Of a stretch of 64,000 bases of DNA, positions 1 through 64,000 are shown piece after piece. The stretch is taken from positions 62,001 to 126,000 of the forward strand of contig SVFQ01000006.1 of assembly GCA_015056765.1 (NCBI GenBank). The letters run 5' to 3'. A model generated the notes under the pieces. That model made no database searches, was not told the DNA's origin, and saw only the letters and a list, made by a program, of their open reading frames with translations. The DNA is from Lachnospiraceae bacterium (GTDB taxonomy: Bacteria > Bacillota > Clostridia > Lachnospirales > Lachnospiraceae). Every line of letters begins with the position of its first letter. Position 1 is the stretch's first letter. The position numbers were made by a program, and so were the translations under genes.

Positions 1-1
1 G

Positions 2-499
2 CTGCTTGCACTAATCGACCGACAGGATATGGGGAAATGGCAAAGTATCGCCACTTTCATGGCTGGCATTCTGGTTCTGCAATACGCGGTGGCAGATAAT
101 ATCGCCTATAGCAATTTACAAAAAAAATATGAGAAAACCTATGGCTACTGCCTAAGACTCTTAGATCGCATGGAACAGACGGAAGGCTATGAGACCGGCA
201 TGCCGGTGGCCATGGTGGGCGTCATCAATACAGAGCATTATCCGAAGACGGACCTGACAGGCAAAGTGACGGATAGCATGATCGGCATGAACGGGGACTT
301 TTTGGTTTATACCGATGACAATTACCAAAGCTTTTTTGCTAACTATCTGGGAGCAACCATAGAACTGGTGGATGATGAGAAGATGGAAGAAATCTATCAT
401 TCTGTGATTTATCAGGCTATGCCTAGCTTCCCTGAAAATGGATGTACCCAGGTGGTGGACGGCATTTTATATGTGAAAACTGAGCCTTGTGCCAGATAA
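2..499 (+). CDS. C-terminal part of a GtrII-like membrane glucosyltransferase (partial)
   Basis: The reading frame is open from base 2 with no start in sight, so this is the end of a longer gene cut by the window edge; an internal ATG at 29 should not be taken as the start. The visible 165 residues begin with one hydrophobic segment and then a soluble tail of about 130 residues with the pattern ADNIAYSNLQ..YEKTYGYCLRLLDRMEQ, which I recognise from the C-terminus of GtrII-type glucosyltransferases. These polytopic enzymes transfer a sugar from undecaprenyl phosphate to a surface glycan outside the membrane. The next gene, a GtrB-like enzyme that loads the lipid carrier, starts 10 bases later, which fits a donor/transferase pair. 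Family assignment is from memory of the pattern, so moderate. Confidence 0.6.
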   Translation: MLALIDRQDMGKWQSIATFMAGILVLQYAVADNIAYSNLQKKYEKTYGYCLRLLDRMEQTEGYETGMPVAMVGVINTEHYPKTDLTGKVTDSMIGMNGDFLVYTDDNYQSFFANYLGATIELVDDEKMEEIYHSVIYQAMPSFPENGCTQVVDGILYVKTEPCAR

Positions 500-509
500 A
501 GGAGACCCT

Positions 510-1463
510 ATGGAATCGATTTCCGTGATTTTACCTTCTTACAATGAAAAAGAAAATATCGCCAAAAGTGAGGCGGCTCTTCGCAAAGTCTTTGAAACCA
601 TGGGCATGGACTATGAACTTTTCTATGTCAGCGACGGAAGTAAAGACGGCACCTTTGAAGAGATTAAGCGGGTAGCAAAAGAAAACAGTAACGTAAAGGG
701 CGTTGAGTTCTCTCGCAATTTCGGAAAGGAAGCAGCTATTTTTGCAGGACTTTCTCTGGCAAGCGGAGACGCTGTCATCGTTATGGATTGCGACTTGCAG
801 CACCCGCCGGAACTGATTCCACAGATGGTGGCTCTTTGGCAGGAAGGCTATGAAGTGGTGGAAGGTGTCAAAAGCGACAGAGGCACAGAAAGCATCTTCC
901 ATCGATTTTTTGCCAATAGTTTCTATGGCATCATGAGCAAACTCATGCATATGGATATGAGAGCAAGCTCGGATTATAAACTGTTGGACCGTAAGGTGGT
1001 CAATATCCTTGCGGGCTTACAGGAACGTAACACCTTCTTTAGAGCGTTAAGCTTTTGGGCAGGCTTTAAGTCCACGAAGATTGAGTACGAAGTGCAGGAT
1101 AGAGAGTTCGGAGAGAGTAAATGGTCTTTCCGTTCCCTGGTGAGATATGCTATTTCCAACGTGACGGGATTTAGCACCGCCCCTTTGCATATCGTAACAG
1201 TAGGGGGGATGGTTTCCATCCTGTTTAGCATCGTGCTTGGCATTCAGACCTTGATTCGTTATATCATGCGGGATTCGGTGGAAGGCTTTACCACGGTTAT
1301 CCTTTTGATTTTGCTGATTGGCGGCATGATTATGCTGAGCCTTGGCATCATCGGACATTATATTGCGCGAATTTATGAGGAAGTGAAGGGCAGACCGAGA
1401 TTTATCATTCGCTCTTCTACGGAGAACTTATATGGCAACATCACCGGAGAATGGAAAAAGTAA
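510..1463 (+). CDS. GtrB-like polyprenyl-phosphate glycosyltransferase (GT2)
   Basis: Family 2 glycosyltransferase of the GtrB/DPM1 type: a cytosolic GT-A domain of about 230 residues followed by two membrane helices. It is expected to move a sugar from a nucleotide donor to undecaprenyl phosphate at the inner membrane face. Visible motifs are the N-terminal SVILPSYNE, the metal/donor motif DCDLQHPPE, and a C-terminal hairpin of two hydrophobic helices ending in GHYIARIYEEVKGRP, typical of GtrB. ATG 510 is chosen over GTG 489 because AAAGGAGA at 498-505 lies at the right distance. It follows the GtrII-like gene by 10 bases, so the two probably act as donor maker and user. The sugar cannot be read from sequence. 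Confidence 0.88.
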   Translation: MESISVILPSYNEKENIAKSEAALRKVFETMGMDYELFYVSDGSKDGTFEEIKRVAKENSNVKGVEFSRNFGKEAAIFAGLSLASGDAVIVMDCDLQHPPELIPQMVALWQEGYEVVEGVKSDRGTESIFHRFFANSFYGIMSKLMHMDMRASSDYKLLDRKVVNILAGLQERNTFFRALSFWAGFKSTKIEYEVQDREFGESKWSFRSLVRYAISNVTGFSTAPLHIVTVGGMVSILFSIVLGIQTLIRYIMRDSVEGFTTVILLILLIGGMIMLSLGIIGHYIARIYEEVKGRPRFIIRSSTENLYGNITGEWKK

Positions 1464-2532
1464 AAAAAGAGAAGCGAATATAGAACTTCTAAGGCTTCTT
1501 GCTATGGCTATGGTTGTGTCCTTGCACTATTTATCCAAAGGGGAACTTTTGGCAGATGCTACCAAGCCTATGGATGCCACAGGAATTACCAGCTGGCTTT
1601 TGGAAAGCTTTTCCATTGCCGCAGTAAATACCTATGTACTCATCAGCGGGTATTTCATGGTGCATTCGTCCTTTAAGCCTATGCGCCTTGTGAAATTATG
1701 GCTGCAGGTGTTGTTTTATACCATTTTGACACCGGTTGTACTGGGGCTTCTTGGATTTGTGGACTTGTCCCAGTATAGTACTTATGATTTCCTTCGAAAT
1801 TTGTTGCCGGTAAATATGCTGCAGTATTGGTTTATTTCCGCGTATTTCCTCATGGTTTTGGTATCTCCGCTTCTCAATGCAGCGGTGAAAAATCTGCCGC
1901 AAAAAGAACTGGGGCTTATTTTGCTCTTGCTCCTTGGTATGGAATCCCTTACCAAGACTGTGATCCCGGTTCGTTTGGAGTTAGATAATTTAGGCTATGA
2001 CTGTTTCTGGTTTATGGTGGTGTATCTCATAGGCGCCTACATTAGACTCTATGGATTGCCCTTTTTGGAAAACCGGAAAAGCGGTTTCTTATTTGGATTA
2101 TATGCCTGCACCTGCCTTCTTCTGATGGGGCTGTATCAGGTGATTCATTTGATTTATCTAAAGAACGGCTCTTTAGAGCATATGCTGGGAACCACTTATG
2201 GATACAATCATCTCTTGGTGATTCTGGCGGCGGTGCTGTTATTTGCCACTTTCCGAAAAATGCAGCTTAGAGAGGGCGTTGGTAATTTTATTATAAAGAT
2301 TTCGCCTTATACCTTAGGCGTATATCTCTTGCATGAGCAACTGGCCATGCGTTACTTGTGGCCCAAATGGCTCTTTTGCGAGAAAGTCACAGGCTCCGGC
2401 AACTTGGTTCTTTATTGGGCCATAGCCATTGTGGTGGTGATGGCAGCAGGCCTTCTTGTGGATGCCTTGCGTGCTTTAGTATTTGAAAAGGTGGAAGTCT
2501 TAGGTAAGAGACTTTTGAAAAAAGATAGATGA
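1432..2532 (+). CDS. Acyltransferase-3 family membrane protein
   Basis: Integral membrane acyltransferase of the acyltransferase-3 family (OatA/WecH/NodX type), 366 residues, about ten hydrophobic helices. These proteins pass acetyl or other acyl groups across the membrane onto sugars of surface glycans. The N-terminal R-x-x-NIELLRLLAMAMVVSLHY segment, with the conserved His at the end of the first helix, is the family signature, and the helical pattern continues to the end. There is no C-terminal SGNH domain, unlike OatA. The start overlaps the upstream GtrB-like gene by 32 bases and has GGAGA at 1421-1425; the stop overlaps the next start by 4 bases. It probably acetylates the glycan modified by its neighbours. 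Confidence 0.85.
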   Translation: MATSPENGKSKKREANIELLRLLAMAMVVSLHYLSKGELLADATKPMDATGITSWLLESFSIAAVNTYVLISGYFMVHSSFKPMRLVKLWLQVLFYTILTPVVLGLLGFVDLSQYSTYDFLRNLLPVNMLQYWFISAYFLMVLVSPLLNAAVKNLPQKELGLILLLLLGMESLTKTVIPVRLELDNLGYDCFWFMVVYLIGAYIRLYGLPFLENRKSGFLFGLYACTCLLLMGLYQVIHLIYLKNGSLEHMLGTTYGYNHLLVILAAVLLFATFRKMQLREGVGNFIIKISPYTLGVYLLHEQLAMRYLWPKWLFCEKVTGSGNLVLYWAIAIVVVMAAGLLVDALRALVFEKVEVLGKRLLKKDR

Positions 2533-4268
2533 CAAACGTGAAGAAAAAGTGGTATCTTCCGCTACTGACTGTGTTTTTAGAGCTCTATCCCCTGCGGCAT
2601 ATTTGGCTGGGTGTGGAACTGACAGACAGCGCCTACAGTGCGGGAAATTACCTATATCTTGAAAAAATGAATCCCATGTGGCTTTTTTCCACCTACCTGG
2701 CTAATAAGGTGGGAGCAGTGTTGGTGCGATTTCCTTTTGGAAAGACCATGATGGGACTGAATGCATACTCTGCGCTTTTTATCAGTGTGGTAGCTGCGGC
2801 GTGTTTCCTCTTTTTAGTTCGCATGAGGAAAATGCCTGTATGGCTTGCCTTTTGCGGGGAAGTGCTGGCAATCAGTCTTTGCTGGTGCCCGACCACGATT
2901 CTATATAATTATTTGACCTACTTCTTCTTTGATTTGGCAGTCATCAGTTTGTATATCGGTCTGTGGCATGACCGAAGAAGATACCTGGCTTTGGCAGGTG
3001 TGTTGCTGGGCATGAATATGCTGGTGCGCTTTCCCAATGTGACAGAGACGGCACTGATTCTAGCGGTTTGGTATTATGGTTTTCTGGTACACAAAAGAGG
3101 AAAAGATGTGTTGCAGGAAACCCTGATCTGTATCGGTGGATTTCTGGCAGGAGCCGGAATCGTGCTTTTGCAGATTACAGTGAAATATGGCTTTGCTACT
3201 TATCTAGACGCCATCCAAAAGCTGATGAATATGCCTTCGGATGCCTCAGATTATTCTCCCAAGGAGATGATTCTGTCGCCCCTTCGAGACTACCTGTTTA
3301 CCGGTAGATTTGTGATTGTGGCATTTGCAGGACTTGTCATCATCAGTCTGGTGATTATGGGCGCTGGCAAAATCGTTGAGTGGAGACTTGGCGGCATTAT
3401 TTTTAGTGCTGCAGGCGTACTTGGCATGATGGTCCTAGGATATATATCCGGGGTTTTCAATGTAAAGTATTATACCTATGAATCCATGTTCCAGTGGGTA
3501 GCTATGGCACTGATCTTCACTATTTTGTTTTGTATACGTGATCTGGTAAAACAGGATGTGGATAGAGGACAGAAGCTGATGGCAGCCTTTGTGCTTCTCA
3601 TCATTTTGCTGACACCCCTTGGTAGTAATAATCATCTGTACCCCAATATCAATCATCTGTTTTTGGTATTGCCCTACTTTTTGGATTCCATGTTGGATTT
3701 TTGGTACAGACTTGTGTGGGCAGAGGAGGATGGATGCAAGTTCCCTGCGTATCCTACTCGGGTAGCCCTTATCTTATTTACCGTGATATTGAGCGTTCAG
3801 TGTTTCTTTTTCGGCGTATTCTTTACCTTTCGGGATGGTATGAGCGGACAAAAAAGGAATACAAAGATAGAAAAGAATGTTATACTGAAAGGGATGGTCA
3901 CAAATGCAGAACTTGCAAACTCTTTGGAGGATTTGACCATCTATCTAGAGGAAGAACACTATGAAGGCCGAGGTATTTTCTATGGAAATGTACCGGCGCT
4001 TTCCTTTTTCCTGGATATGGAGCCGGCGCTTTCCACCAGCTGGCCGGACCTTAGATCCTACAGCATGGATGTGTATCAGGCTGATATGCAGAAGCTAAAG
4101 GATGCAGGGGAGTATCCGGTGATTTTTGTGAATAGAGAATTCTATGACGCATACTTAGAGAATCCGGAGAAGGATTCCAAACTGGCTCTGCTGATGGAGT
4201 TTATCACAGAGGCCGACTATACTATGACAAAACAGGACACAGTGATTACCGTATTTGAAAAGCGATAG
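2529..4268 (+). CDS. Polytopic membrane protein, possible GT-C glycosyltransferase
   Basis: A 579-residue protein with about ten to twelve hydrophobic helices and a soluble C-terminal tail of roughly 130 residues. An early extracellular loop carries acidic residues (ELTDSAYSAGNY), as expected of GT-C enzymes that use a polyprenyl-phosphate sugar. I cannot assign a specific family. The ATG overlaps the stop of the acyltransferase gene (ATGA), so translation is probably coupled. Its place among GtrB-like and other multi-helix proteins suggests a role in adding sugars to a wall polysaccharide outside the membrane. It could also be a flippase-like or scaffold protein. Confidence 0.6.
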   Translation: MTNVKKKWYLPLLTVFLELYPLRHIWLGVELTDSAYSAGNYLYLEKMNPMWLFSTYLANKVGAVLVRFPFGKTMMGLNAYSALFISVVAAACFLFLVRMRKMPVWLAFCGEVLAISLCWCPTTILYNYLTYFFFDLAVISLYIGLWHDRRRYLALAGVLLGMNMLVRFPNVTETALILAVWYYGFLVHKRGKDVLQETLICIGGFLAGAGIVLLQITVKYGFATYLDAIQKLMNMPSDASDYSPKEMILSPLRDYLFTGRFVIVAFAGLVIISLVIMGAGKIVEWRLGGIIFSAAGVLGMMVLGYISGVFNVKYYTYESMFQWVAMALIFTILFCIRDLVKQDVDRGQKLMAAFVLLIILLTPLGSNNHLYPNINHLFLVLPYFLDSMLDFWYRLVWAEEDGCKFPAYPTRVALILFTVILSVQCFFFGVFFTFRDGMSGQKRNTKIEKNVILKGMVTNAELANSLEDLTIYLEEEHYEGRGIFYGNVPALSFFLDMEPALSTSWPDLRSYSMDVYQADMQKLKDAGEYPVIFVNREFYDAYLENPEKDSKLALLMEFITEADYTMTKQDTVITVFEKR

Positions 4269-4286
4269 CATCTGGGTTAGTGATTT

Positions 4287-4292
4287 AGGAGG
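4287..4292 (+). promoter_or_regulatory. Strong ribosome binding site of wecE
   Basis: A perfect AGGAGG five bases before the ATG at 4298. It is the strongest site in the first 14 kb, where most genes overlap and rely on coupled translation. Confidence 0.7.
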
Positions 4293-4297
4293 ATATC

Positions 4298-5428
4298 ATG
4301 ATTCGTTTTAATGTACCGCCATTTACCGGCAAGGAGATGGACTATATCAAACAGGCCGTAGAAGCACAGAAAATCTGCGGTGATGGTGAGTTTACCAAGA
4401 AAGATAATCAGTGGATGGAAGAGAGATTCGGCGCAAAGAAAGTGCTTCTTACCACTTCCTGTACACATGCTACTGAGCTAGCAGCACTTTTGGCTGATAT
4501 TAAGCCCGGGGATGAAGTCATCATGCCTAGCTTTACCTTTGTATCTACTGCAGATGCTTTCGTACTGCGTGGTGCGGTACCGGTATTCGTAGATATCAGA
4601 CCGGATACCATGAATATCGATGAGACCAAAATCGAAGCAGCCATCACAGAAAAGACAAAGGCTATCGTACCGGTACACTATGCCGGTGTAGCTTGCGAAA
4701 TGGATACCATTATGGACATTGCCAAGAGACACAACTTAGTTGTCATCGAAGATGCTGCCCAGGGTGTCATGAGTAAATATAAAGGACAGGCCCTTGGTAC
4801 TATCGGCGAGTTTGGTTGCTACAGCTTCCATGAGACCAAGAACTACAGCATGGGTGAAGGCGGCGCTATCGTTATCAAGAATGAAAAAGATATCGAGCGT
4901 GCTGAAATCTTCCGTGAGAAGGGTACCAACAGAAGTAAATTCTTCCGCGGACAGATTGATAAATACACATGGGTGGATTACGGTTCTTCCTATCTGCCAA
5001 GTGAATTAAATGCAGCTTACTTATATGCGCAGTTAGAGAAGGCAGATGAGATCTTTGATGATCGTATGTCTTCCTGGAACCGTTACTATGAGAACTTAAA
5101 GGAATTAGCAGAGCAGGGACATATCGAACTGCCTACCATTCCTGCAGACTGTGAGCACAATGCCCACATGTTCTACTTGAAGGCAAAAGATTTAGAGGAA
5201 AGAACTGCCTTGATTGATTTCTTGAAATCCAAGGACATTTTGGCAGTGTTCCACTATATTCCTTTGCATACAGCACCTGCCGGACAGGCTTATGGTAGAT
5301 TCCATGGTGAAGATAAATACACTACCAAAGAAAGCGAGCGCCTGATGCGTCTGCCTCTGTACTATGGACTGAAACCAGAGCAGGTAGACTACATCTCTGA
5401 GCAGGTAAAAGCATTCTATCAGAAATAA
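4298..5428 (+). CDS. wecE: dTDP-4-amino-4,6-dideoxygalactose transaminase
   Basis: PLP-dependent sugar aminotransferase of the DegT/DnrJ/EryC1/StrS family. The length (376 residues) equals E. coli WecE and the sequence is very close by eye along the whole chain, including RPDTMNIDET, VPVHYAGVACEMDTIM and FHGEDRYTTKESER-like blocks. The Schiff-base lysine is K181 in SFHETKNY. WecE converts dTDP-4-keto-6-deoxyglucose plus glutamate to dTDP-Fuc4N in the cytosol. The substrate is made by RmlA and RmlB, both encoded at 19.7-21.7 kb. The following GNAT gene could N-acetylate the product, as WecD does. In Enterobacteria this serves common antigen; here it most likely serves a wall polysaccharide side chain. 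Confidence 0.93.
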   Translation: MIRFNVPPFTGKEMDYIKQAVEAQKICGDGEFTKKDNQWMEERFGAKKVLLTTSCTHATELAALLADIKPGDEVIMPSFTFVSTADAFVLRGAVPVFVDIRPDTMNIDETKIEAAITEKTKAIVPVHYAGVACEMDTIMDIAKRHNLVVIEDAAQGVMSKYKGQALGTIGEFGCYSFHETKNYSMGEGGAIVIKNEKDIERAEIFREKGTNRSKFFRGQIDKYTWVDYGSSYLPSELNAAYLYAQLEKADEIFDDRMSSWNRYYENLKELAEQGHIELPTIPADCEHNAHMFYLKAKDLEERTALIDFLKSKDILAVFHYIPLHTAPAGQAYGRFHGEDKYTTKESERLMRLPLYYGLKPEQVDYISEQVKAFYQK

Positions 5429-5456
5429 AAAGAAAGTGTCCCTACGGGGAAAAACT

Positions 5457-5999
5457 ATGGAAAAACAAAGAATCGGTGAGAAAATCTATCTGCGCATGAT
5501 GGAAGATAAGGACATCGAAGATGTGGTGAACTGGCGTAACAACAAGCGTGTGCAGAGCAGATTTATCTATCAGGAGCCTTTTACAATAGAAGGACAAAAA
5601 GCCTGGATTGAGAATATGATCAAACCGGGAAAAGTAGTACAATTTATCATTTGCGAGAAAGACACAGACAAGAGCGTTGGCTGTGTCTATTTCCGTGATA
5701 TAGACAAAACCCACCGGAAGGCCGAGTATGGCATTTTCATCGGAGATGATGGAGCCGTAGGCAAAGGGTACGGCACAGAAGCTTGTAAGCTTGCCTGTGA
5801 CTATGGCTTCCATGAGATGGCCTTACATCGCATCTTCCTTCGTGTCTTTGCGGATAATGCCCAGGCCATGAAAAGCTACGAAAATGGCGGATTTGAAAAA
5901 GAAGCTTACCTGCATGATGATGTATGCATCAGAGGTAAGTTCTATGATATCGTCCTGATGGGACAGATTAACCCTGCAGAAAGAGAGCAAAAACAGTGA
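5457..5999 (+). CDS. GNAT N-acetyltransferase, possible Fuc4N acetyltransferase
   Basis: A 180-residue GNAT domain of the RimJ/RimL-like type, with the acetyl-CoA pyrophosphate loop seen as GAVGKGYGTEA and the later NAQAMKSYENGGF motif. It probably transfers acetyl from acetyl-CoA to an amino group. Its position 28 bases after wecE, before a GtrB-like gene, suggests it acetylates dTDP-Fuc4N, the job of WecD, although it is not obviously a WecD orthologue. ATG 5457 with GGGGA at 5446-5450 is preferred over GTG 5436, which lacks a good ribosome binding site. The substrate is inferred from context. Confidence 0.78.
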   Translation: MEKQRIGEKIYLRMMEDKDIEDVVNWRNNKRVQSRFIYQEPFTIEGQKAWIENMIKPGKVVQFIICEKDTDKSVGCVYFRDIDKTHRKAEYGIFIGDDGAVGKGYGTEACKLACDYGFHEMALHRIFLRVFADNAQAMKSYENGGFEKEAYLHDDVCIRGKFYDIVLMGQINPAEREQKQ

Positions 6000-6964
6000 A
6001 AAAAGTAAGTTTTATCATTCCTTGCTACCGTTCGGCTATTACGTTGCCTAATGTAGTGGAAGAAATCAAAACCACCATGGAGACCATGAAAGATCGATAT
6101 AGTTATGAGCTGATTTTGGTGAATGATTGCTCTCCGGACGAGACTTTTGAGGTGATTCGAGGCCTGGTAAAGGAAGACGAGCGAATCATCGGTATCAATA
6201 TGGCGAAAAACTTCGGCCAGCATTCGGCTCTGATGGCAGGCTTTCATTATGCTACCGGAGAATATACCGTATGCTTAGACGATGATGGACAGACTCCTGC
6301 AGATGAAGTAGGCAAGCTTTTAGATAAACTGGAAGAAGGCTATGATGCGGTCTATGCCAGATATGCCCACAAGAAACATTCTCCATTCCGCAATATGGGA
6401 TCCTGGATGAATGAAAAGATGGCCCAGTTCCTTTTGGGTAAGCCGAAAGAACTGTATGTATCCAGCTACTTTGCAGTAAGGGAGTTCGTCCGCAAAGAGA
6501 TGCTGAACTATACCAATCCATATCCTTATGTGATTGGTTTGGTGCTCCGCTCTACTAAGAAAATTGCCAATGTGGATGTAAAACATAGAGAACGTGAGGT
6601 GGGCCACAGTGGTTATACCTTTAGCAAACTTCTAGGCTTATGGCTCAACGGTTTCACTGCGTTTTCCGTAAAGCCTCTTCGTATTGCCACCGGAGTAGGT
6701 GGTTGCTGCGCTGCAATCGGTTTTATCTACGGTATCTATACAGTGATTAAGAAATTCGTGAATCCGGATGTACCCATTGGCTTCTCTGCTATCATGGTAG
6801 CCATAATGTTTATTGGCGGTATCATGATGGTGATGCAGGGACTGATTGGCGAGTATATCGGCCGTATCTACATCAGCATGAATAGCGCACCACAGTTTGT
6901 GGTACGAGAGGTGGTACGCAAAGAAGATTTGACAAAAGACGTTACAAAAGAGGACGTTCGATGA
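5996..6964 (+). CDS. Second GtrB/ArnC-like polyprenyl-phosphate glycosyltransferase (GT2)
   Basis: A 322-residue protein with an N-terminal GT2 domain (SFIIPCYRS, LVNDCSPDET, LDDDGQTPADE) and two C-terminal membrane helices ending in GLIGEYIGRIYISMNSAPQF, the layout of GtrB and ArnC. Expected role: transfer of a sugar from a nucleotide donor to undecaprenyl phosphate. The GTG start overlaps the stop of the GNAT gene. Placed directly after wecE and the acetyltransferase, its most likely donor is the dTDP-amino-dideoxysugar they make. It is clearly different from the GtrB-like gene at 510, so the locus probably loads two different sugars on the carrier. Confidence 0.87.
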   Translation: MKKVSFIIPCYRSAITLPNVVEEIKTTMETMKDRYSYELILVNDCSPDETFEVIRGLVKEDERIIGINMAKNFGQHSALMAGFHYATGEYTVCLDDDGQTPADEVGKLLDKLEEGYDAVYARYAHKKHSPFRNMGSWMNEKMAQFLLGKPKELYVSSYFAVREFVRKEMLNYTNPYPYVIGLVLRSTKKIANVDVKHREREVGHSGYTFSKLLGLWLNGFTAFSVKPLRIATGVGGCCAAIGFIYGIYTVIKKFVNPDVPIGFSAIMVAIMFIGGIMMVMQGLIGEYIGRIYISMNSAPQFVVREVVRKEDLTKDVTKEDVR

Positions 6965-8178
6965 GAAAAGAGCAAATTCGAAGAGCCCTTCGCAGCTTTG
7001 CGGGGCCTTTGATGGGCGTGCAGATCGCGCTGGGAATCTTTACGATTTTCAGACACTTTTCCAATCTTCCTACCTATCAGGAAAGCAGGGAGTATCTGGA
7101 AGCGGGTCTTGCACTGCGATTTGATGAATATACAGGGGTGGTGTATCCTTTGTTTTTGGCCGGGGTATCCCGCTTGAGCTTCGCGCATGAGTGGGTATAT
7201 GCCGCTTTGATACAGGGTATACAACTCCTTTGCTTTTATATGGTTTCTTTTTTGTTTTTTGGTTTGTGGACAGGGGACAAAAAGAAAAAAGCCTTTTTAT
7301 CCGGCTTCCTTACAACCATTCCGGGGATTTTGTTATTGCACCTTAGCGCACTTCCCCAGTCCTTTCAACTTTCCTTTTGCCTTCTATTGATTACTTGTAT
7401 GCTTTATGTATTTCAGAAGAAAGCAGGAGGGAACAAGCTGGTAATCCCTGTAGTGGTGGTTGCCCTGGTGGTATCGATTTGTAATTTGACCATGCAGGTC
7501 CCGGGAAGCAGAGGAAAGATGCAAAAATCTGTGGAAGCTGCCATGCTGCAGCGATTTGTATGGCCACACTTTGGTACCAATTATTTTTGGTGGGATCAGG
7601 AAGTGCAGGCTGTGATGTCCCAGGATGAGGCTATTACCATAAGCAGATTTGAAAATAAAGTGGTAGATGAGTTTGGACCAAAGATGGAACAAGCTTATGG
7701 AGAAAAAGAAGCCAGACGCCATTACCTGGCCATGACAAAATCTACCATAACGCAGCGTACAAAAGAAGTGTGCTTGGATATTCTGGCAGATGCCAGAGAT
7801 TATGCACTGATTCCTTATACGGAAATGCGAAACCTGAAGGGCATCGGAACCAGCGAGACAGGATGGAACTATAGAAAGTGGATGGAGCATTCCGGACTTG
7901 TTGAGCGGGCGTATTGGTGGTATGGCAGAGCGATTTCTCTTCTTTTGGCCGTGACTGGATTGATTAGCCTGATAGTAGCGGGAAAAGAAGCAAGAAGGCA
8001 TACAGGATTATTATTGGCGGCTGTTTTTGCCTGCTTTAATTTCGTGATTGTGGTTTTCCGGGATAACGTCCCGGTGGATGGCAGACATGCCGGTATGATT
8101 ATGATGTTTTATGGCCTGATAGGCTTATTTACTTGGAAATGGACAGAGGACGAAACCTATGAAGAATCAGCTCACTAG
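6961..8178 (+). CDS. Polytopic membrane protein of unknown function
   Basis: A 405-residue protein with about eight hydrophobic helices interrupted by one soluble stretch of about 120 residues (roughly 180-300). I do not recognise the family. The ATG overlaps the preceding stop (ATGA). The short first loop with PTYQESREYLEAGLALR and the helix pattern recall GT-C-like proteins, but the acidic motif expected for catalysis is not clear. Context suggests a part in lipid-linked sugar transfer or glycan assembly. Confidence 0.55.
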   Translation: MRKEQIRRALRSFAGPLMGVQIALGIFTIFRHFSNLPTYQESREYLEAGLALRFDEYTGVVYPLFLAGVSRLSFAHEWVYAALIQGIQLLCFYMVSFLFFGLWTGDKKKKAFLSGFLTTIPGILLLHLSALPQSFQLSFCLLLITCMLYVFQKKAGGNKLVIPVVVVALVVSICNLTMQVPGSRGKMQKSVEAAMLQRFVWPHFGTNYFWWDQEVQAVMSQDEAITISRFENKVVDEFGPKMEQAYGEKEARRHYLAMTKSTITQRTKEVCLDILADARDYALIPYTEMRNLKGIGTSETGWNYRKWMEHSGLVERAYWWYGRAISLLLAVTGLISLIVAGKEARRHTGLLLAAVFACFNFVIVVFRDNVPVDGRHAGMIMMFYGLIGLFTWKWTEDETYEESAH

Positions 8179-9736
8179 ACGCGTAGGGGAAGCCGGCATC
8201 ATAGGGATGCTACTGGTACTGCTTTTGCTGAATCTGGTAGCAGGAACCCATTGGCTGGATTCCGATATGGCAGCAGAGATGATGTTTTCGAAGCTACTGG
8301 CGGAAGAAGGACATCTATTTGGCTCTACCCATTGGTATTATTCTACGGAGTTTCGGGTGCTTTACACCCAGGTGATTATGACTCCGCTGTTTCATATATT
8401 CGGAAGCTGGCACGTGATTCGTGTGCTGACCAATATGCTTTGCTATCTGTTGTTGCTACTGTCGTATTGGTACATGATGGTGCCGCTGAAGCTGAAGAGA
8501 AGCAGTGTGCTTCTTGGAGGCGTAGCAGTATTGATGCCTTTTTCCGAGACTTTGATGCTACACATGCATATGGGCAATACTTACATGCCCCATGTGATTT
8601 TGATGTTTTTCTATTTGGGAGCATTGCTTCGTCTTCGAAAGGCTGAGCGTGAGAGAGAGGAAAAACCGGCACTAATCGTGGTGAGCGTTTTATCTCTGGT
8701 GTTTGGATTATCCGGGGTGCGTTATTTCATGCTTTTGCTAGCCCCTATTCTGTTGGCTTTTTTGTGGCAGATTTGGAGAACCAGAGGGGAGATGCTGAAA
8801 GCAGATACTACCAAATGTAAAGTGCGTAGTTTTGGGATTTCCTTAGTGGCAGCGCTACTTGGATATGGCATCCATGCTATCGTAATCACCAAGGCTTTTC
8901 AGTTTCAAACCTATGATGTAACCACGTTTATTCAAGTGTTTCAGGGATATTTCCTGGACCGTGTACAAAATGCCTTCGGCGCTCTTTTGATGATTCTGGG
9001 CTATATTCCAAAAGCCAATGTGTTAAGCCCAAGAGGTATATTTGGTCTATTTAGCTTTTTACTTTTGCTGATTCTGATTTTGGTCAGAAAAGGCCTGCAG
9101 GCAAAACTGGCTGACATGTCAGAAGAGAGACGCTTTTTGGTATTTTTCTGGGATGCACTGGTATTTGTAAATCTATTCTTATTTGTTTTCACAGATACTA
9201 CCATGGTGCCTAGATATTATATTCCGATTTGGGCATTTACCATTGTACTTTTTGTTTTGTATCTGGAAATGGCGGAAGACGGCTTTGAAAAGAAGGTGCT
9301 TTTATATGGCGCTGGAATCATGGTACTTCTCGGCACTGTAAAAGAAGCGGCAAGCCTTGTGACCACAGATAAGAATCAGGATAGAATGGGTGCCATAAGT
9401 TTTTTGCAGGACCATGACTATCACTTCGGATATGCTACATACTGGAACGGAAATATCATGGAAGAACTATCGGATGGAGCTGTGGAAGTAGCAGCGCTGG
9501 AGGATTTAGAAAAAAAGAATCTGTTTCGATGGTCTTCTAAAACGGTTTATTTTGATCCGGATTACTATGAGGGCCCGGTGTTCCTTTTGACTACTTTGGC
9601 AGAAACAGATGCACACGTAGAGGATTCGCTTTTGCAAAAAGGACAGGAAGTATATCGGGATGCAAGCTTTGTGATTTACTCGTATGAGAATCAAAAGAGC
9701 TTTTTGGAGATTTTGAATGAAAAAGTGGCAGAATAA
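8159..9736 (+). CDS. GT-C-like polytopic membrane protein
   Basis: A 525-residue protein with about ten membrane helices and a C-terminal soluble tail of about 130 residues. The first extracellular loop carries WLDSDMAAEMM, an acidic motif placed where GT-C glycosyltransferases hold their catalytic Asp. The start overlaps the upstream gene by 20 bases and the end overlaps the next by 20 bases. It probably transfers a lipid-linked sugar to a surface glycan, but the acceptor and sugar are unknown and no named family could be assigned. Confidence 0.6.
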   Translation: MKNQLTRRVGEAGIIGMLLVLLLLNLVAGTHWLDSDMAAEMMFSKLLAEEGHLFGSTHWYYSTEFRVLYTQVIMTPLFHIFGSWHVIRVLTNMLCYLLLLLSYWYMMVPLKLKRSSVLLGGVAVLMPFSETLMLHMHMGNTYMPHVILMFFYLGALLRLRKAEREREEKPALIVVSVLSLVFGLSGVRYFMLLLAPILLAFLWQIWRTRGEMLKADTTKCKVRSFGISLVAALLGYGIHAIVITKAFQFQTYDVTTFIQVFQGYFLDRVQNAFGALLMILGYIPKANVLSPRGIFGLFSFLLLLILILVRKGLQAKLADMSEERRFLVFFWDALVFVNLFLFVFTDTTMVPRYYIPIWAFTIVLFVLYLEMAEDGFEKKVLLYGAGIMVLLGTVKEAASLVTTDKNQDRMGAISFLQDHDYHFGYATYWNGNIMEELSDGAVEVAALEDLEKKNLFRWSSKTVYFDPDYYEGPVFLLTTLAETDAHVEDSLLQKGQEVYRDASFVIYSYENQKSFLEILNEKVAE

Positions 9737-10580
9737 CAAATGGCTTTCTTTTACAGCGGTATTTGTCGGCGGTATCATCGTAGCACTTTTGGTGGCAATT
9801 CTGATTTCATTTTGTAATCAGGTTCGGTACTGGGTGTTGTTGCGGGGACAGAACACCGTAAAGGTGCTGGTGCTTGGCGATAGCATTTGGGATAAAGTGC
9901 GTGACGACACGGGAATCGCTGATCGAATTGAGAGAAATTTTTCCGATAAAGTGGAAATCACCAATTTGACTGTGCAGGGTTCCAGTGCGTCCTGGAATAT
10001 GGCAGATACAGAGGGCGATAATCACGTCACCTGCCTTCCGGCTATGGTGGATTATTTGACCGGAGCCAGAACAGTGGAGCTGCCGGATTACTATGTCGCA
10101 GCCTCTCTGATTCAGGATGTGGATATCAAAACCTATGATTATGTGATTCTGGCTTACGGCTTAAATGATTATTATGCCGGAGCCAAACTTGCCAATCCCA
10201 ATGATTATTATGATGTCACCACCTTTGAGGGGGCTATGTGCTACGGCATTTCTACTTTGAAACAAGCCAATCCTAACTTGAAATTTGGCATCATCAGTCC
10301 TACCTATAGCCAGGGTTATTCCAATGGCAAGGTGGTACATGAAGGTACTTATCACAGCTATGGCGGTGGAGTGGTGTCAGAATACGTGGTGGCTTGTGAG
10401 GAAGTAGCCAAGAGCTTCTATGCATTCTACGTAAACACCGTAGACGGACTGAAGATGAATATACATAATGGCCCAATGTACTTGGAAGATGCAACGCATC
10501 TGACCAAATTGGGCAGAAGACGGTATGCAGATTTGGTATCTCGTGCCTTCTTAGAAGATATAGTGAAGAATACACGTTAA
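9717..10580 (+). CDS. Membrane-anchored SGNH/GDSL hydrolase
   Basis: A 287-residue protein with one N-terminal signal anchor (about residues 10-32) and an extracellular SGNH domain. The catalytic signatures are intact: block I LVLGDSIWD with Ser56, block III YGLNDY with Asn150, and block V LEDATHLTKLGRRRYAD with Asp258 and His261. Such proteins remove or transfer O-acyl groups on surface sugars. The neighbouring acyltransferase-3 gene at 1432 lacks an SGNH domain, so this protein could be its extracellular partner. It looks like a catalytic relative of the SGNH-like protein at 15285-16406, which has lost these residues. It overlaps the upstream gene by 20 bases. Confidence 0.82.
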   Translation: MKKWQNNKWLSFTAVFVGGIIVALLVAILISFCNQVRYWVLLRGQNTVKVLVLGDSIWDKVRDDTGIADRIERNFSDKVEITNLTVQGSSASWNMADTEGDNHVTCLPAMVDYLTGARTVELPDYYVAASLIQDVDIKTYDYVILAYGLNDYYAGAKLANPNDYYDVTTFEGAMCYGISTLKQANPNLKFGIISPTYSQGYSNGKVVHEGTYHSYGGGVVSEYVVACEEVAKSFYAFYVNTVDGLKMNIHNGPMYLEDATHLTKLGRRRYADLVSRAFLEDIVKNTR

Positions 10581-10588
10581 GCAGATTT

Positions 10589-12352
10589 ATGAAGCAGACA
10601 AGACTTGAAAAAAACAAAATGGAATGGATCCTTTTGGCAGTACTGGTGATGCTGTGGTGCGTCATCATCGGCCAAAAGGAGGGCTTCCATATGGACGAGC
10701 TCATTAGCTATGAAATGGCCAATGCAGAATATACGCCATGGATTTTGCCCACCAGACCGGAAGGCCGATTGGAGCGCTATTTGGAAGAGGAAGTGTATCA
10801 AGATACTTTCTCAGGCACGCTGTCGGCTTTTTTTGCGACTGCAAAAGATGTGATAGAAAACCGTGGAGGCAGTAAGCTTGCCACATTTGAAAAAGAGGAT
10901 TTTCAGGAACCTGTATGGATATCCCGAGAAGAGTTTCAAGACTATATCACTACAACAGGACATGACCGGTTTCGACCGGATTCGGTGTACTTCAATGTAA
11001 TCACTGACAATCATCCGCCTCTTCATTTTATGGCGCTGAATCTGGTGTGCTCCCTATTTTCCGGGAAGTTTAGTCCGATTTTAGGCTGCATCATCAATCT
11101 TCTTTGTTTGCTTGGCATTGCAAAACTGTTGTGTGACTTAGGAGAACTGCTTTACGAAAAGAGAATCGTAGGACAGGCTGCGGCGCTTTTATATGGAACC
11201 AGCATTTTAGGACTTTCTACTCTTTTGCTGACCAGAATGTACGCTATGCTGACGCTGTTTTGTGTCTGGACGGCAAAACTGGTTTTAGAAAAGTATCAAT
11301 CAGGAGAGTTCCGGCATCATAATAAGCTTCTGATTCTGGCAACCTGCCTTGGCTTTTGGACACAGTATTTCTATCTCTTATATCTGATACCATTGGCAAT
11401 CCTTCTGGTGGTGCTGCTTTGGACAGAGGATAGAAAAAAGGAAATCCTATACTTTGTAAGAAGTATGGTCATTGCAGGTATCATAGGTCTTGCGGTATAT
11501 CCTTTTGCCATCGATGATGTGTTACACAGTGGCAGGGGCGTGGAAGCACTGGAAAATCTGGGTAGCGGAGCCGGAACCTTGGCCAGATATGGAACTATGC
11601 TACAGGTACTTGGACAGGAACTTTTCGGGGATGGTATCCTGGCGGTGCTGGCCCTGGTATTACTGGCGGTACTTATTGGATATAGACTTTGGCTTATGAA
11701 AAAAGAAGGCAAGGGCATTTTTGCAGATGCATACGGAAAGCAGAGAATGCTTTCGGCGTTTAACAAAGAGAGGCTTCTGGTTCTTTTGCCGGCACTAATC
11801 TATTTCCTTGTGGTAGTGAAGGCAATCCCGTACCTGGAAGACAGATACATCATGGCAATCGGTGGCTTTGCTGCACTTTTTGTCTGCGGCACCTTCTATC
11901 GCCTGGTAGGAGACAGATTAAAAGATGGCAAAGGCAGAATGGCGATGATGCTGATTCTACTATGTGCCATAGTGGGCATTCTCCAAAGTGGTCCCAACTA
12001 CTTGTATCAAGGTTACAGGAATCAATGGGACAAGGCGAAAGAATACCGTAACTTAGACTGTCTTTGTGTTTATGAAGGCGTGCGCTACTATGAGAACCTG
12101 CCGGAATTTGCGGAGTATGAGAATACCCTGCTTTTGACCATGGAAGAACTGACAAACAGAAGCGCCGATGAAAGATTGGAAAAGGATGAAGAACTGGTAG
12201 TTTTAGCCAAACGTCAAATTGACATGGTGGAACTTGCCAGAGTCCTCCATCAGAAATATGGATTTGAGTGGAGCGAAACGGTGGAAACCACCTCTCCATT
12301 TCAAGACAACTTTGTGATTTTTAGGAAAATAACAGGAACAGAATTATGGTAA
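10589..12352 (+). CDS. GT-C family membrane glycosyltransferase (PMT/ArnT-like)
   Basis: A 587-residue polytopic protein with the most convincing GT-C features in the window: GFHMDELISYEMAN in the first extracellular loop (catalytic Asp-Glu pair) and TDNHPPLHF later in the same large loop, both as in PMT/ArnT-type enzymes. About ten membrane helices follow, then a soluble tail. It should take a sugar from a polyprenyl-phosphate donor and add it to an acceptor outside the membrane. It starts 8 bases after the SGNH gene and overlaps the next gene by 7 bases. No strong ribosome binding site is seen; an alternative ATG lies at 10619. Confidence 0.75.
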   Translation: MKQTRLEKNKMEWILLAVLVMLWCVIIGQKEGFHMDELISYEMANAEYTPWILPTRPEGRLERYLEEEVYQDTFSGTLSAFFATAKDVIENRGGSKLATFEKEDFQEPVWISREEFQDYITTTGHDRFRPDSVYFNVITDNHPPLHFMALNLVCSLFSGKFSPILGCIINLLCLLGIAKLLCDLGELLYEKRIVGQAAALLYGTSILGLSTLLLTRMYAMLTLFCVWTAKLVLEKYQSGEFRHHNKLLILATCLGFWTQYFYLLYLIPLAILLVVLLWTEDRKKEILYFVRSMVIAGIIGLAVYPFAIDDVLHSGRGVEALENLGSGAGTLARYGTMLQVLGQELFGDGILAVLALVLLAVLIGYRLWLMKKEGKGIFADAYGKQRMLSAFNKERLLVLLPALIYFLVVVKAIPYLEDRYIMAIGGFAALFVCGTFYRLVGDRLKDGKGRMAMMLILLCAIVGILQSGPNYLYQGYRNQWDKAKEYRNLDCLCVYEGVRYYENLPEFAEYENTLLLTMEELTNRSADERLEKDEELVVLAKRQIDMVELARVLHQKYGFEWSETVETTSPFQDNFVIFRKITGTELW

Positions 12353-13401
12353 TAAAATTATTGATGCTGCTTGTTTGGCTGGTACTGATTCCGTGCCTTA
12401 TGGCAGTGATTATGACAAAATGCACCGGGGAGCAGGAGAAGAAAAGTATCGCATATCTTTTTCCTATGGGCCTGATGATGACTTGGGGGATTTTTCTCCT
12501 GATTTGCGTTCCCTTTGTGCTAAAGCAGGGAAGCTTTTTTCAGGTGGAAAAAATCGTAAAGGTTTTGTATATCCTACTGGCACTGGTGGGCTTTGCCCTG
12601 CTGATTGTCGACCGAAAGGCCTGGAAAACGCAGCTTGAAAAAGACTTTGGCCAATGGAAAGCGTTTATGACAGGAGAGAAGGTGATTTACCTTTTCGGCC
12701 TTATAGCTTTTCTGGCCAGCCTTGTATTTCAGCTTTATCAGTCTTATCACTTGGCTTATGCAGATGGCGATGATGCCTACTATTTATCCATTTCCACAGC
12801 GGCAAATCTGGGCGGTGGTATGTATAAGGTAAGTGCATATACCGGTATCGCAACAACACTGGATAGCAGACATGGGTTGGCACCTTTTCCTATCTGGGTA
12901 TCCTTTGTGTCAGAGGTGTGTGGTGTGAATCCTGCGGTGGCAGCCCATACTTTATTGCCACTTGTGCTGATTCCTGCTTGTTATTTTGCTTATTGGCTAC
13001 TTGGCAGAAAACTCGTTCAGAACAAGGCTTATGTGCCACTTTTTCTTCTGGCAGTCAGTGTATTACAGATTTTCGGGAATTACAGTATCTATCCGGGAAG
13101 CACTTTTTTACTGACAAGAAGCAGACAGGGGAAAGCTGCTCTGGCCAGCTTTATCATCCCCATGCTGTTTTACCTGCTATTGCAAAGTAAAGCAAAACTA
13201 AGTTTTGTGTTGGAGCTGTGGATTGCCATCCTGGCAGCTTGCCTTTGCACCACACTAGGCTCTATGCTGGGTGCTTTGGTGATTGGCCTGTATGGACTTT
13301 TGCGAGCTATCTCACAAAAGAACTTTAAATACTTCTTAACAGCTGTGGCAGGATGCCTGCCCGGTATAGCAGTGGCACTATTATACGTGCTGGTGCGATA
13401 A
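12346..13401 (+). CDS. N-terminal half of a split DUF6077-like membrane protein
   Basis: A 351-residue protein of about nine membrane helices. The loop YADGDDAYYLSIST and the later RHGLAPFPIWVSFVSE match what I remember of DUF6077 proteins, GT-C-like membrane proteins common in Lachnospiraceae wall loci and usually much longer than this. The TAA at 13399-13401 is followed at once by an ATG in the same frame, and the downstream frame supplies the missing helices and tail. I read this as one gene broken by a nonsense codon, or split into two cooperating halves. AGGAAC at 12333-12338 supports the start. Confidence 0.68.
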   Translation: MVIKLLMLLVWLVLIPCLMAVIMTKCTGEQEKKSIAYLFPMGLMMTWGIFLLICVPFVLKQGSFFQVEKIVKVLYILLALVGFALLIVDRKAWKTQLEKDFGQWKAFMTGEKVIYLFGLIAFLASLVFQLYQSYHLAYADGDDAYYLSISTAANLGGGMYKVSAYTGIATTLDSRHGLAPFPIWVSFVSEVCGVNPAVAAHTLLPLVLIPACYFAYWLLGRKLVQNKAYVPLFLLAVSVLQIFGNYSIYPGSTFLLTRSRQGKAALASFIIPMLFYLLLQSKAKLSFVLELWIAILAACLCTTLGSMLGALVIGLYGLLRAISQKNFKYFLTAVAGCLPGIAVALLYVLVR

Positions 13402-13413
13402 ATGGGAGCGACT

Positions 13414-14178
13414 ATGATTCAAATTTGGAATAGTTTTCATGCATATATCGGAAATGGACTCACCTTCCTGCTTTATGTACTGGCGGTGGTTTATTTGTGG
13501 GTAAGAGAAAAGGACAAAGAAAAAAGAATCCTGTTTTTGTACCTGCCTTTGGCAATTTTAGTGCTCTATTTCTGCCCGGTTAGTAATCTGATTTTCAAAA
13601 GGATTCTGGGAGATGAGATCATTTATCGATTCTTGTGGCTTTTACCGGAAATCCTTACATTGGGCTATGGCTTTGTCTGCCTCTTACAGCAGATTTCCAA
13701 ACCTGTTTGGAAGAGCCTGGTGGCACTCGTGCTGATTGTCTGCTTCGCATGCAGTGGAAAATATGTCTATGCGAATCCGTACTTTACCGTGGCGGAGAAT
13801 CGTTTTCATGTGCCAAACACAGTAAAGGATGTGTGTGATGCCATGATCATTCCCGGACGAGAAGTGATGGCGGCTATGCCGGATGAGATGATTCCTTATG
13901 TGAGACAATATACCGCAAACATTTGCATGCCTTATGGTAGAGATGTGGTGGCAGGGTTTGTGCCAAAACCGGATTTGTACCTGGAACTGCAAAAAAGCGA
14001 AATCGATTGCGAAAAAGTTGCGAACCTGGCAAGAGAATCCAATGTGTATTATATCGTGCTAAATCCCGCAAAAACAAAGGTTGGCGCCTTTCAAGACCAT
14101 GGATACTCCTACGTAAATACCGTGGACGGATATGAACTTTACTTAATGGATGGTGCAAATCTTGCGAACCATTGGTAA
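13414..14178 (+). CDS. C-terminal half of a split DUF6077-like membrane protein
   Basis: A 254-residue protein in the same frame as the gene at 12346, with about four membrane helices followed by a soluble domain of about 120 residues, the usual end of the GT-C-like proteins in this locus. ATG 13414 has GGGAG at 13404-13408, so reinitiation after the upstream TAA is possible; ATG 13402 directly after the stop is the alternative start. It has no N-terminal helices with the catalytic acidic motif, so it should not work alone. It is the last gene of the 14-kb run. Confidence 0.65.
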   Translation: MIQIWNSFHAYIGNGLTFLLYVLAVVYLWVREKDKEKRILFLYLPLAILVLYFCPVSNLIFKRILGDEIIYRFLWLLPEILTLGYGFVCLLQQISKPVWKSLVALVLIVCFACSGKYVYANPYFTVAENRFHVPNTVKDVCDAMIIPGREVMAAMPDEMIPYVRQYTANICMPYGRDVVAGFVPKPDLYLELQKSEIDCEKVANLARESNVYYIVLNPAKTKVGAFQDHGYSYVNTVDGYELYLMDGANLANHW

Positions 14179-14205
14179 ATGATAGCTATCCTTATCCCCT
14201 GACTA

Positions 14206-14234
14206 TTGCCTTTTTCTGTAAAATGGGATATAGT
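14206..14234 (+). promoter_or_regulatory. Promoter of the LacI-family regulator
   Basis: TTGCCT at 14206-14211 and TATAGT at 14229-14234 are separated by 17 bases, a good sigma-A-type promoter. The start site would fall near 14241, inside the palindrome at 14239-14258. Confidence 0.6.
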
Positions 14235-14238
14235 TGAG

Positions 14239-14258
14239 TTACTTAAAGGTTTAAGTAA
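14239..14258. promoter_or_regulatory. Palindromic operator-like site
   Basis: TTACTTAAA and TTTAAGTAA form perfect 9-base arms around a GG centre. The site lies at the expected transcription start, 16 bases before the LacI-family gene. Size and symmetry suit a LacI-family dimer, so autoregulation is likely but inferred. Confidence 0.6.
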
Positions 14259-14273
14259 AAAGAGGGGGACGAG

Positions 14274-15284
14274 ATGGTATCCATGAAAGACATAGCAGTA
14301 GCCTGCGGAGTCAGCGTAGCTACTGTTTCAAAAGCATTAAATGATCACGGTGATATTGGGGATATTACCAAAAAACATATCAAGGATGTAGCGGAAAAAA
14401 TGGGGTATTTCCCTAATTCCGCTGCAAAAGCTCTAAAAACAAATCGTACATCGAATCTGGGTGTTCTTTTTGTGGACGAAGCCAATAGTGGCTTGACTCA
14501 TGATTATTTCTCCAGTGTGTTAGACAGTTTCAAAAGGGAAGCAGAGAAGAGGGGATATGATATCACCTTTATTAACTGCAGCAAGACAGGCAGCAATCAC
14601 ATGTCTTATTTGGCACACGCCAGATATCGCGGTGTAGATGGTATTGTAATTGCTTGTGTAAATTTCGATGATGAAGAAGTGGATGAACTGATTCGAAGCG
14701 ATATTCCGGTGGTGACCATCGACCATATCTTCAACGATCGTATTACCGTTTTGTCCGATAATGTGTCGGGTATGAGAGAGTTGGTGAATTACTGCTACGA
14801 GATGGGACATAGAAAGATAGCCTATATTCATGGTGCACCTTCTGCGGTTACCAGAACCAGGATTTCTTCGTTCTATAAGACTACAGAGGAGCTTGGGCTG
14901 GAAATTCCGGATGAATATGTGGTAGAGGCTGCTTACAGAAGTACCACAGCCACTCATGATCAGACATTGAAACTATTGGAATTACCGGATCCGCCTACCT
15001 GCATTTTGTACCCGGATGATTTCTCTACTTTTGGTGGCATCAATGCCATCCATGAGAAGGGATTATCCATTCCGGATGACATATCTATTGCAGGCTATGA
15101 CGGCATTACCATTGCCAAACATATTGAGCCGAAGCTTACTACGTTACAACAAAATACAGAGCAACTCGGAAAAGCTGCAGCAGAGAATCTAATCTCGCTG
15201 ATTGAGCATCCAAAGTCTACCATCATTACACAGATTGTAGTACCTGGAGAGCTATATCCGGGCGGCTCTGTAAAGAAAATCTAA
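14274..15284 (+). CDS. LacI-family transcriptional regulator
   Basis: A 336-residue regulator with an N-terminal helix-turn-helix (VSMKDIAVACGVSVATVSKALN), the hinge-helix region around NSAAKALKTNRT, and a periplasmic-binding-protein-like effector domain (residues about 60-330) with GYDGITIAKHIEPKLTT near the end, as in CcpA/GalR relatives. It should bind DNA as a dimer in response to a sugar-type ligand. AGAGGGGG at 14261-14268 supports ATG 14274. It is the only dedicated transcription factor in the window and lies between the two glycan loci. Its stop codon abuts the stop of the convergent gene at 15285 with no spacer. Confidence 0.93.
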   Translation: MVSMKDIAVACGVSVATVSKALNDHGDIGDITKKHIKDVAEKMGYFPNSAAKALKTNRTSNLGVLFVDEANSGLTHDYFSSVLDSFKREAEKRGYDITFINCSKTGSNHMSYLAHARYRGVDGIVIACVNFDDEEVDELIRSDIPVVTIDHIFNDRITVLSDNVSGMRELVNYCYEMGHRKIAYIHGAPSAVTRTRISSFYKTTEELGLEIPDEYVVEAAYRSTTATHDQTLKLLELPDPPTCILYPDDFSTFGGINAIHEKGLSIPDDISIAGYDGITIAKHIEPKLTTLQQNTEQLGKAAAENLISLIEHPKSTIITQIVVPGELYPGGSVKKI

Positions 15285-16406
15285 TTATTTTTTATCGGGA
15301 ATATCATAGTCGTGGAACCTGTTTAATGCATCATATACGAACCGGTCCGCGGCTTTTTCTCTTCCTGCGGCATTCAACAGTATGCTGCTGCCTTTTTCTA
15401 AGTATTTGTCTACGATGTCTTCGTGTACTGTGCCGTAGTAATTATCCACCAAAGAGACATTATTTACCATGCAGATGTCCAGTTCATGCATAAGGTATTT
15501 ATCAAGGGTATAATCATCCGGCATCTCCGGGTGGGCAACAAACTTTCCGTCTTCTCCTACAAAGTAGGCGAAGGTAGGGCTCATGACAATGATACGAGTA
15601 TCCGGCAGGTTCTCTTTCAGCAGTTTGATGCCTGCTTCGAACGCACCTCGGAAGGTGTTTACCGGATTATTGGTTTCAGCCACTACGGTTTTTACCAGAT
15701 TCTGGTAATCGGTAGCATCATAGTAGATGCAAATCACATCCAGCTTAGAGTAGTCGATGGAGTCCAGTACTTCGATAGCGTGCTCAGCATCCTTTGGCAA
15801 ACCATCCTTGAGATCACGTTTGGCCCAAGCTACGGTTTCTTTATTCCCTACGGTGAAGTAAGTAACCAGGTTGTAGAAATGGAATGCATCCATAGGATAT
15901 GCATTGTCATAAGTTGGATTCTTGCTGGCAATGTATGTACCGCTAATACCTGCGTTATACACAGTGGCGCCGGTTTTTGCCTGTACCAGATTCACAAAGC
16001 CTGTTTTATCGTCAGATGCATGGGTGATGGCATCATTTCCAAGAAACAGGATATGGAGCTCGTCATCGTCGTTGGAACGAACCACGTCTACATTCGTGGC
16101 GTCTAAAGGAACGATGCTGTCCAAGGCCTCTGTATCGAATTGACTGGTGTCTTCGTTAGGATCCAGTTTAGGTAGTTTGATGCCCTTGTTCCAAATGAGA
16201 AGCTTCACAACTGCCACAAGCAGCACCAGTACGATTACCAATAGTAAAATGATATTCAAGGTGTTGTTGGAACCGAACTTCCCTTTTTTCTTCTTCTTTT
16301 TCTTTTTTTTCGGCTTTCTAGGAGGAATATCGTCTTCTTCGTCTAGAAATTCGAATTCGTCATCATAATTGAAATCCTCGTCCTGAGGGGTAAATTCGTC
16401 TTTCAT
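15285..16406 (-). CDS. Membrane-anchored SGNH-like pseudoenzyme with acidic/polybasic tail
   Basis: A 373-residue protein with an acidic cytosolic N-terminus (residues 1-27), a polylysine tract (30-43), one membrane helix (50-72) and an extracellular SGNH-like domain. The fold is recognisable, but the catalytic positions differ: block I reads FLGNDAIT (GND instead of GDS), block III YYDATDY (no Asn), and block V SSILLNAAGREKAAD (no Asp-x-x-His). It aligns by eye with the active SGNH protein at 9717, sharing NP..TF.GA, SPT and C-terminal layout. It may bind rather than hydrolyse a glycan. ATG 16406 with GGAAGG just upstream is chosen over a longer start at 16457. Confidence 0.75.
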   Translation of the reverse strand: MKDEFTPQDEDFNYDDEFEFLDEEDDIPPRKPKKKKKKKKKGKFGSNNTLNIILLLVIVLVLLVAVVKLLIWNKGIKLPKLDPNEDTSQFDTEALDSIVPLDATNVDVVRSNDDDELHILFLGNDAITHASDDKTGFVNLVQAKTGATVYNAGISGTYIASKNPTYDNAYPMDAFHFYNLVTYFTVGNKETVAWAKRDLKDGLPKDAEHAIEVLDSIDYSKLDVICIYYDATDYQNLVKTVVAETNNPVNTFRGAFEAGIKLLKENLPDTRIIVMSPTFAYFVGEDGKFVAHPEMPDDYTLDKYLMHELDICMVNNVSLVDNYYGTVHEDIVDKYLEKGSSILLNAAGREKAADRFVYDALNRFHDYDIPDKK

Positions 16407-16435
16407 ATGTCCTTCCTTTCTGCATGCTTTGAGTG

Positions 16436-16464
16436 ATTTTAATAGTATCACATACATCTGTGAA
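16436..16464 (-). promoter_or_regulatory. Promoter of the SGNH-like gene
   Basis: On the minus strand, TTCACA (16464-16459) and TAAAAT (16441-16436) are 17 bases apart, about 30 bases before the start codon. Confidence 0.5.
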
Positions 16465-16549
16465 AAACTAGCGAAGAAATCATAAACTTTTTTTCAGAAA
16501 ACCACATCTTTCAAACGAATAGGAAAGCCACTTAAAAAGCCATGAAACC

Positions 16550-16578
16550 TTGATACGGATAGGCAAAAATGGTACAAT
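16550..16578 (+). promoter_or_regulatory. Promoter of the GH25 lysozyme gene
   Basis: TTGATA at 16550-16555 and TACAAT at 16573-16578 are 17 bases apart. The start would be near 16585, giving a leader of about 47 bases. It probably also drives the downstream rml genes, since no terminator is seen after the lysozyme gene. Confidence 0.65.
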
Positions 16579-16631
16579 ATATAGCGATAGTGCCGTTTTG
16601 CGCCCAAAGCGCAAGGAAGAAGGGAAAAGAC

Positions 16632-19600
16632 ATGAGTTTTTTACATAAGGGAAGACAGAATAAGAATCATTCGAAAAACAAAAAGCGTTATGACGACGCT
16701 TATTATGAAGATGAAGCATATTACGAGGATGAAGAGTATTACGAAGATGACGAATACGATGCAGATGACGAATACGATGCAGATGACGAGTACTATGCAG
16801 ATGAGGAATACGAAGAAGTAGACGACGAAGCTTACGAATCTGAGGATGAAGAGTACTACGAAGAGGATGAGTACGAAGCTGAGGATGAGGAGTACTACGA
16901 AGACGAGGAGTACGAAGCGGAAGACGAAGAATACTACGAAGACGACGAGTATTACGAGGATGACTATCGTGACGACGAACTGGAGTATTTGGGCGACGAT
17001 GAGTACGACGAATACGATGAAGAGTATGACGACGATGATCTATTCGTAAGCAAGAAGTCTCGTAAGAATACGAGAGGTCGTGGCAAAAAGAAAGAAAACA
17101 AACTTTTGATTTTTGCCAGAAAAATCCATGATGTACCGGCCATTGATAAGCTTTTGGCAGGTACGGGCGCAGCTGTTCTTGCGGCAGTAGTCATTGCCGG
17201 CGTTGTGTTTGCAGGTGCAAAGAATGCAGACAAAACAGCAGGCGGATTTGTAGATGTAGGTACAAATCTAAGTCAGACAGAAGTTATCGGCCAGAGCGGT
17301 CTGATTGCCATGAATAATGCGAAATTGGCAAGCGGCATGGCAGAGGATACTTTAGAGTCTGAAACGCTGGAGAGCGAAGCAAAAGACGGCATTCAGGTTA
17401 CACTGAACTGCACTTCCATCTTAAAGGATTTGAAACTGAAATTCGTCAATTCAGAGACAGATAAGCTGATTGGCGGTGTGCCATTTGAAGCTGAAGTAAC
17501 AGATCCTAATGGAAAGACTTCCACATGGAACGACGACGATAAAGACGGCATCATTTACAAGAAAGATATCGCCGGTGGCGCATATAAAATCAAGATTTTG
17601 CCACTAGATGAAAAATACAGCAATTACATCTTAGACACCTCGGAACACAAGATTACAGTGAAGTCTCAGCTGGAATACAAGAAAGTAGATGTCAAAGATG
17701 AAGTAAAGACCGAAGCGGAAGTCAATGCAGCAAAAGAAGATACTGCAGTAGACCAGGTTGAGGAAGAAGGCAAACTGACAGATACCGTACCATTTGTAGA
17801 ATCTACAGTCACAAATGGTAATGGCGGCGGATATGTAAAGATTAATAGGGACACTATTCCGAATCCTGCTACTTTAACCAGCAAGGCATATTTGACAGGT
17901 TTGCATTACATGTCAGCAACGACAACGAATCCTACTGAGGAAGCCACCAACCATGAGTCAGAGACCACTCATGAGACAGAACAGGGTGGTGGCGGAAACA
18001 ACAACCAAGGTGATGGAGACAACAACCAAGGCAGCGGAGATAACAACCAGGGTGGCAATGGTGGTGGAAATACCGTAGCTGTAACCGGTGTATCTCTTAG
18101 CAAAGGCACCGTAAGTCTGGCCCCGGGTAAGAGTGAAACCATCACAGCAACTGTAAGCCCGGATAATGCCCCAGATAAAACCATTTCTGTAAGCAGCAGT
18201 AACGAATCTGTAGCAAAAGTGAGCGCAAACGGAAGCAGTGTTACTATTACGGCAGTAGGTGCTGGTAATGCGACCATCACCGTAACTGCCAAAGGAAAAC
18301 CAGAAATTCAAGCAACTTGTGCTGTAACCGTAGCAGAAGAAGTGGTGGAAGCTACCGGTGTGAAACTCAGCACAAATGCAGTTACCGTAGCAATAGGTGG
18401 TACAGCAGATATCACTGCAACAGTAGAACCTGCAAATGCGAAAGATACCAGCGTCACTGCAAGTGTGGATAAAACAGATGTTGCAACAGTTACTGTATCC
18501 GGTAATAAAGTGACTGTAAAAGGTGTGAAAGCCGGCACAGCAACTCTGACTGTGAAGACAGCCAACAATAAGCCTGCAACATGTGCAATCACGGTATCTG
18601 AAGCGGATAACCTGACCTTGAATGCAACTACTCTGAAAGTGGCAGTAAATGGTACAGGAACACTTACAGCAACTACAGTACCTGCTACAGCTACCATTAC
18701 AAAGGTGGAAAGTGCAGATACCAATATCGCTACAGCAACTGTAAAAGATAAGACCATTACCGTAACCGGTAAGAAAGCCGGAAAGACAAAGATAACGGTT
18801 ACCGGCAGCAATAATAAAACTGCGGTTTGTGAAGTGGAAGTAAAGAATGGCGCTGAGTCCGATACTACTACCAAGTTAAAAGATAAGAATGGCAACCAGG
18901 TATACGTGCTGGAAAACGGCAAGTACCGTGAGGCTGTATATGCTGATTACTATAAGTTCAACGAGTTCTATCTGTTCAATGCAGAGAAGCTCTACACAGG
19001 ATGGCAGAACATCGACGGTAAGACTTATTATTACTTAGCGGATCACAAGTATGTGACAGGAGAGCAGGTCATCCAGGGCGCGAAGTACAACTTCGGCAGC
19101 GATGGTGTACTGCAGAGTGGCAATGGCTCTTTCGGTATCGACGTTTCCAAGTGGAACGGTAATATCGACTGGAAGGCAGTGAAGAACTCCGGTGTATCCT
19201 ATGTCATCATCCGATGCGGATACAGAGGATCTTCCTCCGGTGCTTTGATTGCAGATCCGAAGTTTGCAGCCAATATCTCCGGTGCGAAATCCGCAGGCCT
19301 GAAGGTGGGTGTATACTTCTTCACCCAGGCTGTGAATGAAGTGGAAGCGGTAGAGGAAGCCTCCATGGTTATCTCTCAGCTGAGCAAATACAAAGTAGAT
19401 TATCCGGTATTCCTGGACGTAGAAGCAGCTAATGGCCGTGCAGATGGTATCGACAAAGGTACCCGTACCGCAGTATGCAAAGCTTTCTGCGCTACTATGG
19501 CAAACTCCGGATACAAAGCAGGTGTCTATGCCAATAAGACCTGGTTTACTTCCAAAATCGATGCAGGAGCCCTTGGCTCTTACTCCATTTGGCTTGCACA

Positions 19601-19718
19601 GTATGCAGCGAAACCTACCTATGGTGGAAGATACAATTTATGGCAGTACAGCTCTAAGGGTTCCATCCCGGGCATCTCTGGTCATGTTGATTTAGATTTA
19701 AGCTATTTAGGCTATTAA
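16632..19718 (+). CDS. Membrane-anchored GH25 lysozyme with acidic Tyr-rich tail and BIG2 repeats
   Basis: A 1028-residue surface muramidase. Order: a very acidic, Tyr-rich cytosolic tail (20-136, about 28 Tyr and no Lys), a basic stretch (141-157), one membrane helix (175-196), a SpaA/Cna-B-like beta domain (about 255-348), a Gly/Asn/Gln linker (451-480), three BIG2 Ig-like domains (481-567, 573-656, 660-738), a glucan-binding-type GWQNIDGKTYYY repeat region (755-830) and GH25 (833-1028). Catalytic candidates are Asp837 (FGIDVSKW) and Asp929/Glu931 (FLDVE). It should cleave peptidoglycan during wall growth. ATG 16632 follows GAAGGG. It is followed by rmlB with no terminator, so lysozyme and polysaccharide genes are probably co-expressed. 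Confidence 0.9.
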   Translation: MSFLHKGRQNKNHSKNKKRYDDAYYEDEAYYEDEEYYEDDEYDADDEYDADDEYYADEEYEEVDDEAYESEDEEYYEEDEYEAEDEEYYEDEEYEAEDEEYYEDDEYYEDDYRDDELEYLGDDEYDEYDEEYDDDDLFVSKKSRKNTRGRGKKKENKLLIFARKIHDVPAIDKLLAGTGAAVLAAVVIAGVVFAGAKNADKTAGGFVDVGTNLSQTEVIGQSGLIAMNNAKLASGMAEDTLESETLESEAKDGIQVTLNCTSILKDLKLKFVNSETDKLIGGVPFEAEVTDPNGKTSTWNDDDKDGIIYKKDIAGGAYKIKILPLDEKYSNYILDTSEHKITVKSQLEYKKVDVKDEVKTEAEVNAAKEDTAVDQVEEEGKLTDTVPFVESTVTNGNGGGYVKINRDTIPNPATLTSKAYLTGLHYMSATTTNPTEEATNHESETTHETEQGGGGNNNQGDGDNNQGSGDNNQGGNGGGNTVAVTGVSLSKGTVSLAPGKSETITATVSPDNAPDKTISVSSSNESVAKVSANGSSVTITAVGAGNATITVTAKGKPEIQATCAVTVAEEVVEATGVKLSTNAVTVAIGGTADITATVEPANAKDTSVTASVDKTDVATVTVSGNKVTVKGVKAGTATLTVKTANNKPATCAITVSEADNLTLNATTLKVAVNGTGTLTATTVPATATITKVESADTNIATATVKDKTITVTGKKAGKTKITVTGSNNKTAVCEVEVKNGAESDTTTKLKDKNGNQVYVLENGKYREAVYADYYKFNEFYLFNAEKLYTGWQNIDGKTYYYLADHKYVTGEQVIQGAKYNFGSDGVLQSGNGSFGIDVSKWNGNIDWKAVKNSGVSYVIIRCGYRGSSSGALIADPKFAANISGAKSAGLKVGVYFFTQAVNEVEAVEEASMVISQLSKYKVDYPVFLDVEAANGRADGIDKGTRTAVCKAFCATMANSGYKAGVYANKTWFTSKIDAGALGSYSIWLAQYAAKPTYGGRYNLWQYSSKGSIPGISGHVDLDLSYLGY

Positions 19719-19756
19719 AAGTAAGAAATAAAGGAAAAAGAAAAGGAAGAAAAGAA

Positions 19757-20839
19757 ATGAGAACCTATCTTGTAACAGGTGGTGCCGGATTTATCGGCTC
19801 CAATTACATCCACTACATGTTCAAAAAATACGACAATGAAATTCGTATCATCAACGTGGACGCGCTGACTTATGCCGGCAACTTAGAGAACCTTCGTGAT
19901 ATCGAGAATCGCGACAACTACACTTTTGTAAAGGCTGATATCTGCGATAAAGAAGCCATCAGCAAAATCTTTGCAGAAAATGATATCGACCGCGTGGTAC
20001 ATTTTGCAGCAGAAAGCCATGTAGACCGTTCCATCAAGAACCCTGAAGTGTTCGTACAGACCAACGTTCTTGGTACAGCAGTGATGTTAAACTGTGCAAA
20101 ACAGGCATGGGAAAATGCAGATGGCACCTTCAAAGAAGGTAAGAAGTTCCTGCATGTATCCACAGATGAGGTATATGGTTCTTTATCCGAACCTGATACT
20201 TACTTCTATGAGACTACACCATACGATCCACACAGCCCATACTCTGCAAGTAAGGCTAGTTCCGATATGTTGGTAAAAGCTTACATGGATACTTATCACT
20301 TCCCTGCAAACATTACCAATTGCTCCAACAACTATGGCCCTTATCAGTTCCCTGAGAAGCTGATTCCACTAATCATTAACAACGCATTACATGGCAAGAA
20401 ACTGCCTGTATACGGTGATGGTAAGAATGTACGTGACTGGTTATTTGTAGAAGATCATGCAAAGGCTATCGATATGGTACAGGAAAAGGGTAAACTTTTC
20501 GAAACCTACAACGTAGGTGGCCACAATGAGAAGCAGAATATCGAAATCATCGAGATCATCCTGGAAACTCTGCAGGAAATGCTGGATGATTCTGATCCTA
20601 GAAAAGCGCTGGTTTCTAAAGACCTGATTACTTACGTAGAAGATCGTAAGGGACATGACAGACGCTATGCTATCGCTCCTGACAAAATCAAGGCAGACCT
20701 TGGTTGGGAACCTGAGACCATGTTCAAAGATGGCATTAAGAAAACCATCAAATGGTACTTCGAGCATGAAGACTGGATGGCTAACGTAACCAGCGGTGAT
20801 TATCAGAAATATTACGAAGCTATGTATAGCGGTAAATAA
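19757..20839 (+). CDS. rfbB: dTDP-glucose 4,6-dehydratase
   Basis: RmlB, 360 residues, a short-chain dehydrogenase/reductase enzyme that turns dTDP-glucose into dTDP-4-keto-6-deoxyglucose in the cytosol. Visible are the NAD-binding [10 protein letters not shown] at residues 7-16, [19 protein letters not shown] and the catalytic YSASK. It lies between the large lysozyme gene and rmlA. The product feeds RmlC (23032) and, by inference, WecE (4298). Confidence 0.96.
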
Positions 20840-20850
20840 AGAGGGACGAT

Positions 20851-21720
20851 ATGAAAGGTATTATTTTAGCCGGAGGTTCAGGCACACGCCTTTACCCACT
20901 TACCAAAGCAATTTCCAAACAGATTATGCCGGTCTATGACAAACCGATGATTTATTATCCTTTGTCCACTTTGATGCTGGCTGGTATTCGTGAGATTTTG
21001 ATCATCTCTACACCTAGAGACTTACCTGTATTCGAAGAGCTTTTCGGCACAGGAGAGCAGCTGGGATTGTCCTTCTCCTATGCAGTACAGGAGCAGCCAA
21101 GAGGACTTGCAGAAGCATTTATCATTGGTAAAGATTTTATCGGAAGTGATTCTGTAGCCTTAGTATTAGGCGACAACATCTTCTATGGACAGAGCTTCTC
21201 TAAAGTACTGAAGGAAGCAGCAGCCAGAGAAAGCGGCGCTACCATCTTTGGATACTATGTAAGAGATCCTAGAGAATACGGCGTGGTAGAATTCGATGAG
21301 AATGGCAAAGCTCTTTCCATCGAAGAAAAGCCACAGAACCCTAAGAGCAACTATGCAGTTCCGGGCTTATATTTCTACGACAATCGTGTAGTGGATATCG
21401 CAGCAAATGTAAAACCATCTGCTCGTGGTGAAATCGAAATCACTACTGTAAATAACGAATATCTGAGCATGGGTGAATTACGCGTAGAGACCATGGGACG
21501 TGGATTTGCTTGGCTGGATACCGGTAACCATGACTCCCTTTTGGAGGCAAGTAACTTCGTGGCTACCGTACAGAAGAGACAGGGTATGTATGTATCCTGT
21601 ATCGAAGAAATCGCATTTAGACGCGGATTTATTGACAAGGATCAGCTTTTGAAACTGGCTGAGCCTTTGATGAAGACCAATTATGGTAAATACTTAGTAG
21701 AGGTTGCTAATGGACTCTAA
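20851..21720 (+). CDS. rfbA: Glucose-1-phosphate thymidylyltransferase
   Basis: RmlA, 289 residues, which makes dTDP-glucose from glucose 1-phosphate and dTTP. The nucleotidyltransferase signature [11 protein letters not shown] at the N-terminus, the [15 protein letters not shown] segment and the metal-binding VLGDNIFYG are intact. It starts 11 bases after rmlB and its last 11 bases overlap the second GH25 gene. PgcA at 34452 probably supplies glucose 1-phosphate. Confidence 0.96.
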
Positions 21721-23011
21721 AGTTCGCAAGCTCACGATTCTGGTAGCCATGCTGGCGGTGATTACCGTATTGGGTGTGGTGATCCTGACCAATTGGAGCA
21801 GAATCAAACCTATAAGTGCACAAAATGTGGAGAGCACAAGTGAAGCAGAGACGGATTCCGGGAATATTACCTCGGAATTTGGCTCCGGCTTTGCAGGCGC
21901 TGATCCGTCAAAGCAGCAGGGACAGAACCTGACTGCTTTTTTGTCTGATGAGACTTTTTTTGATCAGAAGAAATCTGCCTTCCAGTTAAAGATGGAAGCA
22001 GAGAATCCGAAACAGCTTTATTTCATTGCGACTTCCGTGGAACACGATATGCGCGTGCAGATTGTGGACTATAAGAATCGCAATATTACGGGTCAGGCTT
22101 TTACATTGGATGTAGCCGGACAAGGCAGCTACAGGGATACGGATTTAGATGGTGTCATCTATGTGTCTTCTCTGAAGGCTGGAGACTATGTCATTCAGTT
22201 AGAGGATACCGGAGACTATATCGCACCTGCGGAGTCCACTGTCCATGTAAAAGAGAAAATCGAGTATGCTGAGATTCCGGATATTTCACTTCTCATTAAG
22301 ACAGAAGCCGATATCATCGCAGAAGAAGAGGATACTGGCATAAAAGATGCTCTGGCAGATGCGGATGACACAGAGAATTCTGAGTTGCAGCATTTAGAAG
22401 GCGGTAAGCTGGGCATCGATGTATCCAAATGGAACAGGGAGATTGACTGGAACGCAGTCAGAGAGGCAGGAATCACCTTTGCCATCATCCGTTGCGGATA
22501 CAGAGGCTCCTCTACAGGAACCATTGTAGAAGACCCTTACTTTAAACAGAACATACAAGGCGCAAAGGAAGCAGGACTTCAGGTGGGTGTGTATTTCTTT
22601 ACACAAGCCGTATCTGAGGTAGAAGCGGTGGAAGAAGCCAGTGCAGCTCTGGCCCTTTGTAAAGACTACAATCTGGATTTGCCGGTGTACATCGATACCG
22701 AAAGTTCCGGCAGAGCAGGACGTGCTGACAATTTGGATGTAGCTACCAGAACTGCGGTCTGTGACGCCTTTTGCAAGACCATAGAAGCCGCCGGAGAAAG
22801 GGGCGGCATCTACGCCAGCAGAAATTGGTTTTATAACCAGCTGGATACTTTCAAACTGGCAGGTGCATCCATCTGGCTGGCAGAATACAGAAAAGCACCA
22901 CTTTATGAGGGATATTATCAGATGTGGCAATACACATCCAGAGGTAGCGTAAATGGTATCGAAGGAAATGTAGACCTGGATATCTGCTATCCGGACCAGC
23001 CCATCGAATAG
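21710..23011 (+). CDS. Membrane-anchored GH25 lysozyme, short form
   Basis: A 433-residue paralogue of the large lysozyme at 16632, without the acidic tail, BIG2 domains and repeat region. It has an N-terminal signal anchor (about 8-28), a SpaA/Cna-B-like beta domain (about 90-185), a short acidic linker (195-230) and GH25 (233-433) with Asp237, Asp329 and Glu331 as catalytic candidates. The two GH25 domains share long identical stretches such as EVEAVEEAS and [13 protein letters not shown] 21710 overlaps the rmlA stop and has TAGAGG at 21698-21703; a TTG at 21704 is possible but weaker. Its place between rmlA and rmlC implies shared expression with polysaccharide synthesis. Confidence 0.88.
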
Positions 23012-23031
23012 ATAAAAAGGAGAGAAGAAAC

Positions 23032-23592
23032 ATGGGAAAGATTCAGGTAGAGACTTGTGAAATAGAAGGACTAAAGACCATTACACCAACGGTCTTTGGA
23101 GATGAGCGTGGTTATTTCATGGAGACCTACAATTACGAGGACTTTGCAGCAGCAGGTATTACAGAGAAATTTGTACAGGATAATCAGTCCTGCTCTAAGA
23201 AGGGTGTACTGAGAGGATTACATTTCCAGATTCAGTTCCCACAGGATAAATTAGTACGTGTCATCAAAGGTGAGGTTTACGACGTGGCTGTAGATCTTCG
23301 CCCGGGCTCTAAGACCTTTGGTCAGTGGCATGGGGAACTTTTATCTGCAGAGAATAAAAAGCAGTTCTTTATTCCCAAGAACTTTGCACATGGCTTCTTG
23401 GTGTTAAGCGACGAGGCGGAATTCTGCTATAAGTGTACAGACTTCTATCATCCAAATGATGAGGGTGGTCTGAAGTTCGATGATCCTGAAATCGGTGTAG
23501 CATGGCCTATTCCGGAAGGCATGGAACTCACATTATCCGAGAAAGATACCAAATGGGGCAGCTTTGCCGAATACAAAGAGGCTAGAAAATAA
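23032..23592 (+). CDS. rfbC: dTDP-4-dehydrorhamnose 3,5-epimerase
   Basis: RmlC, 186 residues, a cupin-fold epimerase that converts dTDP-4-keto-6-deoxyglucose to dTDP-4-keto-L-rhamnose. The block GVLRGLHFQ with the catalytic His, the FIPKNFAHGFLVLSD segment and the FCYKCTDFY tyrosines are in place. No rmlD (the reductase that completes dTDP-L-rhamnose) is in the window, so either it is elsewhere or the keto sugar has another use. The stop is immediately followed by the exporter permease gene. Confidence 0.94.
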   Translation: MGKIQVETCEIEGLKTITPTVFGDERGYFMETYNYEDFAAAGITEKFVQDNQSCSKKGVLRGLHFQIQFPQDKLVRVIKGEVYDVAVDLRPGSKTFGQWHGELLSAENKKQFFIPKNFAHGFLVLSDEAEFCYKCTDFYHPNDEGGLKFDDPEIGVAWPIPEGMELTLSEKDTKWGSFAEYKEARK

Positions 23593-24591
23593 ATGACAAA
23601 TAAGGTTTCAAAGAGAACGGGAATCCTGATTTTCCTGGTATTTGCAGTGATTCTTGGCATCATTGTGGTGGGACATACCAATCCTTATGCCAATCAGCAA
23701 GACGAATTGACTAAGAAAATCATCGCCTGCGGAATCATCCTGGCAGCCTGTGCTCTCTTTATCCGATTCTACGACAAGTTTACCAGTTTGCCGGTAGAAT
23801 TATTTGAAAACAGAAGATTGATCTGGAAGCTATCCAAGAATGACTTTAAGAAGCGTTATGCAGGCTCTTATCTGGGTTTTGTATGGGCTTTGGTACAGCC
23901 CGTTGTAACGGTATTTATGTACTGGTTTGTATTTGATACCTTCTTCAATCAGAAAGCCCAGATGATAGCAAACGGCATCGATATGCCTTACGTACTGTAT
24001 CTGACAGCCGGCTTGGTACCTTGGTTCTACTTCACAGAGAGCCTTCAGAATGGTACTACGGCCCTTTTAGAGTACCGTTATCTGGTAAAGCAAGTGGTAT
24101 TCAAAATCAGTATTCTGCCTATCATTAAGATTATCGCAGCTACCTTTGTGCATATTTTCTTTGCCTTGGTGATGATTGTACTTGCAGCGCTGTATGGAAT
24201 ATACCCAAGTATCTACACGATCCAGATTGTGTATTACAGTTTTTGCCTGTTTATTTTGGTACTGGGCCTAAGCTATACAACCTGTGCTATCGTGATTTTC
24301 TTTAGAGACTTGACCCAGATTATCGCCATCCTGTTGCAGGTAGGTATGTGGGCCACACCGATTCTGTGGAATATCAGCGTATTATCCAAGAATCCTACCT
24401 GGATGACCATCGTAAAGATTAATCCACTTGTTTATATCGTCAATGGATATCGTTCTGCATTGATGGAGAAAACCTGGTTCTTTGAAGATTTTTATTCCAC
24501 TGTATATTTCTGGATTTTTACAGTGTGTATTTTTGGTATCGGCGCTTTGATTTTCAAACGCTTGAAACCACATTTTGCTGATGTGATTTAG
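23593..24591 (+). CDS. Wzm/TagG-type polysaccharide ABC exporter permease
   Basis: A 332-residue ABC-2 permease. The core from about residue 75 has the family pattern LSKNDFKKRYAGSYLGFVWALVQP, followed by six membrane helices, as in Wzm, TagG and RgpC. It forms the channel that moves a lipid-linked polysaccharide across the membrane with the ATPase encoded next. Two additional N-terminal helices (about 10-28 and 42-62) lengthen it compared with usual family members of about 260-280 residues. The ATG directly follows the rmlC stop. Confidence 0.9.
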   Translation: MTNKVSKRTGILIFLVFAVILGIIVVGHTNPYANQQDELTKKIIACGIILAACALFIRFYDKFTSLPVELFENRRLIWKLSKNDFKKRYAGSYLGFVWALVQPVVTVFMYWFVFDTFFNQKAQMIANGIDMPYVLYLTAGLVPWFYFTESLQNGTTALLEYRYLVKQVVFKISILPIIKIIAATFVHIFFALVMIVLAALYGIYPSIYTIQIVYYSFCLFILVLGLSYTTCAIVIFFRDLTQIIAILLQVGMWATPILWNISVLSKNPTWMTIVKINPLVYIVNGYRSALMEKTWFFEDFYSTVYFWIFTVCIFGIGALIFKRLKPHFADVI

Positions 24592-24599
24592 GAGGCTTC

Positions 24600-25940
24600 A
24601 TGGAAGACAAGATTGCCATCAAAGTGTCCCATGTGGACAAGGTATATCAACTATATGACAAGCAGTCTGATCGAGTAAAGGAAGCCTTAGGACTTTCTAG
24701 GAAGAACAGACACAAAGACCACTATGCTTTATCGGATGTGAACCTTTCCATCAAGCAAGGCGAGTGTGTCGGTATCATCGGAACCAATGGCTCCGGTAAA
24801 TCCACTATCTTGAAAATTATCACCGGTGTACTGACACCTACCAAGGGTACGGTAGAAGTAAATGGTCGTATTTCTGCACTATTGGAGCTGGGGGCAGGAT
24901 TTAATCCTGAGTACAACGGTATCGAGAATATTTACTTAAACGGAACCATGATCGGGTTCACGGAGAAAGAAATCGATGAGAAATTACAGGATATCCTGGA
25001 CTTTGCAGATATCGGGGAATACGTGTATCAGCCGGTAAAGACCTACTCCAGCGGTATGTTTGTTCGTTTGGCCTTTGCACTTTCCATCAATATCGATCCG
25101 GAGATCCTCATCGTAGATGAAGCGCTTTCTGTGGGAGATGTATTCTTCCAGGCGAAGTGCTATCACAAGTTTGAAGAGTTTAAGCAAAAGGGCAAAACGA
25201 TTCTTTTCGTATCCCATGACCTGAGTACTATCAGTAAGTACTGTGATAGAGCGATTCTTCTGAACAAAGGAAAGAAATTAGGAGAAGGCTCCCCAAAAGA
25301 GATGATTGATACCTATAAGCAGGTGCTGGTAGGACAGTATCAGATTCCGGACGAGGATGGATCCAGTCTCCTAGAGGACAGAGATATCAAGGAAAAAGCT
25401 GCGGGAACCATGAAAAAGAGCACTTTGCCTGAGGGCATGGTGAAGGATGATACCCTAGAGTATGGTTCCAAGAAGGCAGAAATCACAGAGTGCTATATTA
25501 CAGATGAGAAAGGCACCAGGACCTCTGCCGTCATCAAAGGCAGTGAATTCACCATTCATATGGGAGTACGCTTCCTAGAAGACGTACAAAGCCCTATCTT
25601 TGCTTTCACAGTGAAAAACAGCAAAGGAACGGAGATTACAGGCACCAATACCATGGTAGAGAAAGCTTTCCTGGAAAGTGTGTCTGCCGGAACCGAAAAG
25701 GTCATCACCTTCAAGCAAAGAGCAACCCTGCAGGGAGGTGAATATCTGATTTCCTTTGGTGTTACAGGCTTTGAAGGAGAGGATTTTACGGTATATCACA
25801 GATTGTATGATGCTATTGATCTCACCATCATCTCTGATAAAAATACTGTTGGTTTCTATGACTGCGAATCTAAGGTAAAAGTGGAAACCAGAAAAAAAGA
25901 GAAAGAAAAGAAAATTATTCCTTATAGACAGGAAGGATAA
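24600..25940 (+). CDS. Wzt-type exporter ATPase with C-terminal glycan-binding domain
   Basis: A 446-residue ATPase. Walker A is GTNGSGKST (61-69), signature YSSGM (149-153), Walker B ILIVDEAL (169-176), H-loop His206, as in Wzt and TagH. After a linker, residues about 285-430 form a beta-rich domain starting EYGSKKAEITECYITDEKG-like and containing GTNT, the pattern of the Wzt C-terminal domain. In E. coli O9a this domain recognises a terminally modified glycan so that only finished chains are exported. Here the next gene encodes a methyltransferase-kinase that could make such a modification. AGGAGG at 24590-24595 precedes the ATG. Confidence 0.92.
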   Translation: MEDKIAIKVSHVDKVYQLYDKQSDRVKEALGLSRKNRHKDHYALSDVNLSIKQGECVGIIGTNGSGKSTILKIITGVLTPTKGTVEVNGRISALLELGAGFNPEYNGIENIYLNGTMIGFTEKEIDEKLQDILDFADIGEYVYQPVKTYSSGMFVRLAFALSINIDPEILIVDEALSVGDVFFQAKCYHKFEEFKQKGKTILFVSHDLSTISKYCDRAILLNKGKKLGEGSPKEMIDTYKQVLVGQYQIPDEDGSSLLEDRDIKEKAAGTMKKSTLPEGMVKDDTLEYGSKKAEITECYITDEKGTRTSAVIKGSEFTIHMGVRFLEDVQSPIFAFTVKNSKGTEITGTNTMVEKAFLESVSAGTEKVITFKQRATLQGGEYLISFGVTGFEGEDFTVYHRLYDAIDLTIISDKNTVGFYDCESKVKVETRKKEKEKKIIPYRQEG

Positions 25941-25942
25941 CT

Positions 25943-28117
25943 ATGCAAATTGGTAAGGTAAATCTGGATTTAACACACTATCCGGGAGAAGATTTATACT
26001 GCGATGGAGAAGTGGAGAATAAGCTTCTGCACATTGCAAGAGATTTCTCGACTATAGAGTATCCAAAGATTATCGAACAGGAGAAATCCTGGGAAGTACT
26101 GTATCACTTCTCTTCCCTTCGAGAGAACATCGTAGAGTGGGTACCTCTTCAGAAAACAGATAAGGTTTTGGAAGTGGGTAGTGGTTGCGGTGCCATCACC
26201 GGGGTACTTTCCCGCAAGGCCGGAAGCGTAACCTGCATCGATCTCTCTCAGCAGAGAAGTAAAATCAATGCCTATCGAAATATGGAACAGGATAATATCG
26301 ACATCAAAGTAGGCAACTTCGAGGATATCGAGCCGGACTTACCTGACGATTATGACTATATCATGCTAATCGGCGTATTTGAATACGGCCAGGCATATAT
26401 TCATTCTGCAACACCATTTGATACCTTCTTGCAGATCCTGAAAAAGCATTTAAAACCGGAAGGTCGAATTATCATTGCTATTGAGAATAGATTGGGCCTG
26501 AAATACTGGGCTGGTTGTCGAGAAGACCACCTGGGAACTTACTTTAGCGGTCTGGAAGGCTATCCGGAAGGCGGCGTAGTTCGTACGTTCTCTAAGAATG
26601 GATTGGAAGAAATCTTAAAGAGAAGCTGGGAAGGAGACTACAGCTTCTATTATCCATATCCGGATTATAAATTTATGACCACCTTATACTCGGATGAGTA
26701 CTTACCGAAGGTAGGAGAGTTGTCAAATAACATGCGTAATTTTGACAGAGACCGCATGGTTTTGTTTGATGAAAAGCAGGTTTTTGACTCTTTGACCAGA
26801 GATAACATGTTTCCTGACTTTTCCAACTCCTTCTTGGTAGTACTTGGTCCAAAACTGCAGACTATCTACGCAAGATATTCTAATGACAGAGAGCCGGAAT
26901 TCCAGATTCGTACGGATATCTTGCAGGTAGAAGAGGAAAGAAGGATTGTCAGAAAATCTCCTTTGACAGATGCTGCGGTAAATCATGTAGAACAGATTGA
27001 TACTGCATATCAGAAGCTGAGAGAGCGTTACCAGGGCGGAGAGCTGAAAATCAATCGTTGTCGTCTGGTAAAGGTGAATGACCAGGCTATGGAAGATCTC
27101 ACCGAAGAAGAGTATTCAGAGGGAATGGAGACTTCTCATTTAAGACCCTATGTGGAACTTGAGTATCTAAAGGGAATCAGTCTGGCGGAGCTGATGGATG
27201 ACAAGCTGAAAAAAGAGGACCTAGAAGGTTTTATGAGCCTATTCCGCCACTATGTAGAAATCCTGGACTACCACAGCGAGATGCCGGTAGCGGACTTTGA
27301 TCTGATTTTTTCCAATATCATTTTAACAGGAAAAGATTACAGCAAACCATTCCATCCACTGACCAATGCCACTTGGACCTTGATTGACTATGAATGGACC
27401 TTTGGAAAAGTGGTGCCAATCAGAGAACTGGCTTTCCGTGCTGCCTACTGTTACATGCTGGAAGACAGCAAACGTAAGGCGTTAAATTTGGATTTAATAC
27501 AAGAAGAGCTAGGGATTTCCGAGAAGGAAGCTGATGAATTCAGAGAACAGGAAAAAGGCTTCCAGCGCTATGTGACCGGAAATCGTAAGTCCATGACGGA
27601 GATGAGAGACCTGATCGGTTTCGATCGTATCAATCCCGTGGATTATATGCAGAAGATGGCTACCTTAGAGCATAAGAGCTGGGTACAGATTTACGAAAAT
27701 CGTGGGGAAGGCTTTAGCGAAGAGACGGCATACTGGGCTACTGATGTGATGGAAGACGGAGATAACAGAAATCTCCTGATTCGAGTAGATAAAGATGTAC
27801 TCACACTGAGACTGGATCCAGCTTTGTCAGGCTGTATGGTGGTACTTCGCGGTGTGAGATTCAATGACCAGGAGGTTACCCTTGGCAAAGACTCTGCAGT
27901 CACTACCAACGGTATCCAAATCGGTGCAGAGAATGCTTATATTTTCACCACCAAAGACCCGAATATCACCATCGACATTGATGGAATCCGTAGAGCAGGA
28001 TTTCAAGAAGAGGAAATTGATTTATTGGAAGTAGAATGGGAAATCTCCTTACTGGGGGATACCATGATGGAAATCCTGGCGGAACAATACAAACCTAAGA
28101 GGAGGTTCTGGCGATAA
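25943..28117 (+). CDS. WbdD-like methyltransferase-kinase fusion, candidate chain terminator
   Basis: A 724-residue protein with at least three parts. Residues about 50-215 are a class I SAM methyltransferase with motif I VLEVGSGCGAITG (75-87) and CIDLS. Residues about 320-510 look like a small-molecule kinase: VRK with Lys338, a hinge-like ELEYLKGISLAELM, a catalytic-loop-like DLIFSN with Asp453 and Asn458, and IDYE with Asp482. A beta-rich C-terminal part (about 600-724) is unassigned. This order matches E. coli WbdD, which phosphorylates and methylates the end of the O9a chain. It starts 2 bases after the wzt-like gene. I infer the chain-capping role from architecture and neighbours; the methyltransferase is clear, the kinase call rests on motifs. 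Confidence 0.72.
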   Translation: MQIGKVNLDLTHYPGEDLYCDGEVENKLLHIARDFSTIEYPKIIEQEKSWEVLYHFSSLRENIVEWVPLQKTDKVLEVGSGCGAITGVLSRKAGSVTCIDLSQQRSKINAYRNMEQDNIDIKVGNFEDIEPDLPDDYDYIMLIGVFEYGQAYIHSATPFDTFLQILKKHLKPEGRIIIAIENRLGLKYWAGCREDHLGTYFSGLEGYPEGGVVRTFSKNGLEEILKRSWEGDYSFYYPYPDYKFMTTLYSDEYLPKVGELSNNMRNFDRDRMVLFDEKQVFDSLTRDNMFPDFSNSFLVVLGPKLQTIYARYSNDREPEFQIRTDILQVEEERRIVRKSPLTDAAVNHVEQIDTAYQKLRERYQGGELKINRCRLVKVNDQAMEDLTEEEYSEGMETSHLRPYVELEYLKGISLAELMDDKLKKEDLEGFMSLFRHYVEILDYHSEMPVADFDLIFSNIILTGKDYSKPFHPLTNATWTLIDYEWTFGKVVPIRELAFRAAYCYMLEDSKRKALNLDLIQEELGISEKEADEFREQEKGFQRYVTGNRKSMTEMRDLIGFDRINPVDYMQKMATLEHKSWVQIYENRGEGFSEETAYWATDVMEDGDNRNLLIRVDKDVLTLRLDPALSGCMVVLRGVRFNDQEVTLGKDSAVTTNGIQIGAENAYIFTTKDPNITIDIDGIRRAGFQEEEIDLLEVEWEISLLGDTMMEILAEQYKPKRRFWR

Positions 28118-30147
28118 TGTCCATGCTGAAAAAGGCTGTACAGAATGTGCTGGTGGCACAATATCATCGTGAATATGAAGCTGCTGTTCGTGCGCAATCT
28201 GTTTCTGAAGCCGAATTCCAGGCATGGAGAATGACAGAATACCTGGAGGGCACTTCTGCTGACATCAATGTGGGTGTCATGTCTCTGCACACTTTGTTTG
28301 CCACGAAGGCAGCTTTGGATGCAGCGATAAAGAGCCTGCAGGATACAGAGTCTTCGTATCTATTGTTGGTAGAAAAACCGGAACTGTTACACAAAAACGC
28401 CATCAAATTAATAAGACGTTTTTTGTTCGAAAAACCTTATGCGAAACTTGCCTACCCGGATGAAGCAGGATGGCTAAAACCGGACTTTTCTCCGGATACA
28501 CTGCTATCTCAGTGCTATTTTGGTAGAGCAGTTCTGGTAGAGCGTGAACTTTTGGCTACTGTTTTACAGGACACCACCTTTGAACTGACAGAAAATCTGT
28601 CTGCACCGGAGCAAAGCGAAGAAGCGAAGCTACATTTTCAGAGAAATGTCTATCGTTTGATTTTGAGCTTAGTGAATGAAGCTATTTTAGTCGAGCATAT
28701 CCCGTATCCTATCTATTTAGAGGAGCAGCCGGAGGATTTCGGACGAGAAGAGCACTTTTCTGATTTGAAAAAGGATTTGTGGTTCTCGGATATCCCCATG
28801 GGAGACAAGGCTGAGAAGGTATCCATCATTATCCTTTCCAAGGATAACCCGAGATTATTATCCAGATGCGTGCATTCTCTTATGGAACTGACTGATTATC
28901 CGAATCTGGAAGTCATCGTTCTGGATAATGGCAGTAGTCCTGAAAACAAAGCCATCATTGAAAAGATGGTCAGCCAACAAGCTAAGGAAATTGCCTTCCG
29001 CTATGAGCATAGACCTCAGGCCTTTAACTTCTCTGCATTATGCAATCAGGGAGCTCAGATGGCTACAGGCGAATACGTGCTGTTCCTGAATGATGATACA
29101 GAGGTAGTAGACAGAACCTGGCTTACCAAGATGATGGAGAAGGCCAGAAAAGACTATGTAGGTGCAGTAGGCATCAAACTTCTGTATCCGGACGAAGAAA
29201 CCATTCAGCATGCAGGGGTCAACAATATCCATTTAGGACCTTGCCACAAGCTGCAGACACAAAAAGATACAGAAAGCTATTACTTTGGTTGGAATAGACA
29301 GGCAGTGAATACTCTAGCTACTACAGGGGCGTGCCTGCTGATGAAGAAAGCACTGTTTGATGAGGTGGGCGGCTTTTCTGAAGATTTAGCAGTGGCTTTC
29401 AATGATGTGGAGCTTTGCTTCCGCTTATACGAAAAAGGGTACCGTAATGTGACCTGTAACCATACCCATATGCTACACTATGAATCCGTCAGCAGGGGAA
29501 GTGATGAAGGCATCGTGAAGCTACGAAGACTTCACGGAGAGCGAGACAAATTATATGCAGCACATCCAGGGCTCTGGAATCGCGATCCATACCATAATCC
29601 GGGATTTGTGAAAGATATCATGGAGTGGCAGTTTCGCCCCGGAAACCGTTATCAGGCCGGTGAAGTGATGGAAAAGGGCATACCGGTAGAGATTACCGGA
29701 CAAGTGCCGGAAAGCTGGCACAATGATGTCCTGTATCATGGTATTGAGTTTGCAGGAAGTAGAGCACTATGGGAAACCGGTAAGAATGAGAAATCGGAGT
29801 GCTACTTTGGATACTATATCCAAGGCTGGTTCTATGCAGTACAGGTAGATAACAGCCGTTATAAAATAAGCCTCCTTATGAGAAAACTCTCTGAGGATGA
29901 GGAAATCACCAAGAAAGTACAACGTACAGACGGACCTCTTTATCAGGTACCTTTCACCAGAAGACTGCGTCCGGACTATCAGGAAAATCTGCCTTATATC
30001 CAGTACCCTGCTTTGTCAGGTATGAGCGTTACATTGGATGAAGGCGCCCTTCCTCCGGGAGAATACCTCCTAGGGTACCTGTGGGAAGATCGAGCATCGA
30101 GACAGAAAATGTATGATTTCACAGCGGAGACTATAGTTATTTCATGA
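28117..30147 (+). CDS. Large family 2 glycosyltransferase
   Basis: A 676-residue protein. The first 235 residues have no recognised domain; residues about 237-470 are a GT2 domain with VSIIILSKDNP, LEVIVLDNGSS, LFLNDDTEVVD (DxD-type metal motif) and the late FNDVELCFRLYEKGYRNV with the catalytic-base region. The last 180 residues are beta-rich and unassigned. It probably adds sugars, rhamnose being a common case, to the lipid-linked chain in the cytosol. The ATG overlaps the preceding stop by one base and the stop overlaps the next start by four. Confidence 0.85.
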   Translation: MSMLKKAVQNVLVAQYHREYEAAVRAQSVSEAEFQAWRMTEYLEGTSADINVGVMSLHTLFATKAALDAAIKSLQDTESSYLLLVEKPELLHKNAIKLIRRFLFEKPYAKLAYPDEAGWLKPDFSPDTLLSQCYFGRAVLVERELLATVLQDTTFELTENLSAPEQSEEAKLHFQRNVYRLILSLVNEAILVEHIPYPIYLEEQPEDFGREEHFSDLKKDLWFSDIPMGDKAEKVSIIILSKDNPRLLSRCVHSLMELTDYPNLEVIVLDNGSSPENKAIIEKMVSQQAKEIAFRYEHRPQAFNFSALCNQGAQMATGEYVLFLNDDTEVVDRTWLTKMMEKARKDYVGAVGIKLLYPDEETIQHAGVNNIHLGPCHKLQTQKDTESYYFGWNRQAVNTLATTGACLLMKKALFDEVGGFSEDLAVAFNDVELCFRLYEKGYRNVTCNHTHMLHYESVSRGSDEGIVKLRRLHGERDKLYAAHPGLWNRDPYHNPGFVKDIMEWQFRPGNRYQAGEVMEKGIPVEITGQVPESWHNDVLYHGIEFAGSRALWETGKNEKSECYFGYYIQGWFYAVQVDNSRYKISLLMRKLSEDEEITKKVQRTDGPLYQVPFTRRLRPDYQENLPYIQYPALSGMSVTLDEGALPPGEYLLGYLWEDRASRQKMYDFTAETIVIS

Positions 30148-32432
30148 AAGAACAATACACATGGGCTGCGTACCTAGAAGAAGCCTACCGCAATCAAAAG
30201 AAAATCAATGCACAACTAGCCGGTAAATTACAAGATGCGGAAACAAAAGTGGATGAGTTAAATGCAAATTTAACAAGAATTCAATCCAGTATTCCGTATA
30301 AAATGACGGCGCCTTTTCGCTTCTGCGTAAAGGGTGTGAAGGCTGTTAAATCCAGAGCCGGAAGAAAAGGCCTTTTTTCCGGGAGCTATGTGCAGGCGAA
30401 GGATACTTTGGTGGCTGCTTATGAAAAGGAGCTGTCCAAGCAACAGAATCCTTATGCCCAGTGGATTGCTAGTGTGGAAGATACACTTCCTTTAGGCGAA
30501 ATCGGGGATGCGGCTGAGGTGGCAATCCTTTCTTATCAGGATTTGGATGGTCGCATCTCTATGCAGGAGCTTCTGAGTGAGGAGGGTTTTGCAAAGGTGA
30601 AATACCTGCTTTTTGCAGAGAATCCGGACTATCTGGATGAGAGATGTCCGGGCATTGTTTCCGGATTCTTCCGTGAAAATGGGGACTGCAAGGTGTGGTA
30701 TGCCCACGAGGACTTTATTACCAAAGAAGGAAAGAGACATCATCCTTTCTTCAAGCCTGTATGGTCGCCGGAAACCCTACTTGGATTCTTCTATCCCGCC
30801 AGCTTTTTTGCTCTGCGGAAGGAAGATGTATATCAGATTATGCTGTTCCATGAACAGGACGGCAGGCAGAATGCCTATGAACTTTGCCTTCAGGCAATAG
30901 GAGCCGGAAAAGGTGGTATGACAGATGCGGTGCTTTACCACATTCCGAAGGAAGAAGAGGAGCTGGCTGGAGATACCTCTAAACTAGAAACCACCGTATC
31001 CCCGGACTACCGTAAGTTTGAAAATTACTGGGGATACGAAGAAAGATACATCCCTTGCAGAAAACGAGCATTAGAAGCCAGGGGATTCCTGGTGGCAAGC
31101 GGAGATACCTATATAGAAAATGTCACGGCAGTATGGCCTAATCCCAGTTATAAGCCTTTGATCTCTGTGGTGATTCCATCCAAGGATCATCCGGATGTGT
31201 TGAAGACTTGCTTGATGAGCTTTTTGAACCGCACCAATTATGAAAATGTGGAGTTCATTGTGGTGGATAATGGTAGCTCTGAGGAGAACCAGAAAACCAT
31301 CCGTGATTTGATGGATACGTTAGGGGCACTCTATGGCAAGAAAATGCAGTACCTCTATCGAGTATCGGATTTCAATTTCTCTAAAATGTGCAATGATGGC
31401 GTAGCCAAGGCACAGGGAGATTTTGTCCTTCTTTTAAATGATGATATCGAAATCATCCAGAAAGACTGGCTGGATATCATGCTGGGCCAGGCTTTGGTTC
31501 CGGGGGTAGGTGCAGTAGGCGCCAAACTTTGGTACCCGGGAGAAGAGCGCATTCAGCATGCGGGTATCACCAATCTGGCCATCGGGCCAAGTCATAAGCT
31601 GGTGACGTTCCCGGAGGATCGGCTATACTACTATGGCCATGGCGCCACCGCTATGAATATGGTGGCGGTGACAGCGGCTTGTCTTTTGGTGTCCAGATTC
31701 CTGTATCAGGATATGGGCGGTTTGATGGAAGATATGGCAGTAGCGTACAATGACGTGGAGTTTTGCTTCCGTCTACAGGATATGGGATACCGTAACGTTC
31801 AAAGAAACGATGCGGTTCTAAGACACCATGAATCCTTAAGCCGTGGTCTGGACGAGGGGCAAGAAGAAAAGTGGAATCGCCTGCTTCGGGAAAAGGACAA
31901 ACTTTACAAGCGTCATCCGGGGCTGCTGGAGTATGACCCTTATTACAGCAACCACATGAAGAAAAACTCACCGGAGTATGTGGTGGGCTATGACTATGAT
32001 TATGAGAAGCGTCTTTTGACACAAGAAGTAAAGACCATTTCTTATAGCTTCGTGGAGGCTATGCAGGAAGGTAAGACACAGTACTCCCTGGAAAGCTGCA
32101 AGGTACAACCGAAGCATTTGCGGGAAGAACCGGACATCTGGTGCCTGGAAGGCTGGTGCTTTGCAAATCAAAAAGACAATGCTTCTTTTACAACCTATGT
32201 TTTGCTGACAGACAAAAAGCAGTTAAAAGCATTGCAGGTGCCTGTGGCAAAGCACTACCGTTATGACCTGGAGGAAGTCTTTCCGGCAGAAACCCATATC
32301 GGCTTATCGGGCTTTACTTGCCGTATTCTGAAAAAGGATTTGGCAGGTGGCTCTTATGAAGTGAGCCTGGGTCTATATGATGAGACCAGTGACAAATGGG
32401 TCAAAATCAAAACAGAAGGTGAATGTGAATGA
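30144..32432 (+). CDS. Family 2 glycosyltransferase with N-terminal coiled coil
   Basis: A 762-residue protein. It begins with a coiled coil (about residues 8-50) followed by an amphipathic SSIPYKMTAPFRF motif that may touch the membrane. The middle is poorly assigned and the GT2 domain sits at about 335-570, with ISVVIPSKDHP, FIVVDNGSS, LLLNDDIEII and YNDVEFCFRLQDMGYRNV. A beta-rich tail follows. The GT domain is closely similar to that of the gene at 28117, so the two likely arose by duplication. Overlapping starts and stops on both sides suggest coupled translation with equal amounts of the three large transferases. Confidence 0.84.
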   Translation: MKEQYTWAAYLEEAYRNQKKINAQLAGKLQDAETKVDELNANLTRIQSSIPYKMTAPFRFCVKGVKAVKSRAGRKGLFSGSYVQAKDTLVAAYEKELSKQQNPYAQWIASVEDTLPLGEIGDAAEVAILSYQDLDGRISMQELLSEEGFAKVKYLLFAENPDYLDERCPGIVSGFFRENGDCKVWYAHEDFITKEGKRHHPFFKPVWSPETLLGFFYPASFFALRKEDVYQIMLFHEQDGRQNAYELCLQAIGAGKGGMTDAVLYHIPKEEEELAGDTSKLETTVSPDYRKFENYWGYEERYIPCRKRALEARGFLVASGDTYIENVTAVWPNPSYKPLISVVIPSKDHPDVLKTCLMSFLNRTNYENVEFIVVDNGSSEENQKTIRDLMDTLGALYGKKMQYLYRVSDFNFSKMCNDGVAKAQGDFVLLLNDDIEIIQKDWLDIMLGQALVPGVGAVGAKLWYPGEERIQHAGITNLAIGPSHKLVTFPEDRLYYYGHGATAMNMVAVTAACLLVSRFLYQDMGGLMEDMAVAYNDVEFCFRLQDMGYRNVQRNDAVLRHHESLSRGLDEGQEEKWNRLLREKDKLYKRHPGLLEYDPYYSNHMKKNSPEYVVGYDYDYEKRLLTQEVKTISYSFVEAMQEGKTQYSLESCKVQPKHLREEPDIWCLEGWCFANQKDNASFTTYVLLTDKKQLKALQVPVAKHYRYDLEEVFPAETHIGLSGFTCRILKKDLAGGSYEVSLGLYDETSDKWVKIKTEGECE

Positions 32433-34399
32433 CAGATAAGGACGAAGTATCGTACTATCGCGATTTATACGAACAAGAAAAAAAGAAAACAGCAAAACTT
32501 TCCGACAGATTAGCGGATGCCAATCGGAAAGCGGAAGATTTGCAGGAAAACCTGGACCGTATCAAAAACAGTGGTCTATGGAAAGCCGCTAAACCGGCAC
32601 GAGATGCCTATCACTTTTTAAAGAGAACCGGAGACAGAGTAGGTCAGTACGGCTCTCCCAAGGGAATCGCTCGTAAAGTAAAAAGCAAAATGATTGAAAA
32701 ACAGGCGAGACTCCAGCACGGAACGCGCAGCTTCCCGGATGAGAACCAGAGAAAAGCAGAAGAAAGCAGAGTTTTTCCGAAAGATATTACCTTCAGTATT
32801 TTAGTTCCACTGTATAATACACCGGAGAAATTCCTGAGAGAGATGATTGAGTCTGTGACTGCACAGACCTATGGAAAATGGGAACTTTGCCTGGCAGATG
32901 GCTCTGATGAAAAGCATCCGGAAGTGGGTCAAATCTGTGATGAGTATGTCCGGAAGGATAGCCGTATCAAATACCAGAAGCTGCTGAAGAATGAAGGTAT
33001 TTCCGGCAACACCAATGAATGCTATAAGATGGCTACCGGTAACTATATCGCCCTCTTTGATCATGATGATGTGTTACATCCTTCTGTACTCTATGCTTAT
33101 ATGGAGCAGATTTGCGAGAAGGATGCAGACTATTTGTATTGCGATGAGGCGACCTTTAAAGGGAATAAGACCATCGATGATATGATTACCCTGCATTTTA
33201 AGCCGGATTATTCCTTGGATAACTTAAGGGCCAATAACTATATTTGCCATTTCAGTGCTTTTTCCAGAGAACTTCTGCAGGACATGGAGCTTTTCCGCAG
33301 CCAGTTTGATGGAAGCCAGGATCATGATATGATTCTGAGACTCACCAGCAAAGCAAAGCATGTGGTGCATGTGCCAAGGTTGATGTACTACTGGAGAAGC
33401 CATAAAGCCTCCGTGGCCAGCGATATCAATGCCAAAAGCTATGCTATAGAAGCAGCCAGAGGGGCTGTGGCAGATCATTTGACCCAGTGTGGTTTCCAAA
33501 ACTTTGAGATTTTATCAACCAAGGCATTTGAAACCATTTTCCGCATCAAATACGAAGTACTGCGAAATCCACTGGTGTCCATCATTATCCCCAACAAGGA
33601 CCATGTGGACGACTTGCAGCGTTGCATCACTTCTATTCTGAGCCAGAGTACCTATGATAACTACGAAATCATCGTAGTAGAGAATAACTCTGTACAGGAT
33701 GAGACTTTTGCTTACTATGAGAAATTAAAAGACCAGCCAAAGATTCGACTGGTGAAATACGAAGGTGAGTTTAACTTCTCCAAAATCTGTAACTTTGGCG
33801 TGGAGCATGCAGGCGGCGAGTACATCTTATTACTCAATAACGATACTCAGGTGATTTCCATCAACTGGATTGAAGAACTGCTGATGTATGCACAAAGACC
33901 GGATGTGGGTGCAGTAGGTGCAAAGCTTTACTACCCGGATAAGACCATCCAGCATGCGGGAATCGTCATCGGCCTTGGAGCCCACCGTACCGCAGGACAC
34001 AGCCACTATAAGGTGGCAAGCACAAACCTGGGCTACATGGGCAGACTGTGTTATGCACAGGATGTCAGTGCTGTAACGGGAGCTTGCCTCATGGTAAAGA
34101 AGACTTTATATGATGCATTAAATGGCCTGGATGAAAGCTTTGCAGTAGCGTTAAATGATGTGGATTTCTGTCTGCGTCTGAGAGATATGGGCTTGTGGAA
34201 TGTATGGAATCCATACTGTGAACTCTATCATTTCGAATCCGTATCCAGAGGAAGCGATTTAGATGGGGAGCGCGCAGCTAGATATGAGAAGGAATGCGAG
34301 CTTTTCAGAAGCCGCTATGCGAAACTATTAGAACAGGGAGATCCGTATTATAACGTGAATTTCTCTCTAGACCGTAGTGATTACACCTTAAAAATCTAG
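32429..34399 (+). CDS. Tandem-domain family 2 glycosyltransferase
   Basis: A 656-residue protein with two GT2 domains. The first (about 120-370) has FSILVPLYNTP and ALFDHDDVLHPS; the second (about 385-640) has VSIIIPNKDHV, LLLNNDTQVIS and LNDVDFCLRLRDMGLWNV. An N-terminal coiled coil with LDRIKNSGLWKAAKP matches the start of the gene at 30144, suggesting a shared docking or membrane-contact element. Two active domains in one chain suggest it makes two linkages in turn, such as a disaccharide repeat. It ends the overlapping three-gene block. Confidence 0.86.
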   Translation: MTDKDEVSYYRDLYEQEKKKTAKLSDRLADANRKAEDLQENLDRIKNSGLWKAAKPARDAYHFLKRTGDRVGQYGSPKGIARKVKSKMIEKQARLQHGTRSFPDENQRKAEESRVFPKDITFSILVPLYNTPEKFLREMIESVTAQTYGKWELCLADGSDEKHPEVGQICDEYVRKDSRIKYQKLLKNEGISGNTNECYKMATGNYIALFDHDDVLHPSVLYAYMEQICEKDADYLYCDEATFKGNKTIDDMITLHFKPDYSLDNLRANNYICHFSAFSRELLQDMELFRSQFDGSQDHDMILRLTSKAKHVVHVPRLMYYWRSHKASVASDINAKSYAIEAARGAVADHLTQCGFQNFEILSTKAFETIFRIKYEVLRNPLVSIIIPNKDHVDDLQRCITSILSQSTYDNYEIIVVENNSVQDETFAYYEKLKDQPKIRLVKYEGEFNFSKICNFGVEHAGGEYILLLNNDTQVISINWIEELLMYAQRPDVGAVGAKLYYPDKTIQHAGIVIGLGAHRTAGHSHYKVASTNLGYMGRLCYAQDVSAVTGACLMVKKTLYDALNGLDESFAVALNDVDFCLRLRDMGLWNVWNPYCELYHFESVSRGSDLDGERAARYEKECELFRSRYAKLLEQGDPYYNVNFSLDRSDYTLKI

Positions 34400-34407
34400 G
34401 CGGAATA

Positions 34408-34416
34408 TGGTATAAT
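34408..34416 (+). promoter_or_regulatory. Extended -10 promoter of pgcA
   Basis: TGGTATAAT at 34408-34416 is a perfect extended -10 element; a weak TTAAAA at 34388-34393 lies 17 bases upstream. It allows the mutase gene to be expressed apart from the long glycosyltransferase operon. Confidence 0.55.
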
Positions 34417-34451
34417 TTGCCCGGAGACCAACGGAAATCAGGAGGAAAAAC

Positions 34452-36176
34452 ATGGGATACAAAGAAGTATACAAAAAATGGACAGAAGACGCGTATTTTG
34501 ATGAAGCAACCAGAAAAGAACTGCTTGCTTTGACAGATGAGACTGAAATTGAGGACCGTTTTTATAAAGAATTGGAGTTCGGTACAGGCGGACTTCGTGG
34601 CGTAATCGGTGCTGGTACCAACCGTATGAATATCTACACCGTACGTAAAGCAACACAGGGACTTGCAAATTACATCAAAAAGCATGGCGACCCAAAGAGA
34701 GGTGTAGCAATCTCCTTTGACTGCCGTAGATTTTCACCGGAATTTGCAGATGAGACAGCAAGATGCCTTGCAGCCAATGGCATCAAAGCATATGTTTTCA
34801 AAGAGCTGCGTCCTACACCGGAATTGTCTTATGCACTGCGTAAACTGAATTGTGTAGCCGGCGTTATGATTACAGCCAGCCACAATCCACCGGAATACAA
34901 TGGATACAAAGCATACTGGGAAGACGGTGCGCAGGTTACACCACCTCACGACACCGGTATCATCAATGAAGTAAAAGCAATTAAAGACTATGCGGAAGTA
35001 AAGACCATGTCCAAAGAAGATGCTATGGCACAGGGCCTTTATGAAATCATCGGGGAAGAAATCGATGATACCTACATGGTAGAGCTGAAAAAGCAGATCA
35101 TTCATCCGGAACTGATCAAAGAAATGGCAAAGGATATCAGCGTAGTCTATACACCATTCCATGGCACAGGTAACATTCCTGTTCGCCGTGTTCTGAAAGA
35201 ACTTGGATTTGAGAATGTCTATGTAGTACCGGAGCAGGAATTACCGGATCCGGACTTCACTACTTTGGCTTATCCGAACCCGGAAGATCCTAAGGCATTC
35301 GAACTGGCTCTGAAGCTTGCGAAAGAGAAAAATGCCGACATCGTTATGGCTACTGATCCGGATGCTGACCGTCTTGGCGTCTATGCAAAGAATAGCAAAA
35401 CCGGTGAATATGAAGCCTTCACAGGTAATATGTCCGGTATGCTGATTGCTGAGTATATCCTGAGAGAAAGAAAGGCAACAGGTTCTATGCCTGTAAATCC
35501 GGCACTGGTTACCACCATCGTAACCACAAACCTGGCACACGTTCTTTGCAAAGCTTATGACATTAAGTGCATCGAAGTACTGACAGGATTTAAATATATC
35601 GGTGAGCAGATTAAGCTCTTCGAAGAAACCGGCTCCAACAATTATGTATTTGGTTTGGAAGAAAGCTATGGCTGCCTGGTAGGTACCCATGCAAGAGATA
35701 AAGATGCCATCGTAGCAGTAATGATGCTTTGCGAAGTAGCTGCTTGGTGCAAGAAGAACGGCATGACCATCTATGACCAGATGCTGAAAATCTACGAAGA
35801 ATACGGATTCTTTAAAGAGACTCAGTATGCCATCACCATGAAGGGTATCGACGGATCTAAAGAAATCGCTGCTTTAATGGATAAGTTTAGAAATAATACA
35901 CCTTCTAAGTTTGGTCATTGGGATGTAGTATCTTTCAGAGACTATGAGAACAATACCATTAAGGATTTAAAGACAGGAGAAGTCAAAGAGACAGGCCTGC
36001 CAAAATCCAATGTATTGTATTTTGATTTGACAGATGATGCTTGGTGCTGCGCTCGTCCATCCGGTACAGAGCCTAAGATTAAATTCTACATGGGTGTCAA
36101 AGGCACCAATTTAGAAGATGCACAGGCTAAGGTGGAAGAACTGACAAATGCTGTAAAAGACATCATCAATTCCTAA
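34452..36176 (+). CDS. pgcA: Alpha-phosphoglucomutase (phosphohexomutase)
   Basis: A 574-residue phosphohexomutase, very like Bacillus subtilis PgcA by eye. Blocks include YKDLEFGTGGLRG-like start, AGTNRMNIYTVRKA, the active-site TASHNPPEYNGYK with the phosphoserine, the metal loop TDPDADRLG, the sugar-binding GLEESYG and the phosphate-binding RPSGTEPK near the end. It interconverts glucose 6-phosphate and glucose 1-phosphate in the cytosol, supplying RmlA and other sugar-nucleotide enzymes. AGGAGG lies just before the ATG, and it has its own promoter. Confidence 0.93.
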   Translation: MGYKEVYKKWTEDAYFDEATRKELLALTDETEIEDRFYKELEFGTGGLRGVIGAGTNRMNIYTVRKATQGLANYIKKHGDPKRGVAISFDCRRFSPEFADETARCLAANGIKAYVFKELRPTPELSYALRKLNCVAGVMITASHNPPEYNGYKAYWEDGAQVTPPHDTGIINEVKAIKDYAEVKTMSKEDAMAQGLYEIIGEEIDDTYMVELKKQIIHPELIKEMAKDISVVYTPFHGTGNIPVRRVLKELGFENVYVVPEQELPDPDFTTLAYPNPEDPKAFELALKLAKEKNADIVMATDPDADRLGVYAKNSKTGEYEAFTGNMSGMLIAEYILRERKATGSMPVNPALVTTIVTTNLAHVLCKAYDIKCIEVLTGFKYIGEQIKLFEETGSNNYVFGLEESYGCLVGTHARDKDAIVAVMMLCEVAAWCKKNGMTIYDQMLKIYEEYGFFKETQYAITMKGIDGSKEIAALMDKFRNNTPSKFGHWDVVSFRDYENNTIKDLKTGEVKETGLPKSNVLYFDLTDDAWCCARPSGTEPKIKFYMGVKGTNLEDAQAKVEELTNAVKDIINS

Positions 36177-36183
36177 ATAGCGG

Positions 36184-37578
36184 ATGAATAGTGCGATTTA
36201 TAAAACACTGAACTACATAAAGAAAAATGGCGTGAAGCCTACGGCTGAGACGATTTATGAGCGTCTCACCCAGGCTTACGACAAAAACTATAGCTACGAG
36301 TTTCCCTCTGCAGTAGAAGTTTCTGCCCAGAGGGAAACTTCTTGCGTATGGGAGAAACCTTGCTTCAGCATCCTGGTTCCTTGTTATGAGACAGATAATG
36401 GTTTTCTGGTAAAACTATTAGATGCTCTGGCAAAGCAGACCTACGGAGGCTGGGAAGTGATTTTGGCGGATGCCAGCAAGACTAGCAAAGTAGAAAGCAC
36501 GGTAAAAGCCTACCTGAAAGCGAATCCCGGCATGGCAGGACACAGCTGGCAGCAGGGAGAAGATAGTGGAGAGGATGCTTTTCAGAAGGGAAAGGTCCAT
36601 TATCTAAAACTGACCTCTAACGAAGGTATCTCAGAGAATACCAATGCAGCCCTACCCTATGCAAAAGGGGACTGGATTGGTCTTTTGGACCATGATGATT
36701 TTCTGACGGAAGATGCGGTATTTGAAATGGCGGATGCGATTCGCATCTACCAGGAAGAAACAGGGACAGAGCCGGCATTTTGCTATTCCGATGAAGATAA
36801 GTATGATCCGGATTCCGATACCTATTTTGAACCCAATCACAAGCCGGATTTTAATCGGGATTTCCTGCTGAGCAATAACTATATCTGTCATTTCCTGGTG
36901 ATGCAAAGGGACCTTTTTGCAAAGCTTTTGCTCAGAAGAGAGTACGATGGAGCACAGGACTTTGATCTAGTGCTTCGGGCATCAGACCATGGCAAGGTAC
37001 TTCATATTTCGAAAGTCCTTTATCATTGGACCTGTCACAAATCCTCTACGGCGGCGAATCCGGCCAGCAAATTATATGCCTATGAAGCAGGCAAAAGAGC
37101 AGTGGCGGATTACCTAAGGACCCATGATATACAAGCGGAAGTGGAGCACACCAGACACTTAGGCTTTTATGAAGTGGTGTATCAGGGAGACCTTTTCCTG
37201 CAGCGTAAGGATATCGCAGCTTACGGAGGAAGCCTTTTAAAAAAAGGAAAGATTATCAGCGGCCTTTTAACAGCAGAGGGGATTTGCCCTTATGCAGGCC
37301 TTCGAAGCTTCTTTTCCGGTCCCGGCAATAAAGCCAGTGTCATGCAAAACGCCCAGGTCTTAGATGCTAGGGTAATTGTGCTACGAGAAGAAGATGCTCA
37401 TCTCTATGAAGAGATGATTGGACTGGACTATATTCCGGATGTTCCGACAAGGCTTCGTACCTACGGGAAGACGTTGTCGGAGGAAGAATGGATTTTAAGA
37501 AGCCGCAGATTATCAGCAGAACTTACCAAAGAAGGAAAGCTTCTTCTGTGGATACCCTCCATACAAAACAGTCTATGA
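36184..37578 (+). CDS. Family 2 glycosyltransferase
   Basis: A 464-residue protein with a GT2 domain (about 58-310): FSILVPCYETD, GISENTNAAL, LLDHDDFLTEDA, and YDGAQDFDLVLRAS. It resembles the first domain of the tandem transferase at 32429 (same LDHDD and NNYICHF segments). The remaining 150 residues have no clear domain and contain a stretch VLDARVIVLREEDA that might be a degenerate second part. It starts 7 bases after pgcA with no strong ribosome binding site, so expression may depend on read-through translation. Confidence 0.84.
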   Translation: MNSAIYKTLNYIKKNGVKPTAETIYERLTQAYDKNYSYEFPSAVEVSAQRETSCVWEKPCFSILVPCYETDNGFLVKLLDALAKQTYGGWEVILADASKTSKVESTVKAYLKANPGMAGHSWQQGEDSGEDAFQKGKVHYLKLTSNEGISENTNAALPYAKGDWIGLLDHDDFLTEDAVFEMADAIRIYQEETGTEPAFCYSDEDKYDPDSDTYFEPNHKPDFNRDFLLSNNYICHFLVMQRDLFAKLLLRREYDGAQDFDLVLRASDHGKVLHISKVLYHWTCHKSSTAANPASKLYAYEAGKRAVADYLRTHDIQAEVEHTRHLGFYEVVYQGDLFLQRKDIAAYGGSLLKKGKIISGLLTAEGICPYAGLRSFFSGPGNKASVMQNAQVLDARVIVLREEDAHLYEEMIGLDYIPDVPTRLRTYGKTLSEEEWILRSRRLSAELTKEGKLLLWIPSIQNSL

Positions 37579-37613
37579 TTACGATATAAGGAAGCAAAAG
37601 AAAAGGAAGAACC

Positions 37614-38585
37614 GTGAAGAAAACCACGATTGTCATACCAAACTACAATGGAATCAACTTCATAGAAGGCTGCCTGCGCAGTATTTTTGCGGATGATGCC
37701 GAGGCAAAGGTTATCGTGGTAGATAACGGTTCCTCGGACGGTTCTACGAAATGCCTGAAAGATTTCCCAAAAGTAGAACTCATAGAGCTTTGGGACAACA
37801 CCGGATTCTCTCATGCTGTCAATGTAGGAATCCAGGCAGCGGATACAGAGTATGTACTGCTTCTCAATAATGATACGGAGGTGGCAGCAGGATTTTTAGC
37901 AGCCATGGAAAAGGCATTAGACAGACATCCCAAGGCTTTTTCTGTTTCCTCCCAAATGAGAAATCTGTATCGCAGAGATGAGATGGACAATGCAGGGGAT
38001 TTGTATACTGCACTAGGCTGGGCCAGAGCACGCGGTGGCGGCAAGGATTTTACGCCATATCAAAGAGAAAAGAAAGTTTTTTCTGCTTGTGCCGGGGCGG
38101 CTATTTATCGAAAGGCGATTTTTGAAGAAATCGGATACTTTGATGAAACCCATTTCGCGTATTTAGAAGATGTGGATGTGGGCTATAGAGCCCGTATTTG
38201 CGGCTATGAGAACTGGTATACACCGGATGCTGTGGTGTATCATGCAGGAAGCGGATCATCCGGTTCAAAATATAATGCATTTAAGATAAACCTTTCTTCC
38301 AGAAACAGCATCTATATCATTGGTAAGAATATGCCGCTGTTGCAAATCCTTATCAACTTGCCTTTTTTCCTGATTGGCTTTTTGCTGAAAATCTTGTTTT
38401 TTGTAAAGAATGGTTTTGGACTTCTTTATATCAAAGGATTAGGGAAAGGCTTTGGGCTAAGTTTTTCTGAGACAGGGAAAGAAAAGCACGTACCTTTTGA
38501 AGCGCGGCATTTTCTAAACTATCTTCGAATAGAGCTAGAACTGCTGATTAACATGTTTCGCGTGCTTTTTGGTTGTGATTTTTAG
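37614..38585 (+). CDS. Family 2 glycosyltransferase, rhamnosyltransferase-like
   Basis: A 323-residue GT2 of the WbbL-like class: TTIVIPNYNG at the start, VIVVDNGSSDGS, LLLNNDTEVAA, CAGAAIYRKAIFEEIG and FAYLEDVDVGYRARI, the usual acceptor-side signature. A C-terminal hydrophobic segment (about 240-275) may anchor it to the membrane. A GTG start at 37614 with GGAAGAA before it fits best. Its substrate is not determinable, but WbbL relatives often transfer rhamnose, and rmlABC are in the same locus. Confidence 0.87.
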   Translation: MKKTTIVIPNYNGINFIEGCLRSIFADDAEAKVIVVDNGSSDGSTKCLKDFPKVELIELWDNTGFSHAVNVGIQAADTEYVLLLNNDTEVAAGFLAAMEKALDRHPKAFSVSSQMRNLYRRDEMDNAGDLYTALGWARARGGGKDFTPYQREKKVFSACAGAAIYRKAIFEEIGYFDETHFAYLEDVDVGYRARICGYENWYTPDAVVYHAGSGSSGSKYNAFKINLSSRNSIYIIGKNMPLLQILINLPFFLIGFLLKILFFVKNGFGLLYIKGLGKGFGLSFSETGKEKHVPFEARHFLNYLRIELELLINMFRVLFGCDF

Positions 38586-38601
38586 TAAAATAAGATAGAA
38601 T
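38573..38601 (+). promoter_or_regulatory. Promoter before the sugar phosphotransferase gene
   Basis: TTGTGA at 38573-38578 and TAGAAT at 38596-38601 are 17 bases apart, the first hexamer lying at the end of the upstream gene. Confidence 0.5.
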
Positions 38602-38636
38602 ATGTTTTATGTGTAGTTTCTGTTGAAGGGATAGAC

Positions 38637-40046
38637 ATGATTAAGGATAACCAGAAATATTTCAATGGATTGCATGTAGTAATTGATGGGGCATTGGTGG
38701 CGATTTCCTACATCACAGCCTGGTGGCTGAAGTTCGAAAGCCCATTTTCCAATGTCAAAGAAGGTGAATACCATCTGGACATGCAGACATATTTCCGTGC
38801 GATACCGTTCCTGGTAGTGGGATATTTGATACTCTACTCCCTTTGCAAGCTGTACACGCCGAAAAGGGGGACAGACCCTGCCGGCGAAGTCGCTCACATT
38901 ATTGAAGCAAACACCCTGGGAATTGTGATTACCACATCCGTACTTTTCGTGATTTGGCAGCAGCACTTCTCCAGGTCTATGATATTCTTGTTCTTCGTGG
39001 TGAATACATTACTTACCACGTTGTTCCGTGGCCTGGTGCGCTATGTACTGAAGGTCATGCGTCGTAGCGGACATAATATGAAGCATGTGCTTCTTGTAGG
39101 CTACTCCAGAGCTACAGAGCAGTACATCGACCGCATAAAGATGAACCCTCAGTGGGGCTATGTGGTCCATGCTATTTTGGATGATGAAGTACCCAGAGGC
39201 TCCCTGTACAAAGGGGTCAAAGTAGTAGGTACCATCGGAAATCTGGAGTATATTTTACCGGAGAATAAATTGGACGAAATCGCTATCGCGCTGCCTTTAA
39301 AGCAGTACGACCGCTTGGGCAGTATTGTGTCCTTATGTGAGAAGTCTGGCGTACACACCAAGTTCATCCCGGACTATAGCGAGGTCTTTTCCAGTAGACC
39401 TTATACAGAAGATTTGATGGGACTTCCGGTAATCAATATCCGCAATGTCCCGCTTACGAATACACTGAATCGTATTTTGAAAAGAACCGTAGATTTTCTG
39501 GGTTCTTTTGTGGGTATCATTTTGATATCTCCGCTGCTTCTTATATTGGCAGTGGCTGTGAAACTCAGCAGCCCCGGACCGATTATTTTCAAACAGCAGC
39601 GTATCGGCTTACATAATAAGCCATTTCAAATGTACAAATTCCGCTCCATGCGGATGCAGTCTCCTGAAGACGAGAAAAAAGGATGGACCACAAAGGGAGA
39701 TCCTCGTGTAACCAAAGTGGGCGCTTTCATTCGAAAGACCAGTTTGGACGAATTACCTCAGCTTTTTAATGTGCTAAAGGGGGATATGTCTTTGGTGGGA
39801 CCTAGACCTGAGAGACCACAGTACGTGGATAAGTTCAAAGAAGAGATTCCGCGTTATATGGTGAAGCATCAAGTGCGCCCGGGTATGACCGGTTGGGCAC
39901 AGGTCAACGGATATCGTGGTGATACCTCTATTAAGAAGCGTATTGAGTACGATATCTACTACATTGAAAATTGGACTTTAGGATTTGATATACGGATTCT
40001 GTTCCGTACGATTTTCCATGGTTTTGTCAATAAAAATGCTTACTAA
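38637..40046 (+). CDS. Polyprenyl-phosphate sugar-1-phosphate transferase (WbaP/WcaJ family)
   Basis: A 469-residue initiating transferase. The N-terminal part has about four membrane helices and a Rossmann-like CoA-binding-type domain (about 140-265); the C-terminal part is the conserved phosphoglycosyl transferase domain with KRTVDFLGSF, GPIIFKQQRIG, MYKFRSM, TSLDELPQLFNVLKGDMSLVGPRPERP. It attaches the first sugar phosphate, usually glucose or galactose 1-phosphate, to undecaprenyl phosphate and so starts polysaccharide assembly. It stands downstream of the GT2 genes with its own promoter. Confidence 0.93.
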   Translation: MIKDNQKYFNGLHVVIDGALVAISYITAWWLKFESPFSNVKEGEYHLDMQTYFRAIPFLVVGYLILYSLCKLYTPKRGTDPAGEVAHIIEANTLGIVITTSVLFVIWQQHFSRSMIFLFFVVNTLLTTLFRGLVRYVLKVMRRSGHNMKHVLLVGYSRATEQYIDRIKMNPQWGYVVHAILDDEVPRGSLYKGVKVVGTIGNLEYILPENKLDEIAIALPLKQYDRLGSIVSLCEKSGVHTKFIPDYSEVFSSRPYTEDLMGLPVINIRNVPLTNTLNRILKRTVDFLGSFVGIILISPLLLILAVAVKLSSPGPIIFKQQRIGLHNKPFQMYKFRSMRMQSPEDEKKGWTTKGDPRVTKVGAFIRKTSLDELPQLFNVLKGDMSLVGPRPERPQYVDKFKEEIPRYMVKHQVRPGMTGWAQVNGYRGDTSIKKRIEYDIYYIENWTLGFDIRILFRTIFHGFVNKNAY

Positions 40047-40081
40047 GTAGGGAGTCCTACTGAAATAGAAAGGGAACGTAT

Positions 40082-41440
40082 ATGGGCAACAGATACGATG
40101 ATGACGATTACGGCAGACGTCCAAGCAGACCTGCAAATCGTCCTGCAAATCGCAGCTCTGCATCAGGAAGAAGAACATCCGGCAGCCAGCGTAGAAGAGA
40201 CGACTACGAGTACGGCTACGAGGATGATTATGAATATGGCTATGAGAATGATTATGAGTACGATGATTACGAGGATACTCGTAGAAGTCGTAAGTCCGGA
40301 AGTGGAAGAAGCTCTTCCGGCAGAAGCGTAGACCGCAGAAGCAGCGGTAGTCGTAGCTCATCCTCCAGACCATCCGGCAAAAAGAAACTGTCTGCAAAGC
40401 AGAAAGCAAAGAAGAGAAGAAACCGTATTATCATCTTCTCTATCGAAATCATTGCTTTGGCAGTTGTACTTTTTATCCTGTATGGTGTAACCAAGGTTGA
40501 GAAAGTCGGTCACGTAGATTTAAGTGAGGCAGATATCGAAGTCAACGAAGAAGTAGCAGAGAACGTATCTATGAAAGGATACCGTACCATAGCTCTCTTC
40601 GGTGTAGACTCCACTACAGGTGCGCTTACCAAGAATACCAGATCCGATACGATTATCATTGCCAATATCGATAATGACAATAAGCAGGTAAAACTGGTAT
40701 CTGTATATCGTGATACCTATTTAAATATCGGTAATGACACTTACAATAAGTGCAACGGTGCTTATGCTAAGGGCGGTCCTCAGCAGGCTATCAATATGCT
40801 GAACCAGAACCTTGACTTAAATATCACAGACTTTGTCACCATCGGCTTCGAGGGTCTGGCTACTGTAGTAGATAGCTTGGGCGGCGTTACTTTGGATGTA
40901 GGAGAAGAGGAAATCAGCCACTTAAATAACTATCAGATGTGTATCGCTGAAAACCTGAAGACTACTTACACTCCGGTACAGCATTCCGGTGTACAGACTT
41001 TGAACGGTCTGCAGGCTACTGCATACTGCCGTATCCGTTATACCAAGGGTGACGACTTTAAACGTGCTGAGAGACAGAGAACTATCCTGAAACTCATCAT
41101 GGATCAGGCACATAAGGCAAGCAAGACCACATTAGCATCTACTTGTACCAATGTATTTGATAGTAAGGTTATCTATACGTCCTTGAATCTGGAAGAAGCA
41201 CTCAGCTTACTTGCTGACATCAGCTCTTACAACATCGTAGGTGACGAAGGTTTCCCTGAAGCATCTATGCGTGGTACCGGTACTGTAGGAAGTAAGGGAA
41301 GTTGCGTTATTCCAAAAGATCTTACCTCTAACGTAACTTGGTTACATGAATATCTCTTCGATGAGACAGGATATGAGCCAAGTAGCGAAGTGAAGAGCAT
41401 CAGCTCTAAAGTATCTTCAGATACATCCGGAGCAAAATAA
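40082..41440 (+). CDS. LytR-CpsA-Psr (LCP) family ligase with acidic Tyr-rich tail
   Basis: A 452-residue LCP protein. LCP enzymes transfer lipid-linked glycans to peptidoglycan outside the membrane. Cytosolic residues 1-115 hold a Tyr/Asp/Glu-rich stretch (about 40-65) flanked by Arg/Ser-rich and Lys-rich segments; a membrane helix follows (115-136). The LCP domain (about 165-340) shows LFGVDS, NTRSDTIIIANI, VSVYRDTYLNIG with the conserved Arg and Asp, NKCNGAYAKGG, and YCRIRYTKGDDFKRAERQR. It most likely anchors the polysaccharide built by this locus. The tail resembles those at 15285 and 16632. Confidence 0.92.
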   Translation: MGNRYDDDDYGRRPSRPANRPANRSSASGRRTSGSQRRRDDYEYGYEDDYEYGYENDYEYDDYEDTRRSRKSGSGRSSSGRSVDRRSSGSRSSSSRPSGKKKLSAKQKAKKRRNRIIIFSIEIIALAVVLFILYGVTKVEKVGHVDLSEADIEVNEEVAENVSMKGYRTIALFGVDSTTGALTKNTRSDTIIIANIDNDNKQVKLVSVYRDTYLNIGNDTYNKCNGAYAKGGPQQAINMLNQNLDLNITDFVTIGFEGLATVVDSLGGVTLDVGEEEISHLNNYQMCIAENLKTTYTPVQHSGVQTLNGLQATAYCRIRYTKGDDFKRAERQRTILKLIMDQAHKASKTTLASTCTNVFDSKVIYTSLNLEEALSLLADISSYNIVGDEGFPEASMRGTGTVGSKGSCVIPKDLTSNVTWLHEYLFDETGYEPSSEVKSISSKVSSDTSGAK

Positions 41441-41453
41441 ATATGAGAATTAC

Positions 41454-41477
41454 AAGAAGAGCCTGCGGGCTCTTCTT
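41454..41477 (+). terminator. Terminator hairpin after the LCP gene
   Basis: AAGAAGAGCC and GGCTCTTCTT form a perfect 10-base stem around TGCG. The following T run is short, so termination may be partial. Confidence 0.55.
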
Positions 41478-41495
41478 TGCGTGAAAGACACTTTC

Positions 41496-41520
41496 TATAA
41501 CGTGTTATAATAAGTTATAA
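41496..41520 (+). promoter_or_regulatory. Extended -10 promoter with overlapping palindrome
   Basis: TGTTATAAT at 41503-41511 is an extended -10 element for the next gene. It is overlapped by TATAAC-GT-GTTATA (41496-41509), and GTTATAA recurs at 41504-41510 and 41514-41520, ten bases apart. Confidence 0.5.
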
Positions 41521-41546
41521 AGTTTCTAAATCCCATAGGAGATAAT

Positions 41547-42503
41547 ATGCAGAGTGTAGATGTAATCATTCCGGTATATAGACCGGATGAGGGATTCCTG
41601 GATCTCATAGAGCAGTTAAAGCGTCAAGATCATGCGGTACACAAAATCATCATTGCCAATACAGAAAAGCGCTATTGGGATGATTTGGTGAACTGCCATG
41701 CGTCACTACGTGACATGGAGAACCTGGAAGTTCATCACTTAGAAAAAAAGGATTTTGACCACGGCGCTACCAGACGGTGGGCTGTGAAGTTCTCAGAGGC
41801 GGAGTATTTCCTCATGATGACCCAGGATGCCATTCCGGCAGATGACCACTTGGTGGAAAACCTTTTAAAGCCTTTTGCTGATCCACAGGTAGCCGTCAGC
41901 TATGCCAGACAGCTGCCTAAGAAAGGGGCAACCACTCCGGTGGAGGATATCACCAGAGCCTTTAACTATCCTTCGGAAAGTCGAAGAAAGTCCAAAGCAG
42001 ACATAGAGAATCTGGGTATCAAAACCTACTTTTGCTCTAATGTCTGTGCCATGTATCGCAGAGATGTGTATCAAAAGCTGGGCGGCTTCGTAAAAGAAGC
42101 CATATTCAACGAGGATATGTACTATGCAGCAGCGGCTGTAAATGCAGGATATGAGATTGCATATGAGGCTGGTGCAAAAGTATACCACTCTCATGTATAT
42201 AGCAATCAAAAGCAGTTCCAGAGAAACTTTGATCTGGGGGTATCTCAGGCTGATCATCCGGAGATTTTCGAAAAGGTGCCTTCTGAGTCTGAAGGCGTGA
42301 AGCTGGTGAAGCGAACAGCAATCGGACTGTTAAAAAGAGGACGGGGCCTTTTGATTATCCCTATGTTGGTTACCAGTGCGTATAAGTACTTTGGTTACAA
42401 AGCAGGAAAGAATTATCAGAATCTGACCAAAAAGCAGATTATGAAATATACCATGAATCCTTCCTTCTGGGAAAGAAGATGGGAGAGCCTGTCACAGAAA
42501 TAA
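41547..42503 (+). CDS. Family 2 glycosyltransferase, rhamnosyltransferase-like
   Basis: A 318-residue GT2 protein of the RfbF/RgpB-like rhamnosyltransferase class: SVDVIIPVYRPD, the late FDHGATRRWAV, and the metal motif MMTQDAIPADD, in which TQDA replaces the common DxD context, typical of this class. FNEDMYYAAAAVNAGY matches the catalytic region. A positively charged amphipathic C-terminus may hold it at the membrane. It has its own promoter after a terminator, then glmS follows 39 bases later. The donor is probably dTDP-rhamnose, by family habit. Confidence 0.85.
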   Translation: MQSVDVIIPVYRPDEGFLDLIEQLKRQDHAVHKIIIANTEKRYWDDLVNCHASLRDMENLEVHHLEKKDFDHGATRRWAVKFSEAEYFLMMTQDAIPADDHLVENLLKPFADPQVAVSYARQLPKKGATTPVEDITRAFNYPSESRRKSKADIENLGIKTYFCSNVCAMYRRDVYQKLGGFVKEAIFNEDMYYAAAAVNAGYEIAYEAGAKVYHSHVYSNQKQFQRNFDLGVSQADHPEIFEKVPSESEGVKLVKRTAIGLLKRGRGLLIIPMLVTSAYKYFGYKAGKNYQNLTKKQIMKYTMNPSFWERRWESLSQK

Positions 42504-42542
42504 AGGACAGGATGTAGTAAGGAAAAGATAGGAGAAAGAACT

Positions 42543-44369
42543 ATGTGCGGTATCGTAGGATACATCGGTGCTTTAGAAGCAGCACCAATCATTTTAGACG
42601 GATTATCCAAATTGGAGTATCGAGGATATGACTCTGCCGGCGTGGCAGTATTTGACGGCAAGAAGATTGTCTATAAGAAAGCAGCAGGCAGACTGAAAGT
42701 CTTAGAGAACCTGACCCATGATGGAGCCACCCTGCCTGGCTTTGCAGGCATCGGTCACACCAGATGGGCTACCCATGGTGCGCCAAGTGATGTGAATGCA
42801 CATCCACACCTAAATAAAGAAGGCACCATCGCAGTGGTACACAACGGTATCATCGAGAACTATCAGGAACTGAAAGAGTACTTAAAGAAAAAGGGCTATA
42901 AGTTCAAATCCGAAACCGATACAGAGGTACTGGCTCATCTCCTAGATCGCTATTATCACGGTGATCCCATGGAAGCCATCACCAGAACTTTGCGTCGTGT
43001 AGAGGGTAGCTATGCCCTGGGTATCATGTTTGCAGACCAGAAGGATGCCATCTACGCTGTACGTAAGGACAGTCCGCTCATCGTAGGCCAGAACAAAGAA
43101 GGCTGCTTCATCGCATCTGATGTACCGGCTATTCTGAAATACACCAGAAAAGTCTTCTACGTAGACAATCAGGAAATCGTAAAACTAGAGAAAAACAACC
43201 TGACCTTCTACAACATCGATGCAGAAGAAATCAAGAAGAAGGCAGTCAAGATTGGCTGGGATGCAGACGCAGCAGAGAAAGCCGGCTACGACCACTTCAT
43301 GCTGAAAGAAATGTATGAGCAGCCAAAGACCATTACAGACACCTTATCACCACGTATCCAGGATGGCAAAATCGTCATCGAAGAACTTGGCATGACGGAT
43401 GAGGATATTAGGAAGATTAAGAAAATCCACATCGTAGCATGTGGTTCTGCTTATCATGCAGGTGTTACCGGCAAGTATGTCATCGAGAAATTGGCACGTA
43501 TTCCGGTAGAGACAGACTTAGCATCTGAGTTCCGCTATCGTGATCCTATTTTGGAAGAAGGAGCTATGGTTATCGTGGTGAGCCAGTCCGGCGAGACTGC
43601 AGATACCTTGGCAGCACTCCGTGAGACCAAAGAAAAAGGATTTCCTGTACTGGGTATCGTCAATGTAGTAGGCTCCTCTATCGCCAGAGAAGCAGATAAT
43701 GTCATGTATACCTGGGCAGGTCCTGAAATCGCCGTAGCTACCACCAAGGCTTACAGCGCACAGCTGATTGCCCTGTATCTTCTGGCTATGAAGTTCGCTA
43801 CAGTCCGTGGTACCATCACCGAAGAGCGTACCGAACAGCTACTGACTGCACTGCAGAAGCTGCCTAAACAGGTAGAGAGACTATTAAATGACAAAGAAAA
43901 AATCCAGAAATTCGCTAACCGTTATGCGGCAGCCAAAGATGTATTCTTCATCGGCCGTGGTATCGACTATGCGATTTCCTTGGAGGGATCTCTGAAATTA
44001 AAAGAAATCTCCTATGTACACTCTGAGGCCTATGCAGCAGGTGAATTAAAGCACGGCACCATCTCCCTCATCGAAGATGGCACCCTGGTAGTAGCAGTAT
44101 CTACCCAGCCTGACCTGTTCCAGAAGAGCGTATCTAACATGGTAGAAGTAAAATCCCGTGGTGCCTTCATCATGGCAGTCACCACAGAAAATAATACAGA
44201 GGTCGAGAAAGCCAGTGACTATGTCATCTACATTCCGGAGACAGACCCTGTCTTCGCCAACTCCCTGGCTATCATCCCACTCCAGCTCTTCGGCTACTAT
44301 GTATCCGTAGGCAAAGGACTCGACGTGGACAAACCAAGAAATCTAGCTAAGTCTGTTACAGTGGAGTAG
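42543..44369 (+). CDS. glmS: Glutamine-fructose-6-phosphate aminotransferase (isomerizing)
   Basis: GlmS, 608 residues, makes glucosamine 6-phosphate from fructose 6-phosphate and glutamine, the first step to UDP-GlcNAc for peptidoglycan. The N-terminal class II glutaminase begins MCGIVGYIG with Cys2 as nucleophile, followed by LEYRGYDSAG and HTRWATHG; two SIS sugar-isomerase domains follow (SQSGETADTLAAL, and the C-terminal PRNLAKSVTVE). GGAGAAAG precedes the ATG. Only 39 bases separate it from the upstream gene, so the glmS ribozyme known from many Firmicutes is not present here. Confidence 0.97.
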   Translation: MCGIVGYIGALEAAPIILDGLSKLEYRGYDSAGVAVFDGKKIVYKKAAGRLKVLENLTHDGATLPGFAGIGHTRWATHGAPSDVNAHPHLNKEGTIAVVHNGIIENYQELKEYLKKKGYKFKSETDTEVLAHLLDRYYHGDPMEAITRTLRRVEGSYALGIMFADQKDAIYAVRKDSPLIVGQNKEGCFIASDVPAILKYTRKVFYVDNQEIVKLEKNNLTFYNIDAEEIKKKAVKIGWDADAAEKAGYDHFMLKEMYEQPKTITDTLSPRIQDGKIVIEELGMTDEDIRKIKKIHIVACGSAYHAGVTGKYVIEKLARIPVETDLASEFRYRDPILEEGAMVIVVSQSGETADTLAALRETKEKGFPVLGIVNVVGSSIAREADNVMYTWAGPEIAVATTKAYSAQLIALYLLAMKFATVRGTITEERTEQLLTALQKLPKQVERLLNDKEKIQKFANRYAAAKDVFFIGRGIDYAISLEGSLKLKEISYVHSEAYAAGELKHGTISLIEDGTLVVAVSTQPDLFQKSVSNMVEVKSRGAFIMAVTTENNTEVEKASDYVIYIPETDPVFANSLAIIPLQLFGYYVSVGKGLDVDKPRNLAKSVTVE

Positions 44370-44373
44370 CGGA

Positions 44374-44395
44374 GAAAAAAGCATCGGCTTTTTTC
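44374..44395 (+). terminator. Terminator of glmS
   Basis: GAAAAAAGC and GCTTTTTTC pair around ATCG directly after the glmS stop. The A-rich and T-rich arms could terminate in both directions. Confidence 0.6.
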
Positions 44396-44481
44396 GGAGC
44401 GAATTGGCAACTCTCGAAGAGAGTTGTGCGAAGCATTGCACTGCGGTTTCAGTCCGCAGTGCAACCCGAATGCATCCGAAA
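44392..44481. other. Structured intergenic element, predicted three-way junction
   Basis: An outer stem TTTCGGA (44392-44398) with TCCGAAA (44475-44481) encloses two hairpins: CAACTCTC-GAA-GAGAGTTG (44408-44426) and an 11-base perfect stem TTGCACTGCGG/CCGCAGTGCAA (44436-44464). The motif CGAA recurs at the junctions. The outer stem shares three bases with the glmS terminator. It has no coding potential. It could be a small structured RNA or a dispersed repeat of the genome; which one cannot be told from one copy. Confidence 0.5.
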
Positions 44482-44497
44482 TCACATAATCTTCACG

Positions 44498-44530
44498 GAA
44501 AGTGCCTTGCCCGCAAGGCGCTTTCTTTGT
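44498..44530 (+). terminator. Second intrinsic terminator before clpX
   Basis: GAAAGTGCCTT (44498-44508) pairs with AAGGCGCTTTC (44515-44525), with one G-T pair, followed by TTTGT. It closes the glmS-clpX intergenic stretch. Confidence 0.6.
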
Positions 44531-44576
44531 ATACTTGAAGTATTCCTTGAAATAGAATGTATTTGAAGTATAGATA
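44531..44576 (+). promoter_or_regulatory. clpX leader with repeated TTGAAGTAT and possible promoter
   Basis: TTGAAGTAT occurs at 44535-44543 and again at 44563-44571, 28 bases apart; the first copy is part of the palindrome ATACTT-G-AAGTAT (44531-44543). TTGAAA (44547-44552) and TAGATA (44571-44576), 18 bases apart, could be the promoter. No CtsR heptad or CIRCE element is seen. Confidence 0.35.
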
Positions 44577-44588
44577 TGGAGTAATACA

Positions 44589-46208
44589 ATGGCTGAAGAA
44601 TTTCAGAATAACAATAATGAGAATAATGACAATACCTATGAAGAGGTGTGCAGCATCTGCCATAGATCGGAAAGCAAAGCCGGGAAGATGTTCCATCTTC
44701 CGCAAAACATGTGCATCTGTAATGATTGCATGCATAAAACTTTAGATTCCTTAAGCAATATGGACATGGGACGGATTCTCCAGAATAATCCATTCATGAA
44801 TCCTTTTGGTGGTAATGTGACATTCCCCGGCATGGGATTTCCGGGAGCAGATCAAGCACCTAGTGGAACAGAGAACGCGGATAATCAGCAGGTAACATCC
44901 GAAGAGAAGCCGGAGGAGACAGAAGGAGAGAATACTGAGGATACGGCAGAAAATAAGAATCCCAGAAAACCATTTCCTAATATTAGTTTTATCAATTTAG
45001 CAGATTTGCAGGGCTTTGGCCCTGGTGGCGGCAACCGTCAGAAGTTAAAAAAGAAAGATCCGAATGCGAAGCCTCCGATTTCCTTAGAGGATATCCCTGC
45101 TCCGCACAAGATTAAAGAACAGTTAGACGAGTATGTCATCGGACAGGAACAGGCAAAGAAGATTCTGTCTGTAGCAGTCTATAATCACTATAAGCGTGTG
45201 GCTACAGGAACCATGGATGATATCGAGATTGAGAAGTCCAATATCCTGATGATCGGACCTACAGGTTCCGGTAAGACTTATCTGGTACAGACCCTGGCAA
45301 AGCTTTTGAACGTACCCCTTGCCCTGGCAGACGCTACGACTTTGACAGAGGCCGGCTATATCGGTGACGATATCGAAAGCGTGGTATCTAAGCTTTTAGC
45401 AGCAGCAGGCAATGATGTGAATAAAGCAGAGACCGGTATCATCTTCATCGATGAGATCGATAAGATTGCGAAAAAGAAAAACACCACCAGTCGTGATGTC
45501 AGTGGGGAATCCGTACAGCAGGGCCTTTTAAAACTCTTAGAAGGGGCTGAAGTAGAGGTTCCGGTAGGTGCCAATAGCAAAAATGCCATGGTACCACTTG
45601 CTACTGTAAATACCCGCAATATCCTCTTTATCTGCGGCGGTGCCTTCCCGGGTATGGCTGAGATAGTAAAACAGAGATTATCGAAGCAGACCAGCATCGG
45701 CTTTAGTGCTGAACTTAAGGATAAGTTTGATAAAGAAAAGAACATCCTAACCAAGACTACTGTGGAAGATGTGAAGAAATTCGGTATGATTCCGGAGTTT
45801 GTAGGTCGTCTCCCGGTACTTTGCACTTTAGAGAATCTGGATGAAGAAGCTTTAGTGAAGATCCTAAGAGAGCCGAAGAATGCGATCTTAAAGCAGTATC
45901 AGAAGCTTTTGGAATTGGACGAAGTGAAGCTTGAATTTGATGAAAGTGCGCTACATGCTATCGCAAAGAAAGCTATGGAGAGAGATACCGGTGCCAGAGG
46001 TCTTCGCGCTGTTATCGAGGAATTCATGCTGGATATCATGTATGAGATTCCAAAAGATGATAATATCGGTAAAGTCACCATCACAGGCGACTATATCGAA
46101 GGAAAAGGCGGTCCGATCATTGAGAATCGCACCGACGCGGTGAAACCAAAACTCAGTGAAAATGTAGTAGAGCAGATTCCGGAACTGGCGGAAGGCTCTG
46201 CAGTATAG
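44589..46208 (+). CDS. clpX: ATP-dependent Clp protease unfoldase ClpX, long-linker form
   Basis: A 539-residue AAA+ unfoldase that feeds substrates to ClpP. The N-terminal zinc-binding domain has Cys21, Cys24, Cys44 and Cys47. The AAA+ module begins near residue 165, with Walker A GPTGSGKT (223-230), the pore loop EAGYIGDD, Walker B IIFIDEIDKI and the ClpP-docking loop SIGFSAE. It is over 100 residues longer than usual ClpX (about 410-430) because of a Pro/Gly/Asn- and Glu-rich linker between the two (about 55-165). GGAG at 44578-44581 supports the start. clpP is not adjacent. Confidence 0.95.
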   Translation: MAEEFQNNNNENNDNTYEEVCSICHRSESKAGKMFHLPQNMCICNDCMHKTLDSLSNMDMGRILQNNPFMNPFGGNVTFPGMGFPGADQAPSGTENADNQQVTSEEKPEETEGENTEDTAENKNPRKPFPNISFINLADLQGFGPGGGNRQKLKKKDPNAKPPISLEDIPAPHKIKEQLDEYVIGQEQAKKILSVAVYNHYKRVATGTMDDIEIEKSNILMIGPTGSGKTYLVQTLAKLLNVPLALADATTLTEAGYIGDDIESVVSKLLAAAGNDVNKAETGIIFIDEIDKIAKKKNTTSRDVSGESVQQGLLKLLEGAEVEVPVGANSKNAMVPLATVNTRNILFICGGAFPGMAEIVKQRLSKQTSIGFSAELKDKFDKEKNILTKTTVEDVKKFGMIPEFVGRLPVLCTLENLDEEALVKILREPKNAILKQYQKLLELDEVKLEFDESALHAIAKKAMERDTGARGLRAVIEEFMLDIMYEIPKDDNIGKVTITGDYIEGKGGPIIENRTDAVKPKLSENVVEQIPELAEGSAV

Positions 46209-46252
46209 TAGCTTGATACAGAAATAGAATGTGTGCAGAAAGGGGTGTCATT

Positions 46253-46738
46253 ATGAAAGCATTAAAAAGAATATTTTATCTACTGATTGGCGTAGGCATT
46301 TTCGCCGGAGATCTGATCATCAAGGAAAAGGTAGAGAAGTGGCCAAAGGAACGTGAGGAAGTAGCAGTCCACACCATGGGCGATGCGCTTCAGCTGGTAC
46401 GTTTCCGTAATCGTAAGGGAAGCTTCAATTTCGGCAAGAACCATGAGAAAGTGGTCTATATCCTGGCTATTTGCTTTACTGCATTGGTTACGTTGATGTG
46501 GATTTTATCCATGGGTCTGGTAGGACACAACATGTTAAAGCTTGGCCTTACATTCCTTTTAGGCGGTGCTTACAGCAACACCTATGACCGGGTTCGAAGA
46601 GGCTATGTAGTGGACTATGCCAAGTGGAATCCAAAGGCCGGTATCTTTGGCAGATACATTTGGAATATTGCAGATTTCTTTATCTTAATCGGAAGTCTGC
46701 TGACCTTCGGTGGATTATTACAACTGGATAATGAATAA
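46253..46738 (+). CDS. lspA: Signal peptidase II-like membrane protease
   Basis: A 161-residue membrane protein with four helices and the signal peptidase II catalytic pattern: GDLIIKEKVE near the N-terminus, GGAYSNTYDRVRRGYVVDY with Asp112 and NIADFFI with Asp141. It cleaves the signal peptide of prolipoproteins after lipidation; the window encodes one such lipoprotein at 50662. The usual N-x-G-A-A-F-G segment is replaced by NRKGSFNFG, so this is a divergent member and may be a paralogue. ATG 46253 has AAAGGGG at 46239-46245; the longer frame start at 46229 does not. It follows clpX by 44 bases. Confidence 0.8.
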   Translation: MKALKRIFYLLIGVGIFAGDLIIKEKVEKWPKEREEVAVHTMGDALQLVRFRNRKGSFNFGKNHEKVVYILAICFTALVTLMWILSMGLVGHNMLKLGLTFLLGGAYSNTYDRVRRGYVVDYAKWNPKAGIFGRYIWNIADFFILIGSLLTFGGLLQLDNE

Positions 46739-46750
46739 GAGTACAGAGAA

Positions 46751-46777
46751 GGGGATGGCCTAGGCCATCCCCTTTTT
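46751..46777 (+). terminator. Intrinsic terminator after lspA
   Basis: GGGGATGG (46751-46758) pairs with CCATCCCC (46765-46772), loop CCTAGG, followed by five T. It ends just at the stop of the convergent FliB-family gene. Confidence 0.85.
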
Positions 46778-47831
46778 ATGGTAATTCCTTTTCGTAATAA
46801 GAAATGATGGAATTGATATTTAAGTCTGAATGCTCTACTTCGCGTGAGAACAGGTAGAGGGTCTTTTCAAGGTCCATTCCGGTGGCTTTCTGCATCATCA
46901 TAAGCCAGCGCACACTTTGGATGGACAGCATGGCCTTGGCGTAGATTTCCCCATCGTAAACAGCACCACAAAAGTAGGTAAAGAGCAGGGATTTCAGAAT
47001 CTTCTCATAGCAGAAAGAGGAAGCTCCTGTAGGATGCATGGCCTCTTGCCAAGCAGGGGAGTCATCGCTTTGATTCTGCCAGTAGTTACGGGTGGCTTTC
47101 AAGGTGTCTGTCCAGGAGGGCTCTAACACCTCCATATCCGCCAAAACCTGTAAGGACTCCATACAGTTAGCATGCGATAGCATAATGCCGGTATTTGGGA
47201 CTGATACGAGCTCCTCGCAGGTTACGTCCCCCATAGCCAGAATATCTCCTTCATCGAAGCATTCCTGAAGCTTATAGGCCATGGTGGCAATACGGCTCAT
47301 GCGCTCCTGCAAAGGTAAACTTTGGTCGGAAGCGGTGACGTACATCTTTTCTCTGGCGTATTCTAACTGATCGAAGATGAGGAAGTCGAAGTCTTCGAAT
47401 TCGGCAGGGTCATCCTCTAAGTCATCTTCCGTCTCCGTAAAGTCAAAGTCATAGGCTGAATCTAAAAGCATCCTGGCAGCTTCCGGACAGGAGAGAGACA
47501 GAGAGTATTCCCTTAGGTCCTGAAACTCTTCGGTATGACGCGGATAGAGCATACAGGTATCACAGAGACCGGACTCTCCTAAAGCGGTCTGTAAGTCACA
47601 AAGCCCGCTTTCATTTAGCATGGCACAACGTCCATTTTGATGCTGACAAAAGACACCTTCTTCGTAATCCACGCCCTGTTTTAGTCTTGCAGAGAAATTC
47701 CCTTTTTCTGTCTCATAGCGCTGCAAACTATCCTCATCGATTACAATCTGCCAACCGATGCAGCAGCTTTTGGGACATTTGTCCGCGATGCATGTAAAAT
47801 TATCAAAATCTCTTTGTTTTCTGTAAATCAT
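46776..47831 (-). CDS. FliB-family lysine N-methylase-like protein
   Basis: A 351-residue protein with the Cys-rich N-terminus of the flagellin lysine-N-methylase FliB family: DKCPKSCCIGWQIVID, GRCAMLNESGLCDLQ, GLCDTCMLYPRHTEEF and SLSLSCPEAARMLL. The cysteines suggest an iron-sulfur cluster or metal site. In Salmonella FliB methylates flagellin; in Clostridia such genes are often far from flagellar genes and their targets are unknown. No flagellar gene is in the window. No ribosome binding site lies before the ATG at 47831, and the likely promoter places the transcript start at the ATG. Confidence 0.85.
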   Translation of the reverse strand: MIYRKQRDFDNFTCIADKCPKSCCIGWQIVIDEDSLQRYETEKGNFSARLKQGVDYEEGVFCQHQNGRCAMLNESGLCDLQTALGESGLCDTCMLYPRHTEEFQDLREYSLSLSCPEAARMLLDSAYDFDFTETEDDLEDDPAEFEDFDFLIFDQLEYAREKMYVTASDQSLPLQERMSRIATMAYKLQECFDEGDILAMGDVTCEELVSVPNTGIMLSHANCMESLQVLADMEVLEPSWTDTLKATRNYWQNQSDDSPAWQEAMHPTGASSFCYEKILKSLLFTYFCGAVYDGEIYAKAMLSIQSVRWLMMMQKATGMDLEKTLYLFSREVEHSDLNINSIISYYEKELP

Positions 47832-47837
47832 ATGGTT

Positions 47838-47866
47838 ATGGTAGCACTGTTGCTCTTTGTGGGCAA
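47838..47866 (-). promoter_or_regulatory. Promoter of the FliB-family gene, possibly leaderless
   Basis: On the minus strand TTGCCC (47866-47861) and TACCAT (47843-47838) are 17 bases apart. Seven bases downstream is the A of the start codon. Confidence 0.45.
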
Positions 47867-47879
47867 TATGGAGTAAAAT
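47850..47879 (+). promoter_or_regulatory. Promoter of the small membrane protein gene
   Basis: TTGCTC (47850-47855) and TAAAAT (47874-47879) are 18 bases apart. It overlaps the divergent promoter of the FliB-family gene. Confidence 0.5.
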
Positions 47880-47919
47880 AGGAATTGCGAGTTTTACTAA
47901 AACTAGGAGGATGATAGAA

Positions 47920-48342
47920 ATGCAAAAGACAAAACTGGGTATTACAATCGCAATGTTTGCTGCTGCAATCTATGTAGTAGCGCTGGTAGGTGGCTATGTA
48001 CCTGCAATCTTGCTTGGTGGCTACGTACTTTTAAGAGAAGAGAATGAATGGTTGAAATGGAATGCTGTAAGAGCAGTAGCTTTACTTGCTTGCTTCAGCT
48101 TACTGACCGCACTGATCGGTTTGATTCCTGATGGCGTTGGTACCATCGTAAGCTTCATCAATCTTTTCAAAGATGTAGAAGACAAGATCTACTTAAACAA
48201 CTTCAATAGCGTATTCAATCTGATTGATTCCATCATCGGTATCGTAAAGACAGTATTCTTCCTGATTCTTTCCATCGATGCACTGAAGATGAAATCCATC
48301 AAACTTCCTGTAGTTGATAAAGTCGTACAGGCAAATATGTAA
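47920..48342 (+). CDS. Small integral membrane protein of unknown function
   Basis: A 140-residue protein with about three to four hydrophobic segments (around 5-35, 45-72, and 95-122) and a short basic C-terminus. The pattern GGYVPAILLGGYVLLREENEWLKWNAVRA recalls small DUF4870-like membrane proteins, but I cannot assign it. ATG 47920 lies nine bases after AGGAGG (47905-47910); the ATG at 47911 is too close to that site. It has its own promoter and a strong terminator, so it is a single-gene unit. Confidence 0.7.
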   Translation: MQKTKLGITIAMFAAAIYVVALVGGYVPAILLGGYVLLREENEWLKWNAVRAVALLACFSLLTALIGLIPDGVGTIVSFINLFKDVEDKIYLNNFNSVFNLIDSIIGIVKTVFFLILSIDALKMKSIKLPVVDKVVQANM

Positions 48343-48372
48343 TAGAATCCCTGAAAAGGGTATCACATGAAG

Positions 48373-48404
48373 AAAGACCTCCGAGATGATCGGAGGTCTT
48401 TTTT
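48373..48404. terminator. Strong bidirectional terminator
   Basis: AAAGACCTCCGA (48373-48384) and TCGGAGGTCTTT (48390-48401) form a perfect 12-base stem with loop GATGA, followed by more T. The minus-strand side has TTTCTT, so it can serve the convergent carbamate kinase gene too. Confidence 0.88.
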
Positions 48405-48413
48405 GTGTTTTTC

Positions 48414-49349
48414 TTAAGCTGTAATCTTAGTACCTGCTTTGCCTTTCAGGGCATCCATCGCTTCTTCCATAGAGGTGATGATAACCTGACCGTCAGGCTT
48501 TTTCTCTAAGAACTCTAATGCCGCTTCAATCTTTGGCAGCATAGAAGTCGCTTCGAATTCTCCTGCGCGGATGTAGTCTTTGGCTTCGGATGCATTCATC
48601 TGTCTGATGGCTTCCTGGTTCTCTTTGCCGAAGTTTTTATATACTTCCGGTACACTGGTGAGAATGATCAGTACATCTGCGGATAAGTCTGCAGCCAGCT
48701 TACCGGCAATGGTATCTTTTTCAATAACAGCGGAAGCACCCTGCAGGTGACGATTCTGTTCGATGACCGGGATGCCGCCGCCACCGCAAGCGATGACAAT
48801 CTGACCTGCGTCAGCTAAGGTACGGATACTTTCGATTTCTACGATATCGATAGGCTTTGGAGCGGCTACCACACGAAGGAAGCCTTTGCCCGGCTCTTCT
48901 GTGACATAATTGCCTTTGCCTACTTCTGTATCAGCGTCTTCCTTGGACATATAGCGTCCGATTTTCTTTGTCGGTGCATAGAAAGCTTCATCATAGGGAT
49001 CTACCGTAACCTGTGTCAGGATTGTGCTGACCGGTGTGGAAAGGCTTCTGCCTAAAAGTTCGGAGCGCAGAGCGTTCTGGATATCATATCCTACATAACC
49101 CTGGCTCATGGCGGAGCATACACACATAGGTGCCGGTGTATAGTCGATATAGACTCTACGAAGCTCTGTCATTGCTTTATGAATCATGCTTACCTGAGGC
49201 CCATTACTGTGGGTAATGGTGAGCTGAAATCCGGATTCGGCGATATCTGCTAAGACTTTTGCTGTCTTTTGTACCGCATCCCTCTGCTCTAAGGTGGTAT
49301 AGCCAAGTGCTTTGTGTCCTAAAGAAATAACTGCTTTTTTCTGATTCAT
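48414..49349 (-). CDS. arcC: Carbamate kinase
   Basis: A 311-residue carbamate kinase, the usual family length, which makes ATP from carbamoyl phosphate and ADP. Recognisable blocks are THSNGPQVSMI, QNALRSELL, ACGGGGIPV, EKDTIAGKLAADLSADVLIILT and a C-terminal GTKITA. The N-terminal segment reads SLGHKALGYT where GGNAL is usual, marking a divergent clade. No arcA or arcB lies nearby, so the role could be in allantoin, agmatine or purine use instead of arginine. ATG 49349 has GAGGAG upstream; a start at 49397 would add 16 residues without family support. Confidence 0.88.
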   Translation of the reverse strand: MNQKKAVISLGHKALGYTTLEQRDAVQKTAKVLADIAESGFQLTITHSNGPQVSMIHKAMTELRRVYIDYTPAPMCVCSAMSQGYVGYDIQNALRSELLGRSLSTPVSTILTQVTVDPYDEAFYAPTKKIGRYMSKEDADTEVGKGNYVTEEPGKGFLRVVAAPKPIDIVEIESIRTLADAGQIVIACGGGGIPVIEQNRHLQGASAVIEKDTIAGKLAADLSADVLIILTSVPEVYKNFGKENQEAIRQMNASEAKDYIRAGEFEATSMLPKIEAALEFLEKKPDGQVIITSMEEAMDALKGKAGTKITA

Positions 49350-49428
49350 AGTCTCCTCTTTCTGCCACGTCTGGGATAAATCCCGGTTAAGTCTCATGCA
49401 CGTGCATATCTTCTATTGATTACACCTT

Positions 49429-49434
49429 ATTATA
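49429..49434 (-). promoter_or_regulatory. -10 element of the carbamate kinase gene
   Basis: TATAAT on the minus strand (49434-49429), preceded by TGC so of extended -10 type; no good -35 is seen. Confidence 0.45.
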
Positions 49435-49462
49435 GCAAAATGTGGCAGGAATTTCAGTACAT

Positions 49463-49499
49463 AAAAAACAGCCCCGACTCTAGGTCAGGGCTGTTTTTT
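49463..49499. terminator. Bidirectional terminator with A6 and T6 flanks
   Basis: CAGCCCCGAC and GTCAGGGCTG pair (one mismatch) around TCTAG, with six A before and six T after. No annotated gene ends here on either strand, so it implies an unannotated short transcript, most likely on the minus strand from about 49600. Confidence 0.7.
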
Positions 49500-49716
49500 A
49501 TAAAACAAGGGGGAGATATGAAAAAGTGTATAAGATGCAAGAAGCTTCTCATTCGGAGGGGGTAGGTTCCTATGAGAGCTGTCACTCTTGCTTCTATGCT
49601 TATTATCTTAAATTGTAAATGTGTCAAAAGTGTGGACAATTCGTGAAAGAAATCTGATTCATTTCTTAAGAAAAAATAAAATTGGTCAGCCATTTCGAAA
49701 CCGACTATTTTCGGGG

Positions 49717-49745
49717 TTTACATAGTGGGAATGTTCTGATAAAGT
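49717..49745 (+). promoter_or_regulatory. Promoter of the HAD phosphatase gene
   Basis: TTTACA (49717-49722) and TAAAGT (49740-49745) are 17 bases apart and the -10 has the extended TGA. The leader would be about 43 bases and contains an ATG-TAA pair at 49786-49791. Confidence 0.55.
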
Positions 49746-49794
49746 GGAGAATGGTTTTGGGCGGGTAATAAAAAAATGGAGCGACATGTAAAGA

Positions 49795-50619
49795 ATGAAG
49801 AAAAAAGTATGTTTTTTTGACGCTGATCGAACCTTGATCGACCTCAGAACCGGAGTACCGGAATCTGCAAGAGCGGCTCTGCAGCAGCTTGTAGACAATG
49901 GACATGAGGCCTTCCTTTGTACGGGAAGATGTTATGCTTCAGTCGTACCGGAACTTCGTAATCTGCCTTTGACAGGCATTGTAGCCGGCTGTGGCGCGTA
50001 TATCCAGTACAAAGGCAAAACCGTGTTACACAAGGTGATGACTGCAGAACTTGCAAAGCGTGTATTAGACACCGCCAGAGCACATGACCTGGTTCCAATC
50101 ATGGAAGGTACAGACTACATCTATATGGATGCAGATGAGATCGATACCTATCTGGCAGAGAAGGATGCAAAGGTCCTTCACATGGTACAGCAGCAGGCAG
50201 GCAAGGCTTTTCTGCCAATCAAAGGCAATGAAAATAACTTGCAGGTGGTAAAATGTAGCTGCGTAGCAAAAAAGACCGGTGGCGATTATGAGGGAGCGCT
50301 AAAGGACTTAGAGGATGAGTTTTATGGCATCTATCACTATCGTGATGGAAAGAACATTTCAACAGTAGAGTTTATGCCTAATGGCTATAGTAAGGGCAGC
50401 AGTGTAGAGTTTGTTTGCGAAAAGCTTGGGGTGGACATTGAAGATAGTGTTTGTTTCGGAGACAGCTTAAATGACCTTGATATGTTCAAGACAGCACATA
50501 CACGTGTGGCTATGGGGGATAGCTATCCACAGATCAAAGAACTGGCAAGCTTTGTGACGGATACCTTAGAAGAAGATGGTATTCAGCACGGCTTACAGCA
50601 TCTGGGTCTGATATCATAA
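49795..50619 (+). CDS. Cof-type HAD-superfamily sugar phosphatase
   Basis: A 274-residue HAD hydrolase of the Cof/IIB type. Motif I is CFFDADRTLID, where Arg takes the place of the usual Gly in DxDGT; motif II Thr/Ser lies in LCTGRCYAS, the cap domain spans about 85-195, and motifs III and IV are NGYSKGSS and GDSLNDLDMF. These enzymes dephosphorylate sugar phosphates or related metabolites in the cytosol. GGAG at 49778-49781 is 13 bases before the ATG, a long spacing. It is followed 42 bases later by the lipoprotein gene, probably in one transcript. Confidence 0.88.
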   Translation: MKKKVCFFDADRTLIDLRTGVPESARAALQQLVDNGHEAFLCTGRCYASVVPELRNLPLTGIVAGCGAYIQYKGKTVLHKVMTAELAKRVLDTARAHDLVPIMEGTDYIYMDADEIDTYLAEKDAKVLHMVQQQAGKAFLPIKGNENNLQVVKCSCVAKKTGGDYEGALKDLEDEFYGIYHYRDGKNISTVEFMPNGYSKGSSVEFVCEKLGVDIEDSVCFGDSLNDLDMFKTAHTRVAMGDSYPQIKELASFVTDTLEEDGIQHGLQHLGLIS

Positions 50620-50661
50620 AATAAAAAAAGTTCTTATTAGATGAGAAAGGGAAAATCAATC

Positions 50662-51129
50662 ATGAAAAGAATGAAAGTAACTGTATTAAGTTTGGTGGCC
50701 CTGATGATGCTTGTACTTGCAGGCTGCGGCGCCAGCGCAAAGGGAATCTTCGGAGAGCATGATTTCCGCAATGTAAACTGGCAGGTGGATGCAGCTGCAG
50801 TAAAGGATTCCGAAGAGGCTGAGCCTTTCCTGGAGACAGAGAATGTCATCAACTACAACGAAGAGACTTTTGAAGGTCATGATGCTGTCATCAGCTATAA
50901 CTTCTTCGATGGAAAGCTTCGTAAAGGTGGCGCTATGATCACAGCGGAAGATGAAGAAGAGGCAAACCAGATTCTGGAAGAAATGAAAAAGATTTTGGAA
51001 AAAGGATATGGTAAGTCCACATCTACCATCGGAAACACCACTGTATACGAAACAGAGAAAACTGTGGTAGAACTGAGAACTACTGCCAACCGAGTAGATA
51101 TTGTATTCGAAGATGCACAGATGAACTAA
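50662..51129 (+). CDS. Small lipoprotein of unknown function
   Basis: A 155-residue protein with a lipoprotein signal peptide ending in the lipobox LVLAGC (modified Cys at residue 22). The mature part is small, acidic and has no domain I recognise; a Glu-rich helix around 97-115 (AEDEEEANQILEEM) is the main feature. It would be lipidated and trimmed by Lgt and LspA and sit on the outer membrane face. ATG 50662 is used because the lipobox signal begins there; the frame extends up to 50641. It ends the HAD transcript, with a terminator just after. Confidence 0.82.
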   Translation: MKRMKVTVLSLVALMMLVLAGCGASAKGIFGEHDFRNVNWQVDAAAVKDSEEAEPFLETENVINYNEETFEGHDAVISYNFFDGKLRKGGAMITAEDEEEANQILEEMKKILEKGYGKSTSTIGNTTVYETEKTVVELRTTANRVDIVFEDAQMN

Positions 51130-51140
51130 ATGAGTGTGAG

Positions 51141-51181
51141 AAAGACCAATCACCCACAATGGGATGATTGGTCTTTTTTTT
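51141..51181 (+). terminator. Strong intrinsic terminator
   Basis: AAAGACCAATCA pairs with TGATTGGTCTTT, capped by a CCCA-CAA-TGGG hairpin with one bulged A, followed by a run of T. Confidence 0.88.
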
Positions 51182-51240
51182 GGTGAAGTCGTCTAGTGCA
51201 TGATTTAAAGGGCAGAAAATGTGAACTTCTTGGCACTATA

Positions 51241-51249
51241 TGATAAAAT
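51241..51249 (+). promoter_or_regulatory. Extended -10 element before the exonuclease gene
   Basis: TGATAAAAT, an extended -10 form, about 39 bases before the ATG; the -35 region is weak. Confidence 0.35.
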
Positions 51250-51287
51250 AGAAACGATATGGCTAGACTTTGGCAGGAGGATAGAAA

Positions 51288-52043
51288 ATGAAATTTATAT
51301 CATGGAACGTGAATGGCCTTAGAGCTTGTAAAGAAAAGGGCTTTTTAGATAGATTTGCAGAATTGGACGCTGACTTTTTCTGTTTGCAGGAGACGAAGCT
51401 GCAGGAAGGACAGATTGACCTGGATTTACAGGGATACGTAGACTACTGGAACTACGCAGAGAAAAAGGGATACAGCGGTACCGCTATCTTTGCGAAAAAG
51501 GAACCCTTATCCGTAAGCTATGGACTTGGTATAGAGGAACATGATCATGAAGGTAGAGTGATTACGCTGGAGTATCCTGAGTTTTACTTAGTGACTTGCT
51601 ATACCCCGAATTCCCAGAATGAACTAAAGCGCTTGGACTACCGTATGACCTGGGAGGATGCTTTCCGTGACTATTTAGTGGGATTGGATAAAATAAAACC
51701 TGTTATTATATGCGGCGATTTGAATGTGGCACATCAGGAAATCGACCTGAAGAATCCTAAGACCAATCATCAGAATGCAGGCTTTACAGATGAGGAACGC
51801 CAGAAGATGACCAAGCTTTTGGAAAGTGGGTTTACAGATACCTGGAGATACTTTAATCCAGATTTAACAGATGTATATTCCTGGTGGTCTTATCGTTTCC
51901 AGGCCAGAAGTAAGAATGCAGGATGGCGTATCGATTATTTCCTGGTATCGGACAGACTACAGGAGAAATTGACAGATGCAAAAATTCATACAGATATCCT
52001 GGGGTCGGATCATTGTCCGGTAGAGGTAGATTTGGATTTCTAA
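51288..52043 (+). CDS. xth: Exodeoxyribonuclease III (AP endonuclease)
   Basis: A 251-residue Xth/ExoA-type enzyme that cuts DNA 5' to abasic sites and has 3'-5' exonuclease activity. The metal-site motifs are all present: SWNVNGLRA at the start, [41 protein letters not shown] and [12 protein letters not shown] at the end, with the catalytic His in SDH. AGGAGG precedes the ATG. It is followed 30 bases later by cobQ with no terminator or riboswitch between, so the cobalamin genes may share its transcript. Confidence 0.96.
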
Positions 52044-52073
52044 GAATCAGACAGGAAGAACTTGGAGTAGCAG

Positions 52074-53591
52074 ATGGCGAAAAACCTCATGATTCAGGGG
52101 ACCATGTCCAACGTAGGGAAAAGTGTGCTGGTGGCGGGCCTGTGCAGGGTACTGATGCAAGATGGCTATCAGGTGGCACCGTTTAAATCCCAAAACATGG
52201 CCCTGAATTCTTTTATAACAGAAGATGGATACGAAATCGGACGGGCGCAGGCAATGCAGGCGGAAGCAGCAGGGCTTAGCCCCTCTGTCTATATGAACCC
52301 CATTTTGTTGAAGCCTACCGGGGACCGGAAGTCACAGGTGGTATTGATGGGAAAAAGTATCGGGGATGTGGCGGCGAAAGAGTATTTTTCGCATAAAAAG
52401 AAGTATATGCCCCAGGTTTTGGAAGCCTATGAGCATCTTGCTCAAAATGCGGATGTGGTCTTAATCGAAGGGGCAGGGTCTCCTGCTGAGATTAATCTAA
52501 AAGAAAATGACATCGTTAATATGGGTCTGGCAAAAGCAGTGAATGCACCGGTCCTTTTGGTGGGAGATATTGATCCGGGTGGTGTCTTTGCGCAGCTTTT
52601 GGGCACGCAGATGCTTTTGGAACCGGAGGAAAAAGCGTTACTTAAGGGGCTCATCATCAATAAATTCCGAGGTGATGTGAGCATCTTAGAGCCGGGAATT
52701 CGAATGTTGGAGGAGCGGGCCGGTCTTCCGGTAGTGGGATGCGTGCCATATTTCCATTTGGATTTAGAGGAAGAGGACTCCCTGGCAGGACGTATAGATA
52801 CTGCTTCGGCAGTGAATCGACAAGGAAACGGCGGTGCAAACTTAGCCCGGAGGATGGAAGCCCAGGTGGATATCGTAGTGATTCGTCTTCCGCATATGTC
52901 GAACTTTACGGATTTTCAGGTACTGGACTTGCAGGAAAAGGTGAATTTGCGGTACGTAGATCAAGTAGAGGAATTAGGAACGCCCAATATGATCATTCTG
53001 CCCGGCACAAAGAACACTATCCAGGATATGAAGTGGCTGCGAGAGAGTGGTTTGGAAGCCAGTTTGTACCGACAGGTAGAAGCCGGAAGAGTGCTGTTTG
53101 GAATCTGCGGAGGATACCAGATGCTGGGAGAGACCATTGAGGATGCTGCAGGCGCAGAAGGCGGCGGAAAGATTCGTGGTATGGGTCTTCTTTCCATGCA
53201 TACGGTTTTTCATGTAGATAAGGTGCAACGACAAACAGATACCTGTATTGGGCAGCTTACAGGTGTTCTAAACTGTCTGTCTGGAAAGCATGTAAAGGGA
53301 TACGAAATTCACATGGGAAGAAGTCTGGAGAATCTCCCGATTGTGCAGGAACAGGCCAGCGTATATGGCACTTATCTGCATGGTATCTTTGATGAGGGAG
53401 ATTTGGCAGAAACCCTGGTGATGGCTTTACAAAAAGAGGCCGGCCTATCGGGGACTCGTGGAGGCACCGCAGAGCCAAAGAAAAAGGCTATAGACTACAG
53501 GGCTTACAAGGAAAGTCAGTATGATGCTTTGGCGGATATTTTACGTCAGCATCTAGACATGAATCAAATAAAGCACATCATAGGACTATAA
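52074..53591 (+). CDS. cobQ: Cobyric acid synthase (glutamine-hydrolysing)
   Basis: CobQ/CbiP, 505 residues, amidates four side chains of adenosylcobyrinic acid a,c-diamide using glutamine and ATP. The N-terminal synthetase domain has GTMSNVGKS (P-loop-like) and SQNMALNS, the C-terminal type 1 glutamine amidotransferase domain has FGICGGYQMLG with the nucleophilic Cys, GYEIHMG and YGTYLHGIFD with the His. This is the first gene of the late cobalamin cluster. GGAG precedes the ATG. No corrin-ring genes are in the window. Confidence 0.95.
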   Translation: MAKNLMIQGTMSNVGKSVLVAGLCRVLMQDGYQVAPFKSQNMALNSFITEDGYEIGRAQAMQAEAAGLSPSVYMNPILLKPTGDRKSQVVLMGKSIGDVAAKEYFSHKKKYMPQVLEAYEHLAQNADVVLIEGAGSPAEINLKENDIVNMGLAKAVNAPVLLVGDIDPGGVFAQLLGTQMLLEPEEKALLKGLIINKFRGDVSILEPGIRMLEERAGLPVVGCVPYFHLDLEEEDSLAGRIDTASAVNRQGNGGANLARRMEAQVDIVVIRLPHMSNFTDFQVLDLQEKVNLRYVDQVEELGTPNMIILPGTKNTIQDMKWLRESGLEASLYRQVEAGRVLFGICGGYQMLGETIEDAAGAEGGGKIRGMGLLSMHTVFHVDKVQRQTDTCIGQLTGVLNCLSGKHVKGYEIHMGRSLENLPIVQEQASVYGTYLHGIFDEGDLAETLVMALQKEAGLSGTRGGTAEPKKKAIDYRAYKESQYDALADILRQHLDMNQIKHIIGL

Positions 53592-53643
53592 GATGTAATT
53601 TAGTCTTTACGTTTCAGGAGTAAGCATTCTTTGAGGAAAAAAG

Positions 53644-54264
53644 ATGGAACTGATTTGGATACGGCATGCAGCCACCAAAGGAAATTTAGAAAAAAGATAT
53701 ATCAGCCTGACAGATGAGAAACTTTGCCCGGAGGGCATCAGTGCCTTACTGGAGAAGAAAGTGGAAAAGGTATATCCGGAAGTGGATAGGGTGTACTCCA
53801 CTTACTTAAATCGTTGCATGGAGACAGCGAAACTGCTGTATCCCCTGCAGGGACTGCATATCCTGGAGGGTCTGGAAGAAATGCACTTTGGTGTGTTCGA
53901 AGGAAAGAATTTTCAGGAACTGGATGGAAATGAGGACTATCAGAAATGGATCGATTCCGAGGCTTATGCAGGCATGCCGGAGGGCGAATCCAGAGGTGAG
54001 TTCCTGGAGAGAATCACCAGGGAAACCTACGAATTTTTAAAGGTATGCAAGGGAAATAAAATCGCTATGATAGTCCATGGTGGCACTATTATGGCAGCCC
54101 TAACCTATTTGGATGGCAGCGGTCCGTACTTTTCCTATGCCTGTGATAATGGGGCAGGATTTCGGACGGTGATTCCGGATATGACCATAGAGAGGCTGCG
54201 AAACGGAAACCTTGGCATAGAAGATTTACACGGATGTGTGACAAAGATAGAAAGGCTTTTTTGA
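53644..54264 (+). CDS. cobC: Histidine phosphatase, probable alpha-ribazole phosphatase
   Basis: A 206-residue histidine phosphatase. The active site is WIRHAAT (RHA instead of RHG) with Arg7 and His8, STYLNRCMETA with Arg57, and IVHGGT with His145. In this setting, between cobQ and cobT, it most likely removes the phosphate in the nucleotide-loop pathway as CobC does. Family members with other substrates cannot be told apart by sequence alone. GAGG at 53631-53634 precedes the ATG. Confidence 0.82.
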   Translation: MELIWIRHAATKGNLEKRYISLTDEKLCPEGISALLEKKVEKVYPEVDRVYSTYLNRCMETAKLLYPLQGLHILEGLEEMHFGVFEGKNFQELDGNEDYQKWIDSEAYAGMPEGESRGEFLERITRETYEFLKVCKGNKIAMIVHGGTIMAALTYLDGSGPYFSYACDNGAGFRTVIPDMTIERLRNGNLGIEDLHGCVTKIERLF

Positions 54265-54285
54265 CCTGATAGAGAAAGAGCGAAG

Positions 54286-55356
54286 ATGAACGAGTACTAC
54301 AGGCTTGCAAAAGAAAAATGGGATGCTGTGGCGAAGCCTTTGGATGGAATGGGTGAGTTTGAGCACATTTTATGCAAAATCGCGGCAATCCAGGAGACAA
54401 CGGATATACAGATTGAGAAAAGAGCCATCCTTACCTTATGTGGAGATCATGGGGTAGTGGCAGAGTCTGTAACCCAGACAGGCCAAAGCGTCACCGCATC
54501 CGTGGCGGCACATATGGCTAGAGGCACGGGAAATGTCTGCCGGATGGCAAAGACTGCCAATATACAGGTGATTCCGGTGGATATGGCTATCAAAGAGCCT
54601 CTGCCGGAGGATATCCAAAGCGTGGATACCATAAGGGAAGCATTACGCCCTGGAACCATACTGAATGCACATGTAGCCCCGGAAACCGGTGATTTTGTGA
54701 AGGAAGTAGCCATGCATCCAGTGAAGATGGCTATCGCTATGGCTACCGGCAGCAAGCTGGTAGAAGCCTGTCTGGAGGAAGGCTATACCATCCTAGGCAC
54801 CGGAGAAATGGGAATCGGTAATACCACCAGCAGTAGTGCGTTAGCAGCCTGCCTGTTGCATGTAAAACCGGAGGAGGTTACAGGCCGGGGCGCAGGACTT
54901 TCGGATGCAGGTTTACAACGAAAAATAGAGGTGATTCGGCAGGGCATCGCTTTTCATAAGTTGGAAGAGGAGCAGGATACAGAGAGGATTCTCTCTTGCC
55001 TGGGTGGATATGAAATCGCGGGCCTGGTAGGGGTCTTTTTAGGTGGAAAGAAGTATGGGGTACCTATCGTCATAGATGGACTGATTACAGCGGTGGCAGC
55101 CTTAATCGCAGAGCGACTGAAACCCGGCTGTAAGGATTACATGCTGGCTTCCCATCTGGGAAGAGAAAAGGCTATGACGATGATTTTAGAAGAACTGCAG
55201 TTAAAACCGGTGATTCACGGAGATTTAGCCTTAGGAGAAGGAACAGGAGCAGCTATGCTTTTCCCACTGTTAGATATGGCAAAGGCAGTGTATGATGGCT
55301 CTACCTTCGCAGACATACAAGTTGGACAATACAGGAGATTTGAGCATGAAGCGTAA
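54286..55356 (+). CDS. cobT: Nicotinate-nucleotide--dimethylbenzimidazole phosphoribosyltransferase
   Basis: CobT, 356 residues, makes alpha-ribazole phosphate (or an analogue with another base) for the lower ligand of cobalamin. Blocks include KPLDGMGEFE, CGDHGVVAESVTQ, LGTGEMGIGNTTSSSA, GRGAGLSD and the C-terminal LALGEGTGAAM with the catalytic Glu. Its last 11 bases overlap cobU, indicating coupled translation. Confidence 0.95.
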   Translation: MNEYYRLAKEKWDAVAKPLDGMGEFEHILCKIAAIQETTDIQIEKRAILTLCGDHGVVAESVTQTGQSVTASVAAHMARGTGNVCRMAKTANIQVIPVDMAIKEPLPEDIQSVDTIREALRPGTILNAHVAPETGDFVKEVAMHPVKMAIAMATGSKLVEACLEEGYTILGTGEMGIGNTTSSSALAACLLHVKPEEVTGRGAGLSDAGLQRKIEVIRQGIAFHKLEEEQDTERILSCLGGYEIAGLVGVFLGGKKYGVPIVIDGLITAVAALIAERLKPGCKDYMLASHLGREKAMTMILEELQLKPVIHGDLALGEGTGAAMLFPLLDMAKAVYDGSTFADIQVGQYRRFEHEA

Positions 55357-55894
55357 GATACTCTTTGTCTACGGTGGCAGCAATAGTGGCAAGTCGGAAT
55401 TTGCAGAAAACCTGGCATGTCAGGAAGAGGGCGTAAGGGTTTATCTGGCTACTATGGATAGTACGGCAGACTATAATCAGGCAACCATAGCAAGACATCG
55501 GGAAAACCGTAAGGACAAGGGGTTTATCACAGTGGAATGCCCGTATTTCTTGCAAGAAGCTGTACCGAAAATCAAGGATTTAGGTCAAAAGAAAGAAGGG
55601 ACGGGCTGTACAGTGCTACTGGAGTGCCTGTCTAATCTATTGGCAAATCAGATGTTCGCCACAGAAGTTCCCGATTGGCAGCATTTGCAAGATAATCTGG
55701 AATCTATCCTGGGAATTGCTGAGCACTGCCGGAAACTGATTGTCGTGGGAAATATCCTGAGTGAAGAGGGCAAAGCATATAGTCCTGAAACAGTGGAGTA
55801 TATCAGACTTTTAGAAAAGCACCAGAAAGAAATCGCGAAGCTTGCGGATGAAGTCTATGAGGTGGTAGCAGGTATCCCCTGCAGGGTGAAGTAA
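55346..55894 (+). CDS. cobU: Adenosylcobinamide kinase/guanylyltransferase
   Basis: A 182-residue CobU. Walker A GGSNSGKSEFAEN is intact and the ARHRENRK stretch holds the His that carries GMP in CobU. ECLSNLLANQMF matches the Walker B region. The C-terminal part ends in LADEVYEVVAGIPCRVK but lacks the usual V-P and R-F-R-D-x-x-G-x-x-N-Q elements. CobU phosphorylates adenosylcobinamide and activates it to the GDP form for CobS. ATG 55346 with AGGAG at 55333-55337 is chosen; an upstream start at 55292 would overlap cobT much more. Confidence 0.88.
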   Translation: MKRKILFVYGGSNSGKSEFAENLACQEEGVRVYLATMDSTADYNQATIARHRENRKDKGFITVECPYFLQEAVPKIKDLGQKKEGTGCTVLLECLSNLLANQMFATEVPDWQHLQDNLESILGIAEHCRKLIVVGNILSEEGKAYSPETVEYIRLLEKHQKEIAKLADEVYEVVAGIPCRVK

Positions 55895-56683
55895 ATGAGA
55901 AAAATTGGCATGAGCTTTTTAACAGCATTTTCATTATATTCCAGGATTCCGATGCCACAGATTATGTGGAAAAAAGAGGACCAGAAGTACTGCCTTTGTG
56001 CATTTCCTTTCATCGGACTTGTCATCTGGGGATTACAGTATGCTTTGAAGTATTTCATGGTAACTTGGCTTTGTTGGCAGGATATCTACGTAGCGATAGG
56101 TCTGGCACTGGTGCCAATTCTGGTTACCGGTGGCATTCATCTGGACGGATTTATGGATACCTGTGACGCCAAGTCCTCTTTTGGAGACAAGGAGAAAAAG
56201 CTGCAGATTTTATCAGATCCCCATATAGGGGCTTTTGCAGTAATACATCTACTGCTGTATGTGGCGGTTTACATGCTGGGCCTTTGGAACAGTATGTATT
56301 ATCTGGCTGACTTTAGAGGCATGGCCTTTTATGGAACTACCTTTGTGTATGCCAGAGTACTGAGCGGACTACTTTCTGCCACAGTAGAGAAAGCCAGAAA
56401 GGATGGCATGTTGGTGGCAGTTGCGCAGGAGGATGGCAAATCTACTGCGCAGAAGATCCTAGTGCTGGAAGGGCTTCTTTGCATCGCACTTTTGCTGATA
56501 CTGGATATGCGAATCGGAACCATGCTGATTTTAGTGACCTTGTTCTATCTACTTCTTTTTGCTAACAAGATAAAGAAAGAATTTGGTGGAGTGACCGGTG
56601 ATTTGGCCGGTTATCTTTTATGTATGACGGAATGTATCAGCATCTTGGTGATAGCTTTATGCTACGGCCTTGGATGGTGCTAG
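55895..56683 (+). CDS. cobS: Adenosylcobinamide-GDP ribazoletransferase (cobalamin synthase)
   Basis: CobS, 262 residues, an integral membrane enzyme joining adenosylcobinamide-GDP with alpha-ribazole (phosphate). The metal-binding DGFMDTCDA and the later GGVTGDLAGYL motifs are present, with about six hydrophobic segments. The ATG directly follows the cobU stop codon. Confidence 0.95.
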   Translation: MRKIGMSFLTAFSLYSRIPMPQIMWKKEDQKYCLCAFPFIGLVIWGLQYALKYFMVTWLCWQDIYVAIGLALVPILVTGGIHLDGFMDTCDAKSSFGDKEKKLQILSDPHIGAFAVIHLLLYVAVYMLGLWNSMYYLADFRGMAFYGTTFVYARVLSGLLSATVEKARKDGMLVAVAQEDGKSTAQKILVLEGLLCIALLLILDMRIGTMLILVTLFYLLLFANKIKKEFGGVTGDLAGYLLCMTECISILVIALCYGLGWC

Positions 56684-56695
56684 AGGAGAGAAGAT

Positions 56696-57175
56696 ATGAT
56701 ATTGGTGATAGGCGGCTTCGGCCAGGGAAAACTAGAAAGCTTTCAGGAGTATATGCAGTCTCAAAACAGGGGACTTTTGGAGCAGATAGTGGAAGAAGAC
56801 ATCCTGGATGGAGATATCTTTGTAGAAGAAGTAGCTGAGCCCTGGACGAAGGAAGAAGTGGCAGATGAGGTAGTGCTGGACCACCCGATTATATTCAATC
56901 ATTTCCACGATATGGTAAGGTGCTTGTACTTAGATGATACAGTGGATCATAAAGATTCCGTGGAGGAAATAGAGACCTATCTATGGAGTAGGCTTCAAAA
57001 GACACTGAAGAACTGCAAGTGGATCCTCTGTGATGAAGTGGGGAATGGAGTGATTCCTATTTCCGGAGCTGATCGCGATTACCGGATGGTGGTAGGCAGA
57101 TTACAAAGCAGACTTGCAAAGGAAGCAGAGGAAGTATACCGCATGACATGCGGTATGCCTACAAAAATTAAATGA
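56696..57175 (+). CDS. CobU-like paralogue with altered P-loop
   Basis: A 159-residue protein of the CobU fold. The start ILVIGGFGQGKLESF resembles Walker A, but the Ser/Thr after GK is Leu, and the GMP-carrying His region of CobU is absent. In contrast, the C-terminal half is more CobU-like than the real cobU here: CDEVGNGVIPISGADRDYRMVVGRLQSRLA and EEVYRMTCGMPTKIK. It could be a non-catalytic partner of CobU or a separate nucleotide-binding protein. GAGGAGAG precedes the ATG and the stop overlaps cbiB by four bases. Confidence 0.75.
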   Translation: MILVIGGFGQGKLESFQEYMQSQNRGLLEQIVEEDILDGDIFVEEVAEPWTKEEVADEVVLDHPIIFNHFHDMVRCLYLDDTVDHKDSVEEIETYLWSRLQKTLKNCKWILCDEVGNGVIPISGADRDYRMVVGRLQSRLAKEAEEVYRMTCGMPTKIK

Positions 57176-58158
57176 AGATTATATTAGATTATCATATCTT
57201 ATTTTCAATAGGAATAGGATTTTGTATAGATGCCATCATCGGTGATCCCAGATGGATGCCCCATCCTGTACGAGGAATGGGATGGTGTATCTCCAAGCTG
57301 GAAAAGGGATTGCGACGAGAATCGGATCCTTCCCAAAAGGCTTTTTGGAAAGGGGTGTTTCTGTGGTTTATTATGGTCCTTTTATGGACAGGGGGAACCG
57401 GACTTCTTTTATGGATTTCCTACCGGGTGCATCCTGTTTTGGGACTTCTTTTGGAGAGCATTTTGTGTGCTTTCTGCCTAGCTGCAAAGGACTTGAAAGT
57501 AGAAAGCGAGTACGTGGAGAAGGAGCTTTCAAGAGGCGGCATAGAAGCAGGCAGACAGGCAGTAGGGCGTATCGTAGGTAGAGATACAGTGGAACTGACT
57601 GAAGCAGAAGTGAGACTTGCTGCTGTGGAAACCGTGGCAGAGAATGCTTCTGATGGTGTGATTGCCCCTCTTTTTTATATGGCATTATTCGGTGGCATAG
57701 GAGGAATCCTCTATAAGACAGTCAATACTATGGATTCCATGCTGGGCTATCGAAATGAGAAATACGAGTATTTTGGCAAGATGGCAGCTAGAATGGATGA
57801 TGTGTTTAACTATATCCCATCTAGAATAACTGGTGTTATGATTGCTTTTGTCTCTCTTTTTCTTTCCTTTGCTGACGGGAATGCAGCCTTTCGCATTTGG
57901 AAGCGAGATAGGAGAAATCATAAAAGTCCTAATTCCGCTCAATCTGAAAGTGCTATGGCAGGTGCCTTAGGACTGCTTATGGGAGGCACCCACACCTACT
58001 TTGGTAAGTTAGTGGAAAAGCCTACTATAGGAGACAAAATAAGAGAAGTGGAACCCGGGGATATCCAAAGGGCAAATACCATCATGTATGCTTGCAGCAT
58101 CGTATGTCTTTTGTTATTTGGTTTGCTTCGGTTGTTTCTTCAGATTCTTTTGACCTAG
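57172..58158 (+). CDS. cbiB: Adenosylcobinamide-phosphate synthase
   Basis: CbiB (also called CobD in some species), 328 residues, attaches the aminopropanol (phosphate) arm to adenosylcobyric acid in the membrane. The pattern CIDAIIGDPRWMPHPVRGMG at the start, AVETVAENASDGVIAPLFY, NTMDSMLGYRN, MDDVFNYIPSRIT and the C-terminal SAMAGALGLLMGG is diagnostic. The ATG overlaps the previous stop (ATGA). Confidence 0.96.
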   Translation: MKIILDYHILFSIGIGFCIDAIIGDPRWMPHPVRGMGWCISKLEKGLRRESDPSQKAFWKGVFLWFIMVLLWTGGTGLLLWISYRVHPVLGLLLESILCAFCLAAKDLKVESEYVEKELSRGGIEAGRQAVGRIVGRDTVELTEAEVRLAAVETVAENASDGVIAPLFYMALFGGIGGILYKTVNTMDSMLGYRNEKYEYFGKMAARMDDVFNYIPSRITGVMIAFVSLFLSFADGNAAFRIWKRDRRNHKSPNSAQSESAMAGALGLLMGGTHTYFGKLVEKPTIGDKIREVEPGDIQRANTIMYACSIVCLLLFGLLRLFLQILLT

Positions 58159-58194
58159 TGTATATAACGAATAACAGAAAGTGATACAGCATTC

Positions 58195-59238
58195 ATGCAC
58201 GGTGGAAATATCTACAATAGAGCAAATCTTATAAAACTAGATTATTCCGTGAACACCAATCCATTGGGTAAGCCGGAAAGCCTGAAGCACGCTCTGGACC
58301 AGGTGGATACCTGGGCCGGTAGATATCCTGAACCTGAGGTGACGAAGCTGAGGGAAAGATTAGCCCAAAAGCATCACTGCAAGCCTAATCGTGTCCTTTG
58401 CGGAAATGGTGCTTCTGAACTTTTGATGCTCTATATGCAGGCGCTTAGACCTGGTAAGGTTCTTTTGCCCATCCCCTGCTTTACCGGATATCTGCATGCT
58501 CTGCAAGCTGTGGACGCCACCATTCAGTACTATATGCTGAAGGAGCAGGAGGACTACCTGTTGGAGGAAGGCTTCCTTAGGGCGCTGGAAGATACCCGGG
58601 ACCTGGACCTGGTTATACTATGTAGGCCCAATAATCCCACAGGCAGGTTGATTCCCAAAACGCTTCTAGAAGCAATTTTGAAGGTAACCAGGCAAAAGGG
58701 CATAGCGTTACTGGTAGATGAATGCTTTTTGGACTTTACGTCAGAATGGAATCAAAGTTTGTGTGATCAGATACAGGAATACGAGAATCTGGCTGTATTG
58801 CAGGCTTTTACCAAGAATTATTGCCTGCCAGGGGTTAGGCTTGGCATGATGTATACCGCTGGTGAACAGCTCATGGAAAAGATGAAAGCCATGCAACCAG
58901 AATGGAGTGTCTCTACCATAGCCCAGGAGCTTGGGTACCTTGCAGTGGAGGAAGATGCCTTCCTTAGGGAGTCGAGGCAGTTGATAGAAGCGGAACGAGA
59001 GTACTTGCAGAAGCAGATCAAAGAACTTGGATTTCAGACCTTTCCCAGTGAGGCTAATTTCCTGATGCTATATGGACCAGAGGAACTAGATGAAAAACTG
59101 GAACAGGAAGGAATCTTGATTCGAAATTTGAAAGACATTCCTGGACTGGAAAAGCAAAATTTGTATCGCATCGCTGTGAAACAGCATCCGGATAATCAGG
59201 TGCTGATAGAAGCCTTAAAGAAAATACAAAAAGTGTGA
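58195..59238 (+). CDS. cobD: L-threonine-O-3-phosphate decarboxylase
   Basis: A 347-residue fold-type I PLP enzyme of the HisC-like group. The start HGGNIYNRANLIKLDYSVNTNPLG-like pattern is the CobD hallmark; CRPNNPTGRL, VDECFLDF and the PLP lysine in FTKNYCLPGVRLGM are intact. CobD makes aminopropanol phosphate for CbiB, its neighbour. No strong ribosome binding site is seen before ATG 58195, but the family N-terminus fixes the start. Confidence 0.93.
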   Translation: MHGGNIYNRANLIKLDYSVNTNPLGKPESLKHALDQVDTWAGRYPEPEVTKLRERLAQKHHCKPNRVLCGNGASELLMLYMQALRPGKVLLPIPCFTGYLHALQAVDATIQYYMLKEQEDYLLEEGFLRALEDTRDLDLVILCRPNNPTGRLIPKTLLEAILKVTRQKGIALLVDECFLDFTSEWNQSLCDQIQEYENLAVLQAFTKNYCLPGVRLGMMYTAGEQLMEKMKAMQPEWSVSTIAQELGYLAVEEDAFLRESRQLIEAEREYLQKQIKELGFQTFPSEANFLMLYGPEELDEKLEQEGILIRNLKDIPGLEKQNLYRIAVKQHPDNQVLIEALKKIQKV

Positions 59239-59257
59239 TAAATAGATAGGAGAACAC

Positions 59258-60736
59258 GTGTTAAATCGTGATTTAACAGACTATAATCAACTGAATCGTA
59301 CCCCTTTTCACATGCCGGGTCACAAAAGGCAGAATTTGACCGGGGTGGACCTTCCCTATGAAAAGGATTATACAGAGGTGGAAGGCTTGGATGACTTGCA
59401 TCATCCGGAGGGGATTTTGAAAGCCGCCATGGAAAGAACCGCTGCCATGTATGGCGTAGATAGAACTTGGTACCTGGTAGGTGGATCTACTGTAGGGAAT
59501 CTGGCCGGATTATATGCCTTAGCGCCCTATGGCAGTGAGGTGATTTGTACCAGAGTGATGCATCGCTCTATTTTGCATGGTCTTATGCTTGCAGGATACC
59601 GGGTGCATTATGTAATGCCGGATTATGTAGAAGAACTTGGTTGTTACGGCGGTGTGAGAGCAGAGGCTGTCAAAGAGATTCTGAAACGCTACCCACAGAG
59701 TAAGGCTGTGATTCTAACCAGCCCCACGTATGAAGGCATTTTATCTGAAGTAGATAAAATTGTGGAGATAGCACATGCAGCAGGTATCCCAGTACTGGTG
59801 GATGAGGCCCATGGTTCTCATCTGGATGTGCATTTTCAGAATGGAGAGCGCTCTGATTTTCCCAAAGGAGCAGTCAGTGCCGGCGCTGATGTGGTGATTC
59901 AAAGCACCCATAAGACATTGCTTGGCCTGACACAGTCAGCCTGGATGCATTTGCAGGGAAATTTGGTAGAGGCGGAACGGATTGATGAAGCGTTAGATAT
60001 TTTTGAAACCAGTTCCCCATCCTATATTTTGATGAACTCTCTGGATGCCTGTACGGACTATATTCAGAAAGAGGGAAAGGCACTTTTCAATCAGTGGAAA
60101 AAGCATCTTCAAAGTGTGGAGGAGTGTGGAAAAGCGTTCCATAATCTGGAACTAAAGGTGTATAACGCACAGAGGGATGGATATCAAAAAGATCCTTCCA
60201 AGATTTTGATTTATGAAAAGCATGGCAGATTAAGTGGCTACGAAATTGCGACCAGATTGCGAGAAATCTACGCCATTGAAACAGAAATGGCGACAGAAAA
60301 CTACTGCCTGGCCATGACAGGTCCTGGAGATACCCAGAGTAGTTATGTCCTTTTGCTAAATGCATTGAAGGAAATGGATGCTACCTTGGACCAAATGAAG
60401 GAAAAGACTATTGACTTATGCCAGGCTGTTCCACAGCTATCCGGTGGAGATGCGGTGCGTTACTCTCTGGCAGAAGCCAGTCATATGCCAAAAGAAAACG
60501 TGATGCTGAAAGCTTGCAAAGGCAGAATCTGCGGGGAGGAAGTATTTTGTTATCCACCCGGAATTCCATTAGTACTGCCGGGGGAAGAAATCTCTGAAGA
60601 CATGGCGGCCTATTTATGCGACTTGGAAGCACAGGGTAAACTTCGGCATGGAAAGAAGCATCCTGATAATAGCATTACAGTAATCAAAGAAACGGATTCC
60701 GATGCAAAAGACCTGGATGGAATCCTGAGGGGGTAG
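59258..60736 (+). CDS. Orn/Lys/Arg decarboxylase-family PLP enzyme
   Basis: A 492-residue PLP decarboxylase of the short Gram-positive SpeA/YaaO type. Visible are TPFHMPGHKR near the start, GLDDLHHPEG, VLVDEAHGSH with the PLP-binding Asp, IQSTHKTLLGLTQSA with the Schiff-base Lys, and a C-terminal domain with YPPGIPLVLPGE. It probably decarboxylates arginine, lysine or ornithine. The GTG start has AGGAGA at 59248-59253. It follows cobD by 19 bases, an unusual partner for B12 genes; a link through aminopropanol or polyamine supply is only a guess. Confidence 0.9.
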   Translation: MLNRDLTDYNQLNRTPFHMPGHKRQNLTGVDLPYEKDYTEVEGLDDLHHPEGILKAAMERTAAMYGVDRTWYLVGGSTVGNLAGLYALAPYGSEVICTRVMHRSILHGLMLAGYRVHYVMPDYVEELGCYGGVRAEAVKEILKRYPQSKAVILTSPTYEGILSEVDKIVEIAHAAGIPVLVDEAHGSHLDVHFQNGERSDFPKGAVSAGADVVIQSTHKTLLGLTQSAWMHLQGNLVEAERIDEALDIFETSSPSYILMNSLDACTDYIQKEGKALFNQWKKHLQSVEECGKAFHNLELKVYNAQRDGYQKDPSKILIYEKHGRLSGYEIATRLREIYAIETEMATENYCLAMTGPGDTQSSYVLLLNALKEMDATLDQMKEKTIDLCQAVPQLSGGDAVRYSLAEASHMPKENVMLKACKGRICGEEVFCYPPGIPLVLPGEEISEDMAAYLCDLEAQGKLRHGKKHPDNSITVIKETDSDAKDLDGILRG

Positions 60737-60738
60737 AC

Positions 60739-62217
60739 TTGGTATTTAGTTCAATTTTATTTTTATGGATATTTTTGCCAATTGTACTAATTGGAAATAG
60801 AATTATGGGCGGCATACCCGGCAAAATGGAGCAACGAAGAACAGCTCAGAATAGATTTTTGCTGCTGGCAAGTTTGGTATTCTATGGTTGGGGTGGTATC
60901 TACTACCTACTGCTGATGCTGGCGGTTATCCTAATCAATTATGTAGCAGGATTAAGTATGGAGAGGGAGGAAAGCAGAAAGCGACTTTCTCTGATACTGG
61001 CCATTGTTCTAAATCTGGGACTTCTAGGATACTTTAAATACTTTAACTTACTGATTTCTACCATAGAAACTGTGGGAGGCATGAAGCAAGGCGGCTTGGG
61101 ATTCAAAGAAGTGATTCTGCCTATCGGTATATCCTTTTATATTTTCCAGGCGATGTCCTATACCATAGATGTGTATCGTGGCAAAACGAAGGTGCAGCGT
61201 AATCTGCTGGATTTTGCACTATATGTATCGCTCTTTCCTCAATTGGTGGCAGGCCCCATTGTGCAGTATAAAGATGTGGAAGAACAGATTTACCACAGAG
61301 TGGAGTCTACAGAGCTTTTTAGTAGTGGTATCAAACGGTTTTGCTATGGCCTTGGAAAGAAAGTACTAATCGCCAATACCCTGGGAGAGGTAGTGGATGA
61401 GATTTGGAAATTAGAAGTGGCTAAAATCGGCCCGGGAGTGGCGCTCCTGGCGGCAGTGGCCTATACACTGCAGATTTACTATGATTTCTCCGGCTATTCT
61501 GATATGGCTATCGGTATCGGCAGAATGTTGGGATTTCAGTTTAAAGAGAATTTCCGCTATCCCTATCAGTCCTCTTCTGTCAGCGAGTTTTGGCGTAGGT
61601 GGCATATTTCTTTATCCTCTTGGTTCAAGGAATACGTCTACATCCCGTTAGGGGGAAGCAGAGTTGGACAGTGGAAGACCTGCAGAAATCTGTTTATCGT
61701 CTTTTTATTGACCGGCATTTGGCATGGCGCCAACTATACCTTTTTTGCATGGGGACTCTACTACGGAGTGTTGGTGGTACTGGAGCGTGTCTTAAGTCCC
61801 AGAATCCCGGCAGGAAAAGGCAAGTTTGTACTTGGCAGAATCTATACCATACTGGCGGTAAGCTTCGGGTGGATTTTCTTTCGAGCGCCTAGTATTTCAG
61901 AGGCGTGTAGCTTTGTAGGTGGCTTTGCCAGATTCGGCGCGACAGATTATACGGTACTGACTTATTTGTCTATGAAGGTCCTTTTAGCATTGCTTTTCGG
62001 TATCCTATTATGTGGACCACTGCAGAGTCTGCTTGGGGATACAAGTTTTGGAAAGGTTTGTAGAGAGCCGCAGAATGAAATGACGAAAGCAGATAAGCAA
62101 GAGTTTAGACTAGTGGTGAGAATTGCGGATGACTTTGTGCAAATGGCACTTCTCATCGCCAGCATTATCATGGTGATGTCAGGTACTTATAATCCGTTCA
62201 TCTATTTTCAATTTTAG
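60739..62217 (+). CDS. AlgI/DltB-like MBOAT O-acyltransferase
   Basis: A 492-residue membrane-bound O-acyltransferase. It shows the typical MVFSSILFLWIFLPIV start, LPIGISFYIFQAMSYTIDVYRG, FPQLVAGPI, the block from residue 286 with WRRWHIS and the PLGGSR end, and the invariant His329 in TGIWHGANYT. MBOATs of this type pass acyl groups through the membrane to an SGNH partner that acetylates a surface polymer; the next gene encodes such a partner. Family N-termini support the TTG start at 60739, with GAGGGGG at 60727-60733. Confidence 0.93.
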   Translation: MVFSSILFLWIFLPIVLIGNRIMGGIPGKMEQRRTAQNRFLLLASLVFYGWGGIYYLLLMLAVILINYVAGLSMEREESRKRLSLILAIVLNLGLLGYFKYFNLLISTIETVGGMKQGGLGFKEVILPIGISFYIFQAMSYTIDVYRGKTKVQRNLLDFALYVSLFPQLVAGPIVQYKDVEEQIYHRVESTELFSSGIKRFCYGLGKKVLIANTLGEVVDEIWKLEVAKIGPGVALLAAVAYTLQIYYDFSGYSDMAIGIGRMLGFQFKENFRYPYQSSSVSEFWRRWHISLSSWFKEYVYIPLGGSRVGQWKTCRNLFIVFLLTGIWHGANYTFFAWGLYYGVLVVLERVLSPRIPAGKGKFVLGRIYTILAVSFGWIFFRAPSISEACSFVGGFARFGATDYTVLTYLSMKVLLALLFGILLCGPLQSLLGDTSFGKVCREPQNEMTKADKQEFRLVVRIADDFVQMALLIASIIMVMSGTYNPFIYFQF

Positions 62218-62227
62218 GTGCGAGCTG

Positions 62228-63649
62228 ATGAAGAAACTAACTGTTATACACAAATACATATTTTTGGCTTTACTGATTCTGCCTTCTGTTTTGTGGGGGA
62301 TAAAGGGAGCATTTCACCTGGATATCTGGGAGTATGAAATGGGAGAGAACAGGTACCTGGCTGAGATGCCGGCAGGATTCTCTGCGGAATATCCGGCAGA
62401 ACTGGAAGCTTATTACAATGATCATGCACCTTTTCGAAACCTGCTGATTCACCAAAAAAGCGTGGTAGATTCCGGGATGGAAGGGTTTTACCGAAAGAGC
62501 GTGCAACCGGTACTGGCGAAACTTTCCGGAAAATCCGGTAATGGAGAAGGCACGGGGGTTGCAGAGCGCTATCAGGAAGAAACCACCGTGGCAGCTGTTA
62601 CGGAAACAGAAACGGAGGAGGTTTCCTGTGAAGTGGCAGGTCATGATTACGAAGCAATCGAAGTGGTAGATCCTACCTACTTGGCGTATGGACATACGCT
62701 ATATGAATGTAAGAGATGTGGATTCAGACACATGGGAGACTTCACAGATAAACTAATCGATGATACCTATCTGCCGGAGAATATCTCTAATAATCAGGTC
62801 ATCATCGGCAGATATGATTGGCTGTTCTACATAGGAGACAATAGCAGGTCCTATTACAAGGGTACCAATGTCTATACAGAAGAAGAGGCGGCTGAGAAAC
62901 TGGCACTGCTACAGTCTTTACAAGATGCTTGTGATGCCAAGGGTAAGCAGCTCCTTTACATCATTTGGCCCAATAAAGAGCAGGTATATCCGGAGTATAT
63001 GCCAACCTATGAAGTGACTAAGCCTAAGCGAGAAGATGCCTTCGTAGAGTACGTGCATCAGAACTCCGATATCAATATGATTTATCCTATTGAAGCCCTG
63101 ACCATGGGCAAACTTTATATGGATACCTATTACCCTTATGATACCCACTGGAACCATTGGGGCAGCTACATCGGTACGTTAGAGATGTATAAGGCACTGG
63201 GACTTCCTACTCCGGGACTGGAAGACTATCCTGTCAATCAGACAGAGAATCTGGCTCGTGGACTTGTGGGAACCGGTATGCTGGATGCGGCAGCTTTTAC
63301 CAATGATGCGGATTATGTGGTAGACTATCGACCGGAGGCAGGACTGTCCTGGTCTGAGGGCGTACATGACTTGGTGAATGGATATACAGAAGCCTATTGG
63401 TCCAAAGCTTCTGATCCTCTTTTTGACAAAAAGATAGCCTTTTTGGGAGATTCCTTCAGAGTCAGTATGCTCCCTTACATGGAGAAAGACTTTGCGGAAT
63501 TGGCAGCAGTACAAAGGCAAAACATGGATCAAATCAAAACAGATATCCAAAACGCTGACATCATCGTACTGACTGTAGTAGAGAGACATGATGGAGATTT
63601 GTATGAAAGAATTCCGACTTTAGTAAGTTATCTAAATGAAACAAACTAG
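62228..63649 (+). CDS. AlgX/AlgJ-like SGNH O-acetyltransferase with Cys-pair insert
   Basis: A 473-residue protein with an N-terminal membrane anchor (about 8-28) and an AlgX/AlgJ-type SGNH domain. Catalytic signatures are YDTHWNHWGSY with Asp305 and His307, and FLGDSFRVS with Ser409. It should transfer acetyl groups delivered by the MBOAT encoded 10 bases upstream to an extracellular glycan. Between the anchor and the catalytic core (about residues 110-185) sits an insert with CEVAGHDYE and LYECKRCGF, a His/Cys-pair pattern seen in repeats of clostridial surface proteins, possibly metal binding. The acceptor glycan is unknown. Confidence 0.85.
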   Translation: MKKLTVIHKYIFLALLILPSVLWGIKGAFHLDIWEYEMGENRYLAEMPAGFSAEYPAELEAYYNDHAPFRNLLIHQKSVVDSGMEGFYRKSVQPVLAKLSGKSGNGEGTGVAERYQEETTVAAVTETETEEVSCEVAGHDYEAIEVVDPTYLAYGHTLYECKRCGFRHMGDFTDKLIDDTYLPENISNNQVIIGRYDWLFYIGDNSRSYYKGTNVYTEEEAAEKLALLQSLQDACDAKGKQLLYIIWPNKEQVYPEYMPTYEVTKPKREDAFVEYVHQNSDINMIYPIEALTMGKLYMDTYYPYDTHWNHWGSYIGTLEMYKALGLPTPGLEDYPVNQTENLARGLVGTGMLDAAAFTNDADYVVDYRPEAGLSWSEGVHDLVNGYTEAYWSKASDPLFDKKIAFLGDSFRVSMLPYMEKDFAELAAVQRQNMDQIKTDIQNADIIVLTVVERHDGDLYERIPTLVSYLNETN

Positions 63650-63676
63650 AATCGAATCAGAAAAGGTATAGAGTTA

Positions 63677-64000
63677 GTGAAAGAGAAAAGCTTGAAACAA
63701 AATAATTTAAAAGTGTGTATGTGGCTGGTGATTGGATTTGCAGCAGTGATGGTGCTGCCACTGTACTGGATTGCAGTATATAACTATCCCACCAGTGACG
63801 ACTTCGCCTATGCAGATTCCATCTATTGGAATTTGAAAAATGGTGCAGGCTTTTTGCAGATTGTAAGAGACGCCTGGGCGGAAGCTATGCGCTTTTACCG
63901 CGATTGGCAGGGCAGATACTTTGATGATATCGTATCCGCGTTTGGCTTTGGTATCGCGGTGCCACAGCTGTATTTTCTTGGGACTTATCTGGTGCTGACC
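63677..64000 (+). CDS. Start of a GT-C-like membrane protein (partial)
   Basis: The frame runs open from GTG 63677 to the window edge (108 residues). It has a basic N-terminus, one membrane helix (about 15-36), then YNYPTSDDFAYA, an Asp-Asp motif placed where GT-C-type glycosyltransferases and DUF6056-like proteins hold catalytic acids. It follows the AlgX-like gene by 27 bases and is probably part of the same operon, acting on the same surface glycan. Confidence 0.65.
   Translation, partial: MKEKSLKQNNLKVCMWLVIGFAAVMVLPLYWIAVYNYPTSDDFAYADSIYWNLKNGAGFLQIVRDAWAEAMRFYRDWQGRYFDDIVSAFGFGIAVPQLYFLGTYLVLT

What the first reader, a model, noticed from the sequence alone, without database searches (positions are those of the whole stretch)
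55346..57175. Two CobU-like proteins with complementary motif loss in one operon
The first (55346-55894) keeps Walker A and the His region but lacks the usual C-terminal Val-Pro and R-x-x-G-x-x-N-Q elements. The second (56696-57175) has lost the P-loop Ser/Thr and the His but keeps the C-terminal elements. They could act as a mixed oligomer, or the second could have a new role in B12 assembly.
Basis: partly seen in the sequence, partly recalled or inferred. Interest (0 to 1): 0.52.

Follow-up and report, generated by a model that had tools for sequence, protein, structure and literature searches.

The report
Vitamin B12 enzyme split in two
Many gut and soil bacteria seem to have divided a vitamin B12-assembly enzyme into two proteins, one holding the chemical machinery and one holding a conserved piece the first has lost, although databases label both as the complete enzyme.

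Summary
Protein A (55346-55894) keeps the P-loop, the guanylylated His and the Glu-Cys motif of CobU. Protein B (56696-57175) is a short CobU relative with a Ser/Thr-less P-loop and no His. B keeps the E-x-G-x-G-x-V-P...R...G segment that A has lost. One detail is wrong: neither window protein keeps the Asn-Gln pair.

Among 200 genomes of the same family, B occurs in 116 of 126 with A, in 0 of 4 with canonical CobU and in 0 of 70 without a CobU relative. In the wider class set B occurs in 40 of 44 low-scoring genomes and in 0 of 82 canonical ones. Twelve family genomes fuse A to B. Bacilli show the same split. NCBI names both proteins bifunctional CobU.

Best reading: B is a non-catalytic partner that supplies the lost segment to A in a mixed oligomer. 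Against it: ten A-type genomes lack B, and a co-evolution test was null. Neither the complex nor either activity has been shown.

The parts
55346..55894 (+). Protein A: CobU-like catalytic half (182 aa), overlapping the end of cobT by 11 bases
   Evidence: PF02283 92 bits over 2-167; closest solved relatives are CobU 9vio and 1c9k
55373..55396 (+). P-loop of A, GGSNSGKS
   Evidence: Read from the sequence; conserved G/K/S columns
55496..55498 (+). His51 of A, aligned to Salmonella CobU His46, the published site of guanylylation
   Evidence: 100% conserved in 105 aligned A sequences; role of His46 from a title in the reference list of PMC4626045
56696..57175 (+). Protein B: short CobU-related protein (159 aa) without catalytic Ser/Thr or His
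   Evidence: PF02283 37.7 bits over 105-168 only; family alignment A1
56711..56731 (+). Degenerate P-loop of B, GGFGQGK followed by Leu
   Evidence: GG..QGK conserved, next residue variable
57035..57097 (+). Segment of B carrying E114, G116, G118, P121, R127, R130, G134: the part of canonical CobU that A lacks
   Evidence: G118, P121 and R130 in 98 of 98 B, R127 in 96 of 98; partition table
55895..56683 (+). cobS, between A and B
   Evidence: PF02654 138.6 bits
54286..55356 (+). cobT
   Evidence: PF02277
53644..54264 (+). histidine phosphatase, cobC-like
   Evidence: PF00300; TIGR03162 below its cut-off
52074..53591 (+). cobQ, cobyric acid synthase
   Evidence: NF001989 619 bits, over its cut-off
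57172..58158 (+). cbiB, overlapping the end of B by 4 bases
   Evidence: PF03186
58195..59238 (+). cobD-like aminotransferase
   Evidence: PF00155; best NCBIfam match TIGR01140, below its cut-off

Best explanation
A and B together are a split CobU. A carries the nucleotide chemistry (P-loop, the His that takes GMP, the acidic Cys motif). B is a non-catalytic paralogue that keeps the CobU C-terminal unit with the conserved GxGxVP...R...G segment. I infer that A and B form a mixed oligomer in which B's segment reaches A's active site, or its corrinoid site, in trans. This would resemble ring NTPases in which a non-catalytic subunit completes the neighbour's site. Shown by sequence: the partition of conserved residues, the co-occurrence, the shared operon, the fusions and the same split in Clostridia and Bacilli. 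Inferred: physical contact, trans action, and what the segment binds.
For: Partition of canonical invariants. B in 116 of 126 A-type, 0 of 4 canonical and 0 of 70 other genomes of the family set. B in 40 of 44 low-scoring against 0 of 82 canonical genomes in the class set, where all 75 B-profile hits in canonical genomes lie inside the canonical gene. Twelve natural A-B fusions in the family set, two more in genome contigs and two in the class set. B within the fetched locus in 42 of 46 A loci of the genome-contig scan. Bacilli A keep canonical M39, W54, D80 and T83 but have lost P142, R148 and D152 in most rows, with B in the same operon. A tree of the N-terminal half alone groups clostridial A with 20 of 24 Bacilli A (support 0.98), which suggests one origin. 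AlphaFold2 of a natural fusion gives a CobU fold for the A half, Z 23.2, rmsd 1.9 over 169 residues to 9vis, and in B the same C-terminal order of strand, long helix, strand, strand.
Against: Ten family-set A-type genomes lack B, and A in those lineages also lacks the segment, so the segment is dispensable somewhere. Distance-matrix co-evolution of A and B beyond cobS and cobT is null: partial correlation 0.10, jackknife error 0.10. The domain arrangement of the predicted fusion is only moderately confident (pTM 0.75 and 0.62) and no coordinates were available. B is also fused to CobC, CobD, CbiG and an NAD-binding domain, so fusion does not point to A alone.
Confidence: 0.55

Rival explanations
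1. A is a complete enzyme on its own. B is a regulatory or structural accessory (for example binding AdoCbi-GDP or passing it to CobS) that does not enter A's active site.
For: A keeps nearly every nucleotide-site residue tested; ten family-set genomes with A and no B keep the late cob genes and nine of ten have CbiC; B usually lies next to cobS.
Against: It does not explain why A lost exactly the segment that B kept, in two bacterial classes, nor the repeated A-B fusions.
Confidence: 0.25
2. The two reactions were divided: A does guanylyl transfer, and A plus B is needed for the kinase step of cobinamide salvage.
For: De novo synthesis through CbiB needs no kinase (recalled), and 9 of the 10 family-set genomes without B carry CbiC; the window's own genome, with A and B, lacks CbiC and CbiD (84% complete).
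Against: B is no more frequent without CbiC (10 of 11) than with it (106 of 115), Fisher p = 1; one B-less genome, G054, also lacks CbiC; Cytobacillus spongiae has A, B and an amidohydrolase that could bypass the kinase.
Confidence: 0.1
3. B is a decaying duplicate with no function.
For: Loss of catalytic Ser/Thr and His.
Against: B invariants (G118, P121 and R130 in 98 of 98) are tightly kept across Clostridia, and P121 and R127 are invariant in an alignment that spans Bacilli and other classes; open frames and operon position are kept.
Confidence: 0.03

Closest known systems
[quoted passage not shown] PDB 1cbu, 1c9k, 7tm8, 8yes, 9vis)
   Same: Fold of the A half, P-loop, His, Glu-Cys motif, operon context
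   Different: Canonical CobU carries all motifs in one chain; here the GxGxVP...R segment is on a second, non-catalytic protein
Ring NTPases with paired catalytic and non-catalytic RecA-fold subunits, such as F1-ATPase alpha/beta or RAD51C-XRCC3
   Same: Proposed working principle; RecA-fold proteins of this kind appear below CobU in the fold searches
   Different: Analogy only: different family and chemistry, and no trans contact shown here
CobY, the archaeal guanylyltransferase
   Same: Same pathway step
   Different: Non-homologous and lacks kinase activity (PMC7242693 and PMC4626045, passages read); A and B are CobU relatives

Membership tests
CobU (for A) | PF02283 over its gathering score | tested here: met
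   92 bits against 27
CobU (for A) | P-loop and guanylylated His | tested here: met
   GGSNSGKS and His51; conserved in the A family
CobU (for A) | C-terminal GxGxVP...R segment of canonical CobU | tested here: not met
   Absent in the window's A and in most of 107 A sequences
CobU (for A) | NCBIfam PRK05800.1 equivalog cut-off | tested here: not met
   79.4 bits against 161
CobU (for A) | Kinase and guanylyltransferase activity | not testable with these tools
   Needs an enzyme assay
CobU (for B) | PF02283 over its gathering score | tested here: met
   37.7 bits against 27, but only profile positions 105-168
CobU (for B) | Functional P-loop Ser/Thr | tested here: not met
   GG..QGK followed by a variable residue
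CobU (for B) | Guanylylated His | tested here: not met
   No counterpart in the B family alignment; B aligns with A only over the C-terminal 69 columns
CobU (for B) | CobU fold of B on its own | tested here: inconclusive
   B half predicted with block pLDDT 80-98 over residues 191-320 of the fusion, but the fold searches were filled by the A half
Hetero-oligomeric CobU (A+B) | Physical complex with trans-acting segment | not testable with these tools
   No multimer prediction and no coordinates; fusions are indirect evidence

The most novel reading that the evidence does not exclude
Across much of Bacillota, AdoCbi-GDP synthesis is done by a two-subunit CobU in which a pseudoenzyme paralogue with a Ser/Thr-less P-loop supplies an essential active-site segment in trans. 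This would be a hetero-oligomeric P-loop kinase and nucleotidyltransferase that arose once, and that some lineages later outgrew by losing both the partner and the C-terminal part of A that goes with it.
Probability: 0.45. Interest if true: 0.72.

Novelty: new variant of a known kind. Interest (0 to 1): 0.6.

Why it matters
CobU is the accepted bacterial enzyme for activating the corrin ring. If the split form is real, many gut Clostridia and Bacilli predicted to make or salvage B12 use a two-protein enzyme, and the present annotation, which gives both genes the full bifunctional name, is wrong for B and incomplete for A. The natural partition also says which parts of CobU are needed for nucleotide chemistry and which may act across the subunit boundary, a question that solved CobU structures can answer directly.

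Tried and rejected
Considered and set aside: that the window pair is a one-off decayed duplicate (rejected); that B marks salvage rather than de novo synthesis (no association); that B-less genomes use the CbiZ route (CbiZ in 0 of 12 B-less genomes and 3 of 30 tested). Among the cob genes labelled in B-less loci I saw no extra gene that I could name as a substitute; unlabelled genes there were not searched.

Led nowhere: the distance-matrix co-evolution test (null). A joint alignment of fusions, A and B put B on the A half, so two separate alignments were used for the two predictions. Fold searches with the fusion models were filled by the A half, so B's fold was not tested alone. The Foldseek searches also listed KaiC, a tandem RecA protein, at large rmsd, which I did not interpret. 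No Rfam family, and so no cobalamin riboswitch, was found anywhere in the window. Literature searches for a split or doubled CobU returned nothing on it in the held library. That library lacks most subscription papers, so absence from print is not claimed. One search was badly worded and matched Coburg. Papers: passages were read in PMC7242693, PMC6593275, PMC3814363, PMC8123684, PMC4626045 and PMC1079889; all others were seen in search listings only.

Recalled, from no call: the published CobU-GMP structure places guanosine between strand 2 and helix 2 in a homotrimer; CbiB makes AdoCbi-P directly.

Limits: the line between A-type and canonical is read off a gap in the PF02283 score lists (family set: A at most 134 bits, canonical at least 173; class set: low-scoring at most 127, canonical at least 142). 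Genomes are not independent, so the Fisher value overstates significance. Four low-scoring class-set genomes lack B: G287 and G309 are A-type; G323 and G326 I did not classify. One B in the class set (G381) sits near a contig end and gave only a B match. Some genomes are in both sets. The Bacilli loci were chosen because they carry B, so they test the residues of A, not co-occurrence.

Full report
What is there. The window lies in an 84%-complete assembly (G000), which has no other CobU relative over the family cut-off. Two CobU-related genes sit in one operon: cobQ, a histidine phosphatase, cobT, A, cobS, B, cbiB, cobD. A has a P-loop, the His aligned with Salmonella His46 and a Glu-Cys motif. 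B is shorter, has GGFGQGK followed by Leu, no such His, and matches PF02283 only in its C-terminal third. Profile-to-profile comparison aligns B with A over the C-terminal 69 columns only, at 98.8% probability.

Family-level partition. I aligned 32 canonical CobU proteins (31 from genomes, one the enterobacterial reference), 107 A, 12 A from lineages without B, and 98 B to one canonical profile. One A row is a truncated copy of the window's own A. A keeps the nucleotide site: K12 99%, S13 100%, His46 100%, R50 100%, E58 99%, N88 99%. A has lost G137 (7% kept), G139 (19%), P142 (9%), R148 (14%) and D152 (3%). B keeps G137 95%, G139 100%, P142 100%, R148 98% and G155 99%, with Glu for D152 in 91 of 98, and lacks N158 (2%).

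Co-occurrence. In 200 genomes of the same family, 140 gave a PF02283 match at E 0.01; 10 of these were weak and treated as chance, leaving 130. Four have one canonical CobU and 126 have A. A profile of B finds B in 116 of the 126, in none of the four canonical genomes apart from the canonical gene itself, and in none of the other 70. In 293 genomes of the class, 126 have a strong PF02283 match: 82 canonical and 44 low-scoring. B is present in 40 of the 44; all 75 B-profile hits in canonical genomes fall inside the canonical gene.

Gene arrangement. Of 46 A loci from the genome-contig scan, 35 are A-cobS-B, one is A-cobS-B with B fused to CobC, four have A directly before B, two are A-B fusions, and four have no B in the fetched stretch. 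Twelve further A-B fusions were read in the family set, and two in class-set genomes. B is also fused to CobC (L097, L175, L176), to an aminotransferase of the CobD type (L018), to CbiG (L129) and to an NAD-binding domain (L050).

Lineages without B. Ten family-set genomes have A and no B; with two class-set genomes they form three groups inside the A clade, next to the window's own A, with modest support. Their A proteins lack the segment too and have lost further C-terminal residues. Their late cob genes are present and nine of the ten have CbiC. This is the main evidence against a strict need for B. It reads most simply as later loss of B together with the matching part of A.

Range. B is found beyond the class and in 42 of 299 Bacilli genomes at 78 bits or more over the whole model (counted from the listing). 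In 24 Bacilli loci plus two named Lachnospiraceae records, most A keep the canonical N-terminal half, including M39 and W54 that clostridial A changed, but have lost P142, R148 and D152. A tree from the N-terminal half alone joins clostridial A with 20 of the 24 Bacilli A at support 0.98. So the loss of this segment is the shared trait of A proteins that live with B. In three named records ([Eubacterium] eligens ATCC 27750, Roseburia sp. 831b, Cytobacillus spongiae) both genes carry the full bifunctional CobU name.

Structure. AlphaFold2 was run on a natural fusion (L076) with two alignments: mean pLDDT 81 and 82, pTM 0.75 and 0.62. The A half is a CobU fold, Z 23.2, rmsd 1.9, 169 aligned residues to 9vis. 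B shows the same C-terminal order of strand, long helix and two strands as A. Its fold was not tested alone, and no coordinates were available for the interface.

How it most likely works. Established for CobU: a P-loop enzyme that makes an enzyme-GMP intermediate on His46 (reference titles in PMC4626045). A keeps that chemistry. The segment lost from A and kept in B is nearly invariant in the canonical set. A segment that leaves one protein exactly where a second protein carrying it exists, in one operon and sometimes one chain, is best explained by the second protein lending it in trans within a mixed oligomer. The contact and the ligand of the segment remain inference. A co-evolution test gave no support.

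Verdict. A new, widespread split variant of a known enzyme, misnamed in databases; mixed-oligomer mechanism probable, not shown.

Noticed in passing
G000 (window genome): No CbiC or CbiD found: the organism may salvage corrinoids rather than make them, but the assembly is 84% complete.
   Followed up: partly
L058, L059, L060, L068, L069: In operons without B, cobQ is fused behind an ABC-transporter-like ATPase, read from the sequence.
   Followed up: no
L018, L050, L097, L129, L175, L176: B is fused to a CobD-type aminotransferase, an NAD-binding domain, CobC or CbiG.
   Followed up: partly
L065 834-3245; L211 1145-3586: Long CobT-containing proteins with an N-terminal part that looks like cobyrinate a,c-diamide synthase.
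   Followed up: no
L049: The A gene of one genome carries short tandem repeats and reads as two open frames.
   Followed up: no
window 1-42500: Upstream of the cob operon lies a long run of glycosyltransferase, dTDP-sugar and transporter-like genes, apparently a surface polysaccharide cluster (names are from reading, not searched).
   Followed up: no
L189 and L190 (G703): One genome outside the class has two A-B pairs.
   Followed up: no
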